From: Promicromonospora thailandica
GTDB lineage: Bacteria > Actinomycetota > Actinomycetes > Actinomycetales > Cellulomonadaceae
Assembly: GCF_024171955.1 (NCBI RefSeq)
Contig: NZ_JAMTCS010000004.1
Span: forward strand, 1 to 64,000
DNA: 64,000 nt
Direction of reading: 5' to 3'
The notes beneath the pieces are model-generated. The model searched no databases. It was not told the DNA's origin and saw only the letters and a list, made by a program, of their open reading frames with translations. Below are positions 1 through 64,000 of this stretch, piece by piece. The position numbers and the translations under genes are program-made. The number at the start of each line of letters is the position of its first letter. Position 1 is the stretch's first letter.

Positions 1-337
1 CACGCGCCTCCTGCGCGACCGTGGCCTCCTCCAACACCACCACCAACCGCGCCTGCACCGCGGTCACCGCGCTCTTGACCGCCTCCAGCTCCCCCAACAG
101 ATCCACCCACACCGCCCGCACCTCAGCCGGCACATCAGCCGGCACATCAGCCGGCACATCAGCCGGCACATCAGCCGGCACATCAGCCGGCGGGGCAGCC
201 TCGACGTCAGTGTCAGTGGTACCCGGCAGGATCATCCCCGCCAGGGCTTCACGCATCGCACGCACATCGACCGGGCGCAGCACAGCACCAGCAGACCCCC
301 CGCCTGCCCGTCCCGGCACCTCGATCGATCGCGTCAT
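1..337 (-). CDS. DUF222/HNH endonuclease-type protein, N-terminal part (cut by window edge)
   Basis: Reading leftwards from an ATG at 337 gives 112 residues with no stop before the edge. The N-terminus is a short low-complexity leader, then a run of six Pro-Ala-Asp-Val-like units (about residues 50-72), then a helical stretch containing DLLGELEAVKSAVTAVQARL. That stretch resembles the start of the DUF222 domain found in actinobacterial HNH (13E12-type) proteins, which are often present in many copies per genome. The DUF222 core and HNH motif would lie off the left end and cannot be confirmed. A GGTGGT stretch just before the ATG is a weak ribosome site. Function of the family is not settled; a nuclease role is inferred from the usual C-terminal HNH motif. 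Confidence 0.6.
   Translation of the reverse strand, partial: MTRSIEVPGRAGGGSAGAVLRPVDVRAMREALAGMILPGTTDTDVEAAPPADVPADVPADVPADVPADVPAEVRAVWVDLLGELEAVKSAVTAVQARLVVVLEEATVAQEAR
124..183. repeat. 12-bp in-frame tandem repeat (CAGCCGGCACAT, five exact copies)
   Basis: Five exact copies of the 12-mer lie head to tail, with a degenerate sixth unit before them and a partial one after. In the gene read on the minus strand each unit encodes four residues (Ala-Asp-Val-Pro), so copy-number change would lengthen or shorten a flexible linker without a frameshift. Confidence 0.9.
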
Positions 338-505
338 ACCACCAACCTATCGCACACACGTACGACCCGCACGCCGAAACCAGGCCCGTTCCGCCATTTA
401 CACCCAGCGCAGAACCGGACCCTTGGACGCTCCGAGCGACCATCTCGGATGCCGGCGCGTCACGGGGCCGCAGCGCCATCATGAGCCGAGGGCGCTCGAC
501 ACCAC

Positions 506-553
506 GCCACATGGGCCAGGCCGAGGCATATGCCTCGGCCTGGCCCATGTGGC
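506..553. terminator. 48-bp perfect palindrome, probable bidirectional terminator
   Basis: The two 24-nt arms (506-529 and 530-553) are exact reverse complements with no spacer; the centre is CATATG. It lies 12 bp past the stop of the DUF4352 gene and upstream of the DUF222 gene. A very stable RNA hairpin is expected, but there is no clear U-tract. Confidence 0.65.
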
Positions 554-564
554 AGCAGCGAACG

Positions 565-1443
565 TCAGCCGAGCGAGACCGCCACGCCCCCGGAGAACGC
601 GGAGTCATGGAGCTCGAGTGCCGTGAGCTTCACGTCCTTGGGCACGTCGAACACAACGATGCCTGCAGTGGAATTTCCCGGGTTGATCTCATTGATGAAC
701 GAATTTGATTCGTCGAGATAGATCGCTGCCTCGGTGTCGCTGGAGAACTCCCGCATCTCCGCGTCGGACGCCGAAACATTGTCGCCAAAGAATGTCTGCG
801 ACTGGTCACCGATGTTCTCGACGGTCAGGTGAACGAGGACGAACTGCCCCTGGGCCTTCTTTCCGAAGTACTCGTCGCCGATCTCTGCCACACCGTCCTC
901 GACCTTGGTGACCGTGAACTCGAACTTGCCGTCGCGTACCGGGTCGCCGATGCCGGCCACGGCGGGCTCCTCCTCCGCAGGCTCCTCCGTGGGCTCCTCC
1001 TTGGTGGCGGCCTGGTCGGACTCGGCCTTCTGGTCCCCGCTCGGCGCCGAGGGCTCCTCGACAACCGTCGTCGACGTCGCGTCCGCGATGTCGTTCCCCA
1101 CCGAGAAGATCGCGGAGGTGACCAGGACGCCGATCAGCAGTGCGATCCCGCCCAGCACGGTGGCCCAGACCGGCTTCGAGCCACGGTTTCCTGCGACCAG
1201 ATCGAGAATCGCGAGCAGGAGAGCCACCGCCGCGAGGAGCGCACCGAAGACGGGTATCCAAGCGAGCACGAAGGCGGCGATGCCCAGACCCAGGGCCCAT
1301 CCCGCGCGAACGCCGCCCCTGCTGGCCGGCTGAGGATACCCACCAGGCGGTGCCTGGAACTGCGGGCGCTCCTGCACCGGCACTGGGTCAGGGTTCGGGT
1401 ACCCATCCGGAGGCGCCTGCCCCCCGGAAGACATCTGGGTCAT
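565..1443 (-). CDS. DUF4352 domain membrane protein
   Basis: A 292-residue protein. The first about 45 residues are Pro/Gly/Gln-rich, followed by two adjacent hydrophobic segments (about residues 52-85 and 95-115) of the small DUF4190-like type. An acidic Glu/Pro/Ala-rich linker follows, then a C-terminal beta domain (about 165-290) with the DUF4352 pattern (conserved GQFVLVHLTVENIGDQSQTF). DUF4352 domains are extracytoplasmic, immunoglobulin-like and of unknown ligand. The ATG at 1443 was chosen because AGGAG sits 5-6 nt upstream; a GTG at 1461 would add six residues and lacks a good site. Monocistronic, with a strong palindrome just after the stop. Confidence 0.8.
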   Translation of the reverse strand: MTQMSSGGQAPPDGYPNPDPVPVQERPQFQAPPGGYPQPASRGGVRAGWALGLGIAAFVLAWIPVFGALLAAVALLLAILDLVAGNRGSKPVWATVLGGIALLIGVLVTSAIFSVGNDIADATSTTVVEEPSAPSGDQKAESDQAATKEEPTEEPAEEEPAVAGIGDPVRDGKFEFTVTKVEDGVAEIGDEYFGKKAQGQFVLVHLTVENIGDQSQTFFGDNVSASDAEMREFSSDTEAAIYLDESNSFINEINPGNSTAGIVVFDVPKDVKLTALELHDSAFSGGVAVSLG

Positions 1444-1525
1444 CTGTGCTCCTGTGGTCACGTGGCTCGACGCTCAGTGCGTCATGACAATCGAACCCGA
1501 CCTCGCACGATGTTCCGGCATTCTT

Positions 1526-1587
1526 GCCGGGTGAACTTCACTATTGCCCGGGTGAACTGATCAAATCATCACCCGCGGATCACCCGC
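1526..1587. promoter_or_regulatory. Array of GGGTGA motifs, two direct and two inverted
   Basis: The region between the DUF4352 gene and the citE-like gene contains GGGTGAACT at 1529-1537 and again at 1550-1558 (21 bp apart), then ATCACCCGC at 1568-1576 and 1579-1587 (11 bp apart). The core GGGTGA therefore occurs twice on one strand and twice on the other. It lies upstream of the DUF4352 gene, so a regulator-binding role is possible. No regulator is identified. Confidence 0.35.
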
Positions 1588-1614
1588 AATATTCCGTCAC
1601 GCCTCGCATCCCCC

Positions 1615-2430
1615 TCAGCCGGACCCCAGCTCCACCACCCACCGCGCCCGCTCTACCATCGCCACGTCCAGGAACGTCCCGTCCTCCAGGGCCACCGCCC
1701 CGACGCCCTCCGTCGCGGCGGCGCCGACCCGCTCCAGCACCTCGCGCGCGGCGGCGACCTCCTCGGCCGACGGCCGGAACGCCGACCGGATGGTGTCGAG
1801 CTGCCCCGGGTGGATCGCCGTCCGCCCCGAGAAACCCAGCCGACGCCCCGCGCGGCAGGACGCCGCCAGCCCGTCCAGGTCCCGCACGTTCGGGTAGACC
1901 GACATCGCGGGCGGCGCCAGCCCCGCCGCGCGGGCCGCGACGACGACCCGGCCGCGCGCCCAGGCCAGGCCGGCGTCGTCGGAGACGCGGAGGTCGGAGC
2001 GCAGGTCCGCCTCTCCCAGCCCGATCGACGCGACCTGCGGCGACGCCGTGGCGATCTCGAACGCCCGCTCCACGCCGAGCGCCGACTCGAGCAGCAGGTG
2101 CAGCGCCCGGCCCGGCAGCGCCTCGGCCAGCTCCCGCACCTCCGACGCCGTCTCCACCTTGGGCACGCGCACCCCGACGGCCACCGGCAGCGACGCCACC
2201 AGCGCCACGTCGGCGGCGTGCCACGGCGTGGCACGGTGGTTGATCCGCACCTGCACGGGCCGCTCCACGGACGCCAGGGCCACCCGGGCGTTCGCCCGCG
2301 CCTCGTCCTTGCGGGACGGCGCGACGGCGTCCTCCAGGTCGACCAGCACCACGTCGGCCGCCGAGGACAACGCCTTGGCGACCCGGTCCGGCCGGTCGGC
2401 GGGCACGTAGAGCAGGGTCAGCGGCGTCAT
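1615..2430 (-). CDS. HpcH/HpaI aldolase / citrate lyase beta subunit (CitE-like) family protein
   Basis: A 271-residue TIM-barrel protein of the CitE-like family, which cleaves or forms beta-hydroxyacyl-CoA thioesters such as malyl-, citramalyl- or citryl-CoA with Mg2+. Visible family features are LLYVPADRPDRVAKAL at the N-terminus, DLEDAVAPSRKDEAR (metal and CoA region, about residue 30), VRIN, the VPKVE strand, LLLESALGVERA with the metal-binding Glu, GEADLRSDL, and the late stretch GRTAIHPGQL typical of the family. The ATG overlaps the stop of the CoA-transferase gene (ATGA), so the two are translationally coupled. As last gene of the ten-gene operon it probably splits the CoA ester made by its partner; the substrate is unknown. 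Confidence 0.85.
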   Translation of the reverse strand: MTPLTLLYVPADRPDRVAKALSSAADVVLVDLEDAVAPSRKDEARANARVALASVERPVQVRINHRATPWHAADVALVASLPVAVGVRVPKVETASEVRELAEALPGRALHLLLESALGVERAFEIATASPQVASIGLGEADLRSDLRVSDDAGLAWARGRVVVAARAAGLAPPAMSVYPNVRDLDGLAASCRAGRRLGFSGRTAIHPGQLDTIRSAFRPSAEEVAAAREVLERVGAAATEGVGAVALEDGTFLDVAMVERARWVVELGSG

Positions 2431-3635
2431 ACCGCGCCCGCCTCCCGCAGCGCCGCCACGCAATCGGGCGAGAAGCCGAGCTCGCCCAGGACCTCGTCGG
2501 TGTCCGCGCCGTGCGGACGGCCCGTGAACCCGATGACGGCGTCGTGCCCCGAGAGCCGGAACAGCGGCCCCTGCATGAGCATCGGGCCCAGCTCGGGATC
2601 CTCGATCTCGTGGATCGTGCCCAGCGCCCGGAACTGCGGGTCCTCGACGATGTCCCGCGCGTCGTACACGGGCGCGACGGCCGCCTGCGCCTCCTCGAAG
2701 GCGCGCACCACCTCCTCGCGCGTGCGCTGCGCGATCCAGCCGCCCACGGCCTCGTCGAGCTCGTCGGCGTGCCGCGCCCGGTCGACGCCGCGCGCGAACC
2801 ACGGCTCGTCCACCAGCTCCGGCCGCCCCACCAGCCGCATCACGCGCTCCGCGATGGACTGGGCCGACGTCGACACCGCCACCCAGTGCCCGTCGCTCGT
2901 GCGGTAGGTGTTGCGCGGCGCGTTGTTGCTCGACCGGTTGCCCGTGCGCGCCTGCACCGTGCGCAGCTGGTCCCAGCGCGTGATCTGCGGTCCGAGCATC
3001 GCGAGGATGGGCTCCACGATGGCGGTGTCCACGACCTGCCCGCGCCCCGTGCGCTCCCGCGCCGAGAGAGCCGCCATGATCGCGAACGCGGTGGCGAGCG
3101 ACGCGACGCCGTCGGCCAGGCCGAAGGGCGGGAGCGTGGGCGGGCCGTCGGGCTCGCCGGTCATCGCGGCGAACCCGCTCATCGCCTCGGCGAGCGTGCC
3201 GAAGCCCGGTCGCGTGCGGTACGGCCCGACCTGCCCGAACCCGGACACCCGCGCCAGCACGAGCCGCGGGTTGCGCGCCGACAGCTCCTCCCAGCCCAGC
3301 CCCCAGCGCTCGAGGGTGCCGGGGCGGAAGTTCTCGATGACGACGTCGGCCCGCTCGGCCAGCGCCAGGAACACCTCGCGCCCGCCGTCCGAACCGAGGT
3401 TCGCCGTGACGGTGCGCTTGTTGCGGCCGAGCGTCTTCCACCAGAGGTTCACGCCGTCCTTGGCGGCCCCGTGCGTGCGCGACGGGTCGGGCCGGTCGGG
3501 GTGCTCCACCTTGATCACGGACGCGCCGAGGTCGCCCAGGTGCATGGCCGCCATGGGTCCGGCGAACAGCGTCGAGGCGTCGACGACGCGCAGGCCCGCG
3601 AGGGCGCCGTCGGACGGGTCGCGGGAGACGGTCAC
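2427..3635 (-). CDS. CaiB/BaiF (family III) CoA-transferase
   Basis: A 402-residue family III CoA-transferase, the usual length. It moves CoA from a donor thioester to a carboxylic acid through an enzyme-bound aspartyl-CoA. Visible motifs are GLRVVDASTLFAGPMAAMHLG at the N-terminus, GASVIKVEHPDRPD, the nucleotide-contacting NKRTVTANL, and IENFRPGTLERWGLG. The catalytic Asp is probably the one in PFGLADGVASL (about residue 178). The GTG start at 3635 overlaps the end of the preceding fusion gene, whose last base is 3632, again giving a GTGA junction. Its pairing with a CitE-like lyase suggests activation and then cleavage of a hydroxy acid. Confidence 0.88.
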   Translation of the reverse strand: MTVSRDPSDGALAGLRVVDASTLFAGPMAAMHLGDLGASVIKVEHPDRPDPSRTHGAAKDGVNLWWKTLGRNKRTVTANLGSDGGREVFLALAERADVVIENFRPGTLERWGLGWEELSARNPRLVLARVSGFGQVGPYRTRPGFGTLAEAMSGFAAMTGEPDGPPTLPPFGLADGVASLATAFAIMAALSARERTGRGQVVDTAIVEPILAMLGPQITRWDQLRTVQARTGNRSSNNAPRNTYRTSDGHWVAVSTSAQSIAERVMRLVGRPELVDEPWFARGVDRARHADELDEAVGGWIAQRTREEVVRAFEEAQAAVAPVYDARDIVEDPQFRALGTIHEIEDPELGPMLMQGPLFRLSGHDAVIGFTGRPHGADTDEVLGELGFSPDCVAALREAGAV

Positions 3636-5716
3636 GCGGGCACCTCCCACGCGCACCGGAAGCCGACGGCGGCGCTCCGGGCCAGCCCCAGCCCCGGCAC
3701 CAGCAGCTTCACGGCGTAGTCCGGCGCGTGCCGCCCGCCCTCGACGTACCAGTCGGAGCCCTCGGCGCCGTGGTCGCTGCCACCCTTGAGCATGACGAAG
3801 CGGGTGCGCCCGTCGCTGTGCTCGCTCTCGGTCCAGCTCCAGACGGCGGGTCCCGGGCGGTCCACGCCGAACAGGTCCGGCCGGGCCTCGCCGGCGAGCT
3901 GCCACTCGTCCTCGGTGGGCAGCCGGCCGCCGGCCCAGGCGCAGTAGGCCCGCGCGTCGTCGAGATCCACGAAGGTGACCGGCCGGTCAGCTTCGCCGGC
4001 GGGTGGGCGGCCCTCCGGCCAGTGCGCCAGGAACCGGTGCCGCACGGCCGGCACGTACCCGGTGGCCGCGAGGAACTCCGCGAACTGCGCGTTGGTCACC
4101 TCGGCGGACGCGACCGCGACCGGCGTCGCGAGCACGCCGTCGCGCTGCAGCGTCCGCGCGTCGTGCAGGCGCGGGGGCAGCGGCTTCCACTCGTCCACGT
4201 ACGGCGCACCCTGGTACATCCCGGTCTCCCGGGCGCGGTACCGCACCGTGAGCACGTACTCGCCCGCGGGCACGACGACGGCGCCCGCAGGCCTGCCGGA
4301 CGTGTGGGCCACGGGAGCGGCCTGCGTGCCTGACACGGGGTGGGTGGGCGCCGGGACGCGACGGGCGAGCCGGTGCGGGAAACGGGCGTCGGGGTCGTGC
4401 GGGACGGCGGCCGGCGCCGTCAGCAGGTCGGGCAGCCACGCCGGGTCCGGCGTGCCCTCGGCCACGTGCAGCAGCGCGGCGATGCCGCGCCCGGGCACGG
4501 TCACCTCCGACGTGTCAGACGCCGGGGCCACCCCGGCGACCTGTGTGTCCGGCACGTCGGTGAGCGGGGTCAGGCGGCCACCCGACCGCTCCGCGGCGTC
4601 CGGCGCCAGGACCCGGCCCGTGTAGTCCGTCGCGCCCCGGTTCACCAGCGTCCACAGCGTCACGCCGTCGAGCGACCACCGCGACGCGTACACGCCCGCG
4701 GCCTCCGCCTCGGCGGACAGCGGCGCCAGCGGCGTCCACTCCCCCTCGAGCAGCAGGTCGCGCACGGCACGCTGCACCGTGACGAGGCGGCGCACGGTGG
4801 CCGCGTCGCGCCGCGACCAGCCGACCCACACCCCGAACACGACCTCCCACACCATGACGCCCACGCCGTTGAGCCATGCGGACTGGAGCTCCTCGGAGTG
4901 GTCGCGGTGCCAGCGCCGCACGTGGTGCTGCATGTGCCGACGCTCGTACCAGTGCGCGCGCAGCACGCCGGGCACGGGCGAGTCGGCGAAGAACTGGGCC
5001 CAGGACGAGGAGTGGTCCTCGATGCGCTCGACAGGCAGCTTCGACTCGCCCTCCAGCACGATCCCGGGCCGTGCCTCCTCCAGCCGCGCCACGAGCTCCG
5101 GCTCGGCCTTCTTCAGCGTGTCGAGGAAGACGCCGTCCGCGCCCAGCTCTCCCACGACGCCGGCCAGCTCGTCGAGGTCGTCCGCACCGCGCCGCGTCCC
5201 GACGTCCCACGGGTTGTAGTCGACGAAGACGCGCAGCCCGGCCTCGTGGAAGGTCGCCACCAGGTGAGCGATCCCCGGCACGTCGCGGTAGAAGTCCCAC
5301 TGGTTGCGGTCGTCCAGCCCGATCACCGGGTACGCGTGCCACAGCACCACGGCGTCCAGCCCGCCGAAGCGCTCGGCGGCGTCGGCGAGGAACCGCTCGG
5401 GCGTGAACCGGTGCTCCTCGAAGGAGTACAGCAGCTCGTCCCAGAGCCACACCTGCGCCACCGTGGAGCAGCCCGCGGCCCAGGCCGCCTCGGGCCGCTC
5501 GTAGGCGGCCCCGGTGTAGCCGTGCCGCTCGCGCGCGTCCGCGCGCCAGGCGCGGAGCGTCTCGCGCCACGCCTCGCGGTCGGCCGGGTCCGCGGGCCCG
5601 GCGAAGATCTTCGCCTCGTCCAGCGCCGCGCTCCGCTCGGCGGTCAGCGGGCCGACGGCGACCTCGGTCGGCCGGTCGATCTGGCGCGGCACGAGGGGGT
5701 CGAACGTGTAGGTCAT
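3632..5716 (-). CDS. Fusion of a TIM-barrel hydrolase-like domain with a formylglycine-enzyme-like domain
   Basis: A 694-residue protein without a signal peptide. Residues about 1-460 look like a TIM-barrel glycosidase: VWLWDELLYSFEEHRF, WHAYPVIGLDDRNQW, a beta strand VFVDYNPWDVG, FLDTLKKAEPELVARL and LEGESKLPVE with candidate carboxylates, then a beta-rich tail. Residues about 490-694 have the formylglycine-generating-enzyme (SUMF1) fold: PAGEYVLTV, EVTNAQFAEFLAATGY, YCAWAGGRLPTEDEWQLAGE and a terminal GFRCAW. The paired active-site cysteines of true formylglycine enzymes are not seen, so this half is probably a binding or structural module. The start overlaps the kinase stop (ATGA). Substrate unknown. 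Confidence 0.7.
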   Translation of the reverse strand: MTYTFDPLVPRQIDRPTEVAVGPLTAERSAALDEAKIFAGPADPADREAWRETLRAWRADARERHGYTGAAYERPEAAWAAGCSTVAQVWLWDELLYSFEEHRFTPERFLADAAERFGGLDAVVLWHAYPVIGLDDRNQWDFYRDVPGIAHLVATFHEAGLRVFVDYNPWDVGTRRGADDLDELAGVVGELGADGVFLDTLKKAEPELVARLEEARPGIVLEGESKLPVERIEDHSSSWAQFFADSPVPGVLRAHWYERRHMQHHVRRWHRDHSEELQSAWLNGVGVMVWEVVFGVWVGWSRRDAATVRRLVTVQRAVRDLLLEGEWTPLAPLSAEAEAAGVYASRWSLDGVTLWTLVNRGATDYTGRVLAPDAAERSGGRLTPLTDVPDTQVAGVAPASDTSEVTVPGRGIAALLHVAEGTPDPAWLPDLLTAPAAVPHDPDARFPHRLARRVPAPTHPVSGTQAAPVAHTSGRPAGAVVVPAGEYVLTVRYRARETGMYQGAPYVDEWKPLPPRLHDARTLQRDGVLATPVAVASAEVTNAQFAEFLAATGYVPAVRHRFLAHWPEGRPPAGEADRPVTFVDLDDARAYCAWAGGRLPTEDEWQLAGEARPDLFGVDRPGPAVWSWTESEHSDGRTRFVMLKGGSDHGAEGSDWYVEGGRHAPDYAVKLLVPGLGLARSAAVGFRCAWEVPA

Positions 5717-6624
5717 GACTGGTCTCCTTCGGCCAGCGCCGCCACCTCGGCGGCGTCCGGCACGGCGTCCTGGGCGCCCGGCCGGGTGACGGCCAGCGCG
5801 GCGGCGGCCCCGGCGAGGCGCGCGGCGTCGGCCAGGCCGGCGAGCCCCACCCGGGCGAGCCCGGCCGCCAGCACGCCGCAGTACGTGTCGCCCGCGCCCG
5901 TGGTGTCGACGGCGTCGACCCGGGCGGCCGGGACGCGGACCGGGTCGGTGTCCCGGCGCGCGACGAGGCTGCCCTCGGCACCCAGCGTCACGACGACGGC
6001 GGGCACCCGGTCGAGCAGCGCCGAGGCGAGGTCCTCCGGGGTCCCCGCGGCGCCCGCCAGGTCCGCCGCCTCGTGCTCGTTGACCACGAGCACGTCGACC
6101 TCCCGCCACAGCGTGTCGGGCAGCTCGCGCGACGGCGCCGCGTTGAGCACGAACAGCGCGCCCTGGCGACGCTCCAGCGCCGCCGCCGTCACCGTGCCGA
6201 GCGGGATCTCGAGCTGCGCGAGCACCACGTCGGCCGCGGCGATCCGCCGGGCCTGCGCCGCGCCGACCCGCACGCGCGAGTTGGCCCCGGGCGCCACGAC
6301 GATCGCGTTCTCGCCGTCGGGCGAGACGGTGATGAGCGCGGTGCCGGTCGGGGCGTCGACCCGGTCCACGGTCTCGGTGCGTACGCCCGCGCCGCCGAGC
6401 GACGCGAGCAGCAGCTCGGCGGACTCGCCCCGGCCGAGCGCGCCGACGAAGGACGTGTCGGCGCCCCCGGCACGCGCGGCCGCCACGGCCTGGTTGGCCC
6501 CCTTTCCGCCCGGCGTGCGGCGCAGGTCGCCGCCCAGGATGGTCTCCCCGCCCGCGGGGTGGCGGGGCACGTCGACGACGAGGTCGACGTTCGCCGAGCC
6601 GACGACCACGACGGTCCCGGTCAT
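5713..6624 (-). CDS. PfkB-family carbohydrate kinase, ribokinase-like
   Basis: A 303-residue kinase of the usual ribokinase length. It should phosphorylate a sugar or nucleoside with ATP in the cytoplasm. Motifs: VVVGSANVDLVVDVPRHP at the N-terminus, the PfkB signature region GGKGANQAVAAARAG (about residues 39-53), IVVAPGAN, the ATP-contact NEHEA, VVVTLGAEGSLVA, and the C-terminal signature DTTGAGDTYCGVLAAGL with catalytic Asp246. These favour ribokinase over fructokinase. The ATG overlaps the end of the upstream ADP-ribosylglycohydrolase-like gene. In this operon it probably traps the sugar released by the two hydrolases. Confidence 0.87.
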   Translation of the reverse strand: MTGTVVVVGSANVDLVVDVPRHPAGGETILGGDLRRTPGGKGANQAVAAARAGGADTSFVGALGRGESAELLLASLGGAGVRTETVDRVDAPTGTALITVSPDGENAIVVAPGANSRVRVGAAQARRIAAADVVLAQLEIPLGTVTAAALERRQGALFVLNAAPSRELPDTLWREVDVLVVNEHEAADLAGAAGTPEDLASALLDRVPAVVVTLGAEGSLVARRDTDPVRVPAARVDAVDTTGAGDTYCGVLAAGLARVGLAGLADAARLAGAAAALAVTRPGAQDAVPDAAEVAALAEGDQS

Positions 6625-7970
6625 GACGCACCTCCGGCGAGCGCGACCGTCCGCGCCGCGAGGTCGGTGATGCGCTGCTCGCCGCCGGGCAGCGAGGTCG
6701 CGATGCGCCCGTCGAGCGGCGCGGTCCACCGCTCGCCGATCGCGTCGGGCGCCAGCGCGCCGACGACGCCGCCCACGGTCGCGGCCGCGGAGTCGGTGTC
6801 CCAGCCCGCCGTCACGGCGATGGCGACGCTCGGGCCGAACGCCCCCCGGCCCGCGGTCAGCGCGAACGCGATGACGGCGGCGTTGTTGAGCGTGTGCACC
6901 CAGTGCAGGTGCCCGTAGGTCTCGTGGATCCGGTCCAGGCCCGCCCGCACGGCGGGCTCCGAGCCGTCGCAGTCGCGCCCGAGCGACCGGCCGAGCGCGA
7001 CGGCGGCGGCCAGGCCGCTGTCGGCGGGCACGGCGGCGGAGGCGGCGTCGAGCACCTGCTCCACGTCGTCGGCGACCACGGCGGCCGCCGCCAGCCCCGC
7101 GGCCCAGGTGGCGCCCCAGATCCCGTCGCCGGTGTGGCTCAGGCGGGCGTCGGTCCAGGCGAGCCGGGCCGCGCCACGCACGTCGCCCGGCGAGACCCAG
7201 CCGAGCAGGTCGGTGCGGATGAGCGCGCCGATCCACTCGCGGAACGGGTTGTGGTGCGTCGCGGTCTCCGGCACGGGCCGCGCGTCGAGGATGTTGCGGT
7301 ATGCGGCGCGCTCGGCGGTGAACGTGCGCCCGGCGGGGAGGTTGTCCAGCCAGAGCTGCGCGACGTCGTCCGTGGTGAAGTCCCGCCCGTGCTGCTCCAG
7401 CAGGGCCAGCGCGAGGATCGGGTAGTTGAGGTCGTCGTCCTCGGGCATGCCCGCGATGTTCTCCTCGAGCGACGTCGGCGCCGAGCGGCGGTTCCACGGC
7501 CAGCGGGCGGCGACGTCGTCGGGCAGGCCGACGGCGGTGAAGTACCGGTCGAGCGGCCAGCGGCCTGTGGCGCGCAGGATCTCCTCGATGCCGGCGCGCG
7601 GGATCTTCTCGACGGGCTTGCCGAGCAGGCAGCCGGCGGCGCGGCCGAGCCAGGCGCCCTCGACGCGGGCGGCGTAGGACGGCCCGGACGACGGCAGCGA
7701 GGGCACCGGCGGGAGCAGCGCCTCGGCATCGGGCCAGGTGGCCGGCCCGTGCATGCCTCCGATCGCGTCCAGCTCGTCCAGCAGCGCCCGGGCCAGTGCC
7801 CGCAGCTCCGGCGTCGCGGGCTCGGGGCCCGCGCCGCTCACGGCCGGCGTCGGGTCGCCGCCCGCGGCGACCCAGCGGTCACGGACGTCGGCGACGTCCT
7901 TGCCCTCGGCCGCCGACTGCACGAGCTCGTGGGCGAGCAGGTCCTCGGGCTGGGCCCAGGTCAGCCTCAC
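6621..7970 (-). CDS. ADP-ribosylglycohydrolase-fold protein, long form
   Basis: A 449-residue member of the ADP-ribosylglycohydrolase (ARH) superfamily, all-helical enzymes that hydrolyse glycosidic bonds to ribose with two metal ions. About 115 N-terminal residues precede the domain. Family motifs are altered: GAWLGRAAGCLLGKPVE replaces the usual GDALG segment, EDDDLNYPILAL stands where TDDT is normal, and GWDTDSAAATVGGVVGAL matches the C-terminal Asp-x-Asp-Ser/Thr metal motif. The acidic ligands therefore seem kept while their setting differs from the neighbour at 7967-9136. The GTG at 7970 overlaps that neighbour's stop (GTGA). A role in opening an imported riboside is inferred from the kinase and importer genes. 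Confidence 0.82.
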   Translation of the reverse strand: MRLTWAQPEDLLAHELVQSAAEGKDVADVRDRWVAAGGDPTPAVSGAGPEPATPELRALARALLDELDAIGGMHGPATWPDAEALLPPVPSLPSSGPSYAARVEGAWLGRAAGCLLGKPVEKIPRAGIEEILRATGRWPLDRYFTAVGLPDDVAARWPWNRRSAPTSLEENIAGMPEDDDLNYPILALALLEQHGRDFTTDDVAQLWLDNLPAGRTFTAERAAYRNILDARPVPETATHHNPFREWIGALIRTDLLGWVSPGDVRGAARLAWTDARLSHTGDGIWGATWAAGLAAAAVVADDVEQVLDAASAAVPADSGLAAAVALGRSLGRDCDGSEPAVRAGLDRIHETYGHLHWVHTLNNAAVIAFALTAGRGAFGPSVAIAVTAGWDTDSAAATVGGVVGALAPDAIGERWTAPLDGRIATSLPGGEQRITDLAARTVALAGGAS

Positions 7971-9136
7971 GATCCTGCCCCCACCCGCACCGCGTCCAGC
8001 GCCCTGAGGCGCGCGGTCGCCCGCTCCCGGTCGGCGGCCAGGATGTCCGCGGCGGCGGACGCCATGAGGCGGCCCGTCTCGCGCACGTCCATCCTGCTGG
8101 CCTCCTCGATCCGGTCGAGCCACTCGGCGGGCACGACCTCGCTGCCGCCGAGCCCGGCCGCGACCGCACCCGCCATCACGGCGATCGAGTCGGCGTCCCG
8201 GCCGTAGTTGACCGCCGCGAGCACGGAGCCGCGGTAGTCGCCACGGTGCGCGAGCAGCAGGCCCAGCGCCACCGGAAGCTCCTCGATCGACTTGGTGCGC
8301 GACGGCCGGCGGGCGTCCATCGACATCTGCCGGTACTCCGGCCCCACCGAGTCGTAGGGCGCGACGAGCTCCCGCACCAGGCGGGCCAGGCGGCGCTCCT
8401 CGTCGTCGGTCGCGGGCGGCTCGGACCAGCCGGCGACGCCGTCCACCACGGCCCGCAGCGCGGCGGCCGTCCCGTCGTGGGCGACGTCGAGCGCGGCGGC
8501 CACGACGTCGTCCAGCGTGGCGCCCGGGGCGACCGAGGCCGCGACCATCGCCGCGAACACCCCGGCCGCCTCGCGGCCGTAGCTGGACTGGTGCGCACCC
8601 GTGAGGTCGATCGCCTCGGCGTACGCGCCGCGGTGGTCGCCCGCGTTGGCGAGCCCCACCGGGGCCGCGTACATCGCGGCCCCGCAGTTGACGACGTTGC
8701 CGACGCCCGCCTCGCGCGGGTCCACGTGCCCGTAGTGCAGCCGGGCCACGAGCCACTTCTCGGCGAGGAACACCCTCTGCAGCAGCAGCGCCGTCGACTC
8801 GAGCTCGGGGATCCACCGGGGCTCGCCGATCATCAGCGGCACCAGGTCCTCGGCCATGGCGTACGCGTCGAGGTGCGCCCGCCGCTTGGCGTACACCTCG
8901 ACGAGCGCCCGGGTCATCAGGGTGTCGTCCGTGATGTGCCCGTCGCCCTTGTGGTACGGCGCGATGGGGCGGGCGTCCTGCCAGTTCGGGTACCAGGGCC
9001 CGACGATGCCGCGCACGCGGCCCCCGTGCCGCTCCTCGATCTGCTCCGGCGTCCAGCCCTCGGTGGCGCCACCGAGGGCATCACCCACTGCGGCCCCGGT
9101 GATCACGGCCACCGACCGGTCCTCCAACCAGCTCAC
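7967..9136 (-). CDS. ADP-ribosylglycohydrolase-fold protein, canonical form
   Basis: A 389-residue ARH-superfamily protein with the standard metal motifs: VAVITGAAVGDALGGATEG near the N-terminus, DGHITDDTLM (about residue 67) and VNYGRDADSIAVMAGAVAAG near the C-terminus. These supply the Asp/Thr ligands of the two-metal site that cleaves an N- or O-glycosidic bond to ribose. No signal peptide, so it acts in the cytoplasm. It lies 40 bp below the binding-protein gene and is coupled to the second ARH-like gene. Two unlike ARH paralogues side by side suggest successive or alternative cleavages; removal of ADP-ribose from protein is possible but fits the sugar-import context less well. Confidence 0.85.
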   Translation of the reverse strand: MSWLEDRSVAVITGAAVGDALGGATEGWTPEQIEERHGGRVRGIVGPWYPNWQDARPIAPYHKGDGHITDDTLMTRALVEVYAKRRAHLDAYAMAEDLVPLMIGEPRWIPELESTALLLQRVFLAEKWLVARLHYGHVDPREAGVGNVVNCGAAMYAAPVGLANAGDHRGAYAEAIDLTGAHQSSYGREAAGVFAAMVAASVAPGATLDDVVAAALDVAHDGTAAALRAVVDGVAGWSEPPATDDEERRLARLVRELVAPYDSVGPEYRQMSMDARRPSRTKSIEELPVALGLLLAHRGDYRGSVLAAVNYGRDADSIAVMAGAVAAGLGGSEVVPAEWLDRIEEASRMDVRETGRLMASAAADILAADRERATARLRALDAVRVGAGS

Positions 9137-9176
9137 GGCTGCTCTCCCCTCGTCGTTCCTGCGTCGTCTGCGTCAG

Positions 9177-10451
9177 TTACTGCGTGATCTCGTCCCAGCC
9201 GCTCGTGAGCTGCTCGGCGAGCTCCGCCTCGTCGGTCTCCTGCGCCAGGTAGCGCTGGTAGGCGGGCGTCGCGACGGTGTCCTTCCACTGCGCGTACGAG
9301 TCGGCGAAGAGGTACGGCGCGGCGGTGAAGTTCTGGCCCGAGGCCAGGATCGTGCTCCAGCCGTTCTCGTCGCCGAGCTTCTCGGTGAGCGCCTCCTGGG
9401 CCGACGTCGTCGCCGGGATGAGGGCGTCCGCCTCGTTCAGCGCGGCCAGGTGCTCCGTCTGCGTGAAGAACTCGATGAACTCGGCCGACTCCTCGACGTG
9501 CTCGGAGTCGATGTTGACCGACAGCGTCTGCGGGTTGGCGGCCTGCTGCGGGCCCTCGGGGCCGGCCAGCGGGGGCAGCGCCACCCAGTCGAAGCCCTCC
9601 GGCGCGTCCTTCGCGATGTTCGCGGCCTGGTAGGAGCCCTGCACGGTCATCGCCGTCTGCCCCGCGTAGAAGGAGGCGATCGCCTCCGAGCCCGACTGGG
9701 TCAGGGTCACCGGCAGGATCGACTTGTCGTCGTAGGCCATGGCGTGCACCAGCTCGGGCAGGGCCATCTCGCCCTCGCCGACGGTGAGGTCGGCGTCCTC
9801 GCCCGTGCCGGAGATGTACGTGCCGCCGAAGCCGGGCGCGAGCGCCATGAACGCGGCGGTCGGGCTCGACAGGCCCCAGCCGAGCCCGTAGACGTCACCC
9901 TTCGTGGTGGCCTGCGCGATCTCGCGCAGCTCGTCCCACGTCATGGTCTCGCCCGTGGGGATCTCGACGCCGGCGTCCTCGAGCAGCGTGCGGTTGGCGA
10001 ACACCACGTAGGACTGCAGCTCGGTCGGGTAGGCGATCACCTGGTCGTCGACCGTGACCGAGTCGAGGATGCCCTCGGGGATGTCGGCGCGGCGCTCGTC
10101 CGACATGAGGTCGGTCAGGTCGGCGAGGTAGCCGTCGCGCGCGAAGGACACGATGCTCGCGGCCTCGTAGTGGATGACGTCGGGCGCGGCGCCGCCGTTG
10201 AACTGCGTGATGAGCTTGTCGTAGACGCCGTCCCAGCCCGCGGGGACGATCTCGACCTGCACGTCGGGGTTGGCCTCGTTCCAGTCCTCGACGATCGACT
10301 CGGTCGCGGCGATGGCCGCCGGCTGGTCGGACAGCGCCTGGAACGTGAGGGTCACCGGGCCGTCGTCACCGGAGCCCCCGCTGCCGCACGCGGCCAGGGC
10401 GAGGGTGGTGGTCGTGAGGCATGCGGCGATGAACACTCCACGAGACTTCAT
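9177..10451 (-). CDS. Sugar ABC transporter substrate-binding lipoprotein (CUT1 type)
   Basis: A 424-residue extracellular solute-binding protein of family 1. The N-terminus MKSRGVFIAACLT begins a lipoprotein signal with the lipobox LAAC (Cys about residue 22), so it is anchored on the outer face of the membrane. Features such as ESIVEDWNEANPDVQVEIVPAG-like spacing, TELQSYVVFANRTLLEDAG and WDELREIAQ are typical of oligosaccharide-binding proteins. The ATG at 10451 has AAAGG 7 nt upstream; an upstream start would spoil the signal peptide. Its two permease genes are just upstream in the operon. Confidence 0.9.
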   Translation of the reverse strand: MKSRGVFIAACLTTTTLALAACGSGGSGDDGPVTLTFQALSDQPAAIAATESIVEDWNEANPDVQVEIVPAGWDGVYDKLITQFNGGAAPDVIHYEAASIVSFARDGYLADLTDLMSDERRADIPEGILDSVTVDDQVIAYPTELQSYVVFANRTLLEDAGVEIPTGETMTWDELREIAQATTKGDVYGLGWGLSSPTAAFMALAPGFGGTYISGTGEDADLTVGEGEMALPELVHAMAYDDKSILPVTLTQSGSEAIASFYAGQTAMTVQGSYQAANIAKDAPEGFDWVALPPLAGPEGPQQAANPQTLSVNIDSEHVEESAEFIEFFTQTEHLAALNEADALIPATTSAQEALTEKLGDENGWSTILASGQNFTAAPYLFADSYAQWKDTVATPAYQRYLAQETDEAELAEQLTSGWDEITQ

Positions 10452-10477
10452 GGGTCTACCTTTCGTCGGGTGGGCGG

Positions 10478-11305
10478 TCATCCCTTGACCGCCCCGGCCA
10501 TGAGGCCGCCGGTGAGCTTCCTCTGCATGATCGAGAAGAAGACGATGCTGGGGATCGCGGCGAGCACGGAGCCCGCCGCGAGCGGGCCGAGCGCGACCTT
10601 GCCCTCGCCGCCGATGAAGGTCGACAGCGTGATCGGCAGGGTGTAGTTCTCGGGCGACTGGAGCAGCACGAGCGCGAAGAAGAACTCGTTCCAGGAAGAG
10701 ACGAAGCTGAACATCGCCGTGGCCACGACGCCCGGCGCGAGCAGCGGGAAGACGATGCGGCGCAGCACCTCCAGGCGGCTCGCACCGTCCATCGAGCCGG
10801 CCTCCTCGAGCTCGACGGGGATGCCGGCGACGTAGCCCTGCAGCATCCACAGCGCGAACGGGAGGGTGTAGGTGGTGTGCACCAGAATCAGGCCGCCCAG
10901 GCTGTCGGTCAGGCCGATGGTCCGCAGGATCAGGAACAGCGGCAGGATCACGAGGATCACCGGGAACACCTGGCTCACCAGGATCCAGCCGACGCCGGCC
11001 GCCCGGATCGCGCCCTTGAGCCGCGCCAGCACGTACGACGCCGGCAGCGCGATGAGGATGACCAGGGCGGTGGACGCCAGCGCCACGACCACGCTGTTGC
11101 CCGCGGAGCTCACGAGCCCCTGGCGGGCGAGGGCGTCCGCGTAGTTCTCCCAGTGCCACTCCTGCGGCAGCAGGTTGACCACCAGGGAGTTGAGCTCGGC
11201 GGACGACTTCACCGACGCCGAGACGAGCCACAGCAGCGGGAAGCCGAGGAACAGGATGTAGGCGGCCAGCGCCACGTACTGGGCGGGACGGACGAGTGCG
11301 CGCAT
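10478..11305 (-). CDS. Sugar ABC transporter permease, MalG-like
   Basis: A 275-residue inner-membrane permease with about six transmembrane segments. The EAA loop that contacts the ATPase is EEAGSMDGASRLEVLRRIVF (about residues 174-193). The C-terminus GGLMAGAVKG is characteristic of the MalG class. It pairs with the MalF-like protein whose gene ends 4 bp upstream of this start. No ATPase gene is present in the operon. Confidence 0.92.
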   Translation of the reverse strand: MRALVRPAQYVALAAYILFLGFPLLWLVSASVKSSAELNSLVVNLLPQEWHWENYADALARQGLVSSAGNSVVVALASTALVILIALPASYVLARLKGAIRAAGVGWILVSQVFPVILVILPLFLILRTIGLTDSLGGLILVHTTYTLPFALWMLQGYVAGIPVELEEAGSMDGASRLEVLRRIVFPLLAPGVVATAMFSFVSSWNEFFFALVLLQSPENYTLPITLSTFIGGEGKVALGPLAAGSVLAAIPSIVFFSIMQRKLTGGLMAGAVKG

Positions 11306-11309
11306 CGGC

Positions 11310-12257
11310 TCAGCCCTTCTTCTCGGCGCGGTCCTCGCGCAGCTGCGAACGCAGGTACAGCGCGAGGAGGACGACGACCACGACCACGAGCACCACGCCC
11401 ATCGCGGCGGCGTACCCGATGTTGCGGTTCTTGAACGCCTCCAGGTAGGTGAACAGCATCGGCAGCATGGTGCGGCCGCCGGGCCCGCCCTCGGTCAGCA
11501 CGTAGACCAGCGAGAACGAGTTGAAGTTCCAGATGAAGTTCAGCGACGTGATGGACGTGACGATGGGACGCAGGCTCGGCAGCGTCACCGCCCAGAACCG
11601 GCGCCACGCGCCCGCGCCGTCCATCGCGGCCGCCTCGTTGAGCTCGGCCGGGATCTGCTGGAGACCGGCCAGGAGCGTCACCGTGGTCTGGGGCATACCC
11701 ACCCAGACGCCGACGACGATGACGGCGGGCAGCGCCGTGGAGAAGTCCGCGAGCCAGTTGATGTCGTCGGGCAGGCCCACCGCGCCGAGCGCCGCGTTGA
11801 GCGGGCCCGCGTTGGGCGAGTAGATCATCTTCCACATGATCGCCACGACGACGGGCGGCATCGCCCACGGGATCAGCGCCAGCACCCGGGTGAGGCCCTG
11901 CAGCCGCAGCCCGGAGTTGAGCAGCAGCGCCAGGCCCAGCGCGGCGACGAGCTGGAGCACCGTGACCGACACGGCCCACACGAGGCCGATCCGGAACGAC
12001 TCCCAGAAGAACGAGTTGCCCGCCAGGCGCACGAAGTTGTCGACGCCGACGAACTGGTAGTCGGGGCGGCGCACCAGCTCGGCGTCGGTGAACGCGAGCA
12101 GCACGCCCATGAGCAGCGGCGCCACCGACAGCACGAGGATCGGCAGCAGCGACGGCATCACGAGCGCGGCGGCCTCACGGCGCCGGGCGCGTTCCATGCC
12201 GGTGGTGCGCCGACCGGGCCGGGACGCCGGTGGCCGGGGCGAGGCGAGGACGGTCAT
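11310..12257 (-). CDS. Sugar ABC transporter permease, MalF-like
   Basis: A 315-residue permease. After a basic cytoplasmic tail (about 30 residues) come six predicted membrane segments, and the EAA loop is NEAAAMDGAGAWRRFWAVTL. The ATG at 12257 overlaps the LacI stop by 4 bp (ATGA). With the MalG-like partner it forms the channel of a CUT1 importer for a mono- or oligosaccharide or glycoside; the cargo cannot be deduced from sequence alone. Confidence 0.92.
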   Translation of the reverse strand: MTVLASPRPPASRPGRRTTGMERARRREAAALVMPSLLPILVLSVAPLLMGVLLAFTDAELVRRPDYQFVGVDNFVRLAGNSFFWESFRIGLVWAVSVTVLQLVAALGLALLLNSGLRLQGLTRVLALIPWAMPPVVVAIMWKMIYSPNAGPLNAALGAVGLPDDINWLADFSTALPAVIVVGVWVGMPQTTVTLLAGLQQIPAELNEAAAMDGAGAWRRFWAVTLPSLRPIVTSITSLNFIWNFNSFSLVYVLTEGGPGGRTMLPMLFTYLEAFKNRNIGYAAAMGVVLVVVVVVLLALYLRSQLREDRAEKKG

Positions 12258-13285
12258 CGTGCTCTCTTCTCCTTCGAAGGGGCGGCGGCGGTGGACTCGC
12301 GCACCACGAGGTGCGGCCCGACGGCGACCTGCCGGGCGGGCTCGACGCCGTCGCCGACCCGGTCCAGCACGAGCCGGGCGGCCAGGCGCCCGCGCTCGGC
12401 CGAACCGAGCGAGACGCTGGTCAGGCTCGGCTGGAAGACCTTGCCGATCTCGGTGTCGTCCATGCCGGTGACGGCCAGGTCGCCCGGCACGGACAGGCCC
12501 AGCTCCCCCGCCGCCCGGATCACGCCGATCGCGAGCAGGTCGTTGGCGGCCACGACGGCGTCGAGGCCGCCGCGCGCCAGCAGGCGCCGCCCCGCCTCCA
12601 GGCCCGCGGCGACGGTGAAGTCGTCGGCCCGCTCGGTCTCGGCGTGCTCGCCCGTGAAGGCCGGGCCGGACGTCGCGGCGTCGAACCCGCGCTGGCGGGC
12701 GGCGCCCGGGGTGGTGTCGAGGGGGCCGTTCACGAAGCCGATTTGGCGGCGGCCGATCTCCAGCAGATGGGCGACGGCCTGGCCGAGGCCCGCGGCGGAG
12801 TCCGTCGACACGGAGTCGATGCCGTGCTGCTCCAGCGACCGGCCGATCACGACGACGGGCACGGGCGCCTGCATGATGGCGGTCACCAGCTCGTCGTCGG
12901 TGCGCAGCGGGCTGACGATCAGGCCGTCCACGAACCCGCTGCTCAGGCTGCGGACGAGGTCGGCCGTCGAGGCCACGGTGTGCCCCGTGGACATGACCAC
13001 CACGCGGTACCCGTGCGGCGCGAGCACCTCGTGGATCGCGGTGAGCATCTCGACGTAGACCGGGTTGCCGATGTCGGCGACGGCGAACGCGACCTGGAAG
13101 GTGCGCTTCATGCGCAGGGACCGTCCGGTCGCGTCGGGGCTGTACCCGAGCTCGGCGGCGGCGGCGCGGACCCGTTCGACCATCGCGGGGCTGGCCCCGG
13201 TGCCGTGCAGGGCGCGCGACGTGGAGGCGAGCGAGACCCCGGCGCGCTCGGCCACCTGGATGAGGGTGGCGCGTGATGACGTCAC
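12254..13285 (-). CDS. LacI-family transcriptional repressor, first gene of its own operon
   Basis: A 343-residue LacI/GalR regulator. The N-terminal HTH is TLIQVAERAGVSLASTSRAL, followed by the hinge and a periplasmic-binding-protein-like effector domain (about 62-330, with VAFAVADIGNPVYVEM and GFVDGLIVSPL). The second HTH helix has Ser-Thr-Ser where Thr-Val-Ser is usual, a small departure in the recognition region. The GTG at 13285 was chosen because GGAG lies 5 nt upstream and it places the HTH at the N-terminus. Two TGGAAACGTTTCC palindromes lie 43-93 bp upstream, so it probably represses itself and the nine genes that follow. Confidence 0.92.
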   Translation of the reverse strand: MTSSRATLIQVAERAGVSLASTSRALHGTGASPAMVERVRAAAAELGYSPDATGRSLRMKRTFQVAFAVADIGNPVYVEMLTAIHEVLAPHGYRVVVMSTGHTVASTADLVRSLSSGFVDGLIVSPLRTDDELVTAIMQAPVPVVVIGRSLEQHGIDSVSTDSAAGLGQAVAHLLEIGRRQIGFVNGPLDTTPGAARQRGFDAATSGPAFTGEHAETERADDFTVAAGLEAGRRLLARGGLDAVVAANDLLAIGVIRAAGELGLSVPGDLAVTGMDDTEIGKVFQPSLTSVSLGSAERGRLAARLVLDRVGDGVEPARQVAVGPHLVVRESTAAAPSKEKRAR

Positions 13286-13327
13286 TGTCGCTCCACTTCG
13301 TCGGACCACGTCTTCGTCGAACCATTT

Positions 13328-13345
13328 TCTGGAAACGTTTCCAGA
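13328..13345. promoter_or_regulatory. LacI operator 1 (perfect palindrome around GGAAACGTTTCC)
   Basis: An 18-bp perfect palindrome with the central CpG step typical of LacI/GalR operators, 43 bp upstream of the lacI start. Its centre is 34 bp from that of the second copy. Confidence 0.75.
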
Positions 13346-13361
13346 TCCTGTCCGAGGACAG

Positions 13362-13379
13362 CCTGGAAACGTTTCCGGG
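13362..13379. promoter_or_regulatory. LacI operator 2 (CTGGAAACGTTTCCGG)
   Basis: A second 18-bp palindrome with the same GGAAACGTTTCC core and one mismatched pair. It lies upstream of operator 1 before the lacI-led operon, so the promoter probably lies between or over the two sites. Confidence 0.72.
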
Positions 13380-13475
13380 TGATGCGGACGAGTGTGGCAC
13401 CGCCCACTCCGGGACGTCAAGGCGAGGTTCTGACGCGCCAGCTCGGTCCCTTGCGATGCGCCCCGCGGTCAGTTC

Positions 13476-13529
13476 GGTCGGTTGCCCTGAGATCGGTCCA
13501 TCAACCGACCGACCTCAGGGCGACCGACC
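13476..13529. terminator. Stem-loop terminator after the MFS gene
   Basis: Two 22-nt arms (13476-13497 and 13508-13529) pair with one wobble and one mismatch around a 10-nt loop. The arms include GCCCTGAG and CTCAGGGC. It is placed just past the stop of the minus-strand MFS gene and would isolate it from the lacI operon promoter. Confidence 0.6.
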
Positions 13530-13564
13530 GATCTCAGCTCCGCTGTGGTGACATGTGACCGAAG

Positions 13565-14809
13565 TCAGGCGTGGGGCGGTGCGTGGCGCCGGCCGCCCAC
13601 CAGGGCGGCCGGCGCGACGGCCAGGCACAGGGCAGCGGTCGTGAGGAGCCCGACCGTGAAGCTCGTGCCGGCCGCGACGAAGCCGACGACGAGCGAGCCG
13701 AGGCCCGTGCCGGCGTCGAACCCGATGTTCCAGACGGCGCTGGCGATGCTGCGGTCGCGGTCGGGCACCGCCGCGAACGCGGTGACCAGGGTGAGGTTCT
13801 GCAGGCTGCCGTAGGAGACGCCGACGATCGTCATGCCCGCGACCAGCCCGACGGGCCCCGGGCCGGACCCGGTGAGCGACCATCCGCAGAGGCCGAGGCC
13901 CGCCGCACAGAGGACGAGCAGCGGCGGCACGAACCGGCTCGGACCGTACCGGTCGGCCAGGCCACCGACCAGCCAGCGCGACAGGGCCGCCGCGACGGTG
14001 AGCCCCAGCAGACCGACCATGGCGACCGCGGCGCCGTGCCCGAGCTGCGGTGCGAACGTGAGAAGTGCCCCGCCCGGCGTGGTGACGGCGAGCAGCACGA
14101 CCGAGGGCAGCGCCAAGGCCAGGAGGGTCCGCGCCCGGCCGCTCCGCGGGACGCCCAGCGCCTCGGCAGCACCGCCCGCCACCGTGCCGTCGAGCAGGCG
14201 TCCGAGGGCCGCCGCGAAGGGCACGGCGAGGGCGGGCAGGGCACCCGCGACGAGCACGACCCGGAAGTCGACCTCCTCGGCGAACCAGGCGGCGCTCGGC
14301 GTGAGCAGCACCTGGGGAGCCGCTACCGCGAGACCGTAGACGCCGATCGCCCGGCCCCGGCGGGAGGAGTCGACCAGCTCAGCGATCGCCGTCGCGCCGC
14401 AGACGGTCACGACCGCGAACCCGGCTCCCCGCACGGCGGAGGCCACCAGGATCCATCCGAGCTGGTCGGTCAGCGCGAGCGCCGGAGACGGGAGGCCGAG
14501 CAGCAGCACACCGGCGACGAGCGTGGTGCGCCACCCCAGCCGGCGCAGCGCACCGGGCACGGCGGTCTGGAAGGCGACGGTCGCGAGCATGAGCACGGCG
14601 TTGACGAGCCCCGCGCCGCCCTCGTCGGCGCCGCCGTGAGCGGCCCACAGGGGCGCCGTCGGCAGCAGGAGCGCGTAGCCGGCGAAGCCGAGCAGCGACA
14701 TCAGCACCAGTGCACCGACGCCCGGCACGCGGAGCACGGGCTGTTCCGGGGCGGTCGGCGTGGTCACGTGAGCCCACCCTACCGAGCGCCGGTTCGCCGG
14801 CCGCGCCAT
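13565..14809 (-). CDS. MFS transporter (12-TM type)
   Basis: A 414-residue major facilitator protein with alternating hydrophobic segments consistent with 12 helices. The motif-A-like loop in the second half is LVGGLADRYGPSRFVPPL, and the N-half loop is RLGWRTTLVAG. Substrate is unknown; efflux is likely for this type next to a CGNR regulator. The ATG at 14809 leaves a 9-bp gap to the regulator gene, suggesting co-transcription. A GTG at 14767 with AGGGTGGG upstream is an equally possible start, 14 residues shorter. Confidence 0.82.
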   Translation of the reverse strand: MARPANRRSVGWAHVTTPTAPEQPVLRVPGVGALVLMSLLGFAGYALLLPTAPLWAAHGGADEGGAGLVNAVLMLATVAFQTAVPGALRRLGWRTTLVAGVLLLGLPSPALALTDQLGWILVASAVRGAGFAVVTVCGATAIAELVDSSRRGRAIGVYGLAVAAPQVLLTPSAAWFAEEVDFRVVLVAGALPALAVPFAAALGRLLDGTVAGGAAEALGVPRSGRARTLLALALPSVVLLAVTTPGGALLTFAPQLGHGAAVAMVGLLGLTVAAALSRWLVGGLADRYGPSRFVPPLLVLCAAGLGLCGWSLTGSGPGPVGLVAGMTIVGVSYGSLQNLTLVTAFAAVPDRDRSIASAVWNIGFDAGTGLGSLVVGFVAAGTSFTVGLLTTAALCLAVAPAALVGGRRHAPPHA

Positions 14810-14818
14810 CGCCCGGCG

Positions 14819-15391
14819 TCAGGCGGGCTGGTGCCGGGTGCGGTAGGCCTGGACCTTCATCCGGTTGCCGCACGTGCGCATGGCGCACCACTCGCGGCGG
14901 CGGCCGCGCGACCGGTCGAGGTAGACCTGGGTGCACTCGGGCCGGCCACACTCGCGCAGCAGCGCGGCGTCCGGTCCGCCGAGGATCTCGGCGGCCTCGC
15001 GCGCGACCGCCGCCAGGCCCTGGGCCGCGGTGCCGGTCCGGCGCACGCCGTCGGCCCCGAGCCGCACGACGACGGGCGGCGCGGCGGCGTGCCGGTTGAT
15101 CACGGCGGTGGCCGTGGCGGGGTCGGGCACGGGGCCGGGCACGGAGCCGGGCACAGCGTCAGGCCCGAGGCGCGCCGCGACCAGGGCGTAGACCGCCTCG
15201 CGCAGCTCGACGGCCGCCGCGAGGTCGGCCTCGTCGGCGTGCGGGGCGGCGTCGAGCATCCCGGACTCGACGAACCAGTCGTCCAGGAGCCCGGGCGTCG
15301 CGAGCTTCTCGTCGGGGTCGGGGTTGCGGCGCGCCCGCAGCGTGCCCAGGAAGTCCAGGGCGAGGGTGCCGCACGGGAAGGCGTGGTTCAT
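14819..15391 (-). CDS. CGNR zinc-finger / ABATE-domain regulator
   Basis: A 190-residue protein with an N-terminal ABATE (putative stress-induced regulator) domain beginning FPCGTLALDFLGTL, and a C-terminal CGNR zinc finger. The finger shows the cysteines of CGRPEC, the linker YLDRSRGRRREWC and the name motif CGNRMKVQAYRTR. Such proteins are DNA-binding regulators, often beside efflux or VOC genes. The start ATG lies directly against a GTAACC element with no Shine-Dalgarno sequence, so the transcript may be leaderless. Divergent from the VOC gene, with shared control sites. Confidence 0.88.
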   Translation of the reverse strand: MNHAFPCGTLALDFLGTLRARRNPDPDEKLATPGLLDDWFVESGMLDAAPHADEADLAAAVELREAVYALVAARLGPDAVPGSVPGPVPDPATATAVINRHAAAPPVVVRLGADGVRRTGTAAQGLAAVAREAAEILGGPDAALLRECGRPECTQVYLDRSRGRRREWCAMRTCGNRMKVQAYRTRHQPA

Positions 15392-15504
15392 GTAACCAGT
15401 CTGAGCGGTGACCGGTGTGACGCACAAGTCTCGTAACTTGTTTGACTGGTTACACCTGACGTGCCACAGTCGTGCATCCCAGTAACCGTTCAGAGTGGTT
15501 ACAC
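15391..15504. promoter_or_regulatory. Divergent promoter region with two pairs of GTAACC/GGTTAC sites
   Basis: TGTAACCAGTC at 15391-15401 and its exact reverse complement GACTGGTTACA at 15444-15454 form an inverted pair. A second looser pair is GTAACC at 15482-15487 and TGGTTACAC at 15496-15504; the nine bases TGGTTACAC recur exactly at 15447-15455. The sites lie between the CGNR regulator and the VOC gene and are likely operators of the CGNR protein (inference). Confidence 0.55.
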
Positions 15505-15521
15505 GAACCGAGGAAGTCATC

Positions 15522-15965
15522 ATGGAACTCACGCTCGAGGTCGTCGTCCTGCCCGTGTCCGACGTGGACCGCGCCAAGGACTTCTACGCGCGGCTCGGCT
15601 GGCGGCTCGACGCCGACTTCGCCACCGAGCGCGGCCTGCGCGTCGTGCAGCTCACGCCGCCCGGCTCCGCCGCGTCGATCATCTTCGGGGAGCACCTCAC
15701 GGACGCGGCGCCCGGTTCGACGCGCGGCCTCCACCTCGTGGTGACCGACCTCGCCGCCGCGCGCGCCGAGCTCGCCGGGCGGGGCGCCGACGTCAGCGAG
15801 ATCTGGCACGACCAGGACGGCGTCTTCCACTGGGCCGGCACCGCCAACCGGGTACCGGGCCCGCACCCGGAGCACGACAGCTACGCCTCGTTCGCGTCGT
15901 TCGCCGACCCGGACGGCAACGAGTGGGTGCTCCAGCAGGTCGTCGACCGGCTCCCGGGACGGTGA
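15522..15965 (+). CDS. VOC-superfamily (glyoxalase/bleomycin-resistance-like) protein
   Basis: A 147-residue VOC protein with paired beta-alpha-beta-beta-beta modules. It starts with LEVVVLPVSDVDRAKDFYARLGWRLDADF and ends with FADPDGNEWVLQQV, the common hallmark of the family. Candidate metal ligands include His in GLHLVV and Glu in NEWV. The ATG at 15522 has GAGGAA about 7 nt upstream. Members bind small molecules or catalyse metal-dependent steps; the substrate is unknown. It shares its promoter region with the CGNR regulator and is followed after 5 bp by a small gene. Confidence 0.87.
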   Translation: MELTLEVVVLPVSDVDRAKDFYARLGWRLDADFATERGLRVVQLTPPGSAASIIFGEHLTDAAPGSTRGLHLVVTDLAAARAELAGRGADVSEIWHDQDGVFHWAGTANRVPGPHPEHDSYASFASFADPDGNEWVLQQVVDRLPGR

Positions 15966-15970
15966 CCGCC

Positions 15971-16141
15971 ATGGACACCAGCGAGATCCTCCGCGACCTG
16001 CTCACGCGCGCCGCCGACGCCCACGGCGTCCACGAGCAGGAGGAGCTGGGCGGCGTGTACGACGAGGCCTGGCCCGCGTGGTACGCGCAGCACATGGCGC
16101 GCACCCTCGCCGAGCGGGGGTACCGCATCGTGCGCGGCTGA
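15971..16141 (+). CDS. Small conserved-type protein of 56 residues
   Basis: An ORF beginning with ATG 5 bp after the VOC stop, encoding MDTSEILRDLLTRAADAHG and continuing with GVYDEAWPAWYAQHMARTLAERGYRI. It is acidic and helical, with no membrane segment. The tight spacing and natural codon bias support translation with the VOC gene. I recognise no named domain, so its function is unknown. Confidence 0.72.
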   Translation: MDTSEILRDLLTRAADAHGVHEQEELGGVYDEAWPAWYAQHMARTLAERGYRIVRG

Positions 16142-16144
16142 CCG

Positions 16145-16891
<747 letters not shown>

Positions 16892-16900
16892 ACGGCGAGA

Positions 16901-17800
16901 CTAGCCGAGCGCGCGCGCCAGCTCGCGGAGCACGGCCACCACCGCCGCGGCGCCGGGCGCGCGCTCGGGGCGGGTCACGGCGACGGCGGCGCGGCCGAGC
17001 CAGGCCGGGTCGTCGACCGGCACCGTGACGACGCCGGCGGGCACGGCGGCCGCGGCGATCTCGGGCAGCGTCGTGATCCCGAGCCCGGCCGCGACGAGGC
17101 CGAGCCGTGCGTGCCACTCGCGTGCGGAGTACGCCACGCGCGGTGCCGGGAGCGTGGGCCAGGCGCCGAACTGCGGGTCGCCGCTCAGGCCCGTGCCGAC
17201 CACCCAGTCCTCGTCGGCGAGCTCGGCCACGGGAACCTGCTCCCACCCGGCGAACCGGTGGCCGCGCGCCACGGCGAGCAGCGACCGCCCGTCGACGAGG
17301 TGGTCGGTGCGCAGTCCGTCCAGGTCGTAGGCGGGCAGGTCCGCGCCGACGGCGACGACCGCGACGTCGAGGCGGCCGGCCCGCAGCTGCCGGAGCTGGG
17401 CGGGCGTGGACGCCTCCCGCAGGTCGACGGTCAGGCCGGGGTGCCGCTGCCGCAGGACGCCGACGGCGCAGGGGACGAGCACCCACGTGGCGGTCGGGAA
17501 GGCGCCGAGCACCACGCGGCCCGCGAGCCGGTCGGCGAGGCGCGCCAGGTCGGTCGGCACGGCGTCGATCTCGGCGAGCGCGGCGGCGGCGCGGCGCGCC
17601 ACCCGCTCCCCGGCCGGGGTCGGCGCGACGCCGCGGGCACCCCGGACGAACAGGGTCGCGCCCGCCGCGGCCTCGGCGGCCGCGACCTGGCGGGAGACGG
17701 CGGACTGCGTGTACCCGAGCAGGTCGGCGGTGGCCGTGAAGGACCCGGTGGCCACCACGGCCTGGACCACCCGCAGGGCGGTGACGGTGAGCTCGGCCAT
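16901..17800 (-). CDS. LysR-family transcriptional regulator
   Basis: A 299-residue LysR regulator. HTH residues about 3-62: LRVVQAVVATGSFTATADLLGYTQSAVSRQVAAAE. The co-inducer-binding domain starts near residue 90 (VVLGAFPTATWVLVP) and includes GLGITTLPEIAAAAV. It is divergent from an SDR gene with 88 bp between starts, a classic LysR-target layout. ATG at 17800 was chosen; another at 17818 adds six residues and neither has a strong ribosome site. Confidence 0.88.
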   Translation of the reverse strand: MAELTVTALRVVQAVVATGSFTATADLLGYTQSAVSRQVAAAEAAAGATLFVRGARGVAPTPAGERVARRAAAALAEIDAVPTDLARLADRLAGRVVLGAFPTATWVLVPCAVGVLRQRHPGLTVDLREASTPAQLRQLRAGRLDVAVVAVGADLPAYDLDGLRTDHLVDGRSLLAVARGHRFAGWEQVPVAELADEDWVVGTGLSGDPQFGAWPTLPAPRVAYSAREWHARLGLVAAGLGITTLPEIAAAAVPAGVVTVPVDDPAWLGRAAVAVTRPERAPGAAAVVAVLRELARALG

Positions 17801-17888
17801 GCGCCCATCATGAGCCATGCCGCGCCCGCATGTCTTGTGTGCGCAGGAGTCGCTGGTGGAATGCCTCGACGGGGCGCAGGGTGGAGGC

Positions 17889-18713
17889 ATGACAACACTC
17901 ACCTGGTTCATCACCGGAGCGGCCAAGGGCCTCGGGCGCGAGTGGGCCGAGGCGGCCCTCGACCGCGGCGACCGCGTCACGGCCACCGCGCGGGACGTCA
18001 GCGCTCTGGGGCCGCTCGTCGCGGCGTACGGCGACGCCGTCCTGCCCCTGCCCCTGGACGTCACGGACAAGGAGGCCGTGCGGTCGGCCGTCGGGCGGGC
18101 GGTCGAGCACTTCGGCCGGCTCGACGTCGTCGTGAACAACGCCGGGTACGGGCAGGTCGGCATGGTCGAGGAGCTCACCGAGCAGGAGCTGCGCGACCAG
18201 CTCGAGACCAACTTCTTCGGCACGGTCTGGGTCACCCAGGCGGTGCTGCCCGTGCTGCGGGCGCAGCGGTCCGGCAGGATCCTCCAGGTGACGAGCGAGG
18301 GCGGCGTGCGCGCCTTCCCCGGCTTCGGCGCCTACCACGCGTCCAAGTTCGCGGTGGAGGGCCTGTCCGAGTCGCTCGCGCAGGAGGTGGCGCCGTTCGG
18401 CGTGCACGTCGTCGACGTCGAGCCCGGGCCCTACGCGACCGGGTTCGGGCCGGGGCTGCGCGTCAGCGCCGAGCACCCCGACTACGCCGAGGTGCGGACC
18501 GCGACCGCGCCGCGGTTCGAGCTCGGCGACCCGCGGGCGACCCGCGCCGCGCTGCTGCGCGTGGTCGACGCGCCGGAGCCCCCGCGGCACGTCTTCCTCG
18601 GCAAGCCGTTCGCCGAGGTGGAGCGCCTCTACACCGAGCGCCTGGACACCTGGCGCGCGTGGCAGCCCGTCGCGCTGGAGGCCTTCGGCGCCGGGAGCCC
18701 GGTCGCTCCGTAG
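17889..18713 (+). CDS. Short-chain dehydrogenase/reductase (SDR)
   Basis: A 274-residue classical SDR, NAD(P)(H)-dependent. The cofactor loop is TGAAKGLGREWA (residues about 9-20), then NNAGYG at about 90, catalytic Ser in VTSEGGV and the YxxxK motif YHASK. GGAGG lies just before the ATG. Such proteins reduce or oxidise alcohol/carbonyl groups; the substrate is unknown. Regulation by the divergent LysR protein, and possibly by the following TetR gene, is inferred. Confidence 0.9.
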   Translation: MTTLTWFITGAAKGLGREWAEAALDRGDRVTATARDVSALGPLVAAYGDAVLPLPLDVTDKEAVRSAVGRAVEHFGRLDVVVNNAGYGQVGMVEELTEQELRDQLETNFFGTVWVTQAVLPVLRAQRSGRILQVTSEGGVRAFPGFGAYHASKFAVEGLSESLAQEVAPFGVHVVDVEPGPYATGFGPGLRVSAEHPDYAEVRTATAPRFELGDPRATRAALLRVVDAPEPPRHVFLGKPFAEVERLYTERLDTWRAWQPVALEAFGAGSPVAP

Positions 18714-18722
18714 CATGGGGCG

Positions 18723-19343
18723 ATGGCGGACGGCGAGGCACGCACGCGGGGACGGACCTACCGGAAGGGGTCGGCGCGGCGCGCGCAGATCCTGCTGAGC
18801 GCCATGGAGCTGTTCGCGCAGCGCGGCGTCGGGGCGTCGCTGCGTGCCATCGGCGAGGCGATCGGCGTCTCGCACGCCGCGCTGCGGTACTACTTCGCCC
18901 ACCGCGACGAGCTGCTCGTCGAGGTGTACCGCACCCACGAGCACCGGTCGCGGCAGGAGCCGCCCGGTCCCGGTGCGCTGTCGGCGGTGGGGCTGATGGA
19001 GCGCAGCGCCGAGCGGAACCGGTCGATCCCCGGCCTGGTCGAGCTGTACGCGACGCTGACCACCGACGCCCTGCGGGCCGAGCAGCACCCCGAGACCCAC
19101 CGGTTCGTGCACGAGCGGTTCCGGCGGGTGCGGGCCGACCTCGCCGAGCGGGTCCGGGCCGGGCAGGCCGCGGGCGCCGTCCCGGCCGACATCGACCCGT
19201 CCGACGCCGCGGCCCTGGTGGCCGCGGCGTCGGACGGTCTGCAGCTGCAGTGGCTGCTCGACCCCGAGAGCGTGGACGTGCGCCGGTCCCTCGCGCTGCT
19301 GGAGCGGCTGCTGCCGGGCCCGGCGGCCGACCCCGCGCCCTAG
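18723..19343 (+). CDS. TetR-family transcriptional regulator
   Basis: A 206-residue TetR/AcrR regulator. After a basic N-terminus the HTH region runs RAQILLSAMELFAQRGV, then SLRAIGEAIGVSHAALRYYFAHRDEL (residues about 20-66). The C-terminal ligand-binding half has the TetR_C helix pattern ending in ADGLQLQWLLDPE-like sequence. It starts 9 bp after the SDR stop, so they are probably one transcript. Its last four bases overlap the 3' end of the convergent dehydrogenase gene. Confidence 0.88.
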   Translation: MADGEARTRGRTYRKGSARRAQILLSAMELFAQRGVGASLRAIGEAIGVSHAALRYYFAHRDELLVEVYRTHEHRSRQEPPGPGALSAVGLMERSAERNRSIPGLVELYATLTTDALRAEQHPETHRFVHERFRRVRADLAERVRAGQAAGAVPADIDPSDAAALVAAASDGLQLQWLLDPESVDVRRSLALLERLLPGPAADPAP

Positions 19344-20434
19344 CTCGGCACGGTCGGGTCCCAGCCCTCCGGGAGCGGCGCGACCGGCGGCACGGCCGAG
19401 CCGATCTCGACCGCGCTGCCCGTGGCCGCGGCGTCCTGGACGCCGAGCAGGATGTCCAGCACGTGCGCCGCGACGGCCCCCGAGGCCCGCTCGGTGCCGC
19501 CGTCGCGGATCGAGCGCACGAGGTCCACGACCCCGGCCCCTCGGCCGAGCTCGGGGCCCTCGGCGGGCAGGGCCGTCGGCTCCTCGGAGCCGTAGCGCCA
19601 CAGCGTGGAGCCGCCGTCGAACGCGTTCGGGTCGGGCAGCACGAGGGTGCCGTCGGTGCCGTTGACCTCGACGAACCCGTTGCGCGGCAGGGCGTGCTGG
19701 AACGAGAACGTCGACTGCGCGGAGCGCCCCTCGCCGAACTCGATCAGGGCGGCGTGGTGCGTGGGCACCTCGACGGGGAACACCTCGCCCGCCCGGGGGC
19801 CGCTGCCGATGGTGCGCGTGGTGCGCGAGGTGGAGGCCACGGCCTGGACCCGGGTCGCCGACCCGAACACGTGCACCAGCGTGGTCACGTAGTACGGCCC
19901 CATGTCGAGCAGCGGGCCGCCGCCCAGGGCGAACAGGAAGTCGGGGCTCGGGTGCCACGACTCCGGGCCGGGCACGTGGAACATCGTGGTGGCCGTCAGC
20001 GGCTCGCCGATGTCGCCGCGCGCGATCGCCCGCAGCGCCGTCTGCACGCCCGCGCCCAGCACGGTGTCCGGGGCGCACGCGACGCGCAGGCCGCGGTCCG
20101 CGGCGTCCGCCAGGAGCGCCGCCGCGGCGTCCCGGTCGAGGGCGAGCGGCTTCTCGCTCCACACGTGCTTGCCCGCGGCCAGGATGCGGTGCCCGACCTC
20201 GGCGTGCACCGCCGGGACGGTGAGGTTGACGACCACGTCGATGTGGTCCCGGGCCAGCAGCTCGTCCACCGTGCCCGACGCCGGCACGCCGTAGGCCTGC
20301 GCCTGGGCGGCGGCCCGGTCGAGGTCGAGGTCGGCGACGAACCGCACCTCGACGTCGGGGAACCGCGTGAGGTTCGCCAGGTACTGGTTCGAGATGTTGC
20401 CGGCCCCGACCACGCCGACGCCCGCGGCGGTCAC
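19340..20434 (-). CDS. Gfo/Idh/MocA-family oxidoreductase
   Basis: A 364-residue NAD(P)-dependent sugar dehydrogenase-like protein. The N-terminal Rossmann motif is GVVGAGNISNQYL (residues about 6-18). The family signature HVWSEKPLALD gives the EKP motif with the conserved Lys near residue 95. The C-terminal alpha/beta domain carries GGPLLDMGPYYVTTLVHVFG, typical of the family. The GTG start overlaps the stop of the sugar-isomerase gene by 4 bp (GTGA), so the two enzymes are coupled and probably oxidise and isomerise the same sugar or inositol. Confidence 0.88.
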   Translation of the reverse strand: MTAAGVGVVGAGNISNQYLANLTRFPDVEVRFVADLDLDRAAAQAQAYGVPASGTVDELLARDHIDVVVNLTVPAVHAEVGHRILAAGKHVWSEKPLALDRDAAAALLADAADRGLRVACAPDTVLGAGVQTALRAIARGDIGEPLTATTMFHVPGPESWHPSPDFLFALGGGPLLDMGPYYVTTLVHVFGSATRVQAVASTSRTTRTIGSGPRAGEVFPVEVPTHHAALIEFGEGRSAQSTFSFQHALPRNGFVEVNGTDGTLVLPDPNAFDGGSTLWRYGSEEPTALPAEGPELGRGAGVVDLVRSIRDGGTERASGAVAAHVLDILLGVQDAAATGSAVEIGSAVPPVAPLPEGWDPTVPS

Positions 20435-21186
20435 CGGTCGTGCTCCGTGAGCCACGCGAGCGACCCGGCGATGCCCTCGAACACGTCGCCGCGGTAGGCG
20501 TCGAACTCGATCACGCGCGTGGCCGCCGGGGCGGCCGTCAGGATCGCGGGCACGTCCACCTCGCCGGCGCCCAAGGGCTGCTGCCGCTCGACGTCGCCGT
20601 CGAGCGTGCCGTCCTTGACGTGGATCAGGCGCACGCGGTCGCCGAGCGCCGCGAGCAGGGCCGGGGTGTCGGCCCCGCCGACGGCCGCCCAGTAGGTGTC
20701 GACCTCCAGCACCACCTCGGGCGCGAGGCGGTCGGCGAGCAGCTCCAGCGCGTGCCGGCCGTCGAGGCGCGCGCTCAGCTCCCACGCGTGGTTGTGGTAC
20801 CCGAACGCCAGCCCCCGCTCGGCGGCCAGGGGCGCCAGCGCGTTGAGCCGGTCGGCGAGCCGGGCCACCTGGTCGGCGGTCTGCCACCGGTCGGCCGGCA
20901 CGTACGGGTCGATGACGGTGGCCATGCCGAGGGCGGCGGCCGCGTCGAGGACCGCCCCGGGGTCCTCCGCGTCCAGCACGGGCGCGTGGCCCGACGGCGC
21001 GGTCACGCCCGCCGCGGCGAACGCGCGCCGGTACTCGTCGGTGCGCTCGTGGAACGCGTACGGCTCCACGTGCGAGAGCCCGGTCTCGGCCAGGCGCGCC
21101 ACGGCGCCGGCCAGGTCGTCCGCTATCGCGTCGCGGACCGAGTAGAGCTGGACGGAGACTGTCGGTATCGACGTCGGCATCGGCAT
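20431..21186 (-). CDS. Sugar phosphate isomerase/epimerase (xylose-isomerase-like TIM barrel)
   Basis: A 251-residue AP-endonuclease-2/xylose-isomerase-like TIM barrel. Recognisable parts: VSVQLYSVRDAIADDL at the N-terminus, GLSHVEPYAF, GYHNHAWEL with metal-site residues, LEVDTYWA with a metal-binding Glu/Asp, IHVKDGT and FDAY near the end. These bind a divalent metal for ketose-aldose interconversion or epimerisation. The ATG at 21186 has GGGAG about 4 nt upstream; a second ATG at 21180 is possible. It forms a two-gene operon with the Gfo/Idh gene. Confidence 0.86.
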   Translation of the reverse strand: MPMPTSIPTVSVQLYSVRDAIADDLAGAVARLAETGLSHVEPYAFHERTDEYRRAFAAAGVTAPSGHAPVLDAEDPGAVLDAAAALGMATVIDPYVPADRWQTADQVARLADRLNALAPLAAERGLAFGYHNHAWELSARLDGRHALELLADRLAPEVVLEVDTYWAAVGGADTPALLAALGDRVRLIHVKDGTLDGDVERQQPLGAGEVDVPAILTAAPAATRVIEFDAYRGDVFEGIAGSLAWLTEHDR

Positions 21187-21266
21187 GGAACTCCCTTGTT
21201 CGAGGCCTGGCGCGACGATCGTAGTGGCGAAATTCTTACAGTGGAAGGTTTTTCCGCCCGCGAGCT

Positions 21267-22073
21267 TCACCCGGCGATCTCGAGCCACCACTCCAGGCGC
21301 CCACCGCCGTCGAGGTGCGCCACGCGGTCCTGGCCGGCACGGTCACGGTTGGTCTCCGCGCCGAGCAGCGGCTCGAGGCCGATCGAGCGGTAGGGGGCGC
21401 CGTCGGGCCAGCCGCCCAGGTTGCGCCACACCACCAGGGACACGGGCGCGTCGGACGGCGTGCCCCACCGCAGCCGCAGCCGGTCGGCGCCGTCGACGAC
21501 GTCCACCCGGTCCGTCGCGACGACGGCGCACCGGGCGGTGCCGTCGTCCGGGCCGAGGGCGTCGAGGGGAACTCCCCCGGCGTCGGGCCAGGTGGCGGGG
21601 GTCGTGTCGCCGGGATTCGGCCACTCGACGACCAGCACGTCCGGGGTGCCGGGGACCTCCAGGCGGGCGCCGGGGCCGACGTCGAGCAGGAGGTGGACGG
21701 CGTGCAGCACCGGGGCGGCGGGCGGGCCGGTGACCGTGTAGCCGGCGCGGACCGTGCCGTCGTGCGTGGTGAGGCGGCGGGTCAGGGCGAGGTCGCCGGC
21801 CTCGACCCGGGCCGCCGGCCCCGACGGCGTCCAGGGCCGGGACCACACCTCGCCGTGGTCGCTCGGGCCGTTGATGGTGGGGAAGCACTCCTCGCCGCCG
21901 CCCGCGTCGACGAACGGGTCGCCGGGCGCCACCGTGGCCCGGGCCGCGGCCGGGACGCGGGGGTTGCGCCAGAGCCACTCCCGGTCCGGGGTGGCGAGGG
22001 AGGTCCAGCGGCCGCCCAGGGCCAGGTCGGTGCGGACCATCAGCGGCCGGGCCGGCGTCCTCGGTTCGGTCAT
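21267..22073 (-). CDS. Aldose 1-epimerase / mutarotase-like protein
   Basis: A 268-residue beta-rich protein resembling the galactose-mutarotase superfamily: LGGRWTSLATPDREWLWRNP near the N-terminus, CFPTINGPSDHGEVWSRPW with candidate His, and WRNLGGWPDGAPYRSIGLEP near the C-terminus (the latter pattern with Glu is common in mutarotase-like proteins). It would interconvert alpha and beta anomers of the released galactose. The start is 10 bp below the GH36 stop, so it closes the alpha-galactoside operon. Confidence 0.75.
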   Translation of the reverse strand: MTEPRTPARPLMVRTDLALGGRWTSLATPDREWLWRNPRVPAAARATVAPGDPFVDAGGGEECFPTINGPSDHGEVWSRPWTPSGPAARVEAGDLALTRRLTTHDGTVRAGYTVTGPPAAPVLHAVHLLLDVGPGARLEVPGTPDVLVVEWPNPGDTTPATWPDAGGVPLDALGPDDGTARCAVVATDRVDVVDGADRLRLRWGTPSDAPVSLVVWRNLGGWPDGAPYRSIGLEPLLGAETNRDRAGQDRVAHLDGGGRLEWWLEIAG

Positions 22074-22083
22074 GCCCGCATCC

Positions 22084-24141
22084 TCACAGCCGGTCCAGGA
22101 TCACGACGTCGCAGTCCGTCCACGTCCACGGCACCGTGAGCCCGTCGGACGCCAGCTCCGTACCGGTGCGGGTCTCGCCGGTGCCCCGCACGCGGTAGCG
22201 GGCGTCCGGGGCCAGGTCGCGCAGGCGCACCGTGAAGGGGTCGTCGGCGGCGGGCCGCCGCCAGGCCAGCAGCACGACGGTGCCGGGTCCGGTGTACTGC
22301 ACCGCGCACGCGTCCTCGGCGGGCCGGCCGTGCCGGCGGACCCGACCGGTGTGCAGCACGGGCCGGAGCGAGCGGTAGAGGTCCACGAACGATCGCGCGC
22401 GGCGGCGGGTCTCGCCGTCCCAGGCCAGGAGATCGGCCCCGATCCCCAGGACCCCCGCCATCGCGACCACGAACCGGAGCTCCGGGCTCGCCGGGGCGTC
22501 GTCCCGGTCAGGGTCGCGCAGGTCGGGCAGGTCGGTGACCCACGAGCTCATGGTCCAGGCGGGCAGCACGCCCAGGAAGCCGTGCTGGATCGCCAGGCGG
22601 TCGCGCGGCCCGGTCTCGTCGCTGGGCCAGACCACGTCGGTGCGGGCGAGCACGGCATGGTCGATGCGTCCGCCGCCGCCCGCGCACGCCTCGACGGTGA
22701 CGTGCGGGAACTCGGCCCGCAGGGCGTCGAGCACGCGGTAGTAGGCCTGGGTGTGCCGCCAGGACCAGTCGTCACCACCCGGGGCCGTGACCCCGCCGTC
22801 GGCGATGGAGCGGTTCATGTCCCACTTCAGGTAGCTGATGTCGGTCTCGGTGAGCAGCCGGCGCAGCGTGCCGAGCACCCACTGCTCGACCTCGGGCAGG
22901 CCCAGGTTCAGCACGTACTGGTGGCGCAGCGTCTCCAGGGGGCGCCCGGCCACGTGGTGCGCCCACCCAGGGTGCGCGCGGTACAGGTCGCTGTCCGGGC
23001 TCACGGCCTCGGGCTCGACCCACAGGCCGAACCGCAGGCCGAGCGCGCGGACGCCGTCGGCGAGCGGGCCGAGCCCGTCCGGGTTGCGGTCGGTGTCGAC
23101 GTCCCAGTCCCCCAGCGCGGCCCGGTCGCTCGTGCGGCCGCGGAACCAGCCGTCGTCGACCACGAAGACCTCGGCGCCCACCTCGGCCGCCGCCTGCGCG
23201 AGCCGGAGCTGGTGCTCCACGCGGACGTCGAACGTGGTGGCGAACCACGAGTTGTAGACGACGGGCCGGTGCTCGGGGCCCCGCGTCCGGGCCAGGGTCG
23301 CCTGGTAGGCGTGCCAGGCCTGGGCCAGGTCGTCGGCGTCGCCCTCGACGCGCACCCCGGCCAGGGTGGGCGTGGTCAGGGTGCCGCCCGGCTCCAGGGT
23401 GAGGATGCCCGACTCGTCGTCGGGCCCGGCCGAGACCCGCACGTGGTCGGAGAAGGGGACGGCGTCGAGCGCCATGCGCCACGAGCCGCTGTACGCGAGC
23501 GCGACGCCGTACCGTGCGCCGCCGTCCGCCGGGACCACCGTGACCACGGGCGCGTACGTGTGGCTCGTGATGCCCTGCCTGCTGCCGATGCTGAGCGTGC
23601 CTGCCCCGAGCGTGGCCCGGAACGGCGTGAGCTCGCGCGACCACGCGCCACCGAGCAGGTCCACGTGCGCCTCGCCCTGAACCGGGACGTTGAAGGTCCC
23701 GCCCCAGCCGCGCAGCAGCTCGACCGGCTGGTCCGAGCGGTTGCGCAGCTCTGCCCACTTCTCCACGACGTCGTGGGCCGGGTGGGTGCGCAGGTGCAGC
23801 GTCACGTCCAGCCCGAGCCCGGGGTCGGTCAGCGGGCAGACCAGGTGGGTGCCGCCGGCGTCGTCCCGGGTGAGCGAGACCTCGCCGGAGACGGTGAGGC
23901 GGGCGCCCCGGGCGCCGTCGGCGCGGCGCACCACGAGCTCGGCGCCGTGCACGTTGCGGGTGCCGAGGGCCGTGGCCTCCAGGGGCAGCAGGTCGAGGTC
24001 GGCCTCGAACGACGACGTCGCCGCGACCGGCGCCACCGCCTCCCCGGCAGAGGGCCCCCAGCCGACCGTGACCAGCCCGGCCTCGCGCGGGGCGAGGCCG
24101 ACGACGTACTGACCCGTGCGGGTCGGGAGGGTCCAGGTCAC
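22084..24141 (-). CDS. Alpha-galactosidase, GH36 family
   Basis: A 685-residue intracellular enzyme of normal GH36 length with no signal peptide. An N-terminal beta-sandwich (about 1-270) is followed by the TIM barrel. Diagnostic motifs: NSWFATTFDV, the metal-free acidic pair VVDDGWF, KWDMNR with nucleophile Asp441, EACAGGGGRIDH and the acid/base region WPSDETGP with Asp508. It hydrolyses terminal alpha-1,6 galactose from raffinose, melibiose or related sugars, probably brought in by the coupled importer. The GTG at 24141 overlaps the permease stop (GTGA) and is the only start that fits the operon. Confidence 0.92.
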   Translation of the reverse strand: MTWTLPTRTGQYVVGLAPREAGLVTVGWGPSAGEAVAPVAATSSFEADLDLLPLEATALGTRNVHGAELVVRRADGARGARLTVSGEVSLTRDDAGGTHLVCPLTDPGLGLDVTLHLRTHPAHDVVEKWAELRNRSDQPVELLRGWGGTFNVPVQGEAHVDLLGGAWSRELTPFRATLGAGTLSIGSRQGITSHTYAPVVTVVPADGGARYGVALAYSGSWRMALDAVPFSDHVRVSAGPDDESGILTLEPGGTLTTPTLAGVRVEGDADDLAQAWHAYQATLARTRGPEHRPVVYNSWFATTFDVRVEHQLRLAQAAAEVGAEVFVVDDGWFRGRTSDRAALGDWDVDTDRNPDGLGPLADGVRALGLRFGLWVEPEAVSPDSDLYRAHPGWAHHVAGRPLETLRHQYVLNLGLPEVEQWVLGTLRRLLTETDISYLKWDMNRSIADGGVTAPGGDDWSWRHTQAYYRVLDALRAEFPHVTVEACAGGGGRIDHAVLARTDVVWPSDETGPRDRLAIQHGFLGVLPAWTMSSWVTDLPDLRDPDRDDAPASPELRFVVAMAGVLGIGADLLAWDGETRRRARSFVDLYRSLRPVLHTGRVRRHGRPAEDACAVQYTGPGTVVLLAWRRPAADDPFTVRLRDLAPDARYRVRGTGETRTGTELASDGLTVPWTWTDCDVVILDRL

Positions 24142-24983
24142 TTGTTGGCTCCTACGAGAAGGCCGGACACGAACTGCTTCTGGAACAGGAAGAACACGAT
24201 CGCGGTCGGCACGGCCGCGATCAGCGAGCCCGCCGCGACCACGTTCCACGCGCTGGAGAACCCGCCCTGCAGGTTGAGCAGGGCCGCCGTGATCGGGAAC
24301 TTCGCCTCGGTGCGCAGCACCGTCATCGCCCAGATCAGGTCGTTGAAGATCCAGGTGGTGGCCAGGGCCGCGAGCGCCGCGAGCGACGGCCGGGACAGGG
24401 GCAGCACGATGCGCCAGAAGATGCCGCCGGGCCCGGCTCCGTCGAGCCGCGCGGCCTCGAAGACCTCGTTCGGGAGGCCGCGCATGAACCCGTGCAGCAC
24501 GAAGGTGTAGAAGCCGATGCCGAACCCGACCTGGACCACGACGAGCGCGGTGAGGGTGTCGCCGATGCCGAGGGCGGCCGTGATGGACGCGACCGGGACG
24601 AGCAGGATCTGCGGGGGCAGCAGGTTGCCGGCGAGCATGGTGAGCAGGACGGTGCGGCGCAGCGGGATGTCGAACCGGCTCAGCGCGTAGGCGGCGAAGG
24701 ACGACAGGGCGAGCGAGGCGACGACGGCGCACGCGGTGACCAGCACGCTGTTGCCGAGCGAGCGGAGCACGCCGCCCTGGGTGAGCGCGGTGGTGAAGCC
24801 GTCGAGGCTGAACGACGCCGGGAGCGCGCCGAGGCCGCGGCCGGCGATGTCGTCGTAGGAGCGGACGGCGACGAACAGCACGAACACGATGGGGCTGAGC
24901 CACAGCAGCGTGACGGGCACCATCGCGACGTGCAGCCACGGGGAGCGGGCGGGCCGCGGACGGCGGAGGGCCTGGGTGGTCAT
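24138..24983 (-). CDS. Alpha-galactoside ABC transporter permease, MalG-like
   Basis: A 281-residue permease with about six membrane helices and the EAA loop FEAARLDGAGPGGIFWRIVL (about residues 176-195). The C-terminus KQFVSGLLVGANK is typical of the MalG/RafG type. It sits 1 bp beyond the MalF-like stop and overlaps the GH36 start. No ATPase gene is nearby. Confidence 0.92.
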   Translation of the reverse strand: MTTQALRRPRPARSPWLHVAMVPVTLLWLSPIVFVLFVAVRSYDDIAGRGLGALPASFSLDGFTTALTQGGVLRSLGNSVLVTACAVVASLALSSFAAYALSRFDIPLRRTVLLTMLAGNLLPPQILLVPVASITAALGIGDTLTALVVVQVGFGIGFYTFVLHGFMRGLPNEVFEAARLDGAGPGGIFWRIVLPLSRPSLAALAALATTWIFNDLIWAMTVLRTEAKFPITAALLNLQGGFSSAWNVVAAGSLIAAVPTAIVFFLFQKQFVSGLLVGANK

Positions 24984-24984
24984 G

Positions 24985-25860
24985 TCAGTCCTCCGTCCGG
25001 GCCTGGCGGGCGAGGTAGGTGATGATGAAGCCGATCGCGAGCGCGAAGATGACCACGGCGATGGCGGAGGCGTAGCCGAGGTTCCCCGTGGTGAACGCCT
25101 GCTGGAACATGTAGGTGCTCAGGAGCTGGGTCTCGTTGTAGGGGCCACCGCGGGTCATGGCCCAGACGATGTCGAAGGTGCGCAGCGAGTCGATGACGGT
25201 GACGGCGAAGACGACCATGTTCACGCCGCGCAGCTGCGGCATGACGATGCGCCAGAACCGCTGCCACGCGTTCGCGCCGTCGACGGCGGCGGCCTCCTCC
25301 AGCGTGCCGTCGGTGCCCTTGAGGCCGGCCAGGTACAGCACCATGATGTAGCCGACCTGGCGCCAGACGGCGGCGATCAGCACGGCCCAGAGGGCGACGG
25401 CGGGGTCGGCGAGCCACTGCCGTTCCAGGTGCTCGAGGCCGAGCACGCCGAGGGCGCCGTTGACCGGCCCGTCCGGTGCGTACATGACGCGCCAGAACAG
25501 GCCGCTGACGGCGAGCGAGACGACCATGGGCAGGTAGATCGCGCTGCGGTACAGGCTCACCAGGGGGCCGGGCTTGTTCAGGGTGACCGCGAGGACGAGG
25601 CCGCCCACCACGGACAGGCCGCCGAACCCGAGCACCCAGACCACGTTGTTGCGCAGCGCGGTCAGGAAGATCGGGTCGGCGGCCAGGTCGCGGAAGTTCT
25701 GCAGGCCCACGGGCTCGGCCAGGCCGATCCCGTCCCAGCGGGTCAGCGCGAGCGAGAACGAGTTCGCCGCAGGCCAGAACACCCAGAACGCCTCGACCAC
25801 GAACGGGACCGCCAGGAACACCCAGACGAGCAGCGGGACGCGTGCGAGTCGCCTGCTCAC
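24985..25860 (-). CDS. Alpha-galactoside ABC transporter permease, MalF-like
   Basis: A 291-residue permease with six predicted membrane segments and EAA loop EEAAAVDGANAWQRFWRIVM. The GTG start overlaps the binding-protein stop by 4 bp. The hydrophobic N-terminus LLVWVFLAVPFVVEAFWVFW enters the membrane after only eight residues. Cargo assignment to alpha-galactosides rests on the GH36 neighbour. Confidence 0.92.
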   Translation of the reverse strand: MSRRLARVPLLVWVFLAVPFVVEAFWVFWPAANSFSLALTRWDGIGLAEPVGLQNFRDLAADPIFLTALRNNVVWVLGFGGLSVVGGLVLAVTLNKPGPLVSLYRSAIYLPMVVSLAVSGLFWRVMYAPDGPVNGALGVLGLEHLERQWLADPAVALWAVLIAAVWRQVGYIMVLYLAGLKGTDGTLEEAAAVDGANAWQRFWRIVMPQLRGVNMVVFAVTVIDSLRTFDIVWAMTRGGPYNETQLLSTYMFQQAFTTGNLGYASAIAVVIFALAIGFIITYLARQARTED

Positions 25861-27152
25861 GACGCGAAGACCCCCTCGGCCGCGCGCTGCCACTCGTCGA
25901 GGATGCTCGTCATGGAGTCGGGCTGGGCGAGGAACTTGGTCAGGGCGGTGTCGGCGGTGGCCTGCAGGGCGTCGGAGGAGTCGCGGTTGAAGAACTGCGT
26001 GATCTCCTCGGTGCTGTTCAGCAGCTCGATGCCCTTCTGCACCAGCGGACTGAACGCCGACGTGTCGACGTCGGGCGAGGTGGGCAGGTTGGACGACTTC
26101 GACTGCTCGATGTACTGCTGCTGCGACTCGGCGGAGGCGAGGTAGCTCAGCAGGTCGAGCGCGCCCTGGTGGTTGTCGCTCCGCGCGGCCGCGAAGAACC
26201 CGTCGGTGGGGGCCTCCTCGGCGGTCGGCACGGAGTCGTTGATGACCGGCACGGAGAAGAAGTCCAGGTCGTCGCGCTGGTCCTCGGGGAAGTAGCCGGA
26301 CACGAACGCCCCGACGAGGTACATGGCGGACGTGTCCTGGGCCACGGGCGTCGCGGCGTCCTGCGCGGTGTAGGACGCCGCGTTCTTGTCGAAGTACGGG
26401 ATGAGCCGCTTGTACTCCTCCATGACGGCCACCACCTCGGGGTCGTTGAAGGCGTGCTCCCCGGCCAGCAGCTCCCGGTGGTACTGCGCGCCGTTGATCC
26501 GCAGGTCGAGGTAGTCGAACCAGCCCGAGGCCATCCACGGCGTGGAGGACAGCCCGTTGGTCAGCGGCACGATGCCCTGGCCGCTCAGGTTCTCGCACAG
26601 CGCGTGGAACTCGTCCCACGACGTGGGCGGCTCGACGCCCCACTTCTCGAACGCCGACTTCTTGTAGAAGACGCTCCACCAGTAGTAGCTGGTCGGCACG
26701 AAGATCTGGTTGCCGGACGCGTCGCTGGACAGGCTCCGCAGCGCGTCCGAGAACCCGGCGCACGGCCCGTCGCCCTCCCACAGCGACGACACGTCCAGCA
26801 GCAGTCCCTCCTCCGCGTAGGACCGGGCCACCGACCCCGCGTACCAGCTCAGCACCTCGGGCGAGTCCCCCGAACGCAGGTAGTTGGTGAGCTGTGCCCG
26901 GAACTGCTCCGTGGCCACCGAGTTCAGCGTGACGTCGCCGCCCGGGTACGCCTTGACCAGCGCCTCCAGGGCGGCCTTGGGGTCGGCGTCCTGGATCGAG
27001 TTCTGCAGGGTGACGAGCCCGGAGCTCGCGCCGCCCCCGCCACCGCCGCTGCCGCCCTGCGTGGTGCCCACGCACGCGGCCAGCAGGCTCGCCGCACCCA
27101 GCGTCATACCGCCCGCGAGCAGCTCGCGGCGCGTGATCGTTCCCTTGGACAT
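25857..27152 (-). CDS. Alpha-galactoside-binding lipoprotein, possible Tat substrate
   Basis: A 431-residue family-1 solute-binding protein. The leader has the twin-arginine pattern TRRELLAGG and a lipobox LLAAC (Cys about residue 27), followed by a Gly/Ser spacer; this suggests Tat export and lipid anchoring. The rest shows typical binding-protein sequence such as SWDEFHALCENL and MYLVGAFVSGYF. GGAGGAGG lies 7 nt before the chosen ATG; an upstream GTG would place extra residues before the leader. First of the five transport/hydrolysis genes after a 46-bp gap. Confidence 0.9.
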   Translation of the reverse strand: MSKGTITRRELLAGGMTLGAASLLAACVGTTQGGSGGGGGGASSGLVTLQNSIQDADPKAALEALVKAYPGGDVTLNSVATEQFRAQLTNYLRSGDSPEVLSWYAGSVARSYAEEGLLLDVSSLWEGDGPCAGFSDALRSLSSDASGNQIFVPTSYYWWSVFYKKSAFEKWGVEPPTSWDEFHALCENLSGQGIVPLTNGLSSTPWMASGWFDYLDLRINGAQYHRELLAGEHAFNDPEVVAVMEEYKRLIPYFDKNAASYTAQDAATPVAQDTSAMYLVGAFVSGYFPEDQRDDLDFFSVPVINDSVPTAEEAPTDGFFAAARSDNHQGALDLLSYLASAESQQQYIEQSKSSNLPTSPDVDTSAFSPLVQKGIELLNSTEEITQFFNRDSSDALQATADTALTKFLAQPDSMTSILDEWQRAAEGVFAS

Positions 27153-27198
27153 CTTCGTTCCTCCTCCGTGCACCCTCGTTGGTGCACCTGGTAACCGC

Positions 27199-28485
27199 TC
27201 AGATCGCGGGCGCGGGTCGGTCCGCGCCCGTCAGGATCGCCGCACACTCCTGCTGCAGCGCGACATCGGACCACATCGGGTGCTGCGGCGCCGCGTTGGA
27301 GCAGACCACCGCGCCCCACGCCCCCAGCCGGCGCGCCTCACGCAGCGCGTGCCGGCAGATCTCCGCCCCGACCGGGTCCTCCTCGAACCGGCCGTGCAGC
27401 GGCGTGTACCCCACGTACCCCTCGCCGAGGACCAGCGGGATGCCGCGGGCCGCGGCGACGTCGGCCGCCACCTCCAGCCACAGCGTCAGGCGCTGGAACA
27501 TCGCCAGGCGGTGCGCACCCCACCGGTCGTACAGCCACCGGTCCCACGCCCGCGGGTCGCACCAGTCGTGCACGTACAGCTCGGGCAGCGCCATGATCGT
27601 GGCGCGCGTGCGCCACTCCTGGCCCGGCGGCACCGTCCAGGCCGCGAGCCCGGGCGCTCCCGGGCGCAGCAGCTCGCGCGCCCTCTCCTCGTCGAACTCG
27701 TCGACCGGCCCCCGCAGCCCGAACGTGTCCACCAGCTCCTGCAGCACCCCGTACACGTACGGGTGCACCACGAGGGCGTCGAGGTCGGCGGGCAGCGCGC
27801 TCAGCGCCCCCACCGGCACGCCCGCGTAGTTCACCGTGACCGGGCGGTCCGGGTGGCGCGCGCGGAACCGTGCGATGCCACGCTCGAGCCGGGGCGTCAG
27901 GGCGCGGACGGCGTCGTCGCCGCGGCCCACGCCCAGCCCGTCGGTGAGGTAGCCGATCTGCACCTCGTTGTGCAGCTCGGTGAGCAGCAGGCGGTGGCCG
28001 AGGTGCTCGGCCTCCAGCAGGTCCACCAGGTCGGCGTGGGCGTCGGCCAGCACCTCGGCCCGCACCTCGGGGTCGACCGCGTGCAGGGCCTCGTACCAGT
28101 CCGGCGTCGCCGCGAACGACGGCGACTGCTGGTACTCCCACGACGACGCGACGACGCCGACGTCGTGCCGGTCCGCGGCGCGGAACAGCTCCAGCAGGTG
28201 GGCGCGGGCGTCGATCGTCGTCGTGTGCCGCACGTCGTACCAGCGGGTGCGCTGCCCGAACGCGCCGCCGAGCGGGCCGAGGCCCAGCGCCGCGGTGTCC
28301 AGGCCCGACCGGAACAGCAGGAACGGCATGGCGCAGATCCGGATCGTGTCGTAACCGCGCTCGCGCGCCTCCGCGAAGGCGCGGTCCAGGTCCTCGAACG
28401 GCTCCCCCGGGCCGGTGCGCGTGTACCAGGAGAAGTCCCACAGGGTGATGACGCGGGGGCCCGCGGTGTGCAGCGAGACGGTCAT
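27199..28485 (-). CDS. TIM-barrel glycoside hydrolase-like protein (clan-A-like)
   Basis: A 428-residue cytoplasmic protein. It begins ITLWDFSWYTRTGPGEPFED, and the barrel contains HNEVQ (about residue 170, the Asn-Glu of a clan-A acid/base) and LGEGYVGYTPLHG (about 365, candidate nucleophile Glu), with the expected spacing for a retaining hydrolase. It resembles cellulase-like proteins of unassigned activity rather than a named GH family. The ATG overlaps the DUF5107 stop (ATGA), so it is translated with it. A role in trimming imported oligosaccharides is inferred. Confidence 0.72.
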   Translation of the reverse strand: MTVSLHTAGPRVITLWDFSWYTRTGPGEPFEDLDRAFAEARERGYDTIRICAMPFLLFRSGLDTAALGLGPLGGAFGQRTRWYDVRHTTTIDARAHLLELFRAADRHDVGVVASSWEYQQSPSFAATPDWYEALHAVDPEVRAEVLADAHADLVDLLEAEHLGHRLLLTELHNEVQIGYLTDGLGVGRGDDAVRALTPRLERGIARFRARHPDRPVTVNYAGVPVGALSALPADLDALVVHPYVYGVLQELVDTFGLRGPVDEFDEERARELLRPGAPGLAAWTVPPGQEWRTRATIMALPELYVHDWCDPRAWDRWLYDRWGAHRLAMFQRLTLWLEVAADVAAARGIPLVLGEGYVGYTPLHGRFEEDPVGAEICRHALREARRLGAWGAVVCSNAAPQHPMWSDVALQQECAAILTGADRPAPAI

Positions 28486-31400
28486 GCCGGCTCCTTCGTG
28501 AGGTCCAGGCCCCGCGACACGGCGTGGCGCAGGTCGGCCGCGTGCCGGGAGGCCGCGAGGTCGGGGCGTTCCAGCAGCTCCCCGGCCCCCGCCGGGTCGC
28601 CGTCCAGGAGGGCGAGCTGGGCGTCGAGGAACAGCACCCGCCGGTCGCGCACGCGCAGCGGGTCCTCCTCGAACAGCAGCAGGTCGGGCAGCGAGGTGGC
28701 GAAGTAGTCCACGCGCGGCACCGCGGCGGCGAACTCGTCCCGGTAGGCGCGCAGGGCCGCCGTCAGCCCGTCCGCCTCGGCGGCGCGCCCCAGGCGGCGC
28801 AGGGCGAGCACCGTCCAGAACGTCTGCTCGCCGTGCTCCTGCGTGCTCATCTCCACGAAGTCGCCCCGCTGGTCCGCGGCGGTCCGCCACGCGTCGGCCG
28901 CGCCGTCGTGGGCCCCGGCCGCCGCGAGCGCGTCGCCCAGCAGCAGGTGCAGGTGCGCGGTGCTGGCCAGGGGGTGCCGGGCCTCGCCGAGGTTCGGGGG
29001 CGGGGCGAGCGCCGCACGCACGTGGCCGACGGCGTCCCCGGCGCGCCCGTCCGCGAGCGCGTCCAGCGCCCGGTGGACGTGGGCGCGGTCCCAGGCCAGG
29101 AGCGCCTGCCCCTCGCCGCCCTCCCACGGGTGCAGGCGGCGGCCGCCGAGGATCGTCAGGGCCTCGGCGGACCGGCCCACGGTGATCATGAGGTGCAGGG
29201 CCTCGACCGCGAGGTCGTCGCGGTCCAGCGCGCCGGCCCCGGGCTCCAGCAGGCGGGTCAGCCGCGCGGCGGGGGCCGCGCCCGTGAGGGCCGCGAGCTG
29301 GTCGCGCTCGTAGCGCAGCCGCGCGTCGCCGGGCGCCGCGGCGCAGGCCCGCTCGTAGGCGTCGGCGGCCGTGGCCAGGTCCCGCTCGTGGTTGACGGCG
29401 GCCAGCCCGATGTTGCGCCAGGCCACGACGTCGTCCGGGTCCAGGTCGGCGGCGGCGCGCCACAGGGCCAGCGCGTCGGCGCGGCGTCCGGCGGCGTAGG
29501 TCCAGTGTCCGAGCAGCGAGCGGGCGCGGGCGTCGCGCGGGTCGGCGTCGGCCGCCTCGCGCAGCACGGCGACGTCGGCGAGCCGGCCGGGGAAGCACCA
29601 CGTGGCGTCCAGCCCCTGGGCCCGTGCCCGCTCGGCGGCGGCCTCCTCGGGCCGCCCCGACAGCCGCAGCACGTGCGCCCGGTGGTACGCGAGCAGCGGC
29701 CGGACGGCGGTCTGACCGGCGGGCCGGTGGTCCTCGCGGGCCTCGGCCTCGTCCAGGCAGGCCAGCGCCGCGTCGTGCTCCCCCACGTCCGCGAGCTCGA
29801 TCGCCACGTCGAGCAGCGTCTGGGCGTCGTCCGTGGCCGGGCGGCCGTCGAGGTGCCGCAGCCAGGCGTCGAGCGGGTCGAGGCTGCGGGCGGCGGCGAG
29901 CACGGCCGCGGCGGCGTCGTGCCGGCGCAGGCGGCCGTGGCACACCACGGTCAGGGCGAGCGCCTGGAGGTGGTCGGGCTCGGTGCGGCGCACGTCGTCG
30001 AGCCGGCCGAGGGCGTCGGCGTAGCGCCCGGCGCGCGCGTCGAGGCGCGCCATCCGGTAGCCCGCGGGCGCCCGCCACGCCCGCGCCCAGGAGGCCTGCG
30101 CGTAGGCGGCGTAGGCGCCCACCTCGTCGCCGAGCGCCTCGCGTGCCAGGCCGAGCAGGTACAGCGCCGTCGTGTCGCGGGGGCTGCGGTGCAGCCGGGT
30201 GAGCCGGCCGACGGCGCGCTCCAGCAGGTCGCGCGCCTCCTCCGCGTCGCCCGCCGCGTAGGCGCGGCGCCCGAGCCCCACGAGGCTGTCGACGTGCCCG
30301 GGGTCGCGGTCCAGCGCCGCCCGCCAGTAGGGCTCCGGGGCGCGCGTGGCGTGCCGGTACAGGTCGAGGTGCGCGGCGACGAGGGCCAGCTCCTCGACGG
30401 TGCCGATGTCCTCGGGTGCCGGCGGCTCCTCGGCCGGGTCGGGCTCGGGCCCACGGTCCGCGCCCTCCGGCGTCTCGGTCCAGGCGACCAGGGTCCGGCC
30501 GCCGTGGGTGACCGTCACCGTGAGCGGGCCGGTCCCGGCCGCGACGTCACGCTCCAGGAGCACGGGCCGGGTCGGGTCGGCGGACACGACGTCGGCGGTC
30601 GGCCGGGCGCCGTCGGCCGTGAGCGTGACCGTCAGATCGTCCAGGGGCCGCGACACGACGACGCCGACGCGCGCCGTGCCGTCCCGCCGCTCCAGCCGGA
30701 CCGCCGCGTCCGGCGTGGCCCGGTCCACCGGGCCGACGTCGCGGAACGGGTACCAGAGCTGCGAGAACACCTTGGTCTCGCCCGGCGCCAGGAGCGCGAA
30801 GTCGGGCTGGTTGTCCGTGAACACCCCCGCCATGAGCTCCACGTAGTGCGAGCCGTCGTCGGCCAGGTTGGCGTCCCACGCGTGCCCGAACGCTGCGTTG
30901 CCCCAGGTCCACTGCTTCTTGCCGGGCGAGAGGGCCCGGTCGGCCAGGTGCACGAAGCCGAGCCCCGCCGCGTGGTCGTAGCCCCCGAAGAACTCCTCGG
31001 CGCTGTTCAGACCCATGTACGACGTGGGCACCGGGATGTTGCGGTACCAGTCCAGCCGGTCGCCGCCCGAGGCCGCGAGCGCCGGGTAGTCCACCCCGTA
31101 GTAGGGCCGGTCGGCGTGCGGGAACGCGGTGACCGCGCGGCGCGCGTGGTCCGCGACCCAGGTGACGTCGTGCGGGAAGAAGGACTGGTAGTGGTTGTCG
31201 ACCTTGGCGGCCACGTTGGCCCACCACAGGAAGGACTGCGGCAGCTCGCTGCGGTTGTACAGCCGCACGGCGAGCTCCAGCACGGCGCTGCCCGGCCGCA
31301 GCCGCACGCCGTGCATGCCCTTCATCCGGGTGAACGGGTCGTGGTCGGAGCACCAGACGACGACGGCGCCGTCGGCCTCCTCCTCGATCTCGACGTCCAC

Positions 31401-31844
31401 GGGCAGGTAGGTGGCCGGACGGTGGTGCTGCGGCCAGTTCAGCTCGACGCCGCCCGCGACCCACGGCCCCGCGAGGCCCACCAGGGCCGGCTTGATCACG
31501 GGATTGGTCCAGAAGAAGTCCCGGCCGGTGCCGCGCTCGCGGGCCACGTGGATGCGGCCGCCCAGCTCGGGCAGCACCACCACGCGCAGCCACTCGTTCT
31601 CCAGGTGCACGGCGCGCCACTCGCGCGGGTGGGGCTCGTCGGCGATCTGGTGGTGGAACGGGAGCGGGTACACGCGGCCGGACGAGCCCTGGTAGACGCG
31701 CCGGTCCAGGTAGGCGGGGAACCGGTCCGGGGGCAGGGGTTCGTACGTGGTCAGGGTGAGCGGCGCCTCCCAGGCGGCCGCGGCCCGGCCGGCCAGGTCG
31801 GCGGGCCGGTCGGGCAGGTCGAGCACGGACTCCACATCGAGCAT
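28482..31844 (-). CDS. DUF5107 domain protein with TPR repeats
   Basis: A 1120-residue protein in two parts. Residues about 40-340 are a beta-rich DUF5107 domain, related in look to mutarotase-like beta-sandwiches: LPELGGRIHVARERGTGRDFFW, GGVELNWPQHHRP and WTWGNAAFGHAWDANL. Residues about 480-1100 are helical with repeated TPR-like units (for example LGLAREALGDEVGAYAAY and LLGHWTYAAGRRADALALW). No signal peptide. DUF5107 proteins are common in polysaccharide-utilisation loci and their catalytic role is not clear to me. It is the first gene of the operon, and the AraC-type 26-bp site lies 48-73 bp upstream of its start. Confidence 0.82.
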   Translation of the reverse strand: MLDVESVLDLPDRPADLAGRAAAAWEAPLTLTTYEPLPPDRFPAYLDRRVYQGSSGRVYPLPFHHQIADEPHPREWRAVHLENEWLRVVVLPELGGRIHVARERGTGRDFFWTNPVIKPALVGLAGPWVAGGVELNWPQHHRPATYLPVDVEIEEEADGAVVVWCSDHDPFTRMKGMHGVRLRPGSAVLELAVRLYNRSELPQSFLWWANVAAKVDNHYQSFFPHDVTWVADHARRAVTAFPHADRPYYGVDYPALAASGGDRLDWYRNIPVPTSYMGLNSAEEFFGGYDHAAGLGFVHLADRALSPGKKQWTWGNAAFGHAWDANLADDGSHYVELMAGVFTDNQPDFALLAPGETKVFSQLWYPFRDVGPVDRATPDAAVRLERRDGTARVGVVVSRPLDDLTVTLTADGARPTADVVSADPTRPVLLERDVAAGTGPLTVTVTHGGRTLVAWTETPEGADRGPEPDPAEEPPAPEDIGTVEELALVAAHLDLYRHATRAPEPYWRAALDRDPGHVDSLVGLGRRAYAAGDAEEARDLLERAVGRLTRLHRSPRDTTALYLLGLAREALGDEVGAYAAYAQASWARAWRAPAGYRMARLDARAGRYADALGRLDDVRRTEPDHLQALALTVVCHGRLRRHDAAAAVLAAARSLDPLDAWLRHLDGRPATDDAQTLLDVAIELADVGEHDAALACLDEAEAREDHRPAGQTAVRPLLAYHRAHVLRLSGRPEEAAAERARAQGLDATWCFPGRLADVAVLREAADADPRDARARSLLGHWTYAAGRRADALALWRAAADLDPDDVVAWRNIGLAAVNHERDLATAADAYERACAAAPGDARLRYERDQLAALTGAAPAARLTRLLEPGAGALDRDDLAVEALHLMITVGRSAEALTILGGRRLHPWEGGEGQALLAWDRAHVHRALDALADGRAGDAVGHVRAALAPPPNLGEARHPLASTAHLHLLLGDALAAAGAHDGAADAWRTAADQRGDFVEMSTQEHGEQTFWTVLALRRLGRAAEADGLTAALRAYRDEFAAAVPRVDYFATSLPDLLLFEEDPLRVRDRRVLFLDAQLALLDGDPAGAGELLERPDLAASRHAADLRHAVSRGLDLTKEPA

Positions 31845-31891
31845 GGGTCCGACGCTACGAACCCGGCGGGCGCCTCGGGAAGCGACGTATC

Positions 31892-31917
31892 GACGCACTT
31901 GCCTGGACGATCCGACG
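31892..31917. promoter_or_regulatory. 26-bp AraC-type site before the alpha-galactoside operon
   Basis: Read on the minus strand, the site is CGTCGGATCGTCCAGGC, two variable bases, then GTGCGTC. 24 of 26 bases match the site at 32849-32874, in the opposite orientation. It lies between the divergent DUF5107 operon and araC-type gene, so it may control both. Confidence 0.72.
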
Positions 31918-31966
31918 ATTTCCGGGACGGCTGACACCGGCACCGTCGCCGGGCTACCCTCCGGGG

Positions 31967-32848
31967 GTGCGCATCCGTGACGGGTTTCCCGGTCAGCGGC
32001 TGCGGGTGCTGCCGGGCGCCGTGGCCCGTGCGGCGTCCCAGGCCGGTCCCACCTCGCGCCTGCTGGTCACCGACGCGGGCTACTTCCCGCACGCCGCGAA
32101 CCACGGGCGGGTGCGCGCCCGGGGCGCCACGGGCACCATCGTGATCGTGTCGGTGGCCGGCCGCGGGTGGTGCCGCACCCCCGGCGGTCTGCACCGCATC
32201 GACGCTGCTCAGGCGCTCGTGATCCCCGCCGGAGTACCCCACGAGTACTGGGCGGACGACGACGACCCATGGACGATCTGGTGGATGCACGCGCGCGGCC
32301 CGGACGCGACCGAGATCGAGCGCGACCTGGCCCGGCACGCCGGCCCGGACGACGTCGCGGTGGTCGAGGTGCACGACCAGGTGCGCGTGGTCGCCGACCT
32401 CGAGCGGGTGGTCGACGCCCTGGAGACCGACGAGACCTACCCGAGCCTGCTGCGCTGCGCCGGTGCGGCGTGGTCGGTGCTCGCCCAGGTCGCGGCCGAC
32501 GCCGCCGCGGGCAGCCCCGTGCGGGGCGAGCCGGTGCGCGCGGCACAGGAGTACCTGCGCACCCACCTGGACTCCGTGGTGGAGGTGGCGGCGCTCGCGA
32601 GGCGGTTCGGGCTGAGTACGTCGCACTTCTCGGCGCGGTTCCGGGCGGCGACCGGCGGCGGCGTGGTCGAGTACGTGAAGCGGCTGCGCATGGCCCGGGC
32701 GTGCGAGCTGCTCATCACGACGGAGCTGCCCGTGGCCGACATCGCGCGCTCGGTGGGCTACCCGGACCCGTTCTACTTCTCGCGGCAGTTCCGCAGCGTG
32801 CACGCGTGCAGCCCGACGGACTTCCGGCGCGGCATCCACGACCGCTGA
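31967..32848 (+). CDS. AraC-family transcriptional regulator with cupin sensor domain
   Basis: A 293-residue regulator. The N-terminal about 150 residues form an AraC-type cupin arm/sugar-binding domain (IVIVSVAGRGWCRTPGGLH and VIPAGVPHEYWADDDDPW). The C-terminus has two HTH motifs: VVEVAALARRFGLSTSHFSARFR and VADIARSVGYPDPFYFSRQFR, the classic AraC signature. The GTG at 31967 is the first start; the ribosome site is weak. It lies between two copies of one 26-bp site that face the two alpha-galactosidase units, so it is the likely activator of both on binding an alpha-galactoside. Confidence 0.92.
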   Translation: MRIRDGFPGQRLRVLPGAVARAASQAGPTSRLLVTDAGYFPHAANHGRVRARGATGTIVIVSVAGRGWCRTPGGLHRIDAAQALVIPAGVPHEYWADDDDPWTIWWMHARGPDATEIERDLARHAGPDDVAVVEVHDQVRVVADLERVVDALETDETYPSLLRCAGAAWSVLAQVAADAAAGSPVRGEPVRAAQEYLRTHLDSVVEVAALARRFGLSTSHFSARFRAATGGGVVEYVKRLRMARACELLITTELPVADIARSVGYPDPFYFSRQFRSVHACSPTDFRRGIHDR

Positions 32849-32874
32849 CGTCGGATCGTCCAGGCGGGTGCGTC
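32849..32874. promoter_or_regulatory. 26-bp AraC-type site before the GH27 gene
   Basis: Begins immediately after the araC stop codon: CGTCGGATCGTCCAGGC, GG, then GTGCGTC. It matches the operator at 31892-31917 at 24 of 26 positions and lies 99 bp before the GH27 start. Confidence 0.72.
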
Positions 32875-32973
32875 GTCCTCTGCATTCCGTCGGGGCCGGG
32901 GCGCGGGGTTTGCTGGGCGGGTTCCCTCCCCTCGGCCCCCGGCCGAGCCGACGACGACGTCAGGAGACCCCGG

Positions 32974-35052
32974 ATGTTCACCGTACGAACCTGGGCGGCG
33001 CGGACGAGCGCCGCCCTGCTCACGACAGCGCTGCTCACGACAGCCCTGGTCACGACGGCGGGTGCCGCGCCGGCCGGGCCGGCCGGGCCGCCGCCGGCGG
33101 CCGGGCCGAGCCCCACCCCCTACCAGGGCTGGAACACCTACTACGGCCTGGGCGGCGACTTCACGGCCGACGAGGTGCTCGACGTGGCCGACTTCCTCGT
33201 GTCGTCCGGCCTCGCGGACGCGGGCTACGACATCGTGTGGCTCGACGGCGGCTGGCAGGCCGACGTGCCGCGCGACGCCGACGGCCTGCTGCAGGGCGAC
33301 CCGGAGCGGTTCCCGGACGGCATGGCCGCGCTGGCCGACGCGATCCACGACCGCGGCCTGCGCGCCGGCATCTACACCGACGCCGGACCGTACATCCCCG
33401 GCACCTGCGGTCTGGGCAGCGGCGACCACTACCAGACCGACGCCAACACGTTCGCCGCGTGGGGGTACGACGCGGTCAAGGTCGACTTCCTGTGCGGCAT
33501 CGCCGCCGACCTGGACCCGCGGAGGGCGTTCACCGCGTTCGCGCAGGCGCTGCGGGACAACAGCTCCGGCCGCGAGATGATCTTCAACCTGTGCAACCCG
33601 GTCACGTCGCCCGACTGGGGCGACTACCCGGAGGAGCAGCAGTCCACGTGGTCGTGGACGTACGCCCCCGGCATCGCCGAGTCGTGGCGCACCTACACGG
33701 ACGTCGGCTTCGTGGGGCAGATCCAGTTCAAGGACGTGCTGCGCAACTTCGACGCCAACGCGCGGCACCCGGAGGTCGCGGGCCCCGGGCACTTCAGCGA
33801 CCCGGACTACCTGGGCCCGGAGCTGGGCATGACCACCGAGGAGTTCCGCACCCAGATGTCGCTGTGGACGGTGGCCGCGGCGCCGCTGATCATCTCCAGC
33901 GACCCGCGCACGCTCAGCGACGCGTCCATGGACATCCTGCTCGACGAGGACGTGCTGGCGATCGACCAGGACCGCCTCGGCGTCCAGGGCACCCGCGTCG
34001 GCCCCGCCGGCACCACCGAGACGTGGGCCAAGCCGCTCACGGACGGCTCGGTGGCCGTCGCGCTGCTCAACCGCGGCGACGCGCCCACCGAGGTCTCCAC
34101 CACGGCGCGCGACCTGGGCCTGCGCGGGCGGTCGTTCGAGGTGCTGGACACCTGGACGGACGCGCGCACGCAGTCGGCCGGGACGGTCCGCGCGGCCGTG
34201 CCCGCGCACGGCGCCGCGCTGCTGCGCGTCACGCCCGCCCGGCCGGGCGGCGTCCCGCGCCTGGTCGCCACGGCGCCCACCTTCACGGCCGTCGGGTCCG
34301 ACGACGTCGCACCCACCACCGACCTGTCCGCCGCCGCGGGCGACCGACTGACCACCGAGGTGACGCTGCACAACGACGGCAGCACGCCGGTGCGAGCCCC
34401 GCGCGTCACGCTCGCGGTGCCCGAGGGCTGGTCGGTGCGCGCGCTCGGCGCCGCCCCGCGGGTCGTGCGACCCGGCGGCTCGGCCACCCTCGACTTCGCG
34501 GTGACCGTCCCGGGCGGCGCCACGACCGGCGGCTACGAGGTCACCGCGGCGGTCTCGTCCGGGTCCGGCCGCGTCACCACGCCGCCGTCGGCCGTGACGA
34601 TCGCGCCCGCACCGCCGTCCGGCGACGCCGTGGTGCTCTCGCGCCACCCGTGGGTGAGCGCGAGCAGCGGCTGGATGGAGCCCACGGTGGACCAGAGCGT
34701 GGGCGGCGGGTCGCCGCTCACCGTCGCGGGCACGGTGCACGGGTCCGGGATCGGCGTGGCCAGCCCGTCGCACGTGCGCTACTACCTCGGCGGCGCGTGC
34801 GGCGCGCTCTCCGGGCGCGTGGGCATCGACGACGTCGTGGGCACGGTCGGGCCGGAGGGCGGCACGGCGACGTTCGACGTCGTCGGCGACGGCGCGGTGC
34901 TGTGGAGCAGCGGCACCGTCGAGCGGGGCGCCGCCGTGCCCTTCGACGTCGACGTCACGGGCGTCCGCGACCTGCGCCTCCGGGTCGGCGACGCGGGCGA
35001 CGGCGGCTACAACGACCGCGCCGACTGGCTCTCGCTCACCGCGAGCTGCTGA
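32974..35052 (+). CDS. Secreted alpha-galactosidase, GH27, with NEW3 and NPCBM-like domains
   Basis: A 692-residue secreted enzyme. The signal peptide (about residues 1-32) contains three LLTTA-type repeats encoded by a 15-bp tandem repeat. The GH27 barrel (about 45-345) begins TPYQGWNTYYGLGGDF; AVKVDFLCG carries nucleophile Asp171 and GPGHFSDPDYL holds the acid/base region (Asp276/Asp278). Then come the all-beta C-terminal GH27 domain, a NEW3-like segment (about 450-545, LPEGW-like pattern) and an NPCBM-like galactose-binding domain (about 555-692). It frees galactose from galactomannan or raffinose-type oligosaccharides outside the cell. CAGGAG lies 8 nt before the ATG. Confidence 0.93.
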   Translation: MFTVRTWAARTSAALLTTALLTTALVTTAGAAPAGPAGPPPAAGPSPTPYQGWNTYYGLGGDFTADEVLDVADFLVSSGLADAGYDIVWLDGGWQADVPRDADGLLQGDPERFPDGMAALADAIHDRGLRAGIYTDAGPYIPGTCGLGSGDHYQTDANTFAAWGYDAVKVDFLCGIAADLDPRRAFTAFAQALRDNSSGREMIFNLCNPVTSPDWGDYPEEQQSTWSWTYAPGIAESWRTYTDVGFVGQIQFKDVLRNFDANARHPEVAGPGHFSDPDYLGPELGMTTEEFRTQMSLWTVAAAPLIISSDPRTLSDASMDILLDEDVLAIDQDRLGVQGTRVGPAGTTETWAKPLTDGSVAVALLNRGDAPTEVSTTARDLGLRGRSFEVLDTWTDARTQSAGTVRAAVPAHGAALLRVTPARPGGVPRLVATAPTFTAVGSDDVAPTTDLSAAAGDRLTTEVTLHNDGSTPVRAPRVTLAVPEGWSVRALGAAPRVVRPGGSATLDFAVTVPGGATTGGYEVTAAVSSGSGRVTTPPSAVTIAPAPPSGDAVVLSRHPWVSASSGWMEPTVDQSVGGGSPLTVAGTVHGSGIGVASPSHVRYYLGGACGALSGRVGIDDVVGTVGPEGGTATFDVVGDGAVLWSSGTVERGAAVPFDVDVTGVRDLRLRVGDAGDGGYNDRADWLSLTASC
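33016..33060. repeat. 15-bp tandem repeat inside the GH27 signal peptide (three units)
   Basis: Units CTGCTCACGACAGCG at 33016-33030, 33031-33045 (one change) and 33046-33060 (more diverged) encode Leu-Leu-Thr-Thr-Ala repeats that make up the hydrophobic core of the leader. Confidence 0.85.
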
Positions 35053-35068
35053 AGCCACGGGACAACGT

Positions 35069-35124
35069 CGAGAACGACCTCGGGGACGGTTCGGGGCCCG
35101 AATCGGTCCCGTAGGTCGTTCTCG
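35069..35124. terminator. Bidirectional stem-loop terminator between GH27 and LysR genes
   Basis: CGAGAACGACCT (35069-35080) pairs exactly with AGGTCGTTCTCG (35113-35124), and the inner sequence (CGGTTCGG with CCGAATCG) extends the stem. It sits between the convergent stops. Confidence 0.72.
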
Positions 35125-35150
35125 AAGCGGAGATCAGGGCAGACCTCCGG

Positions 35151-36038
35151 TCAGGGGGTGGGGGTCAGGGTGTCGTCGAGGAGCTCCACGAAGTGCGGTG
35201 CCGCGGAGTCGCGGCCGGGGCCGGTGACCACCGAGACGATCCAGTCCGCGGCGCCGTCCGGCTCGACCGGGACCATCACGAGGCGGGCGGCCTGCGGCTT
35301 GGCCGCGACGTGGCGGGGCACGAGCGCGACACCGAGGCCGCGGTCGACGAGGTCCAGCAGGGTGTGCACCTCGTTGACCGTGAACCGCACCCGGCGGTGC
35401 ACGCCGCGGGCCGCGAACGCGTCGTCGTTGAGCCGGCGCACCGCCCACGACGGGTGGAAGTCGATGAAGCTCTCACCGCCCAGGTCGCCCCGGTCCACGA
35501 CCGGCCGGGCGGCGAGGGGGTGGTCCGGCGGGCAGAGCAGCACCACGGGCTCCTGGCCCAGCACGGTGCGCGGCAGCACGCCCACGTGGTCGGCCGTGGC
35601 CACGAACGCGACGTCGAGGCCGCCGTCGCGCACCTCGGCCAGGAGCTCGTGCGAACCCGCCTGGCTGAACGCGATCTCCACGCGCGGGTAGCGCCGGTGG
35701 AAGCGTTCCAGCAGCGAGGCGACGTCCACGAGGCCGAGGCACTGCTCCGCGCCGACCCGCAGCGTGCCCGCGAGCTCGCGGGACACCTGGACCACCGCGT
35801 CGCGAGCTTCCGTCGCGGAGGAGAGCATGGAACGGGCGAAGGGCAGCAGCGCCAGGCCCGCCTCGGTGGGTTCGACCCGGCGGGTGGTCCTGGTGAACAG
35901 CCTGGTGCCCAGCTCGACCTCGAGGTTACGGATGGCGGCGGACAGCCCGGACTGGGAGACGCCGGTGAGCTCGGCAGCCCGGGTGAACTGGCGCTCCTCC
36001 GCGAGGGCTACCAGGTATTCCATCTGACGCAGTTCCAT
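35151..36038 (-). CDS. LysR-family transcriptional regulator
   Basis: A 295-residue LysR regulator beginning MELRQMEYLVALAEERQFTR. The HTH runs to about residue 60 (AAELTGVSQSGLSAAIRNLE) and the effector domain spans about 90-290 (TLRVGAEQCLGLVDVASLLE, GVALVPRHVAAKP). It is divergent from two aldo/keto reductase genes with 102 bp between starts. The AT-richer intergenic region has TTCTAGG-type elements, which are good candidates for its binding site and for control of the reductases. Confidence 0.9.
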   Translation of the reverse strand: MELRQMEYLVALAEERQFTRAAELTGVSQSGLSAAIRNLEVELGTRLFTRTTRRVEPTEAGLALLPFARSMLSSATEARDAVVQVSRELAGTLRVGAEQCLGLVDVASLLERFHRRYPRVEIAFSQAGSHELLAEVRDGGLDVAFVATADHVGVLPRTVLGQEPVVLLCPPDHPLAARPVVDRGDLGGESFIDFHPSWAVRRLNDDAFAARGVHRRVRFTVNEVHTLLDLVDRGLGVALVPRHVAAKPQAARLVMVPVEPDGAADWIVSVVTGPGRDSAAPHFVELLDDTLTPTP

Positions 36039-36051
36039 TGATCGATACCAG

Positions 36052-36103
36052 TTCTAGGAATGATGATCCACAGTTGTTGGACTTCTAGGTTACGGCTTCC
36101 TAG
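36052..36103. promoter_or_regulatory. LysR-type control region with three TTCTAGG-like elements
   Basis: TTCTAGGAA at 36052-36060, TTCTAGGT at 36083-36090 and TTCCTAG at 36097-36103. The first and third form an inverted pair (CTAGGAA/TTCCTAG). They lie between the LysR gene and the first reductase gene. Confidence 0.45.
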
Positions 36104-36140
36104 TCTCTGGTCCGAACCCGTTGCGACATGAGGAGAAGAC

Positions 36141-37007
36141 ATGCAGCTCCGTTCCATCGGCGGCCGTTCCGTCTCCGCGATCGGCCTCGGCGGCATGCCG
36201 ATGTCCATCGAGGGGCGGCCCGACCGCGAGCGCTCCATCGCCACGATCCACGCCGCCCTCGACGCCGGCGTCACCTTCATCGACACCGCCGACGCCTACC
36301 ACCTGCACGCCGACGAGGTGGGCCACAACGAGGAGCTCATCGCCGAGGCCCTGCGCTCCTGGGGCGGCGACGCCTCCGGCGTCCTCGTCGCCACCAAGGG
36401 CGGGCACCTGCGCCCGGGCGACGGCTCCTGGACGAAGGACGGCCGGCCCGAGTACCTCAAGGAGGCCGCGAAGGCGTCGGCCAAGCGCCTCGGCGTCGAG
36501 GCCATCGGGCTGTACCAGTTCCACCGCCCCGACCCGAACGTGCCCTACGGCGACTCGGTGGGCGCGATCCGTGACCTGCTCGACGAGGGCGTCATCGAGC
36601 TGGCCGGCATCTCGAACGCGAACCCGGACCAGATCCGCGAGGCGAACGACATCCTGGGCGGCCGGCTGGTCTCGGTGCAGAACCAGTTCTCGCCGCGGTT
36701 CCGGTCCTCGCTGCCCGAGCTCGAGCTGTGCGCCGAGCTCGGCATCGCGTTCCTGCCGTGGAGCCCGCTCGGCGGCATCTCCCTGGCCCGCTCGGGCGAG
36801 CTCGGCGCCGAGTACTCGGCGTTCCAGGAGGTCGCGGACGCGCACGGCGTGTCCCCGTTCCGGGTGACGCTGGCGTGGGAGCTGGCGCTCGCGCCCGTCG
36901 TCGTGCCGATCCCCGGCGCGTCGCGGCCCGAGAGCATCCGCGACTCGGCGCAGGCGGCCGACCTCACGCTCACCGACGACGAGGTCGCCCGCCTGTCGGC
37001 GGCCTGA
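36141..37007 (+). CDS. Aldo/keto reductase
   Basis: A 288-residue AKR. Motifs: GLGGMPMSIEG at the N-terminus, FIDTADAY with catalytic Asp/Tyr region (about residues 46-53), the catalytic Lys in VATKGGHLRPG (about 84) and LYQFHRPDPN with catalytic His (about 117), then IPGASRPES in the cofactor-binding tail. The set Asp-Tyr-Lys-His is complete. It reduces carbonyl groups with NADPH; the substrate is unknown. GAGGAG lies about 8 nt before the ATG. It is probably co-transcribed with the second reductase 28 bp downstream. Confidence 0.9.
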   Translation: MQLRSIGGRSVSAIGLGGMPMSIEGRPDRERSIATIHAALDAGVTFIDTADAYHLHADEVGHNEELIAEALRSWGGDASGVLVATKGGHLRPGDGSWTKDGRPEYLKEAAKASAKRLGVEAIGLYQFHRPDPNVPYGDSVGAIRDLLDEGVIELAGISNANPDQIREANDILGGRLVSVQNQFSPRFRSSLPELELCAELGIAFLPWSPLGGISLARSGELGAEYSAFQEVADAHGVSPFRVTLAWELALAPVVVPIPGASRPESIRDSAQAADLTLTDDEVARLSAA

Positions 37008-37035
37008 CCCACCCAGAACTCAGGAGACACATCCC

Positions 37036-37968
37036 GTGAAGACCTTCACCCTGCCGGGGACGGAGCTCACCGTCCCGAACGTCGTGCTGGGGCTCATGCG
37101 CATCCAGGAGAAGACGGACGAGGAGGTACGCACGCTCGTCAAGACCGCCCGCGACGCCGGCATCTCGTTCTTCGACCACGCCGACGTCTACGGCTCGGCG
37201 CTGCACGGCTGCGAGACGCGGTTCGCCGAGGCGATGCAGCTCACGCCCTCGGAGCGCGAGGAGATCGTGCTGCAGACCAAGGCCGGCATCGTGCGCGAGG
37301 GGCCGTACTTCGACTTCTCGTACGAGCACATCGTCGAGTCCGTGAACGGCTCGCTGGCCGCGCTGGGCACCGACTACATCGACATCCTGCTGCTGCACCG
37401 CCCGGACGCCCTCGTGGAGCCGGACGAGGTGGCGCGCGCGTTCGACGAGCTGCAGGCCGCCGGCAAGGTGCGGTCCTTCGGCGTCTCGAACCACACGCCG
37501 GGCCAGATCGAGCTGCTGCGGAAGTCCGTCACGCAGCCGATCGTGGCCAACCAGCTCCAGCTCTCGGTGACGCACGCGCCCCTGGTGGCGCAGGGTGTGG
37601 CCGCGAACATGCAGGCGCTGGACCAGTCGATCAGCCGGGACTCCGGCACGCTCGACTACTGCCGCCTGCACGACATCACGGTCCAGGCCTGGTCCCCGTT
37701 CCAGGCCGGGTTCTTCAGCGGCACCTTCCTCGGGTCGCCGGACTACCCCGAGCTCAACGCCGCGATCGACCGGCTCGCCGCGAAGTACGACGTGCCGGCC
37801 ATCGCGATCGCCACGGCCTGGATCACGCGGCACCCCGCGCAGATGCAGGTGGTGCTCGGCACGACGACGCCGGAGCGCGTCGCGGGCGCGGCCCAGGGGT
37901 CGGACATCCCCCTGACCCGGGCCGAGTGGTACGAGATGTACCGCGCGGCGGGCTACACGGTCCCCTGA
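37036..37968 (+). CDS. Aldo/keto reductase (YdhF-like)
   Basis: A 310-residue AKR of the YdhF type. Motifs are VLGLMRIQEK, FFDHADVYG (catalytic Asp/Tyr), LQTKAGIV (catalytic Lys), ILLLHRPDALVEPDEV (catalytic His) and LGTTTPERV near the C-terminus. The GTG at 37036 follows CAGGAG. It differs clearly from the first reductase, so the pair is not a recent duplication. Likely NAD(P)H-dependent carbonyl or sugar reduction; substrate unknown. Confidence 0.9.
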   Translation: MKTFTLPGTELTVPNVVLGLMRIQEKTDEEVRTLVKTARDAGISFFDHADVYGSALHGCETRFAEAMQLTPSEREEIVLQTKAGIVREGPYFDFSYEHIVESVNGSLAALGTDYIDILLLHRPDALVEPDEVARAFDELQAAGKVRSFGVSNHTPGQIELLRKSVTQPIVANQLQLSVTHAPLVAQGVAANMQALDQSISRDSGTLDYCRLHDITVQAWSPFQAGFFSGTFLGSPDYPELNAAIDRLAAKYDVPAIAIATAWITRHPAQMQVVLGTTTPERVAGAAQGSDIPLTRAEWYEMYRAAGYTVP

Positions 37969-37988
37969 CCCGTCCCCGGCGCACGTGT

Positions 37989-38025
37989 CGGACGCCCAGG
38001 CCGCCCCCGGCGACCTGGGCGTCCG
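37989..38025. terminator. Intrinsic-type terminator after the reductase pair
   Basis: CGGACGCCCAGG (37989-38000) pairs exactly with CCTGGGCGTCCG (38014-38025), a 12-bp stem with 13-nt loop, followed by GGCTTT. It lies between two convergent genes. Confidence 0.78.
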
Positions 38026-38029
38026 GCTT

Positions 38030-39391
38030 TCAGGGGAGGATGTTGTGGGTCGACGCGAACGTGTTCTCCGGGTCGTAGGTGCGCTTGATCTCGCGGAGGC
38101 GGGCCAGGGTGGGCTCCGGGTAGGCGTTGCGGACGTCGTCCTGCGTCGCCGTGCCCATGAAGTTCACGTAGCCGCGGCCCTCGACCCCGAGCGCGTCCGC
38201 CGCCGTGGCCGTCCACTCCTGCGCGGCCGGGAGGCCGTCCGAGGCCAGGGCGTTGCCACCCACGGACACCATGAACGCGGGGTCGCGGTGCGCGAAGGCC
38301 GTCGCGGCGGCGTCGACCCGCGCGATCGCGCCGCCCATGGGCCGGATGTTGACCGCGGCGGGCCCCGGGGCGGCGCTGACCGCCTCGATCGCCGCCGTGG
38401 CCCACGCCTCGTCGGGCGACCAGGTGCCCTCGCCGAGGAAGCCGGTGCGCAGGTCGCCGATCCCGCCGGGCGCGGGGCCCCCGCCGCCGAACAGGCCCGG
38501 GTAGGGCAGCTCGGCCACGCCGTCGAGCAACGGCTTGAGCTCCCGCAGCGGCGCGAGCGTGGCCGCGGCGTCGGAACCCGAGTGACAGAGCAGCGCCATG
38601 AGCACGGGCTTGCCGCGCAGCTCCTCCGGCACCATCGGGGCGGGCGGGGCGAGCATGACGTTCACCATGCCGGAGAGCTCCTCCGGACCCTCCGCGAGGG
38701 TGCGCAGGATGGTGGCGAGGCCCTCCGGACTGGGCTCCCACATCATCATGCCGCCGGTGACCGTGCCGACCTCGTGCAGCCGCAGGTCCAGCCGCGTGAC
38801 CACCCCGAAGTTGCCACCGCCGCCCCGCAGCGCCCAGTACAGGTCGGGGTTCTCGTCGGCGTCGGCCCGCACCACCCGGCCGTCGGCGAGCACCACCTCG
38901 GCGCCCAGCAGGTTGTCGACGGTGAGGCCGTACCGCCGGCTCAGGTAGCCGATACCGCCTCCGAGCGTGATGCCCGCGACGCCGACCGAGCCCGTGTCGC
39001 CGAAGCCCGTGGCCAGCCCGTGCTCGCCGGCGGCGGCGGTGTACGGGCCGGCGAGCGCTCCGCCCTGCGCGCGCCCGACGCCGGCCGCCGCGTCGATCTC
39101 GACGCCGTCCAGGAGGCGCAGGTCGAGCACCAGGCCGCCGTCGACCAGGGCGTGCCGGGACTGGTGGTGCCCGCCCGCGCGGACCGCGACCGGTAGGCCC
39201 GCCTCCTGCGCCGCGGCGAGCGCCGTCGCGATCTCGGCGGCGGAGCGCACCCGCGCGACGGCGGCCGGGGTGCGCGGCGGCCCGCCCACGAACACGGTGG
39301 TGGTCTCCGCGAAGGCGGGGTGGTCCGGGGTGAGCAGCCGGTCGCCGAGCGCGTCGGCGAGCGGGGCGAGGGGGGTGTCGTGCGTCGACAT
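38030..39391 (-). CDS. FAD-linked oxidoreductase, berberine-bridge-enzyme-like
   Basis: A 453-residue FAD-binding PCMH-type oxidase. The FAD domain shows VRAGGHHQSRHALVDGG (about residues 68-84; the second His position is where the flavin is often covalently held), then GVGRAQGGALAG, GDTGSVGVAGITLGGGIGYLSR and GGGGNFGVVTRLDLR. The C-terminal BBE tail is YDPENTFASTHNILP. It should oxidise a small molecule with O2. The ATG at 39391 follows GGAGG by 7 nt. It is divergent from a MarR gene, which probably represses it. Confidence 0.9.
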   Translation of the reverse strand: MSTHDTPLAPLADALGDRLLTPDHPAFAETTTVFVGGPPRTPAAVARVRSAAEIATALAAAQEAGLPVAVRAGGHHQSRHALVDGGLVLDLRLLDGVEIDAAAGVGRAQGGALAGPYTAAAGEHGLATGFGDTGSVGVAGITLGGGIGYLSRRYGLTVDNLLGAEVVLADGRVVRADADENPDLYWALRGGGGNFGVVTRLDLRLHEVGTVTGGMMMWEPSPEGLATILRTLAEGPEELSGMVNVMLAPPAPMVPEELRGKPVLMALLCHSGSDAAATLAPLRELKPLLDGVAELPYPGLFGGGGPAPGGIGDLRTGFLGEGTWSPDEAWATAAIEAVSAAPGPAAVNIRPMGGAIARVDAAATAFAHRDPAFMVSVGGNALASDGLPAAQEWTATAADALGVEGRGYVNFMGTATQDDVRNAYPEPTLARLREIKRTYDPENTFASTHNILP

Positions 39392-39443
39392 GTCGGTGCC
39401 TCCGGGGGTTTCGGCGTGCGTCGTGCCGTCAAACGTTAGATAT

Positions 39444-39468
39444 CGAAGCATTAGCCGTCAATGCATTT
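39444..39468. promoter_or_regulatory. AT-rich MarR-type operator candidate
   Basis: GCATT (39447-39451) and AATGC (39459-39463) form a dyad around AGCCGTC in an unusually AT-rich patch between the divergent oxidase and MarR genes. A TAGATATCGA stretch lies just upstream. Confidence 0.45.
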
Positions 39469-39495
39469 CGCCCCCTGCCGAACTAGTCTGCGGGC

Positions 39496-40026
39496 ATGCG
39501 ACCGAACGGGCAGCCCGGCGCCCCGCCACCCGACGTACCGCGCACCACGGACGACGGGCCGGTGCCCGTCGCGGTGGCCATGTGGCAGGCGGTGCAGCGC
39601 GTCATGCGGGCGTTCGACACCCTGATGGCCGAGCAGGGCGCGAGCTGGCAGGTGTGGCACATCCTGCTCGCGCTGCACCAGGGCGCGCCCGCCACGCAGC
39701 GGGAGCTCGCGCGCGCCGTCGGCGTCCGCGAGGCCACCATGACCCACCACCTGCGCGCCATGGAGGACCGCGGCCTCGTGGTCCGCACGCGCGACGACGC
39801 CAACCGCCGGGCGCAGCGCATCGAGGTCACCGAGGCGGGCGAGGCGGTCTACCTGCGGCTCAAGGCCGCGGCGGTCACGTTCGACCGCACGCTGCGCGAC
39901 GCGATCGGCGAGCAGCCGGCCGACGCCGAGGCCTTCCTGGGCACGCTGCACCGGCTCGCGGACGCGGTGCCCGACGACGGCCGCGGCGCCGTCCCCGAGG
40001 GCATCCCGGGCAACCGCCGGCCCTAG
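39496..40026 (+). CDS. MarR-family transcriptional regulator
   Basis: A 176-residue MarR regulator with the winged HTH in about residues 55-115: QRELARAVGVREATMTHHLRAMEDRGLVVR followed by the wing RDDANRRAQRIEVT. The ends form the dimer interface. No ligand is evident. Divergent from the FAD oxidase gene. Its stop overlaps the end of the convergent methionine aminopeptidase gene by 4 bp. Confidence 0.9.
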   Translation: MRPNGQPGAPPPDVPRTTDDGPVPVAVAMWQAVQRVMRAFDTLMAEQGASWQVWHILLALHQGAPATQRELARAVGVREATMTHHLRAMEDRGLVVRTRDDANRRAQRIEVTEAGEAVYLRLKAAAVTFDRTLRDAIGEQPADAEAFLGTLHRLADAVPDDGRGAVPEGIPGNRRP

Positions 40027-40799
40027 GCCCGCGTCGGCAGGGTGAGGATCTCGGCGCCGTCCTCCGTGACGGCGATCGTGTGCTCGCTGTGCGCCGTGCG
40101 GGACCCGGTCGCGCTGCGCAGCGTCCAGCCGTCGGCATCGACCACGAGCTCGTCGGTGTCCGCCATGACCCACGGCTCGAGGGCGAGCAGCAGCCCCGGG
40201 CGCAGGCGGTACCCACGCCCCGGCCGACCGAGGTTCGACACGTGCGGCTCCTGGTGCATCGTCGAGCCGATGCCGTGGCCGCCGAACTCCGTGTTCACCG
40301 CGTGGCCCGCCGCCGTCAGCACCTCACCGATGGCGTGCGAGAGGTCGCCGATCCGCGCTCCCGGGCCCGCGGCGGCGATGCCCGCCGCCAGCGCGCGCTC
40401 GGTGACGTCGATCAGGGCGACGCTCTCCGGCGGGCGCGTGTCACCCACCACGAAGCTGATCGCCGAGTCCGCCGCGACGCCGTCGAGCAGCACCGCGAGG
40501 TCGAGGGTCAGCAGGTCGCCGTCGGCGAGGGTCTGGTCGCGCGGCATGCCGTGCAGCACCGCGTCGTTCACCGCCGTGCAGACGTAGTGGCCGAACGGCC
40601 CCCGCCCGAACGACGGCGCGTAGTCGACGTAGCAGGACCGGGCTCCGGCGTCCGCGATCAGCTCGCCGGCCCAGCGGTCGATGTCCAGGAGGTTGGCGCC
40701 CACCACACTGCGGCCGCGCAGGGCCTGGAGGATGTCGGCGACCAGGGCGCCGGTCGCGCGGGCGCGGTCCAGCTCTGCGGGGTTCAGGATCTCGATCAT
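40023..40799 (-). CDS. map: Type I methionine aminopeptidase (probably not the housekeeping copy)
   Basis: A 258-residue enzyme that removes initiator Met with a two-metal centre. All five ligands are present: Asp100, Asp111, His175, Glu208 and Glu239, in the contexts LTLDLAVLLDGVAADSAISF, FGGHGIGSTMHQEPHV, LALEPW and SEHTIAV; His83 is the usual catalytic helper. Actinobacteria normally keep the main map gene near secY-adk-infA, which is absent here, so this is probably an additional isozyme. A small XRE gene is divergent and a 14-bp-spaced operator array covers the gap, implying tight control. Confidence 0.9.
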   Translation of the reverse strand: MIEILNPAELDRARATGALVADILQALRGRSVVGANLLDIDRWAGELIADAGARSCYVDYAPSFGRGPFGHYVCTAVNDAVLHGMPRDQTLADGDLLTLDLAVLLDGVAADSAISFVVGDTRPPESVALIDVTERALAAGIAAAGPGARIGDLSHAIGEVLTAAGHAVNTEFGGHGIGSTMHQEPHVSNLGRPGRGYRLRPGLLLALEPWVMADTDELVVDADGWTLRSATGSRTAHSEHTIAVTEDGAEILTLPTRA

Positions 40800-40807
40800 G
40801 GGATAAC

Positions 40808-40858
40808 TATACCGGCCTATTTATACCGGCACAGTTATACCGGTCCAGTAATACCGGT
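40808..40858. promoter_or_regulatory. Four ATACCGG repeats at exact 14-bp spacing
   Basis: ATACCGG occurs at 40809, 40823, 40837 and 40851, every 14 bp, three of them preceded by T. The array fills the 73-bp gap between the divergent map and XRE genes. It is almost certainly the operator/promoter region; XRE binding is inferred. Confidence 0.8.
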
Positions 40859-40872
40859 ACTAGTATCGACTC

Positions 40873-41145
40873 ATGGTCAGGTTGCCGCTCACCCCCGCCG
40901 AGGTCGAACGAGGTCAGCGCCTGGGCGCCCTGCTGCGCCGCGCGCGCGGGGACCGCCCCATGCTCGACGTCGCCCTGGCGGCCGGCGTCTCGCCGGAGAC
41001 CCTCCGCAAGATCGAGACCGGCCGCGTGGCCACGCCCGCCTTCCCGACCGTCGCCGCGCTCGCCGACGTGCTCGGCCTGTCCCTGGACGAGCTGTGGTCC
41101 GAGGTCAGCCGGCCCGAGCCGGCGCGCGAGCCGCTCGCGTCGTGA
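40873..41145 (+). CDS. XRE-family regulator (small HTH protein)
   Basis: A 90-residue protein. The Cro/CI-type HTH covers about residues 15-72: LGALLRRARGDRPMLDVALAAG, VSPETLRKIETGRVATPAF and PTVAALADVLGLSLDELW. No partner toxin-like ORF is present; the divergent partner is methionine aminopeptidase. It likely controls map and itself through the ATACCGG array. ATG at 40873 directly follows the array, with no strong ribosome site. Confidence 0.88.
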   Translation: MVRLPLTPAEVERGQRLGALLRRARGDRPMLDVALAAGVSPETLRKIETGRVATPAFPTVAALADVLGLSLDELWSEVSRPEPAREPLAS

Positions 41146-41236
41146 GACGGGGCACGGCCGCGGGAATAGGTGGTGCCCCGGGCAACTTTGCATGTCTCGT
41201 GCAGCACTCCCGGACCTCCACGTCGAGCCCTCGGCC

Positions 41237-42676
41237 ATGACCACGCCCGACACCGCCGCCGACACCCGCCTCGGCCTGCGCGGTGACCGCGGCCCGATCC
41301 TCGGCGCACTGATGCTGGCCACGGCGCTCGTGGCCCTCGACGCCACCATCCTCGCGACCGCGTCGACCACCATCGCGCGCGAGCTCGGCGCGTTCGAGCA
41401 GGTGCCGTGGCTGTTCTCCGCGTACACGCTCGCGCAGGCCGTGACCGTGCCGGTGTACGGCCGGCTGGCCGACGTGCTGGGCCGCAAGCGCGTGATGCTC
41501 GTGGGCATCGCGCTGTTCCTGCTCGGCTCGGTGCTGTGCGCCGTGGCCTGGAGCATGCCCGCGCTCATCTGGTCACGCGTGCTGCAGGGCCTCGGCGCCG
41601 GCGCGATCCTGCCCCTGTCGATGACCATCGCGAGCGACATCTACACGCTGGCCGAGCGCGCGCGGACGCAGGGCTACATGGCCAGCGTGTGGGCCGTCTC
41701 GTCGGTGCTCGGCCCCACGCTCGGCGGCGTGTTCAGCCAGTTCGTGAGCTGGCGCTGGATCTTCTGGGTCAACGTGCCGATCGGCGCCGTGGCCCTGCTG
41801 ACCCTGTGGCGCACCTTCCGGGAGAAGGAGCGCGACGGCGCCCGCGAGCCCGTCGACTACCTCGGGGCGGTGCTGCTCACCGGGGGCAGCACCCTGCTGG
41901 TGCTCGGTCTGCTGGAGGGCGGGCACGCGTGGGGCTGGGCGTCGCCGCAGTCGATCGGCATCTTCGGCGCGTCGGTGGTGCTGCTCGCGGCGTTCGCGGT
42001 GGCCGCGCGACGCACCGCCCACCCCATCTTCGACCTGCGGCTGCTGCGGCGCCGGGTCGTGGGCGCGTCGACGGCGGCGTCGCTCATGGTCGGCGTCATC
42101 ACGCTCGGCCTGTCCACCTACGTGCCCATCTACGCGCAGGGCGTGCTCGGCGTCGGACCGCTCGTGGCCGGTTTCGCGCTGGCCTCGCTCACGCTCGGCT
42201 GGCCCATCGCGGCCACCCTGTCGGGGCGCGTGTACCTGACGATCGGGTTCCGCTGGACCAGCACCATCGGGTCGCTCGTGGTGCTGGCCGGCACGCTCCT
42301 CACCCTCCTGCTCGGCACCGGGTCGGCCGTGTGGCAGATCTCGGCGTCCGTGTTCGTGATCGGGCTCGGCATGGGCCTCGTGGCGGTGCCCACCCTGCTC
42401 GCCGCCCAGCACAGCGTGGGCTGGGGCGAGCGCGGCGCGGTGACGGCCACGAACATGTTCGCCCGGTCGATCGGGCAGGCCGTGGGGGTCGCCGCGCTCG
42501 GGGCGGTGGTGAACGCCCTGACCGTCGTCGGCGCGGACGGCACGCCCGAGGGCGCGGGCCTGGCCGACGCCATGCACCTGGTGTTCTGGTGCGTGGTGGG
42601 CTGCGCGGCGCTCATGGTCGGCACGGTGCTCCTGCTCCCGCGCGACGACCCGCGGCGCGCGGCCCCCGCCGCCTGA
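41237..42676 (+). CDS. DHA2-type MFS drug exporter (14 TM)
   Basis: A 479-residue MFS transporter with 14 predicted helices. DHA2 marks: LDATILATASTTIARELG in helix 1, motif A GRLADVLGRKRVMLVG, motif C-like SSVLGPTLGGVFSQFVSWRWIFWVNVPIG and a large hydrophobic second half. Expected to export drugs or metabolites against the proton gradient. The ATG at 41237 is preferred because it sits close to helix 1; an ATG at 41192 would add 15 residues, and neither has a good ribosome site. Confidence 0.88.
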   Translation: MTTPDTAADTRLGLRGDRGPILGALMLATALVALDATILATASTTIARELGAFEQVPWLFSAYTLAQAVTVPVYGRLADVLGRKRVMLVGIALFLLGSVLCAVAWSMPALIWSRVLQGLGAGAILPLSMTIASDIYTLAERARTQGYMASVWAVSSVLGPTLGGVFSQFVSWRWIFWVNVPIGAVALLTLWRTFREKERDGAREPVDYLGAVLLTGGSTLLVLGLLEGGHAWGWASPQSIGIFGASVVLLAAFAVAARRTAHPIFDLRLLRRRVVGASTAASLMVGVITLGLSTYVPIYAQGVLGVGPLVAGFALASLTLGWPIAATLSGRVYLTIGFRWTSTIGSLVVLAGTLLTLLLGTGSAVWQISASVFVIGLGMGLVAVPTLLAAQHSVGWGERGAVTATNMFARSIGQAVGVAALGAVVNALTVVGADGTPEGAGLADAMHLVFWCVVGCAALMVGTVLLLPRDDPRRAAPAA

Positions 42677-42684
42677 GCGGGGGC
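42662..42684. terminator. Short GC-rich hairpin at the convergent ends of the exporter and dnaG
   Basis: GCCCCCGC (42662-42669) pairs with GCGGGGGC (42677-42684) around a 7-nt loop that contains the exporter's stop codon. Confidence 0.5.
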
Positions 42685-44612
42685 TACGCGCTCTCGCGCA
42701 GGGTGCGCCGCTCCGCCTCGATCGCCAGGAGCTCGGCGAACGCCGCCTGGTAGGTCTCGGTGTCCGACGGGTCCAGCCGCTGCAGGCGGCTGCGCGCGTC
42801 GGCCACCCGGCGCATCAGCCCCATGTCGACGACGCGGCGCACCACACCCTCGACGAACGCCGCGATCGCCGTCTCCCGGTCCTCCGGCAGTGAGGCCACC
42901 GAGAGCTGCGTGACCAGCCCGGCCACGGTCTCGGACGCCTGCCCGAGCACGGCGGCCACCCACTGCGCGGCCGAGACGCCCCGCCCCGCGGCCACGCCCC
43001 CGGCCGCCCGGATCGCGGTGTGCACGGCACGCCAGGCGGGCACCGCGAACGCGTCCTCGCCCAGGTCGTCGAACGAGGCGGGCACGTGCTGCGGGTACTG
43101 GAGCACCGCCACCAGGGCGAGCCGCTCGTCACGCGCCACGGGGTCTCGCGGGTCCGGCGCGGGCACCTGCGGCAGGCCGCCCGAGGCGGGCCGCGCGTCG
43201 GCGTCCGCCCCGGCGGGCCGCGCGGTCGCGGGCGCCTCCCGCAGCGTCGGTGCGCTCGCCGCCCGCTGGATCTCACGGACGACGGCGCGCTCGTCGGTGC
43301 CGATCCAGCCGGCCAGCAGGCGCGCGTACTCGGGGCGCAGCGCGGTGTCCCGGATGCCCGCGATGATCGGCGCGGCGGCGCGCAGCGCGTTGACCCGGCC
43401 CTCCGCGGTGTCCAGGTCGAACTCGTCGAGCTTGCTGCGCACCACGAACTGGAACAGCGGCACGCGGCCGTCCACCAGCGCGCGCACAGCCTCGGGGCCG
43501 TTCGCCATGCGCAGGTCGCAGGGGTCCATGCCGCTCGGCTCGACCGCGACGAACGTCTGCGCGAAGAACCGCTGGTCCTCGCCGAACGCGCGCACCGCCG
43601 CCTTCTGCCCAGCCGCGTCGCCGTCGAACGTGAAGATGATCTCGCCGCCCAGGCTCGCGCCCGACTTGAGCTGGAGGCCGCCGCCCGCCGTCGTGTCGCC
43701 GAGCAGACGCCGCACCACCTTGGCGTGGTCGGCGCCGAACGCCGTGCCGCAGGTCGCCACCGCCGTCGTCACGCCGGAGAGGTGCGCCGCCATGACGTCC
43801 GTGTATCCCTCGACCACCACGACGCGCTTGCCCTTGGCGATCTCCCGCTTGGCGAGGTCGATGCCGTACAGCACGTGCGACTTCTTGTAGAGGCTGGTCT
43901 CGGGGGTGTTCAGGTACTTGGGGCCCTGGTCCTCCTCGAACAGGCGGCGCGCACCGAAGCCGATCACCGCGCCGGTCACGTCGCGGATGGGCCACATGAC
44001 CCGGCCGCGGAACCGGTCGTAGATGCCGCGCTGCCCCTGCGACACGAGACCGCTGGCCACCAGCTCGGCCTGCGTGAATCCCCGGCCCTGCAGGTGTCGC
44101 TGGAGCGAGTCCCAGCCCTTGGGCGCGAAGCCGACGCCGAAGTGCTCGGCATCCGACCGGTCGAAGCTGCGCTCCGCCAGGAACGCGCGCGCCGCGGCCG
44201 CCTCCGGGCCCATGAGCTGCTCCGCGTAGAACTCCGCGGCCACGCGGTGGGCCTCCAGCAGCCGCTGCCGCTTGCCCGGCTCCTCGCGCGGGCGGGCCGA
44301 GCCGCCCTCCTCGTACCGGAGCTGCACGCCGGTCTTGCCCGCCAGGTACTCGACGGCCTCGGCGAAGCCCAGCCCGTCCATCTTCATGACGAACTCGATG
44401 ACGTCGCCGCCCTCGCCGCAGCCGAAGCAGTGGTACCGGCCCACGCTCGGCCGCACGTTGAAGCTGGGGCTGCGCTCGTCGTGGAACGGGCACAGACCCA
44501 CGAGCGCGCCGACACCGGCGGGCTTGAGGGTCACGTGCGCCGAGACGATCTCGTCGATCCGCGCGCGCTCACGGACCAGGTCCACGTCCTCGCGTCTGAT
44601 CAGCCCGGCCAC
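42684..44612 (-). CDS. dnaG: DNA primase
   Basis: A 642-residue primase of normal length that lays RNA primers at the replication fork with DnaB. The CHC2 zinc finger has Cys41, His44, Cys62 and Cys65 (CPFHDE, then CFGCGEGG). The catalytic core includes VVVEGYTDVMAAHLSG (Toprim Glu) and the Asp pair FTFDGDAAGQ (about residue 310), then SGMDPCDLR. The C-terminal about 150 residues form the helicase-binding domain. It stands next to dgt-region genes as in many actinobacteria. A weak start context precedes ATG 44612. Confidence 0.96.
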   Translation of the reverse strand: MAGLIRREDVDLVRERARIDEIVSAHVTLKPAGVGALVGLCPFHDERSPSFNVRPSVGRYHCFGCGEGGDVIEFVMKMDGLGFAEAVEYLAGKTGVQLRYEEGGSARPREEPGKRQRLLEAHRVAAEFYAEQLMGPEAAAARAFLAERSFDRSDAEHFGVGFAPKGWDSLQRHLQGRGFTQAELVASGLVSQGQRGIYDRFRGRVMWPIRDVTGAVIGFGARRLFEEDQGPKYLNTPETSLYKKSHVLYGIDLAKREIAKGKRVVVVEGYTDVMAAHLSGVTTAVATCGTAFGADHAKVVRRLLGDTTAGGGLQLKSGASLGGEIIFTFDGDAAGQKAAVRAFGEDQRFFAQTFVAVEPSGMDPCDLRMANGPEAVRALVDGRVPLFQFVVRSKLDEFDLDTAEGRVNALRAAAPIIAGIRDTALRPEYARLLAGWIGTDERAVVREIQRAASAPTLREAPATARPAGADADARPASGGLPQVPAPDPRDPVARDERLALVAVLQYPQHVPASFDDLGEDAFAVPAWRAVHTAIRAAGGVAAGRGVSAAQWVAAVLGQASETVAGLVTQLSVASLPEDRETAIAAFVEGVVRRVVDMGLMRRVADARSRLQRLDPSDTETYQAAFAELLAIEAERRTLRESA

Positions 44613-44622
44613 GTCCAGCAGT

Positions 44623-45519
44623 CTATGCGCGCGCGGCGGGCGCGGCGTCCACCGTCCCCAGGGCGAGAGCCGCGGCGCAGCGCCGCGCGTGCTCCCCCGG
44701 CGTCGTGCCGACGGCGCGCACGAAGTCGCCCGTGAAGTGCGCCTGGTCGTAGTAGCCGACGGCGGCGGCCAGCCCGGCCAGGTCGAGCCCCGGGTCGCGC
44801 CCGAGCAGCTCCGCGGCGAGGTGCACGCGGTGGCGCTGCAGCACCCACTTGGGGCTCACGCCGACCCAGTCGGCGAACAGCCGCTGCAGGGACCGCGGGG
44901 TCGTGCCGAGCGTGGCGGCCAGCGACGCGACGGTGGTTCCGGGGACGGCGTCGGCGATCGCGGTGAACGCCTCACCCAGGGCTGCGAGCGCCGCGGCGGA
45001 GCGCGGCGTCCGGGTGCGGCCGGCGGTGGCCAGCAGCAGCGGGGTGACCGTGGCGACGGCGCCCTCGGCGTCGCCCGCGCGGGCCTGGTCGATCGCCGCC
45101 CGGCCCGTGGCGTCCGCCGCCGCGCCGGCGAGCGGGCCGACGGCGCCCCGCTCGCCCGGGTGGCCGAGGCCGAGCAGGGCGCGGTACGCGCCGGGGCGCA
45201 GCTTGCTGCCGACCACGCCGTCCGCTCCGGCCAGGACGCGGCGGTCGGTGGACACGGCGGGCATCGCGTAGGCGAGCAGTCCGTGGCGCTCGGCGACGAC
45301 CTGACCGACCGGGTGCGCGACGACGGCCTGGGTGAAGGTGGCACCAGGCGGCAGGTCCCACGTGATTACCCAGTGCCAGTCGACGAGGTCGGTGAGCTCG
45401 GGTGCGGGCGGCACGCGGGTCAGGGTGAAGGGCGCGCGGGCCGGGTTCACGATGCCGAGCGTGGGGCCGGCGCCGAGCACGCCGGGGGCCGCCGCCTCGC
45501 CGTCGAACACGTGTCGCAT
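44623..45519 (-). CDS. AraC-family transcriptional regulator
   Basis: A 298-residue AraC-type regulator whose N-terminal domain is of the DUF6597 kind (LTDLVDWHWVITWDLPPGATFTQAVVAHP). The C-terminal HTH pair is VASLAATLGTTPRSLQRLFADWVGVSPKW and LAGLAAAVGYYDQAHFTGDFVRAVGTTPGEH. It is divergent from a VOC gene with 42 bp between starts, so it probably controls it. ATG at 45519 has GGAAGA very close; upstream ATG codons near 45558 are possible alternatives. Confidence 0.87.
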   Translation of the reverse strand: MRHVFDGEAAAPGVLGAGPTLGIVNPARAPFTLTRVPPAPELTDLVDWHWVITWDLPPGATFTQAVVAHPVGQVVAERHGLLAYAMPAVSTDRRVLAGADGVVGSKLRPGAYRALLGLGHPGERGAVGPLAGAAADATGRAAIDQARAGDAEGAVATVTPLLLATAGRTRTPRSAAALAALGEAFTAIADAVPGTTVASLAATLGTTPRSLQRLFADWVGVSPKWVLQRHRVHLAAELLGRDPGLDLAGLAAAVGYYDQAHFTGDFVRAVGTTPGEHARRCAAALALGTVDAAPAARA

Positions 45520-45561
45520 TCTTCCAAGACTCGCACACCCGGCTCGGCCGAGCATCACAAC

Positions 45562-46014
45562 ATGAAGAACTCAGCACTCCACCCCAACCTTGCCGTGTCC
45601 GACGCGCGCGCGGCCATCGCGTTCTACGAGGCGGCGTTCGGCGCCGAGACGCTCGACGTGATCACGGCGGGCGACGCCGTGATCCACTCCGACCTGGTGC
45701 TGCGGTCGGCCGCGGGCGAGTCGACGTTCACCGTGGCCGGTGCCTTCCCGCCGGACTCCGTGGCCCCCGAACCGGGCGGGCCCACGCACGTCAGCCTCAC
45801 GATCCCGGTCGAGGACACGGACGCGGCCTACGCCCGCGCGATCGAGGCCGGGGCGAGCAGCCTCGTCGAGCCCGCCGACTGGTTCGAGGGGTTCCGGCAA
45901 GCCGCGGTGCGCTGCCCGTTCGGACACCGCTGGTACCTCGTGACCGTGGCCGGCTCGGTGACGGCCGACGACGTGCAGCGGGCGAGCGACGCCTGGGTGG
46001 CCGACCGCGGCTGA
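45562..46014 (+). CDS. VOC-superfamily protein (PhnB-like)
   Basis: A 150-residue protein of the PhnB/3-demethylubiquinone-like VOC group. It begins LHPNLAVSDARAAIAFYEAAFGAE and ends with FGHRWYLVTV, both typical. The central PTHVSLTIPVEDTDAAYARAIEAG is the second module. Role unknown; members include resistance and metal-dependent enzymes. Controlled probably by the divergent AraC gene. The leader before ATG is short, so a leaderless transcript is possible. Confidence 0.87.
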   Translation: MKNSALHPNLAVSDARAAIAFYEAAFGAETLDVITAGDAVIHSDLVLRSAAGESTFTVAGAFPPDSVAPEPGGPTHVSLTIPVEDTDAAYARAIEAGASSLVEPADWFEGFRQAAVRCPFGHRWYLVTVAGSVTADDVQRASDAWVADRG

Positions 46015-46022
46015 CCGCGGTC
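46003..46022. terminator. Hairpin over the converging stop codons of the VOC and dgt genes
   Basis: GACCGCGG (46003-46010) pairs with CCGCGGTC (46015-46022) around the loop CTGA, which carries the VOC stop. Confidence 0.5.
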
Positions 46023-47310
46023 AGGCCTGGGCGACCAGGCGCCGGTGCAGCGCCAGGGCGGACAGGTCCGTCAGGGACGCGACCTGGTCGACCACCACGC
46101 GCAGGCGGGCGGCGTCGTCGGAGGCCGCCCGCCAGTCGGCGGCGAACGGCGTCTCGAGCTCGCTCGGCCCGCGGTCGGCGAGCACGCCCACCAGGTCGGC
46201 CAGGATCTCCCGCTCCCGCAGGTAGCGGGGCTCCTGGCCGCGGGGCGCCATGACGTAGGCGACGGCGATGCCCTTGAGCGCGAGGATCTCGTGCTCCGTG
46301 TCGCTGGGCACCACGAGCCGGGCGGCGTAGCGGGTCAGGTCGCCCTCGCCGTACACAGCGCGGGTCGCGGAGATGGCCGCGCCGATGAACCGGCCGATGA
46401 GCTGGCTCGTCATGTCCTTGAGCGAGGCGAGCGACCGCCGCGACCCGTCGAAGGCGCGCACGAGGTGCCCCTCGCCGTGCAGGTACTCCTGGAGGCGGCC
46501 GAGCGCGGCGTCGATCGCGTCGGCCGTGTACCACTCGCCGTACCAGTCGCGCACGTACTGCGCCACGCGCGCCCGCTCCTCGGGGTCGGCCATGAGGTCG
46601 AGGTCGATCCGGCCGGCCACCACACCGTCCTCGACGTCGTGCACCGAGTAGCTGATGTCGTCGGCGAGGTCCATGACCTGCGCCTCGAGGCACTTCACGC
46701 CGTCGGGCGCGTCCTGGCGCAGCCACGTGAAGACCGGCAGGTCGTCGGTGTAGACCCCGAACTTGCGGCTCGCCGTGCCGTCGGGTCGCGCGGGGCCGGC
46801 GCCGTAGGCCCACGGGTACTTGACGCTCGCGTCCAGGCTGGCGCGGGTGAGGTTGAGGCCGGCGGGCGTGCCGTCGTCGGCCAGCACCTTGGGCTCCAGG
46901 CGGGTGAGCAGGCGCAGCGTCTGCGCGTTGCCCTCGAAGCCGCCGATGTCGCGCGCGATCTCGGCCAGCGCCGTCTCTCCGTTGTGGCCGAACGGCGGGT
47001 GGCCGAGATCGTGCGTGAGGCAGGCGGTGTCCACGACATCGGGGTCGCAGCCGAGGGAGCGGCCCATGCCGCGCCCCACCTGGGCCACCTCGAGCGAGTG
47101 GGTCAGGCGGGTGCGCACGAAGTCGTCGTGGCCGGCGCCGAGCACCTGGGTCTTCGCACCGAGCCGGCGCAGCGCGGACGAGTGCACCACGCGCCCGCGG
47201 TCACGTTCGAACGGGGTCCTGGCCTGCGACTTGGGCGGTTCGGTCACCCAGCGTTCGACGTCCTGCTCGCTGTACGACGGCGGGATGCGGCTCCCGAGGG
47301 GTTGCTCCAC
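46021..47310 (-). CDS. dgt: Deoxyguanosinetriphosphate triphosphohydrolase-like HD protein
   Basis: A 429-residue HD-domain dNTPase. HD metal motifs: TRLTHSLEVAQVGRGMGRSL (His), ACLTHDLGHPPFGHNGE (the His-Asp pair), VMDLADDISYSVHDVEDGV (Asp) and the C-terminal helical part. It hydrolyses dNTPs to nucleoside and triphosphate, controlling pool balance. Typical actinobacterial form and neighbourhood with dnaG. The preceding DUF4236 gene is on the same strand 18 bp upstream. Confidence 0.94.
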   Translation of the reverse strand: MEQPLGSRIPPSYSEQDVERWVTEPPKSQARTPFERDRGRVVHSSALRRLGAKTQVLGAGHDDFVRTRLTHSLEVAQVGRGMGRSLGCDPDVVDTACLTHDLGHPPFGHNGETALAEIARDIGGFEGNAQTLRLLTRLEPKVLADDGTPAGLNLTRASLDASVKYPWAYGAGPARPDGTASRKFGVYTDDLPVFTWLRQDAPDGVKCLEAQVMDLADDISYSVHDVEDGVVAGRIDLDLMADPEERARVAQYVRDWYGEWYTADAIDAALGRLQEYLHGEGHLVRAFDGSRRSLASLKDMTSQLIGRFIGAAISATRAVYGEGDLTRYAARLVVPSDTEHEILALKGIAVAYVMAPRGQEPRYLREREILADLVGVLADRGPSELETPFAADWRAASDDAARLRVVVDQVASLTDLSALALHRRLVAQA

Positions 47311-47328
47311 GCCGCCACTCTAGCCCGG

Positions 47329-47502
47329 CTACTTGTTGTTGCTGTACCAGCTCAGGCCGCCGGGCAGGTTGATCGAGTGCTTCTTCGTCCTCGAGTTCCA
47401 GGTCCAGGGACCGATCTTGAAGCTCATGGACGACAGCCCCTTCTGGGTGATGTTGAACTTGAGCGGGCCGAGCGACAGCCGCTTGCGATACCGGATTCCC
47501 AT
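47329..47502 (-). CDS. DUF4236 small protein
   Basis: A 57-residue basic protein: MGIRYRKRLSLGPLKFNITQ, then SMSFKIGPWTWNSR and GGLSWYS. This pattern, starting with xGxRxRKRxxLGP and with Gly-rich SxxGxG-like positions, is the N-terminal DUF4236 module, which is often found alone. Function unknown. A GAGGAGG site lies about 11 nt before the ATG. It might be co-transcribed with dgt. Confidence 0.8.
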   Translation of the reverse strand: MGIRYRKRLSLGPLKFNITQKGLSSMSFKIGPWTWNSRTKKHSINLPGGLSWYSNNK

Positions 47503-47576
47503 GTTCCTGACTTCCTCCTCGGGTCGGGGCAAAGCGTACCGAACTGCGCTAGCCCGGCAAAACGTATGTTCGGCCC

Positions 47577-47720
47577 TCAGAGCCAGCCGTTGTCCCGGGC
47601 GATCCGGACGGCCTCGGCCCGGGTGCGCGCCCCCGTCTTGCCGATCGAGGAGGACAGGTAGTTGCGCACGGTGCCCTCGGACAGGTACGCCTCGGCCGCG
47701 ATCCCCGCCACGGTGCCGCC
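47577..47720 (-). pseudogene. 3' remnant of a LuxR/NarL-type response regulator (DesR-like)
   Basis: The last 47 codons before the stop at 47577 encode a complete LuxR-type recognition region: GTVAGIAAEAYLSEGTVRNY, LSSSIGKTGARTRAEA and VRIARDNGWL. No receiver domain or start precedes it, and upstream sequence in the frame is unlike any regulator. It is the tail of a deleted gene. Confidence 0.72.
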
Positions 47721-47778
47721 GTCGTCGGTCCGCCACCGTGCGCCGGACGAAGGTAGGTCGCGGAGAGGGACACGAAAG

Positions 47779-48027
47779 TCACCGTGACGAGCCCTCCTCG
47801 CGGGCCGCGAGGCAGACCAGGGCCACGCAGGCGGCCTGCGCGCCGCGGACCGCAGCCGCGACGCCCGGTGCGGGCCGCTCGAGCTGGTCGCGGTACCGCA
47901 GCGCCGTCCGGCCGACGAGGAGGACGAGGCCGTCCGCGGCCCGCACGACGCCGTCACGCCCGAGGAACTCCTTGACGAGCCCGCGGACGTCGAGCGCCCG
48001 TGGTTGTGCCTGCTGTGCTGATGTCAT
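47779..48027 (-). pseudogene. 5' remnant of an ABC exporter ATPase gene joined to unrelated sequence
   Basis: An 82-codon ORF from ATG 48027. Residues 1-35 (LDVRGLVKEFLGRDGVVRAA, then DGL) match the beginning of DrrA-type ABC ATPases, but the Walker A motif that should follow is missing and the frame continues as an unrelated helical sequence (YRDQLERPAPGVAAAVRG) to a stop at 47779. A large in-frame or near-in-frame deletion is the simplest explanation. Together with the LuxR tail it marks a former exporter/two-component cluster. Translation of the remaining ORF cannot be ruled out. Confidence 0.62.
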
Positions 48028-48052
48028 GCCTTGACGGAGCCCGCCAGCCCCT

Positions 48053-48105
48053 GAATCAGATTTGACACATACCGGCACGCGCGCCAAGATGCTCATATCT
48101 GATTC
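48053..48105. promoter_or_regulatory. hipBA promoter with inverted GAATCAGAT/ATCTGATTC operators
   Basis: TTGACA at 48062-48067 and CAAGAT at 48085-48090 are 17 bp apart, a sigma-70-like promoter. GAATCAGAT (48053-48061) abuts the -35 box and its exact reverse complement ATCTGATTC (48097-48105) lies just past the -10. Confidence 0.68.
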
Positions 48106-48126
48106 ACAACGCGTGACAGGGGAGAT

Positions 48127-48140
48127 GAATCACATGATTC
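48127..48140. promoter_or_regulatory. HipB operator dyad GAATCACATGATTC over the start codon
   Basis: A perfect 6-2-6 palindrome (GAATCA-CA-TGATTC) that overlaps the ATG of hipB and repeats the core of the two upstream half-sites. Binding here would block transcription or initiation. Confidence 0.65.
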
Positions 48141-48400
48141 AGCGATGGTTCCGCGCCCGGAGCCTTGCCGCGCTGGGAGCCGCCCTGAAAGGAGCGCGCG
48201 AGTCGACCGGCCTGAGCCAGTCCGAGCTCGCAGCCGAGATCGACTCGTCGCGCCCGACCCTCTCACGCCTCGAACGCGGGATCCCGGTCACGACCGAGGT
48301 GCTGACCAGGGCGCTCGCCCGCGCGGGCTACGAGATCTACCTCGTCCCCCGCACCGCACGCGTCCGCGTGCATCTCGACGAGGACCTCGATGACCACTGA
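48134..48400 (+). CDS. hipB: HipB-type antitoxin (XRE family)
   Basis: An 88-residue XRE protein. The HTH spans about residues 11-66: LGAALKGARESTGLSQSELAAEI, then SSRPTLSRLERGIPVTTEVL and TRALARAGYEIYL. The C-terminal about 15 residues are likely to contact HipA. The ATG at 48134 was chosen because AGGGGAG ends 9-10 nt upstream; the longer reading frame is not supported by a ribosome site. It overlaps hipA by 11 bp. As in HipB systems it should repress its own promoter by binding the dyads found here. Confidence 0.88.
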   Translation: MIQRWFRARSLAALGAALKGARESTGLSQSELAAEIDSSRPTLSRLERGIPVTTEVLTRALARAGYEIYLVPRTARVRVHLDEDLDDH

Positions 48401-49607
48401 GAACATGCTCGCGGTCTGGCTGCACGGAATCCCGGTCGCCGAGCTGATGCAGCTCCGCAACCGCCGGCTGCGCCTGACGTGGACGCCCGAGGCCATGACC
48501 CGTTGGGGCGAGGGGTCGTGCCCGCTCTCGCTGTCCCTACCGATCACCGTCCGCCGCGTCCAGGGCCCGCACCTCGAACGCTACTTCGACGGTCTGCTCC
48601 CGGAGTCACCACTGCGCGCGCAGCTCGAACGGGAGCACGGCCTGGCTCCGGACGACACGTTCGGGCTGCTCCGCACACTCGGTGCGGAGTGTGCCGGGGC
48701 GGTCCAGCTCCTCCCCTCCGGGACGGCACCATCCACCGGGACTCTCCGCGCCCTCACGGCCGCCGAGGTCGACGGCGTCGTCTCCGACCTGCCGACGCTG
48801 CCGCTGGCCGCTGATCTTCCGGTGACCGCGTCCCTCGGCGGCATCCAGGCCAAGATCCTGCTCACAGCGACTGCGCAGGGATGGGCGTGGCCGCTGGAGG
48901 GCGCCGCGTCGACCCACATCATCAAGCCCGAACCACTCTCGGACGCCGTGATCCCCGACCTGGTCCGGCTCGAGGACTGGACGATGCGCCTCGCGAACGC
49001 TGCGGGCATCGCTGCCGCGCCGACCGAGGTCCAGGAGTTCGCCGGCCGCACCGCGATCGTGGTCGAACGCTACGACCGGGTGGACGGACACCGGGTGCAC
49101 CAGGAGGACCTGGCTCAGGGGCTGGGGCTCGCGACCCGGGACAAGTACGAGCAGGAGCGGACGCCCGGACACCTCACGGCGCTGTCAGAACGCGCCTGGG
49201 AGCATGCCGCCGACCCGGACCGCTTCCTCGACTCCCTGCTGGAGCAGCTCACGTTCAACGTCGTCGTCGGGAACGGAGACTCGCACGCGAAGAACTACTC
49301 GTACGTCATCGATCGGGACGCTCGTCTACGCCCGGCGCCCCTGTACGACGCGGCAGCGGTGCATCTGGTCGCGCCGCGGTACGACCGGTCCGGCCTGGCC
49401 GTGAACGGCAGGACGCGCTTGCGGTACATCCGCCCGGACGACCTCGCGACCGAGGCGGGGGCCTGGGGTCTGTCGGTCGAACGGTCCAGGGAGCTGGTCG
49501 ACGACGTCGTGGACCGGGTCCGAGGCGCCGCGCACGACATGCCGGACGACCCGTGCGGCGTCCGCGAGAAGCTGCTCGCACGGGTCGCGGGCTTCGGCCG
49601 GGGCTGA
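48390..49607 (+). CDS. hipA: HipA-type serine/threonine kinase toxin
   Basis: A 405-residue HipA family kinase of typical length. The N-subdomain (about 1-100) has AVWLHGIPVAEL and LSLSLPITVR; the catalytic core shows LGGIQAKILLT, with the ATP-contacting Lys, STHIIKPE, VVERYDR, and the catalytic loop VVVGNGDSHAKNYSYV with the Asp, His and Asn. Target in E. coli HipA is glutamyl-tRNA synthetase; whether this applies is not known. Start overlaps hipB, so toxin expression is coupled to antitoxin. The gene ends 25 bp before the convergent malG-like gene's stop. Confidence 0.9.
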   Translation: MTTENMLAVWLHGIPVAELMQLRNRRLRLTWTPEAMTRWGEGSCPLSLSLPITVRRVQGPHLERYFDGLLPESPLRAQLEREHGLAPDDTFGLLRTLGAECAGAVQLLPSGTAPSTGTLRALTAAEVDGVVSDLPTLPLAADLPVTASLGGIQAKILLTATAQGWAWPLEGAASTHIIKPEPLSDAVIPDLVRLEDWTMRLANAAGIAAAPTEVQEFAGRTAIVVERYDRVDGHRVHQEDLAQGLGLATRDKYEQERTPGHLTALSERAWEHAADPDRFLDSLLEQLTFNVVVGNGDSHAKNYSYVIDRDARLRPAPLYDAAAVHLVAPRYDRSGLAVNGRTRLRYIRPDDLATEAGAWGLSVERSRELVDDVVDRVRGAAHDMPDDPCGVREKLLARVAGFGRG

Positions 49608-49631
49608 CCGCCGGCCGACGGCCCGCGACCC

Positions 49632-50480
49632 TCAGCCCTTGACGGAGCCTGCCGTCAGGCCGCCCACGATGTACTTCTGCAGGAAGAGGAACAGCGCGAG
49701 CACCGGCACCGCGGAGACCACGGCGCCGGCCGTGAACAGGCCCCAGTTGGCGTCCTGCAGCGACGAGACCCAGCCGTAGAGGCCCACGGCGAGGGTCCAG
49801 CTCTCCTCGGACTGCAGCAGCACGCGCGCGATGATGAACTCGCCGAACGTGCTGATGAAGCTGAGCAGCCCCACCACGGCGAGGATCGGCGCGGTCAGGC
49901 GCAGCACGATGGTCCAGTAGATCTGGGCGTGCGTGGCGCCGTCGATCTTCGCGGCCTCGTCGATCTCGCGCGGCACGGTGTTGAAGAACCCGTACATGAG
50001 GAACGTGTTCACGCCGAGCGCGCCGCCCAGGTACACGCAGATCAGGGCGAGCTTGGAGTCCAGGCCCAGGCCCGGCACCACGTTGCCGAGGGAGATGAGC
50101 AGCAGGAAGATCGCCACGAAGGCGAGCATCTGCGGGAACATCTGGATCACGAGCAGGGCGGTGAGCCCCACGCGGCGTCCGCTGAACCGGAACCGCGAGA
50201 ACGCGTACGCCGCCGCGGCGCCCATGAGCACCGTCCCGGCGCCCGTCGCGACCGCCACCACCAGGGTGTTGGCCATCCACGTCCAGAACCGCGTACCGGC
50301 CAGGGCCGTGTAGTTGGCTCCCGACACCGACGCGAACAGGTCGTTCGAGCCGGTGAGCGTGCCGCCGTCGGCCAGGGAGGCCGAGACCACGTACACGAGC
50401 GGGAAGCCCGCGTACACCACGGCCAGGACACCGACGAGGTGGCGCCAGCCGATCTCGGAGAACCAGCGTGCGGGTCTCAT
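49632..50480 (-). CDS. malG: Maltose/maltodextrin ABC transporter permease MalG
   Basis: A 282-residue permease with about six membrane helices, EAA loop DEAAKIDGATHAQIYWTIVL (about residues 177-196), and the diagnostic MalG end QKYIVGGLTAGSVKG. Its ATG shares one base with the malF stop (TGATG), so translation is coupled. Maltose/maltodextrin as cargo is inferred from the alpha-glucosidase and MalR beyond malE. Confidence 0.93.
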   Translation of the reverse strand: MRPARWFSEIGWRHLVGVLAVVYAGFPLVYVVSASLADGGTLTGSNDLFASVSGANYTALAGTRFWTWMANTLVVAVATGAGTVLMGAAAAYAFSRFRFSGRRVGLTALLVIQMFPQMLAFVAIFLLLISLGNVVPGLGLDSKLALICVYLGGALGVNTFLMYGFFNTVPREIDEAAKIDGATHAQIYWTIVLRLTAPILAVVGLLSFISTFGEFIIARVLLQSEESWTLAVGLYGWVSSLQDANWGLFTAGAVVSAVPVLALFLFLQKYIVGGLTAGSVKG

Positions 50481-52048
50481 CAGGCGATCTCCTCCAGGGA
50501 ACGGGTGCGCCGGAACGCGAGGGCGGAGATGGTCGCGACCACCACGAAGATGACGATCGACAGCGCGCTGGCCAGGCCGTAGTTCTTGGCCGCCGTGCCG
50601 TCCAGGCCGGACACCGAGTAGACCATCGAGATGAGGATGTCGGTGTGCCCGAGCGGCACCGAGGCGTCGCCGAACCGCGGGCCGCCGCCCGTGAGCATGT
50701 AGATGAGCGTGAAGTTGTTGAAGTTGAACGCGAACGACGAGATGAGCAGCGGCGCCGTCGCGACGAGGAGCAGCGGCAGCGTGATCGAGCGCCACGTGCG
50801 CCAGCGGCCCGCGCCGTCGATCTTCGCGGCCTCCAGCACGTCGGTCGGCAGCGACTGCAGCGCGCCCGTGCAGATGAGGAACATGTACGGGAAGCCGAGC
50901 CACAGGTTCACGCCGAGCACGGCCAGCTTGGCCAGCAGCGGGTCGGTGAGCCACGGGACCGACGCGCCGCCGAGCAGCACCTCGTTGACGAACCCGTAGG
51001 ACCGGTTGAGCATGCCCGACCACAGCAGGGCCGCGAGGAACCCCGGGATCGCGTACGGCAGGATCACGAGCGTCCGGTAGACCCGGCGGCCACGCAGGCG
51101 CGCGTCGTTGAACGCGATCGCCAGGAACAGGCCGAGCAGGAACGTCGAGGCCACCGAGAGCACGGCGAACGCGAACGTCCACAGCAGGATCTTGCCGAAC
51201 GGCCCGGCGTAGCGGTCGTCGCCGAACGCGGTGACGAAGTTGTCGAACCCGACCAGCACGCGCCAGCCCACGGGCAGCGTGGAGCCGTCCGCGGCCTCGA
51301 ACTGCCCGTCGTCGTCGGGCGTGTAGGCGGTGCCCGTGACAGTGTCGGTCATGGTGTCGGACGCCGGGTCGTACTCCAGCGTGGAGGTGAAGACGTACCC
51401 CGTGCGGGCGTCCTGCGTGCGGACCGAGCCCTCGTTGGGATCGTCCGACACGGGCACCCGCAGCGCGGTGACCTCCTGCTGGCGCTCCAGGACCGCGGTG
51501 TACTCCAGCACGTCGTAGCCGGGCAGCGCGGTGACGCGCCCGCCCTCGACGGTCGCGCCGTCGACGGTCGCCAGCGGCCGGTCGGCCGTGCCGGCCTCCA
51601 CCACGCCGTCCGGCGAGACGACGGCGAAGCCGAGCGTGCCGCCGTCCGCCACCACCGTCAGGGGCGACGACGGCGAGCCCTCGACCCGCCGCTCGTTCTG
51701 CACCAGGAGGGCCTCGATCGCCTGCTCCTTGGTGCTGTTGTGCCCGTCGCCGTAGTTCGTGAACGCGACGTAGCCCGTGTAGGCCACCACGTACACCTGG
51801 TACACGAGCAGGAAGGCCAGGCCGGGCAGGATGTACTTGAGCGGCAGCGCGCGCTTGGAGAAGTACGCCCAGTTGGCCACGAGCAGCAGCGCCACCATGG
51901 CGGCCAGGACGCCCCACGACCCGGCGCCCCAGGCGGCGAGCACCGCGTAGACACCGAGGGCGTCGACCAGGGCGATCAGGGCGAGCTTGACGAGAAACCC
52001 GGGGCTCCAGCCGGTGCGGCCGGAGCCCCGGGTCACGGGTTCGTACAT
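50480..52048 (-). CDS. malF: Maltose/maltodextrin ABC transporter permease MalF
   Basis: A 522-residue permease of the long MalF type: three N-terminal helices, a roughly 180-residue extracytoplasmic loop (about 95-275, with TLTDTVTG-like Asp/Thr-rich sequence) between helices 3 and 4, then five more helices and EAA loop LEAAKIDGAGRWRTWRSITL. The large loop is the MalF P2 domain that meets MalE. Start overlaps the malE stop (TGATG). It is essential to the importer. Confidence 0.94.
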   Translation of the reverse strand: MYEPVTRGSGRTGWSPGFLVKLALIALVDALGVYAVLAAWGAGSWGVLAAMVALLLVANWAYFSKRALPLKYILPGLAFLLVYQVYVVAYTGYVAFTNYGDGHNSTKEQAIEALLVQNERRVEGSPSSPLTVVADGGTLGFAVVSPDGVVEAGTADRPLATVDGATVEGGRVTALPGYDVLEYTAVLERQQEVTALRVPVSDDPNEGSVRTQDARTGYVFTSTLEYDPASDTMTDTVTGTAYTPDDDGQFEAADGSTLPVGWRVLVGFDNFVTAFGDDRYAGPFGKILLWTFAFAVLSVASTFLLGLFLAIAFNDARLRGRRVYRTLVILPYAIPGFLAALLWSGMLNRSYGFVNEVLLGGASVPWLTDPLLAKLAVLGVNLWLGFPYMFLICTGALQSLPTDVLEAAKIDGAGRWRTWRSITLPLLLVATAPLLISSFAFNFNNFTLIYMLTGGGPRFGDASVPLGHTDILISMVYSVSGLDGTAAKNYGLASALSIVIFVVVATISALAFRRTRSLEEIA

Positions 52049-53268
52049 CAACCGATCTCGCCCTGGATGTCGGCGACCATCTTGTCCCAGGCCTTGGCCG
52101 GGTCGGACTTGCCGGAGACGATCGCGGCCTCGGTCACGCCCCAGTACGCCCACACGGCGCCCATCTCGGGCAGCGACGGCATCGGGACGGCGTCGGCACC
52201 CACCGCGCGGAAGCCCGCGGTGACCGGGTCCTCGGACGCGGTGTCGGCGGCCTCGATGAGGGCCGGCGGGCGGTCGCCCGCCTCGTACAGCGCGAGCTGC
52301 GCCTGGGGGGTGGCCATGTAGTTGACCAGGAAGTCGTTGGCGAGCAGCGCGTTCTCGCTCTGCGCGCTCACGTAGAAGCCCGCGACGCCCACGAACGGCT
52401 GGGCCGGCTCGCCGCCCGCGCTGGGGATCGGGTCGATCGCCAGGTCGAGGTCGCCGAAAGACTCCAGCATCCAGGGGCCGCCCACGATGAACGGCGACTC
52501 GCCCTTGGCGAAGGCCGCGAGCGCGATGTCGTAGGTGACGTCCGTGCTCAGGGTGCCCGCCTCGCCCTGCTCCGCGAGCCACTGGGCGAAGGCGGTGCCG
52601 TTCTCGCCGCCGAGCGCGAGCTCGGGGGTGTAGGAACCGTCCGCGTTCTGCTCGAAGACGGGGGCGCCGAACGACGTCTGCAGCGGGTAGTAGGTGTAGG
52701 GGTCGCCCTCGGTGGAGGTCTGGATGAGCAGCGGGTACTTCGTGCCGGCCTCCTTGCCGGCCGCGATCGCGTCGTCCCACGTGGCGGGGGCCTCGGGGGC
52801 GAGCTCCGTGTTGCGGATCAGCGCGATGTTCTCCACGGCGTAGGGCAGGCCGTAGACCTGGCCGTCCTGCGTGAACGCCGACACGGAGACGGGCTCGAAG
52901 GCCTCGGCGGTGTCGCCGAGCTCGATGGGGGCCACGACGCCGTTGGTCGTGAGCTCGCCCAGCCAGTCGTGCGCGCCGACGGTGATGTCGGGGCCCTTGC
53001 CGGTGGGCACCTGGGCGAGGAAGTCCGGGCGGATGTCCTCGAAGTTCTTCAGGACCACCTCGACCTCCGCGCCCGTGGCCTCCTCGAAGCCGGTGGCCGC
53101 GTCCTCGACGGCGGCCTGGCGGGTCTCGTCGACCCAGACGGTGAGGGTCGCGCCCGCACCGTCCGGTGCGGTCGACTCCTCGGCGGCCGGTTCGTCGGCC
53201 CCGCCCGCGCAGGCGGTCAGCGCCAGCGTCGCGGTCAGCGCGGCGGCGGTCAGGATGCTCCGTCGCAT
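52048..53268 (-). CDS. malE: Maltose/maltodextrin-binding lipoprotein MalE
   Basis: A 406-residue binding protein. The leader MRRSILTAAALTATLALTAC has a lipobox ending at Cys20. Typical MalE stretches: LTVWVDETRQAAVEDAATGF, GPDITVGAHDWLGEL, VYGLPYAVENIALIRNTEL and GWMLES-like FIVGGPWMLESFGDLD. The ATG has GGGAG 5 nt upstream. Cognate genes malF and malG overlap in order; divergent malR lies upstream with dyads between them. Ligand probably maltose/maltodextrins. Confidence 0.93.
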   Translation of the reverse strand: MRRSILTAAALTATLALTACAGGADEPAAEESTAPDGAGATLTVWVDETRQAAVEDAATGFEEATGAEVEVVLKNFEDIRPDFLAQVPTGKGPDITVGAHDWLGELTTNGVVAPIELGDTAEAFEPVSVSAFTQDGQVYGLPYAVENIALIRNTELAPEAPATWDDAIAAGKEAGTKYPLLIQTSTEGDPYTYYPLQTSFGAPVFEQNADGSYTPELALGGENGTAFAQWLAEQGEAGTLSTDVTYDIALAAFAKGESPFIVGGPWMLESFGDLDLAIDPIPSAGGEPAQPFVGVAGFYVSAQSENALLANDFLVNYMATPQAQLALYEAGDRPPALIEAADTASEDPVTAGFRAVGADAVPMPSLPEMGAVWAYWGVTEAAIVSGKSDPAKAWDKMVADIQGEIG

Positions 53269-53346
53269 CGTCACTCCCGATGGTTCACGGCCCGGATGCC
53301 CGGGCCTGGTTTCGATGCCCGAACCGTAAGGCCGCCCGGTGCCGTC

Positions 53347-53385
53347 TTGCAAGGCGTTGCGATAAAGTTTCAGCAACGCTTGCAA
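53347..53385. promoter_or_regulatory. Double MalR operator between malE and malR
   Basis: TTGCAAGGCGTTGC (53347-53360) and GCAACGCTTGCAA (53373-53385) form an inverted pair differing only by one extra G. The TTGCAA half-sites also occur as CTTGC/GCAAG in the operator at 54732-54746. Placed to act on both divergent promoters. Confidence 0.7.
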
Positions 53386-53414
53386 CAGCGCGGCATCCGG
53401 GACGAGGAGGTCAC

Positions 53415-54458
53415 ATGTCACCTAGGCTGCCAGGCGTGCGCACCCGACTGACCGACCTCGCCGAGCAGGCGGGCGTCTCCACCGCGACCGTGTCGCGCGT
53501 GCTCAACGGCAAGCCCGGCGTGGCCGGCGAGACCCGCCAGGCCGTGCTCGCCGCCCTGGACGTGCTCGGCTACGAGCGACCGTCCGCCCTGCGCGCGCGG
53601 CCCGCCGGCCTCATCGGCCTGGTGGTCCCCGAGCTGTCCAACCCGGTCTTTCCCGCGTTCGCGCAGGCCATCGAGTCGCAGCTCGCCTCGCGCGGGTACA
53701 CGCCGCTGCTGTGCACGCAGTCGCCCGGCGGCACCACCGAGGACGAGTACGTCGAGACGCTCATCGACCACGCCGTCGACGGCATCGTGTTCGTGTCCGG
53801 CAAGCACGCCGACACGCGTGCCTCGACCGAGCGCTACCAACGGCTGCGCGGCCGCGGGCTGCCCATCGTGCTGATCAACGGCTACGCCGAGGGCATCGAC
53901 GCCCCGTTCGTGTCGCCGGATGACAGCGCCAGCATCGAGCTGTCCGTGCGGCACCTGGTGGCGCTGGGCCACCGCCGCATCGGCATGGCGATCGGGCCGG
54001 ACCGGTTCGTGCCCGCGAAGCGCAAGATCGAGGCCTTCACGGCGCAGCTCGTGCGGCACGGCCTCGCGGCCACCGCGGAGGAGGCCCGCGAGCACGTCAG
54101 CCTCACCCTCTACACGCTGGAGGGCGGCCAGGCGGCGGCCGGCGAGCTGTACGACGGCGGCCACACCGCCGTCGTCTGCGGCTCCGACCTCATGGCGCTC
54201 GGCGCCATCCGGGCCGCGCACGCGCGCGGGCTGTCCGTGCCGGACGACGTCAGCGTGGTCGGCTACGACGACTCACCGCTGGTCGCGTTCACCGACCCGC
54301 CGCTGACCACGGTGCGCCAGCCCGTGGCCGACATGGCCCACGCGGCGGTCAGCGCCCTGCTCACCGAGATCCACGGCGAGCGCGCGCCCCGGTCGGAGCT
54401 GCTGTTCACGCCGGAGCTGGTCGTCCGGGCCTCGACGGGCGCCGCGCCCCACGCCTGA
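53415..54458 (+). CDS. malR: LacI-family repressor MalR
   Basis: A 347-residue LacI regulator. HTH: RLTDLAEQAGVSTATVSRVL (about residues 10-29), hinge ERPSALRARPAGLIGLVVPE, then the two-lobed effector domain with GIVFVSGKHAD and ICG-type AVVCGSDLMALGAIRAA, VVGYDDSPLVAFTDPPLTTV. ATG follows GAGGAGG by 4 nt. It stands between malE and the alpha-glucosidase and has matching dyads at both promoters; it should release DNA on binding maltose or a derivative. Confidence 0.93.
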   Translation: MSPRLPGVRTRLTDLAEQAGVSTATVSRVLNGKPGVAGETRQAVLAALDVLGYERPSALRARPAGLIGLVVPELSNPVFPAFAQAIESQLASRGYTPLLCTQSPGGTTEDEYVETLIDHAVDGIVFVSGKHADTRASTERYQRLRGRGLPIVLINGYAEGIDAPFVSPDDSASIELSVRHLVALGHRRIGMAIGPDRFVPAKRKIEAFTAQLVRHGLAATAEEAREHVSLTLYTLEGGQAAAGELYDGGHTAVVCGSDLMALGAIRAAHARGLSVPDDVSVVGYDDSPLVAFTDPPLTTVRQPVADMAHAAVSALLTEIHGERAPRSELLFTPELVVRASTGAAPHA

Positions 54459-54460
54459 GC

Positions 54461-54674
54461 GGCGCCCTTCAGGCGCCCCGCCGCCGGCGCCGAGATCTGG
54501 TGCTGCGCCGCTGAGGCCGCGCCGAGATCTGGTGCCGCACCGCTGAAATCTGGTGTCCACGCTGAGATCTGGCCGTGCGCCACCAGATCTCGACGCCAGC
54601 ACCAGATCTCGGCGGCGGGACACCAGATGTCACCGCGGCGACCCGGGCACCAGATGCGGCGCCCTTCAGGCGCC
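54461..54674. repeat. 214-bp structured repeat: 4 direct + 4 inverted 11-mers flanked by a 17-bp direct repeat
   Basis: GGCGCCCTTCAGGCGCC occurs exactly at 54461-54477 and 54658-54674. Between them GAGATCTGGTG-type motifs lie at 54492, 54524, 54545 (GAAATCTGGTG) and 54564 (GAGATCTGGCC), then on the other strand CACCAGATCTC at 54581 and 54600, CACCAGATGTC at 54621 and CACCAGATGCG at 54648. Spacings (32, 21, 19 then 19, 21, 27) are nearly mirror-symmetric. It makes up most of the 328-bp non-coding gap between malR and the alpha-glucosidase. No coding potential is seen. Confidence 0.9.
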
Positions 54675-54731
54675 ACCGGGCGGGAGTCCGTGACCTGGGC
54701 CGGCGGTCCGTCGGGAAGGAATCCTCCCGTA

Positions 54732-54746
54732 CGCTTGCTGCAAGCG
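54732..54746. promoter_or_regulatory. MalR operator before the alpha-glucosidase (CGCTTGCTGCAAGCG)
   Basis: A perfect 7-1-7 palindrome 41 bp before the GTG start. It shares CTTGC/GCAAG with the sites at 53347-53385 and is the expected MalR operator for this gene. Confidence 0.75.
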
Positions 54747-54786
54747 TTACACCGATAATCCCCCCGACCCTCGAGGACGCGACCAC

Positions 54787-56523
54787 GTGACACGCACCAC
54801 CCCGCTCACCATCGCCGACCTGACCGCGACGCGCTCCGTCCACTCCCCCGCCCCAGGCGGCGAGTGGTGGCGGGACGCCGTGATCTACCAGGTCTACCCG
54901 CGCTCGTTCGCGGACGGGAACGGCGACGGGATCGGCGACCTCCCCGGCGTCACCGCCCGGCTGGACCACCTGAAGCAGCTCGGCGTCGACGCCGTCTGGC
55001 TCAGCCCGTTCTACCGCTCCCCCCAGAAGGACGCCGGGTACGACGTCGCCGACTACCGCGACATCGACCCGCTGTTCGGCACGCTGGCCGACTTCGACGA
55101 GATGCTCGCGGGCGCGCACGAGCGCGGCCTCAAGGTGATCGTCGACCTCGTGCCGAACCACTCCTCCGACCAGCACGTCTGGTTCCAGGAGGCGCTGGCC
55201 GCCGCGCCCGGCTCGGCCGCGCGCGAGCGGTACATGTTCCGCGACGGCCGCGGCCCGGCGGGCGACGAGCCGCCGAACAACTGGCAGTCCATCTTCGGCG
55301 GCCCGGCCTGGACGCGCCTGGCCCCGCGCGAGGACGACGGCGAGCTGGGCCCGCAGTGGTACCTGCACCTGTTCGACTCCACGCAGCCCGACCTGAACTG
55401 GGAGAACCCGGAGGTCCGCGCCGAGTTCGAGGACGTGCTGCGGTTCTGGCTCGACCGGGGCGTGGACGGCTTCCGCGTCGACGTGGCGCACGGCATGGTC
55501 AAGGCCGACGGGCTGCCCGACTGGGACGGCAAGGCCGCCATGGTCGAGGGCACCGTGGCCGACGACGGCTCCACGGGCGCCGGCAACAGCGGCCCCATGT
55601 TCGACCAGGAGGGCGTGCACGACATCTACCGCGCCTGGCACCAGGTGCTGGCCGAGTACGACGGCGACCGCGCCCTGGTCGCCGAGGCCTGGGTCGAGCC
55701 CCTGAGCCGCCTGGCCCGGTACGTGCGCTCCGACGAGATGCACCAGGCGTTCAACTTCTCGTTCCTCACCACGCCGTGGGACGCGGCCACGATGCGCACC
55801 GTCGTCGACGTGTCGCTGCAGACCATGGAGTCGGTCGGCGCGCCCACCACGTGGGTGCTGTCCAACCACGACGTCGTGCGGCACGCGTCGCGCTTCGGCC
55901 TCCAGGAGATCGGCGGCCGCCAGCTCAACGGCATCGGCGCGGACGACCCGCAGCCCGACGCCGCGCTCGGCCTGCGCCGGGCCCGCGCCGCGACGCTGCT
56001 CATGCTCGCCCTGCCGGGGTCGGCGTACGTGTACCAGGGCGAGGAGCTGGGCCTGCCGGACCACACCGCGCTGCCCGACGACGTGCGCCAGGACCCGTCG
56101 TTCTTCCGCACCGGCGGCGCCGAGCCGGGCCGTGACGGCTGCCGCGTGCCGCTGCCGTGGGTCGGCGGCGCGCCGGGCAACGGGTTCGGCCCGAGCGAGA
56201 AGACCTGGCTGCCGCAGCCCGACGCCTACGCGGACCTCGCCGCCGACCGCCAGTACGGCGTCGCGGGCTCGACGTACGAGCTGTACCGGACGGCGCTCGA
56301 GCTGCGCCGGGCCGAGAAGCTCGGCACGAGCACGCTCGCCTGGGTCGACGCGCTGTCGGCGGACGCCGACGTCGTCGCCTTCCAGGTCGCGGGCGTGACC
56401 GTGGTGGCCAACCTCGGCACGACGCCGCTCGCGCTGCCGGCCGACGCCCAGGTGCTGGTCGCCTCCGGCGAGCTGACCGACGGCGCCCTGCCGGGCGACA
56501 CCACGGTCTGGCTGCGCGCCTGA
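54787..56523 (+). CDS. Alpha-glucosidase / oligo-1,6-glucosidase, GH13
   Basis: A 578-residue cytoplasmic GH13 enzyme. The barrel begins WWRDAVIYQVYPRSFADGNG (residues about 28-47); catalytic residues are nucleophile Asp232 in GFRVDVAHG, acid/base Glu300 in VAEAWVEP and Asp362 in LSNHDVVRH. The QVYPRSF and NHSSDQHVWF stretches fit the oligo-1,6-glucosidase/alpha-glucosidase subfamily, which cleave maltose and maltodextrins from the non-reducing end. GTG at 54787 with GAGGAC upstream. It belongs with malEFG and MalR functionally, and a MalR-type dyad lies just upstream. Confidence 0.93.
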   Translation: MTRTTPLTIADLTATRSVHSPAPGGEWWRDAVIYQVYPRSFADGNGDGIGDLPGVTARLDHLKQLGVDAVWLSPFYRSPQKDAGYDVADYRDIDPLFGTLADFDEMLAGAHERGLKVIVDLVPNHSSDQHVWFQEALAAAPGSAARERYMFRDGRGPAGDEPPNNWQSIFGGPAWTRLAPREDDGELGPQWYLHLFDSTQPDLNWENPEVRAEFEDVLRFWLDRGVDGFRVDVAHGMVKADGLPDWDGKAAMVEGTVADDGSTGAGNSGPMFDQEGVHDIYRAWHQVLAEYDGDRALVAEAWVEPLSRLARYVRSDEMHQAFNFSFLTTPWDAATMRTVVDVSLQTMESVGAPTTWVLSNHDVVRHASRFGLQEIGGRQLNGIGADDPQPDAALGLRRARAATLLMLALPGSAYVYQGEELGLPDHTALPDDVRQDPSFFRTGGAEPGRDGCRVPLPWVGGAPGNGFGPSEKTWLPQPDAYADLAADRQYGVAGSTYELYRTALELRRAEKLGTSTLAWVDALSADADVVAFQVAGVTVVANLGTTPLALPADAQVLVASGELTDGALPGDTTVWLRA

Positions 56524-56525
56524 CC

Positions 56526-57797
56526 TCAGGCGGGGTCGCGGGCGATGGGACAGGTCATGCAGTGGCCTCCGCCCCGCCCGCGGCCCAGCTCCGCGCCGTC
56601 GATCTCGATCACCTCGACACCCGCCTTGCGCAGCAGGCGGTTGGTCGTGGTGTTGCGGTCGTAGGTGTAGACCACGCCGGGCTCCACCGCGACGGCGTTG
56701 TTGCCGCTGTCCCACTGCTGCCGCTCGGACTCGTAGACGTCGCCGCCCGTCTCGATGACCTGCAGGGCACCGAGCCCGGTCTCGCGGGCCACCACCTCCA
56801 GGAACGTGGAGCCGGCCTCGTCGGTGACCGCGACTCCCCCGCCGTCGCCCGGGCGCAGCACGAACGGGTGGATGTCCCCCACGATGCGCGGGTAGACGGT
56901 CACGGTGTCGACGTCGGCGAACGTCATGACCGTGTCGAGGTGCATCGCCGAGCGCAGCCTCGGCATTCCCGCCACCACCACGCGCTCGGCCGCGCCCTGC
57001 TCGAACAGCGCCGCCGCGACCTGCGTGATGCCCTGGCGTGAGGTGCGCTCGCTCATGCCCATGAGCACGGTGCCGTTGCCCACGGGCATCACGTCACCAC
57101 CCTCGACCGTGGCCCGCTGGTGGTCCGTCTCCGGGTCGCCCCACCAGACCGTCGAGCCGACGAAGTCCGGGTGGAACTCGTACACCGCCTTCATCAGCAG
57201 CGTCTCGTCGTGCCGCGCGGGCCAGTACAGCGGGTTGAGCGTCACGCCGCCGTAGAGCCAGCAGGTCGTGTCGCGCGTGAACAGCGTGTTGGGCACGGGT
57301 GCCATGAGGTACTCGCGGGAGTCGGGCGTGTACTCGGCCAGGGCCCGGTGGGCGGGCGGCAGGTCGGGCACGTCGTCGGTGGCCAGGCCGCCGATGAGGT
57401 GCTCCGCGAGCTGCTCCGGCTCCAGGCCCTCCAGGAACTCCCGGGTGGCGTCGAGCAGGCCCGGACCGACCACGCCGGGCACGATCTTGCGGTCCAGCAG
57501 CCAGTCGCGCGCGCCCGGCACCCGCATCGTCGCGGCCAGCACCTCGTGCAGCTCCACGACGTCGACGCCGCGCGAGCGCAGGTCCGCGACGAACGCCGCG
57601 TGGTGCTCGATGGCGCGGTCCACCCAGAGCACGTCGTCGAACAGCAGCTCGTCCGACGTCGTGGGGGTGAGCCGGCGGTGCGCGAGCCCCGGGCGGCAGA
57701 CGAGCACCTTGCGCAGGCGCCCCACCTCCGAGTGCACGCCGTAGGCCGCCGAGGGCAGTGCCTGGTCAGAGGCCGGACCAGCGCTCGCGTTCGTCAT
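56526..57797 (-). CDS. arcA: Arginine deiminase
   Basis: A 423-residue arginine deiminase (arginine to citrulline and ammonia). Nucleophile Cys413 lies in [18 protein letters not shown] supplies the catalytic His, and LFTRDTTCW and EGGDVMPV give the Asp/Glu substrate contacts. The full-length family size is about 410. It is downstream of the antiporter gene on the same strand (23-bp gap), together forming the arginine deiminase entry step. The usual partners ornithine carbamoyltransferase and carbamate kinase are not in the window. Confidence 0.95.
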
Positions 57798-57820
57798 GAT
57801 GTCCCTCTCAGGTTCGGTTC

Positions 57821-59281
57821 TCAGATGGAGATCGCACCGGTCGCGAGCGCGACGACGCCGACCACCGCGCCCGCCACGGAGACGACGAAGATCACGAGCT
57901 CCCCGGGGCTGAACACCCGCCGGCCCTGCTCGCGGCGGGTCATCGCGAACAGGATCGTCGCGGGCGCGTAGATGACGAACGCGAGCAGCACGAACGTCAG
58001 GCCGGCCGCGAACAGCAGGAACGCCGTGTAGAGGACGGCCAGGGCCGCGACCACCAGGTCCCGGGTGGTGTGCGTGTCCTCGGCCGGCCCGCCGCGGCCC
58101 GTGGCGAGCTTGAGCGCGTACCCGGCGGCCAGCAGGAACGGGATGAGGGTCAGCGCGCTGGTCAGGTCGAGCGCGAAGGTGAACGCGTCGTCGGACAGCA
58201 GCGTCACGAACAGCATCACCTGGATGAGGATCGTGGACATCAGCAGCGCGGCCCGCGGCACGTCGTTGTGGTCGATCTGCGCGAGGAAGCGCGGCATGTC
58301 GCGGTCCTTGGCGGCGACGTACAGCACCTCCGACGCCATGAGCGTCCAGGCGAGGTAGGCACCCAGCACCGAGACGATGAGGCCCACGCTGACGAACACC
58401 GCACCCCATCCGCCGACGGCGGCCTCCAGCACGCCCGCCATCGACGGCTGGCGCAGCTCCGCGAGCTCCTGCATCGGCAGGATGCCGTAGGACACGATCG
58501 TCACGGACGCGAAGATCGAGAGCACCATGAGGAAGCCGAGCACCGTGGCCCGACCGACGTCCTCCCGACGCCGCGCGTGCCGGGAGTAGACGCTGGCGCC
58601 CTCCACCCCGAGGAACACGAAGACGGTGGCGAGCATGGTGCCGCGCACCTGCTCGAACAGCGGGCCGGTGAGGCCGTAGCCCCGGAAGTTGTCGGCGAGC
58701 ACCTGCGTGTCGAGCAGGAACACGGCGATGAGCACGAACGCGATGATCGGCAGCACCTTGGCGACGGTGACGATGCGGTTGATCGCCGTCGCCTCCTTCA
58801 CGCCGCGGCGCACGAGCAGGTAGAACAGCCACACGCACGCGGTCGAGGCGGCGAACGCGACGAACGTGTCGCCCTCGCCGAGCACCGGGAGCAGGGCGCC
58901 CAGCGTCGACATGATGAGGATCCAGTAGGTGACGTTGCCCACGCAGGCGCTGGCCCAGTAGCCGAACGCGGAGAAGAAGCCGAGGTACTCGCCGAACCCG
59001 GCCTTCGCGTACGCGTAGACGCCGGAGTCGAGCTCGGGTTTGCGGATCGCGAGGCGCTGGAACACGAACGCGAGCATGAGCATGCCCGTGCCCGCGATGA
59101 GCCACGAGATGAGCGCGCCGAACACGCCCGTCTCGCCCGCGAAGCGGCTGGGCAGCGAGAACACTCCCGCGCCAACCATCGAGCCGACGACCATCGCGGT
59201 GAGCGTGGCCAGGGTGATCTTGGTGGTGCCGTCGTGCGTGGCGTGCTGCGTGCCGTGGTGCGTCGTGTCGTCCGACTGCAT
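57821..59281 (-). CDS. arcD: Arginine:ornithine antiporter (APC family)
   Basis: A 486-residue APC-superfamily transporter with about 12-13 helices. It begins after a His/Thr-rich tail with [20 protein letters not shown], the consensus helix 1 of the basic amino-acid/polyamine antiporters, and contains [24 protein letters not shown]. The ATG at 59281 follows AAGGG; an ATG at 59308 would add nine residues. Its place before arcA supports arginine import with ornithine export, giving ATP or acid resistance; specificity is inferred. Confidence 0.85.
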
Positions 59282-59436
59282 GGCAGGGCCCTTCGAACGG
59301 TCGAGCACACCCGGTGCCCGGGTGCGTCCCTTCCCGGCACCCGCGCCCCTCGGGTCTCCGGCCCTCCATTAAGGGCACGCGGCGGACGGTTCGGCAAAAG
59401 ATGCGGGCGGCGGGGCCGTCGGGCCGCGGTGCGAGA

Positions 59437-60636
59437 ATGGGGTACGTGACCTCCGCCCTCGACACCACCGCGCTGCTCCCGCCGCTGCAGATCGGCCCGC
59501 TCACCGTGGCCACGCCCGTCGTGCTCGCGCCCATGGCCGGCGTGACCAACCGCGCGTTCCGCACCCTGTGCCGCGAGGCCGGCCGCTCCACCGGCTTCGA
59601 CCCGGGCCTGTACGTCGCGGAGATGGTCACGAGCCGCGCGCTCGTGGAGCGCAACACCGAGGCGCTGCGGATCGTCACGTTCGGCGACGACGAGACCCCG
59701 CGCTCGGCCCAGGTGTACGGCGTGGACCCGGCCACCGTCGGCGCCGCGGTACGGATCATCGCCGGCGAGGACCGCGCCGACCACGTCGACCTCAACTTCG
59801 GCTGCCCCGTGCCCAAGGTGACCCGCAAGGGCGGTGGCGCGGCCCTGCCCTGGAAGCGGCAGCTCTTCACGGACATCGTCCGGGCCGCCGTCGAGGCCGC
59901 CGAGCCGTACGGCGTGCCCGTCACGGTCAAGATGCGCAAGGGCATCGACGACGAGCACCTCACCTACCTCGAGGCCGGGCAGATCGCGGAGTCGCTCGGC
60001 GTCGCCGCCGTCGCCCTGCACGCCCGGACCGCCGCCCAGCACTACTCGGGCCAGGCGGAGTGGGAGGCCATCGCCCGCCTCAAGGAGGCGGTGCGGACCG
60101 TCCCGGTGCTCGGCAACGGCGACATCTGGTCGGCCGAGGACGCCGTGCGCCTGGTCGAGCAGACCGGGGCCGACGGCGTCGTGGTCGGCCGGGGCTGCCA
60201 GGGGCGCCCGTGGCTGTTCGCCGACCTCGCGGCCGCCTTCAACGGCTCGGACCTGCGCGTCCGGCCCGGTCTGCGCGAGGTGACCGACACGATCTACCGG
60301 CACGGCGAGCTCATGATCGAGTACTTCGACGGCGACGAGGGCAAGGGCATGCGCGACCTGCGCAAGCACATGGCCTGGTACCTCAAGGGGTACGCCGTCG
60401 GCGGCGAGAAGCGGCAGGCCCTCGCGCTGGTCAGCACGCTGGCCGAGCTGCGCGAGCGGCTCGACGCGCTCGACCTCGACGCGCCCTACCCGGGCGAGGA
60501 CGCCGAGGGTCCGCGCGGGCGCGCCGGCTCCCCCAAGACGCCCCACCTGCCCTACGGGTGGCTCGACTCCCGCGACCTGTCCGAGGAGTTCGAGGCGAGG
60601 CTGCGCGAGGCCGAGCTCAGCGTCAGCGGCGGCTGA
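59437..60636 (+). CDS. dusB: tRNA-dihydrouridine synthase
   Basis: A 399-residue flavoenzyme that reduces uridine in the tRNA D-loop using NADPH and FMN. Motifs: [20 protein letters not shown] (about residues 30-49), [32 protein letters not shown] with the catalytic Cys, [11 protein letters not shown] with the phosphate-contacting Lys, [16 protein letters not shown] and [18 protein letters not shown]. The C-terminal helical domain follows. ATG at 59437 and GTG at 59446 are both possible starts. The 3' end overlaps the convergent gene by 14 bp. Confidence 0.93.
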
Positions 60637-61864
60637 GGGCATCGGCCGGCTCGTCGCCGGGCGGCAGCACGCGGCCCATGATCGACGACGTCATCATGAG
60701 GCCGGGCTCGTCACGCGTCGCGGCCGGCTCGCGGTCGCGCAGCAGCGCCGCGCCGTCACGCGCCCACGCGAGGCCGGGCCGGTCGAGCGCCGCCCCGTAC
60801 AGCGCGTCCAGGTGGTCCGCGTAGCGCTCCGCGAGCAGCACGAGCACCCAGGAGGGCACGTCCGGGTCGGCCAGCACCTGGGCGAGCCGCGGCGGCTTCC
60901 ACGGGGCGAGCGGCGGCGTGTGCACCTCCCGCAGCTGGGCGTAGCAGTCGAGCAGGCGCAGGCCCTTGACCGGGTGGTGCGCCAGCGCGAACGCGGCGTC
61001 GTCGGGGTCGGTGCCGTCGTCCGGGAGCCGGCGCACGTCGCGGAGCGACGGCAGCAGCGCGAACTCGTCCGCGGGCGCCCCGATCCGTTCCTGGAAGCGC
61101 AGGTAGGCGTCGATGACGTGCGTGGCGGTGCCCTCCACGACCACGTCCCCGAACAGGTCGAGGAAGGCCCGGTGGTGGTCGGCGACCAGCTCGCGGGCCC
61201 GGGCCAGGCGGGCCGGGTTGCGGTAGGCCGGGCACGGCGACGCCGCCAGCAGGCCGACGACGCCCTCCACCACGTTCGCCAGGTCGTCCGGCGGGTAGAT
61301 GTCCGGCGTGCCCGCGAAGATCCAGCCCGCCCCGACGGGCAGCACCCGTGCCGCCAGCGGCAGGTCCGGGGCGAGGGCCGAGGCGGGGACCTGGGACCGC
61401 CCCGTCCAGACCGGGTAGTCGAGGTCGTCCTCCAGGTTGTGCAGCACGGCGTGCTCGTCCACCACGTCGGTCACCAGGAAGAAGCCGTGCACCCCGCCCG
61501 ACCGCCAGCCGGCCAGCAGGGCACGCTCGGCGTCGTCGACGTCGAGGCCGTCGGGCGCGGCACCGTCGTCCGCCCCGGGCTCGCCGAGCAGGCGGCGCAC
61601 CAGGGACGGGCCGGGTGGGCCCGCCCACGGACCGTCCGGCGCCGGAGATCCCTCGTGCACCAGCAGGTCCGTGACGCACCCGCGGGTCGCCTCGACGTAC
61701 CGGCCCGGGTCGAGATCGTCCGGCGGGGGCCCGGCCTCCGCCCGCACGGCGTCGACCAGCCGGTCGAACGCCGCGGCGTTGGCGGGGCGCAGCACGTGCG
61801 CGACGAGGCGGTGGACGAGGCGCGTGGCGAGGTCCCGGTGTGTGGTGCGCGGTGGTGGAGTCAT
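60623..61864 (-). CDS. Uncharacterised protein of 413 residues
   Basis: No family recognised. The protein has no membrane segment or signal peptide. It is rich in Asp, Pro, Arg and Ala, with helical stretches such as DLATRLVHRLVAHVL near the N-terminus, FFLVTDVVDEHAVLHNLEDD in the middle, VGAGWIFAGTPDIYP, FLDLFGDVVVEGTATHVIDA and APADEFALLPSLRD later. Normal codon bias and an ATG start support a real gene. It is divergent from the DUF2637-like gene and its end overlaps dusB by 14 bp. Confidence 0.8.
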   Translation of the reverse strand: MTPPPRTTHRDLATRLVHRLVAHVLRPANAAAFDRLVDAVRAEAGPPPDDLDPGRYVEATRGCVTDLLVHEGSPAPDGPWAGPPGPSLVRRLLGEPGADDGAAPDGLDVDDAERALLAGWRSGGVHGFFLVTDVVDEHAVLHNLEDDLDYPVWTGRSQVPASALAPDLPLAARVLPVGAGWIFAGTPDIYPPDDLANVVEGVVGLLAASPCPAYRNPARLARARELVADHHRAFLDLFGDVVVEGTATHVIDAYLRFQERIGAPADEFALLPSLRDVRRLPDDGTDPDDAAFALAHHPVKGLRLLDCYAQLREVHTPPLAPWKPPRLAQVLADPDVPSWVLVLLAERYADHLDALYGAALDRPGLAWARDGAALLRDREPAATRDEPGLMMTSSIMGRVLPPGDEPADALSRR

Positions 61865-61916
61865 GCCGGTAGCATCCGCTATGAACGGCAGCCCTGCTCG
61901 GTCAACAGCGACCATC

Positions 61917-61925
61917 TGTGGATAA
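61917..61925. other. Perfect DnaA-box match (TGTGGATAA)
   Basis: The 9-mer is the exact reverse complement of the E. coli consensus DnaA box TTATCCACA. It is single, in the 198-bp gap between the unknown gene and the DUF2637-like gene, in an AT-richer patch that goes on to GGTTAAATATTGACG. A single box does not make an origin. Apart from this box, I see no gene or strong hairpin in the gap. Confidence 0.45.
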
Positions 61926-62062
61926 CTGTTCACCCCGGCTTCGGTTAAATATTGACGTCGATCTCCGGTGTGAAGAGCGCATAGGACGCAAAGTAGACCA
62001 AGATCAGCCTTGCACCACCCCCGACTCCAACCCACCTGTCTGACGGAAAGGGACCCACCCAC

Positions 62063-63268
62063 ATGGCATCGGAGAAACGCCCACGACGCGTACCGGCCGT
62101 CCTGGCCGACACGCGCAGGAACCCGGGCTTCGCCCTGGGCGCCTTCGGGCTCTCGGCCTGGGCCTACATCGGCATGTCGCACACCATCGCCGACTACGAG
62201 GGGCCGCGGCTCGGTTACGCCCTCGGCGTCGCCTACGAGGCGCTGGTGATCGGTCTGGCCTGGGAGGGCCGGCGGCGCGCGGACCGCGCGCTGGAGACCG
62301 GCCGCCCCGTCTCCGGGCACGTGCGCTGGCTCGGTGGCGCCATCGTCGTCGGCATCCTCTCCGGCGCGCTCGCCGCCTGGCACGGCTGGCTGCTCGGCGA
62401 GGGCATCTTCGCGATCTCCCGCGCCGTCGCGCCCGTGCTCGCCGCCGTCGCCGTGCACCTCTTCTTCCAGTCGGCCTCCAGCGCGCGGGACCTCGACCGG
62501 CAGGCCGAGATCCACAACGACCGGCAGACCGCGGTGCTGGACATGCTCGACGCGGTGCGCCTCGCGCAGATCGCGCCCCCGGAGGAGCGCGCGGCGCGCA
62601 TCGCCGACGTGAACGCCGCCGTGGGCCGCGTCCACCGGCACGTGCCGGCGGACGTCACCGCCGAGGTGACCCGACCCCACCTGGAGTCGGAGCGCACGAT
62701 CCGCGACGTGGTCCAGGAGGCCGCCGCGCTGGCGGGCGAGTGGATGCCGTCGGGCCGCGAGCAGGAGGAGCGGGCGCGGCAGGGTCGGGAGCAGCAGGGT
62801 CTGGAGCAGCACCAGGTGCCGCTCCTGCCGGAGCCCGTGGAGGCGGAGGCGCTGCTGCTGGAGGCCGCCGAGCCGGAGCCCGAGCCGCAGCCGGAACCAG
62901 AGCCGGAGCCCGCCGAGGAGGCCGTGGCCGAGGTCACCGCACCCGACGTCACCGCACCCGAGGTCACCGAGACCGCCGGTGCCGCTCCCATGGTCGCCGA
63001 GCGCGTGCGCCTCGCGGCCAAGTACGCGCCCGTGACGCCGGAGCCGGCGCGGAGCACCGTCGTCGACGAGCCCGCCGACGGCCCGGCCCAGCCGCTCACC
63101 ACCGCGCAGATCAGTGAGATCCGCGTGCTGCGGTGGGCGCAGACGCTCAGCGTCGAGGAGGTCGCCGCGCGGGTGGGCGTCTCCGTGGCCTCGGTGAAGC
63201 GGTACGCCCCGAGCACGGACCCGACCACCGAGACGGGCTCGCTCATGGCGGTGTCGTCCGCCTCCTGA
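62063..63268 (+). CDS. DUF2637-like membrane protein with C-terminal HTH
   Basis: A 401-residue protein. Four hydrophobic segments in residues about 20-145 (FALGAFGLSAWAYIGMSHTI, LGYALGVAYEALVIGLAW, WLGGAIVVGILSGALAAWHG, AVAPVLAAVAVHLFF) resemble the DUF2637 arrangement of actinobacterial plasmid and phage proteins. A charged helical part and a Glu/Pro repeat stretch (about 265-300) follow. The last 55 residues hold a probable HTH: LRWAQTLSVEEVAARVGVSV, then ASVKRYAP. A membrane-anchored DNA-binding role is inferred. ATG follows AAAGGG by about 11 nt. Confidence 0.7.
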   Translation: MASEKRPRRVPAVLADTRRNPGFALGAFGLSAWAYIGMSHTIADYEGPRLGYALGVAYEALVIGLAWEGRRRADRALETGRPVSGHVRWLGGAIVVGILSGALAAWHGWLLGEGIFAISRAVAPVLAAVAVHLFFQSASSARDLDRQAEIHNDRQTAVLDMLDAVRLAQIAPPEERAARIADVNAAVGRVHRHVPADVTAEVTRPHLESERTIRDVVQEAAALAGEWMPSGREQEERARQGREQQGLEQHQVPLLPEPVEAEALLLEAAEPEPEPQPEPEPEPAEEAVAEVTAPDVTAPEVTETAGAAPMVAERVRLAAKYAPVTPEPARSTVVDEPADGPAQPLTTAQISEIRVLRWAQTLSVEEVAARVGVSVASVKRYAPSTDPTTETGSLMAVSSAS

Positions 63269-63272
63269 ACGG

Positions 63273-63320
63273 CCGACGGCCCGGCCCCGCGCGTCGCGAC
63301 GCGCGGGGCCGGGCCGTCGG
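63273..63320. terminator. 48-bp perfect palindrome, bidirectional terminator between convergent genes
   Basis: Arms 63273-63296 and 63297-63320 are exact reverse complements with no spacer, centred on TCGCGA. It lies 4 bp past the DUF2637-like stop and 4 bp before the aldehyde-dehydrogenase stop. Confidence 0.72.
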
Positions 63321-63324
63321 GATA

Positions 63325-64000
63325 TCAGCCGAAGTTGACGCCCTGGGCCAGCGGCAGCTCCGTCGAGTAGTTCACGGTGTTCGTCGCGCGGCGCATGTAC
63401 TGCTTCCACGCGTCCGAGCCGGACTCGCGCCCGCCGCCCGTCGACTTCTCGCCACCGAACGCGCCGCCGATCTCGGCGCCCGAGGTGCCGATGTTCACGT
63501 TCACGATGCCGCAGTCCGAGCCGACCTCGGAGAGGAAGGTCTCGGCCTCGCGCACGTCCAGCGTGAAGATGGACGACGACAGGCCCTGCGGCACGTCGTT
63601 GTGCACGGCGATCGCCTCGGCCAGGTCCGAGTAGGTCAGCACGTACAGGATCGGCGCGAACGTCTCCCGCTTGACCACGTCGGCCTGCTCCGGCATGCGC
63701 ACGATCGCCGGGTGCACGTACGCGGCGTCCTCGGCGCCCGGCACCGTCACGGCCGTGCCGCCCACCACGAGCTCGCCGCCCGCGGCGACCGCCTCGTCGA
63801 TCGCGGCCAGCATGCGGTCCCGCGCGTCCGCGTCCACCAGCGGGCCCACCAGGGTGCCCTCGGTGCGCGGGTCGCCCACGGGCAGTCCGGTGTAGACCTT
63901 GGCGAGCCGCCCCACGACCTCGTCCACGATCGACTCGTGCACGATGAGGCGGCGCAGCGACGTGCAGCGTTGGCCCGCCGTACCCGCCGCGGCGAAGACC
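63325..64000 (-). CDS. Aldehyde dehydrogenase of ALDH7 type, C-terminal part (cut by window edge)
   Basis: The 3' portion of a dehydrogenase, 225 codons before the right edge. It contains the catalytic Cys in [13 protein letters not shown] (codon at 63966-63964), the Glu of PFA-type [13 protein letters not shown], and the strongly diagnostic end [20 protein letters not shown] followed by [16 protein letters not shown]. That pattern is ALDH7/antiquitin (alpha-aminoadipic semialdehyde or piperideine-6-carboxylate dehydrogenase, lysine catabolism). The N-terminal NAD domain is off the edge. Confidence 0.9.

Follow-up and report, generated by a model that had tools for sequence, protein, structure and literature searches.

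Extragenic Palindromes and Their Protein Partners

REP sequences, together with BIMEs and REPINs, are short extragenic palindromes that lie behind genes or between convergent genes, often in opposed sets, and are species-specific (PMC3733652). According to the available sections of that article, the REP repeats whose partner is known all go with a single enzyme class, the tyrosine transposases known as RAYTs, some RAYT genes are flanked by their own repeats, and CGTC repeats are without a partner. Intergenic stem-loop families also cluster at 3' ends and in convergent gaps; as far as the accessible text of their description goes, they are not linked to a bracketed gene (Petrillo et al., 2006; PMC1590033). 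Inverted repeats are also bound by AbiEi, from the AbiE type IV toxin-antitoxin system. In the portions of the source at hand, AbiEi binds such repeats as two monomers and regulates its own gene through them, and four repeats can be bound simultaneously by Rv2827c (PMC7319586).

The Promicromonospora palindromes described here share with REPs their small size, their extragenic location behind genes, and copies that flank a gene. Unlike REPs, they are built of four boxes at a 19-nt pitch, and the flanked gene encodes an AbiEi-like protein. The GTAG/CGTC tag of REPs is absent from their core consensus. A RAYT partner was rejected, as the Y1 transposase domain (PF01797) is found in none of the 13 genus genomes, with 5 of 14 control genomes positive. 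The N-terminal half of the partner protein fits AbiEi models. However, it carries an additional C-terminal third, and its repeats lie on both sides of the gene and are scattered genome-wide. Like MITEs, the palindromes are small, non-coding, and dispersed, with inverted ends, but no transposase was noticed beside them (Y1 being the sole class searched). In a limited literature search, neither these palindromes nor a gene of this kind bracketed by repeats was described, and the palindrome and its bracketed gene may form a new kind of mobile repeat system.

The Eight-Box Array Behind malR

The window is the whole 64,000-nucleotide stretch of P. thailandica DNA that was analyzed. The array lies between the gene of a malR-like LacI-family regulator (53409..54458, + strand; PF00356, 2e-14; PF13377, 6e-36), whose start codon is unsettled, and that of an alpha-amylase-family enzyme, the “glucosidase” (54787..56523, + strand; PF00128, 4e-103). 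From the letters alone, an earlier note had described a mirror-like array of four forward and four inverted 11-mers, and both the boxes and their spacings are as it reported. The array spans 54492..54658 without assigned strand, begins 34 bp behind malR, and is in tandem rather than convergent orientation. On the + strand, outer boxes 1 (54492..54502) and 2 (54524..54534) are GAGATCTGGTG, followed by core box 3 (GAAATCTGGTG, one mismatch, 54545..54555) and core box 4 (GAGATCTGGCC, two mismatches, 54564..54574). On the − strand, core boxes 5 (54581..54591) and 6 (54600..54610) are exact, outer box 7 is CACCAGATGTC (one mismatch, 54621..54631), and outer box 8 is CACCAGATGCG (54648..54658). The last has three mismatches to GAGATCTGGTG, and the other seven have at most two. 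The start-to-start gaps are 32, 21, 19, 17 at the center, 19, 21, and 27. Boxes 3 to 6, with two 8-nt spacers and the center GTGCGC, form a 66-nt core unit (54545..54610) that aligns gap-free with 60 other cores and matches an element of another Promicromonospora genome (G001) at 84%.

The array is more than a chance arrangement. The host genome (G000) holds 103 exact copies of the 11-mer GAGATCTGGTG (41 forward, 62 reverse) and that of P. citrea (G008) holds 70, and a reversed control word is found in neither. One strand of the array folds better than all 200 dinucleotide shuffles (z −7.7 as RNA, −6.6 as DNA). The core, with a fold z of −4.5 that 1 of 200 shuffles equaled, is more mismatched and folds less stably than three intact copies, which fold at −61 to −63 kcal/mol. 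Rfam returned nothing over the gathering score for positions 54300-54900, where the matches were sub-threshold microRNA models only.

The direct repeat that the earlier note had placed at both array ends is exact over its 17 bp and can be extended to 19 bp. The two copies of this sequence, GCGGCGCCCTTCAGGCGCC, lie on the + strand at 54459..54477, directly after the malR stop codon, and at 54656..54674. The 17-bp repeat has no further exact copy anywhere in the host genome. When 60 bp on each side of 51 arrays were compared, the longest word shared by the flanks was 19 bp here and 10 bp at the next array. Because the 50 other arrays share at most 10 bp and the genome has no other exact copy, the 19-bp bracket is local to this site and not a feature of the family. 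It was ruled out as the family’s element end or target duplication, being found at a single site and at 1 of 51 arrays. Thus, of the two repeats in the array, the boxes are dispersed and the bracket is unique. Unlike MITEs, 50 of the 51 arrays lack a target duplication, the window’s 19 bp being the exception.

Nothing suggests a specific role for the array in maltose regulation. A near-palindrome, GCTTGCTGCAAGC, lies at 54733-54745, upstream of the glucosidase gene. Here GCTTGCWGCAAGC is exact in five of nine species compared, and the others differ from it by one or two bases. We take GCTTGCTGCAAGC to be perhaps a MalR operator, and a likelier one than the array.

A Dispersed Four-Box Family in Promicromonospora

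The family unit is 66 nt long, with the plan box(11)-8-box(11)-6-box'(11)-8-box'(11) and core start gaps of 19, 17, and 19. Its consensus starts with GAGATCTGGTG and ends with CACCAGATCTC. Exact cores number 22 in the host genome, 24 in P. citrea, 4 in G003, 3 in G001, and 1 in G007, and are absent from the other eight genus genomes. The exact pattern is therefore present in 5 of 13 genus genomes, and in none of 208 other genomes of the family. With up to two mismatches, the three richest genomes hold 27, 34, and 10 cores and the other ten hold 0-7, some of them plainly chance matches. A scan of genome contigs with the core pattern returned 94 stretches. Among the 80 of these 94 that were listed, 16 belong to P. 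citrea and 4 to other Promicromonospora, with at most three in any other species.

The P. citrea contigs G008:C77 (at its end) and G008:C232 (at its start) break at palindromes or within 10 bases of them; because contigs stop there, copy number in draft genomes may be undercounted. The four-box pattern had no match in viral contigs, one other-genus element had none in plasmids, one P. citrea element had none in phages, and the partner gene was absent from viral contigs and phages. On these empty searches, carriage by phages or plasmids was rejected as the route of spread. A second dispersed family, GTACAGGTC..GACCTGTAC, was likewise rejected in that exact form, with one copy in 1 of 61 genomes.

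Beyond the core, arrays of boxes at helical-turn spacing have grown in the host species. Outer boxes in the same direction are separated by gaps of 21 (44 cases), 32 (11), and 42 (17), close to multiples of 10.5 bp. None of 2000 random sets was as periodic, and a 9.8 period with an offset fits slightly better than 10.5. A binding platform accounts for such spacing better than a bare mobile repeat does. The proposal that the whole array folds as one long cruciform stands in part: spacer pairing is present but specific to the 66-nt core, and the outer boxes advance in steps of about 10.5 bp rather than in mirror symmetry. The window array is a worn, lengthened, non-coding copy of this four-box palindrome family, which we lean toward reading as REP-like with an AbiEi-like partner.

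Nearly Invariant Boxes and Drifting Spacers

Boxes and spacers evolve differently. Of 73 candidate cores, 10 were dropped, including two real elements of G003 with a shifted outer box (L083 and L088). One of the 63 kept lacks a full flank, which leaves 62, and the omission of L050 from alignment A1 leaves 61 rows. Across the 63 copies, each of the first nine columns of every box holds one base in about 93-100% of cases. Among 62 copies, 51 distinct left spacers occur.

The two spacer arms nevertheless remain paired. Pairing is found in 73% of cells vs. 56% with the arms shuffled; the excess is clear in P. citrea and in the pooled G003, G001, and G007 copies and small in the host (0.655 vs. 0.605). 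In the 61 aligned copies, both sides have changed in 82 cells vs. 32 (sd 5) when shuffled, and the covariation score is 0.159 vs. 0.084. This pairing is specific to the 66-nt core: neither the central ten bases nor the flanks show a pairing excess, and no pairing extends beyond the core.

Comparison of 15 orthologous core pairs, some of them from the same locus, gives the same picture. Box positions are identical at 30-40 of 40 sites, with at least 36 in 12 pairs and 75-85% in the three least conserved. Spacers differ as much as in unrelated copies (0.50 vs. 0.54), and at 33 of the 120 paired positions both bases have changed in a compensating way. Since elements persist at these orthologous sites across species, turnover is slow. 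Either selection or template switching could maintain the spacer pairing, and the data favor neither.

The Same Architecture With Other Boxes

A covariance model of the core found matches at E ≤ 0.01 in 49 of 221 family genomes (8 of them Promicromonospora) and in 11 of 25 genera. These counts are rough because both strands of a palindrome can match and at most 23 candidates were scored per genome. Inspection covered 40 loci with 41 matches in 13 genomes, 3 of them Promicromonospora. The inspected loci have four boxes at unchanged spacing with other letters, such as GAGATCGGT, GATGTCGGTAG, and GAGATCGTG. Their spacer pairing is high, and within single genomes it is not clearly above that of shuffled arms. 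In G004, locus L378 carries a twelve-box array with another box and outer gaps of mostly 30-32; it looks as if its growth had arisen separately.

Placement Behind Genes

In these soil actinobacteria, palindrome copies sit behind genes, often between convergent ones. The background, taken from the host genome only (codon-score script, 800 kb, gaps of at least 20 bp), comprises 67 convergent, 262 tandem, and 121 divergent gaps. With 5 of 62 cores unplaced, 57 cores from five genomes remain, and they comprise 24 convergent, 30 tandem, and 3 divergent copies. Convergent placement is in excess (24/57 vs. 67/450, p = 7e-7), divergent placement is rare (3/57 vs. 121/450), and 22 of the 30 tandem cores lie nearer the 3' end of the upstream gene. 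In the other-box set, 16 of 41 copies were unplaced; of the 25 with a placement, 17 lie in convergent gaps, 4 in tandem gaps, and 4 in divergent gaps. A greater perfection of convergent than tandem copies was rejected: it holds in the host (p = 0.007), does not in P. citrea (p = 0.74), and falls short of significance by rank test in the rest (p = 0.11).

This placement speaks for an alternative in which the palindromes are host 3'-end elements, whose hairpin, formed in RNA from either strand, ends, protects, or insulates convergent transcripts, with boxes conserved for a helper protein. The doubly changed, still paired spacers and the stable folds of the intact cores agree with it, as does one convergent site where G001 and G003 have the element and several other species have hairpins that are unrelated as judged by eye. 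However, TTTT follows within 15 nt of the hairpin in none of 32 flanks (convergent copies outside the host genome), and in tandem copies G-U mismatches are no more frequent than A-C mismatches (34 vs. 33), so that the G-U bias that would mark RNA selection is missing. The absence of a U-tract and of this bias argues against a plain intrinsic terminator. In the host genome alone, an array occupies only 5 of the 67 convergent gaps, and convergent gaps are 5 of 17 array gaps (p = 0.15; p = 0.04 for gaps of at least 100 bp). Where P. citrea carries one of its elements, the corresponding gap in G010 is bare and about 10 bp long. Moreover, a plain hairpin needs neither invariant boxes nor a bracketed gene. 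We consider this explanation unlikely.

Separately, hairpins with TGTCAGACG(T/C)(A/T)CAGGTC were seen at two unrelated convergent sites (L217 and L218, in G007 and G011; L248 and L249, in G006 and G009) and are perhaps another palindrome family.

The earlier suggestion of a structured RNA or attenuator in a malR-to-glucosidase transcript finds no support. The family lies behind unrelated genes, the malR-glucosidase gap has no terminator-like site, and the G-U excess is missing. At this gap, seven of eight other species compared lack the array, and P. citrea has an apparent decayed remnant. In four further species, the BLAST pieces on either side are at most about 46 bases apart, which leaves no room for an array.

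A Partner Gene Bracketed by Palindromes

When the genes beside elements were clustered, no family recurred across more than two genera, and the partner gene was chosen because its cluster reached two. It encodes a little-studied AbiEi-like protein of about 310 aa and lies between two palindromes in the host genome (G000:C14:65005-65982), in P. citrea, in G003, and in G181, from another genus. A homology-only sample of 12 other loci, matching the gene part of the query among the matches listed, has palindromes on both sides in 8 cases, on one side in 2, and on neither in 2. In the 8 doubly bracketed loci, both palindromes are within 430 bp. In total, 12 of 16 loci in two genera are bracketed on both sides. 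Among 225 control genes of 250-400 aa (800 kb of the host genome, limit 450 bp), 1 had palindromes on both sides and 29 on one side. The single doubly bracketed control is the partner gene itself, and with it excluded the Fisher p is 2e-12, a value to be read knowing that the 12 homologs are non-independent, with about four palindrome types, and that the gene-flank control comes from one genome. Together with the dispersal of the boxes and a copy number that varies by species, this bracketing supports the idea of a mobile or amplifying intergenic element.

Gene and palindrome also match in sequence. In the 12 fully bracketed loci, left and right palindromes are 0.83-0.96 identical, and all 12 left palindromes have a box pitch of 19 nt, despite wide sequence differences between the types. 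Protein identity correlates with palindrome identity (Mantel r = 0.64, reached in 0 of 5000 permutations; 13 loci, two of them one-sided), and two unlike paralogs of the partner gene in one genome have different palindromes. Protein and palindrome diverge together. Among the matches listed, only the host, P. citrea, and G003, the three genomes richest in exact cores (22, 24, and 4), carry the GAGATCTGGTG-type gene at its locus. G001 has half a palindrome at the empty partner-gene site, and both G001 and G007 have cores and no close copy of the gene among the matches listed.

Individual loci add detail. In G011 (L251), the gap that holds the partner gene in other species contains a palindrome made of GGTCTCGACAGGCTCGACCACCG-type repeats. 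In G004 (L387), the partner-gene frame is broken (138 aa to the first stop), and palindromes are still present on both sides. Both L383 and L384 have paired inverted words beyond the right bracket, which suggest a third palindrome of matching type.

Paired flank repeats extend to distant homologs. Six of seven such named homologs (Tsukamurella, Arthrobacter, Nonomuraea) have palindromes or words of at least 15 nt common to both flanks. One is flanked by GCTGCC four-box units with start gaps of 19-13-19, one on each side and the only two in 6.75 kb. L398 and L402 have palindromes on both sides, the second one of L398 being weak. At L400, one flank holds a palindrome and shares an inverted word of 15 nt with the other, and L401 and L403 have 18-22-nt words common to both flanks. 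No paired flank repeat was detected at L399. Gene limits in L398-L400 are estimates, as those stretches are without annotation. At the thresholds used, L391, L393, and L399 are unbracketed, L393 having two isolated half-words.

These observations also bear on a second alternative, in which the AbiEi-like protein uses the bracketing copies to repress its own gene, and the scattered phased arrays are additional binding sites that block or insulate transcription or shape the nucleoid. It is consistent with AbiEi autoregulation through inverted repeats, as far as the excerpted account goes (PMC7319586), with near-invariant boxes whose 19-nt pitch is constant while the box sequence changes, and with the periodic gaps, including the 30-32 spacing of the G004 array built from another box. 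It leaves unexplained the copies downstream of the gene and behind unrelated genes, the pairing of the spacers, and an exact core number that ranges from 0 to 24 between species of one genus, and the slightly better fit of a 9.8 period counts against it. Autoregulation is a serious rival for the bracketing copies and does not account for the scattered ones. As an explanation of the whole family it seems improbable.

The AbiEi-Like Protein as a Candidate Nuclease

PADLOC gives an AbiEi match to the partner protein (E = 4e-13, residues about 13-181). The Pfam model AbiEi_1 (PF09407) is over the cut-off in the one member shown in full and matches 2 of 15 members at E up to 1. AbiEi_4 (PF13338) matches 13 of 15 (best E = 4e-4) and is below the cut-off in the member shown. 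NCBIfam has no match for the protein, Pfam finds no nuclease domain in it, and solved structures give no match below E 0.1. No toxin gene (DUF1814) is among the annotated neighbors in four Tsukamurella loci.

The last third of the protein contains invariant E193, D224, E235, D237, and K241, which we read as a putative PD-(D/E)XK arrangement. Three distant Tsukamurella homologs are annotated as DUF559, on a match that covers query residues 118-242 only, and another is annotated as AbiEi-family. This motif and the partial annotation suggest that the protein is possibly a nuclease.

A Proposed REP-Like System With a Different Partner

The explanation favored here, with moderate confidence, is a REP-like system whose partner is an AbiEi-like protein outside the HUH class. 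Its N-terminal AbiEi-type half would bind single boxes, as AbiEi does its inverted repeats, and its C-terminal third would cut or nick at the palindrome. Repair or template switching could then copy the palindrome, alone or with the gene, to new sites, which would also keep both arms complementary. Most surviving copies would be those immediately behind genes, where the harm is smallest and where they might serve as two-way 3'-end hairpins. Location at 3' ends may offer a refuge, reflect a function, or do both.

Several points weigh against this explanation. Movement is read here from comparison of sequences, and 50 of 51 arrays lack a target-site duplication. The slow turnover at orthologous sites, the cores of G001 and G007 with no close gene copy among the matches listed, the unbracketed homologs, and the helical spacing of outer boxes also count against it. 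Bracketing could also be autoregulation. A decaying repeat with no present activity is very improbable: the mismatched window core and the apparent remnant at the malR site of P. citrea would fit it, but at least 90% of box positions are identical in 12 of 15 orthologous pairs while the spacers have turned over.

A broader form of the REP-like explanation is more tentative. The palindromes and their gene might be a new class of mobile element across Actinomycetota, in which a protein combining a winged helix with a PD-(D/E)XK-like domain disperses the four-box palindrome that belongs to it, a hairpin whose arms carry two boxes each, and each paralog co-evolves with a private box. The scattered copies would now be 3'-end structures, extended in some species into helically phased arrays.

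If the REP-like explanation is true, extragenic palindromes would have a second, unrelated partner protein, and its co-evolving palindromes would provide a natural series of protein-site pairs. AbiEi-like/DUF559 genes would gain a function. The system would also permit a direct test of the way in which extragenic palindromes spread and of the reason for their settling behind genes.
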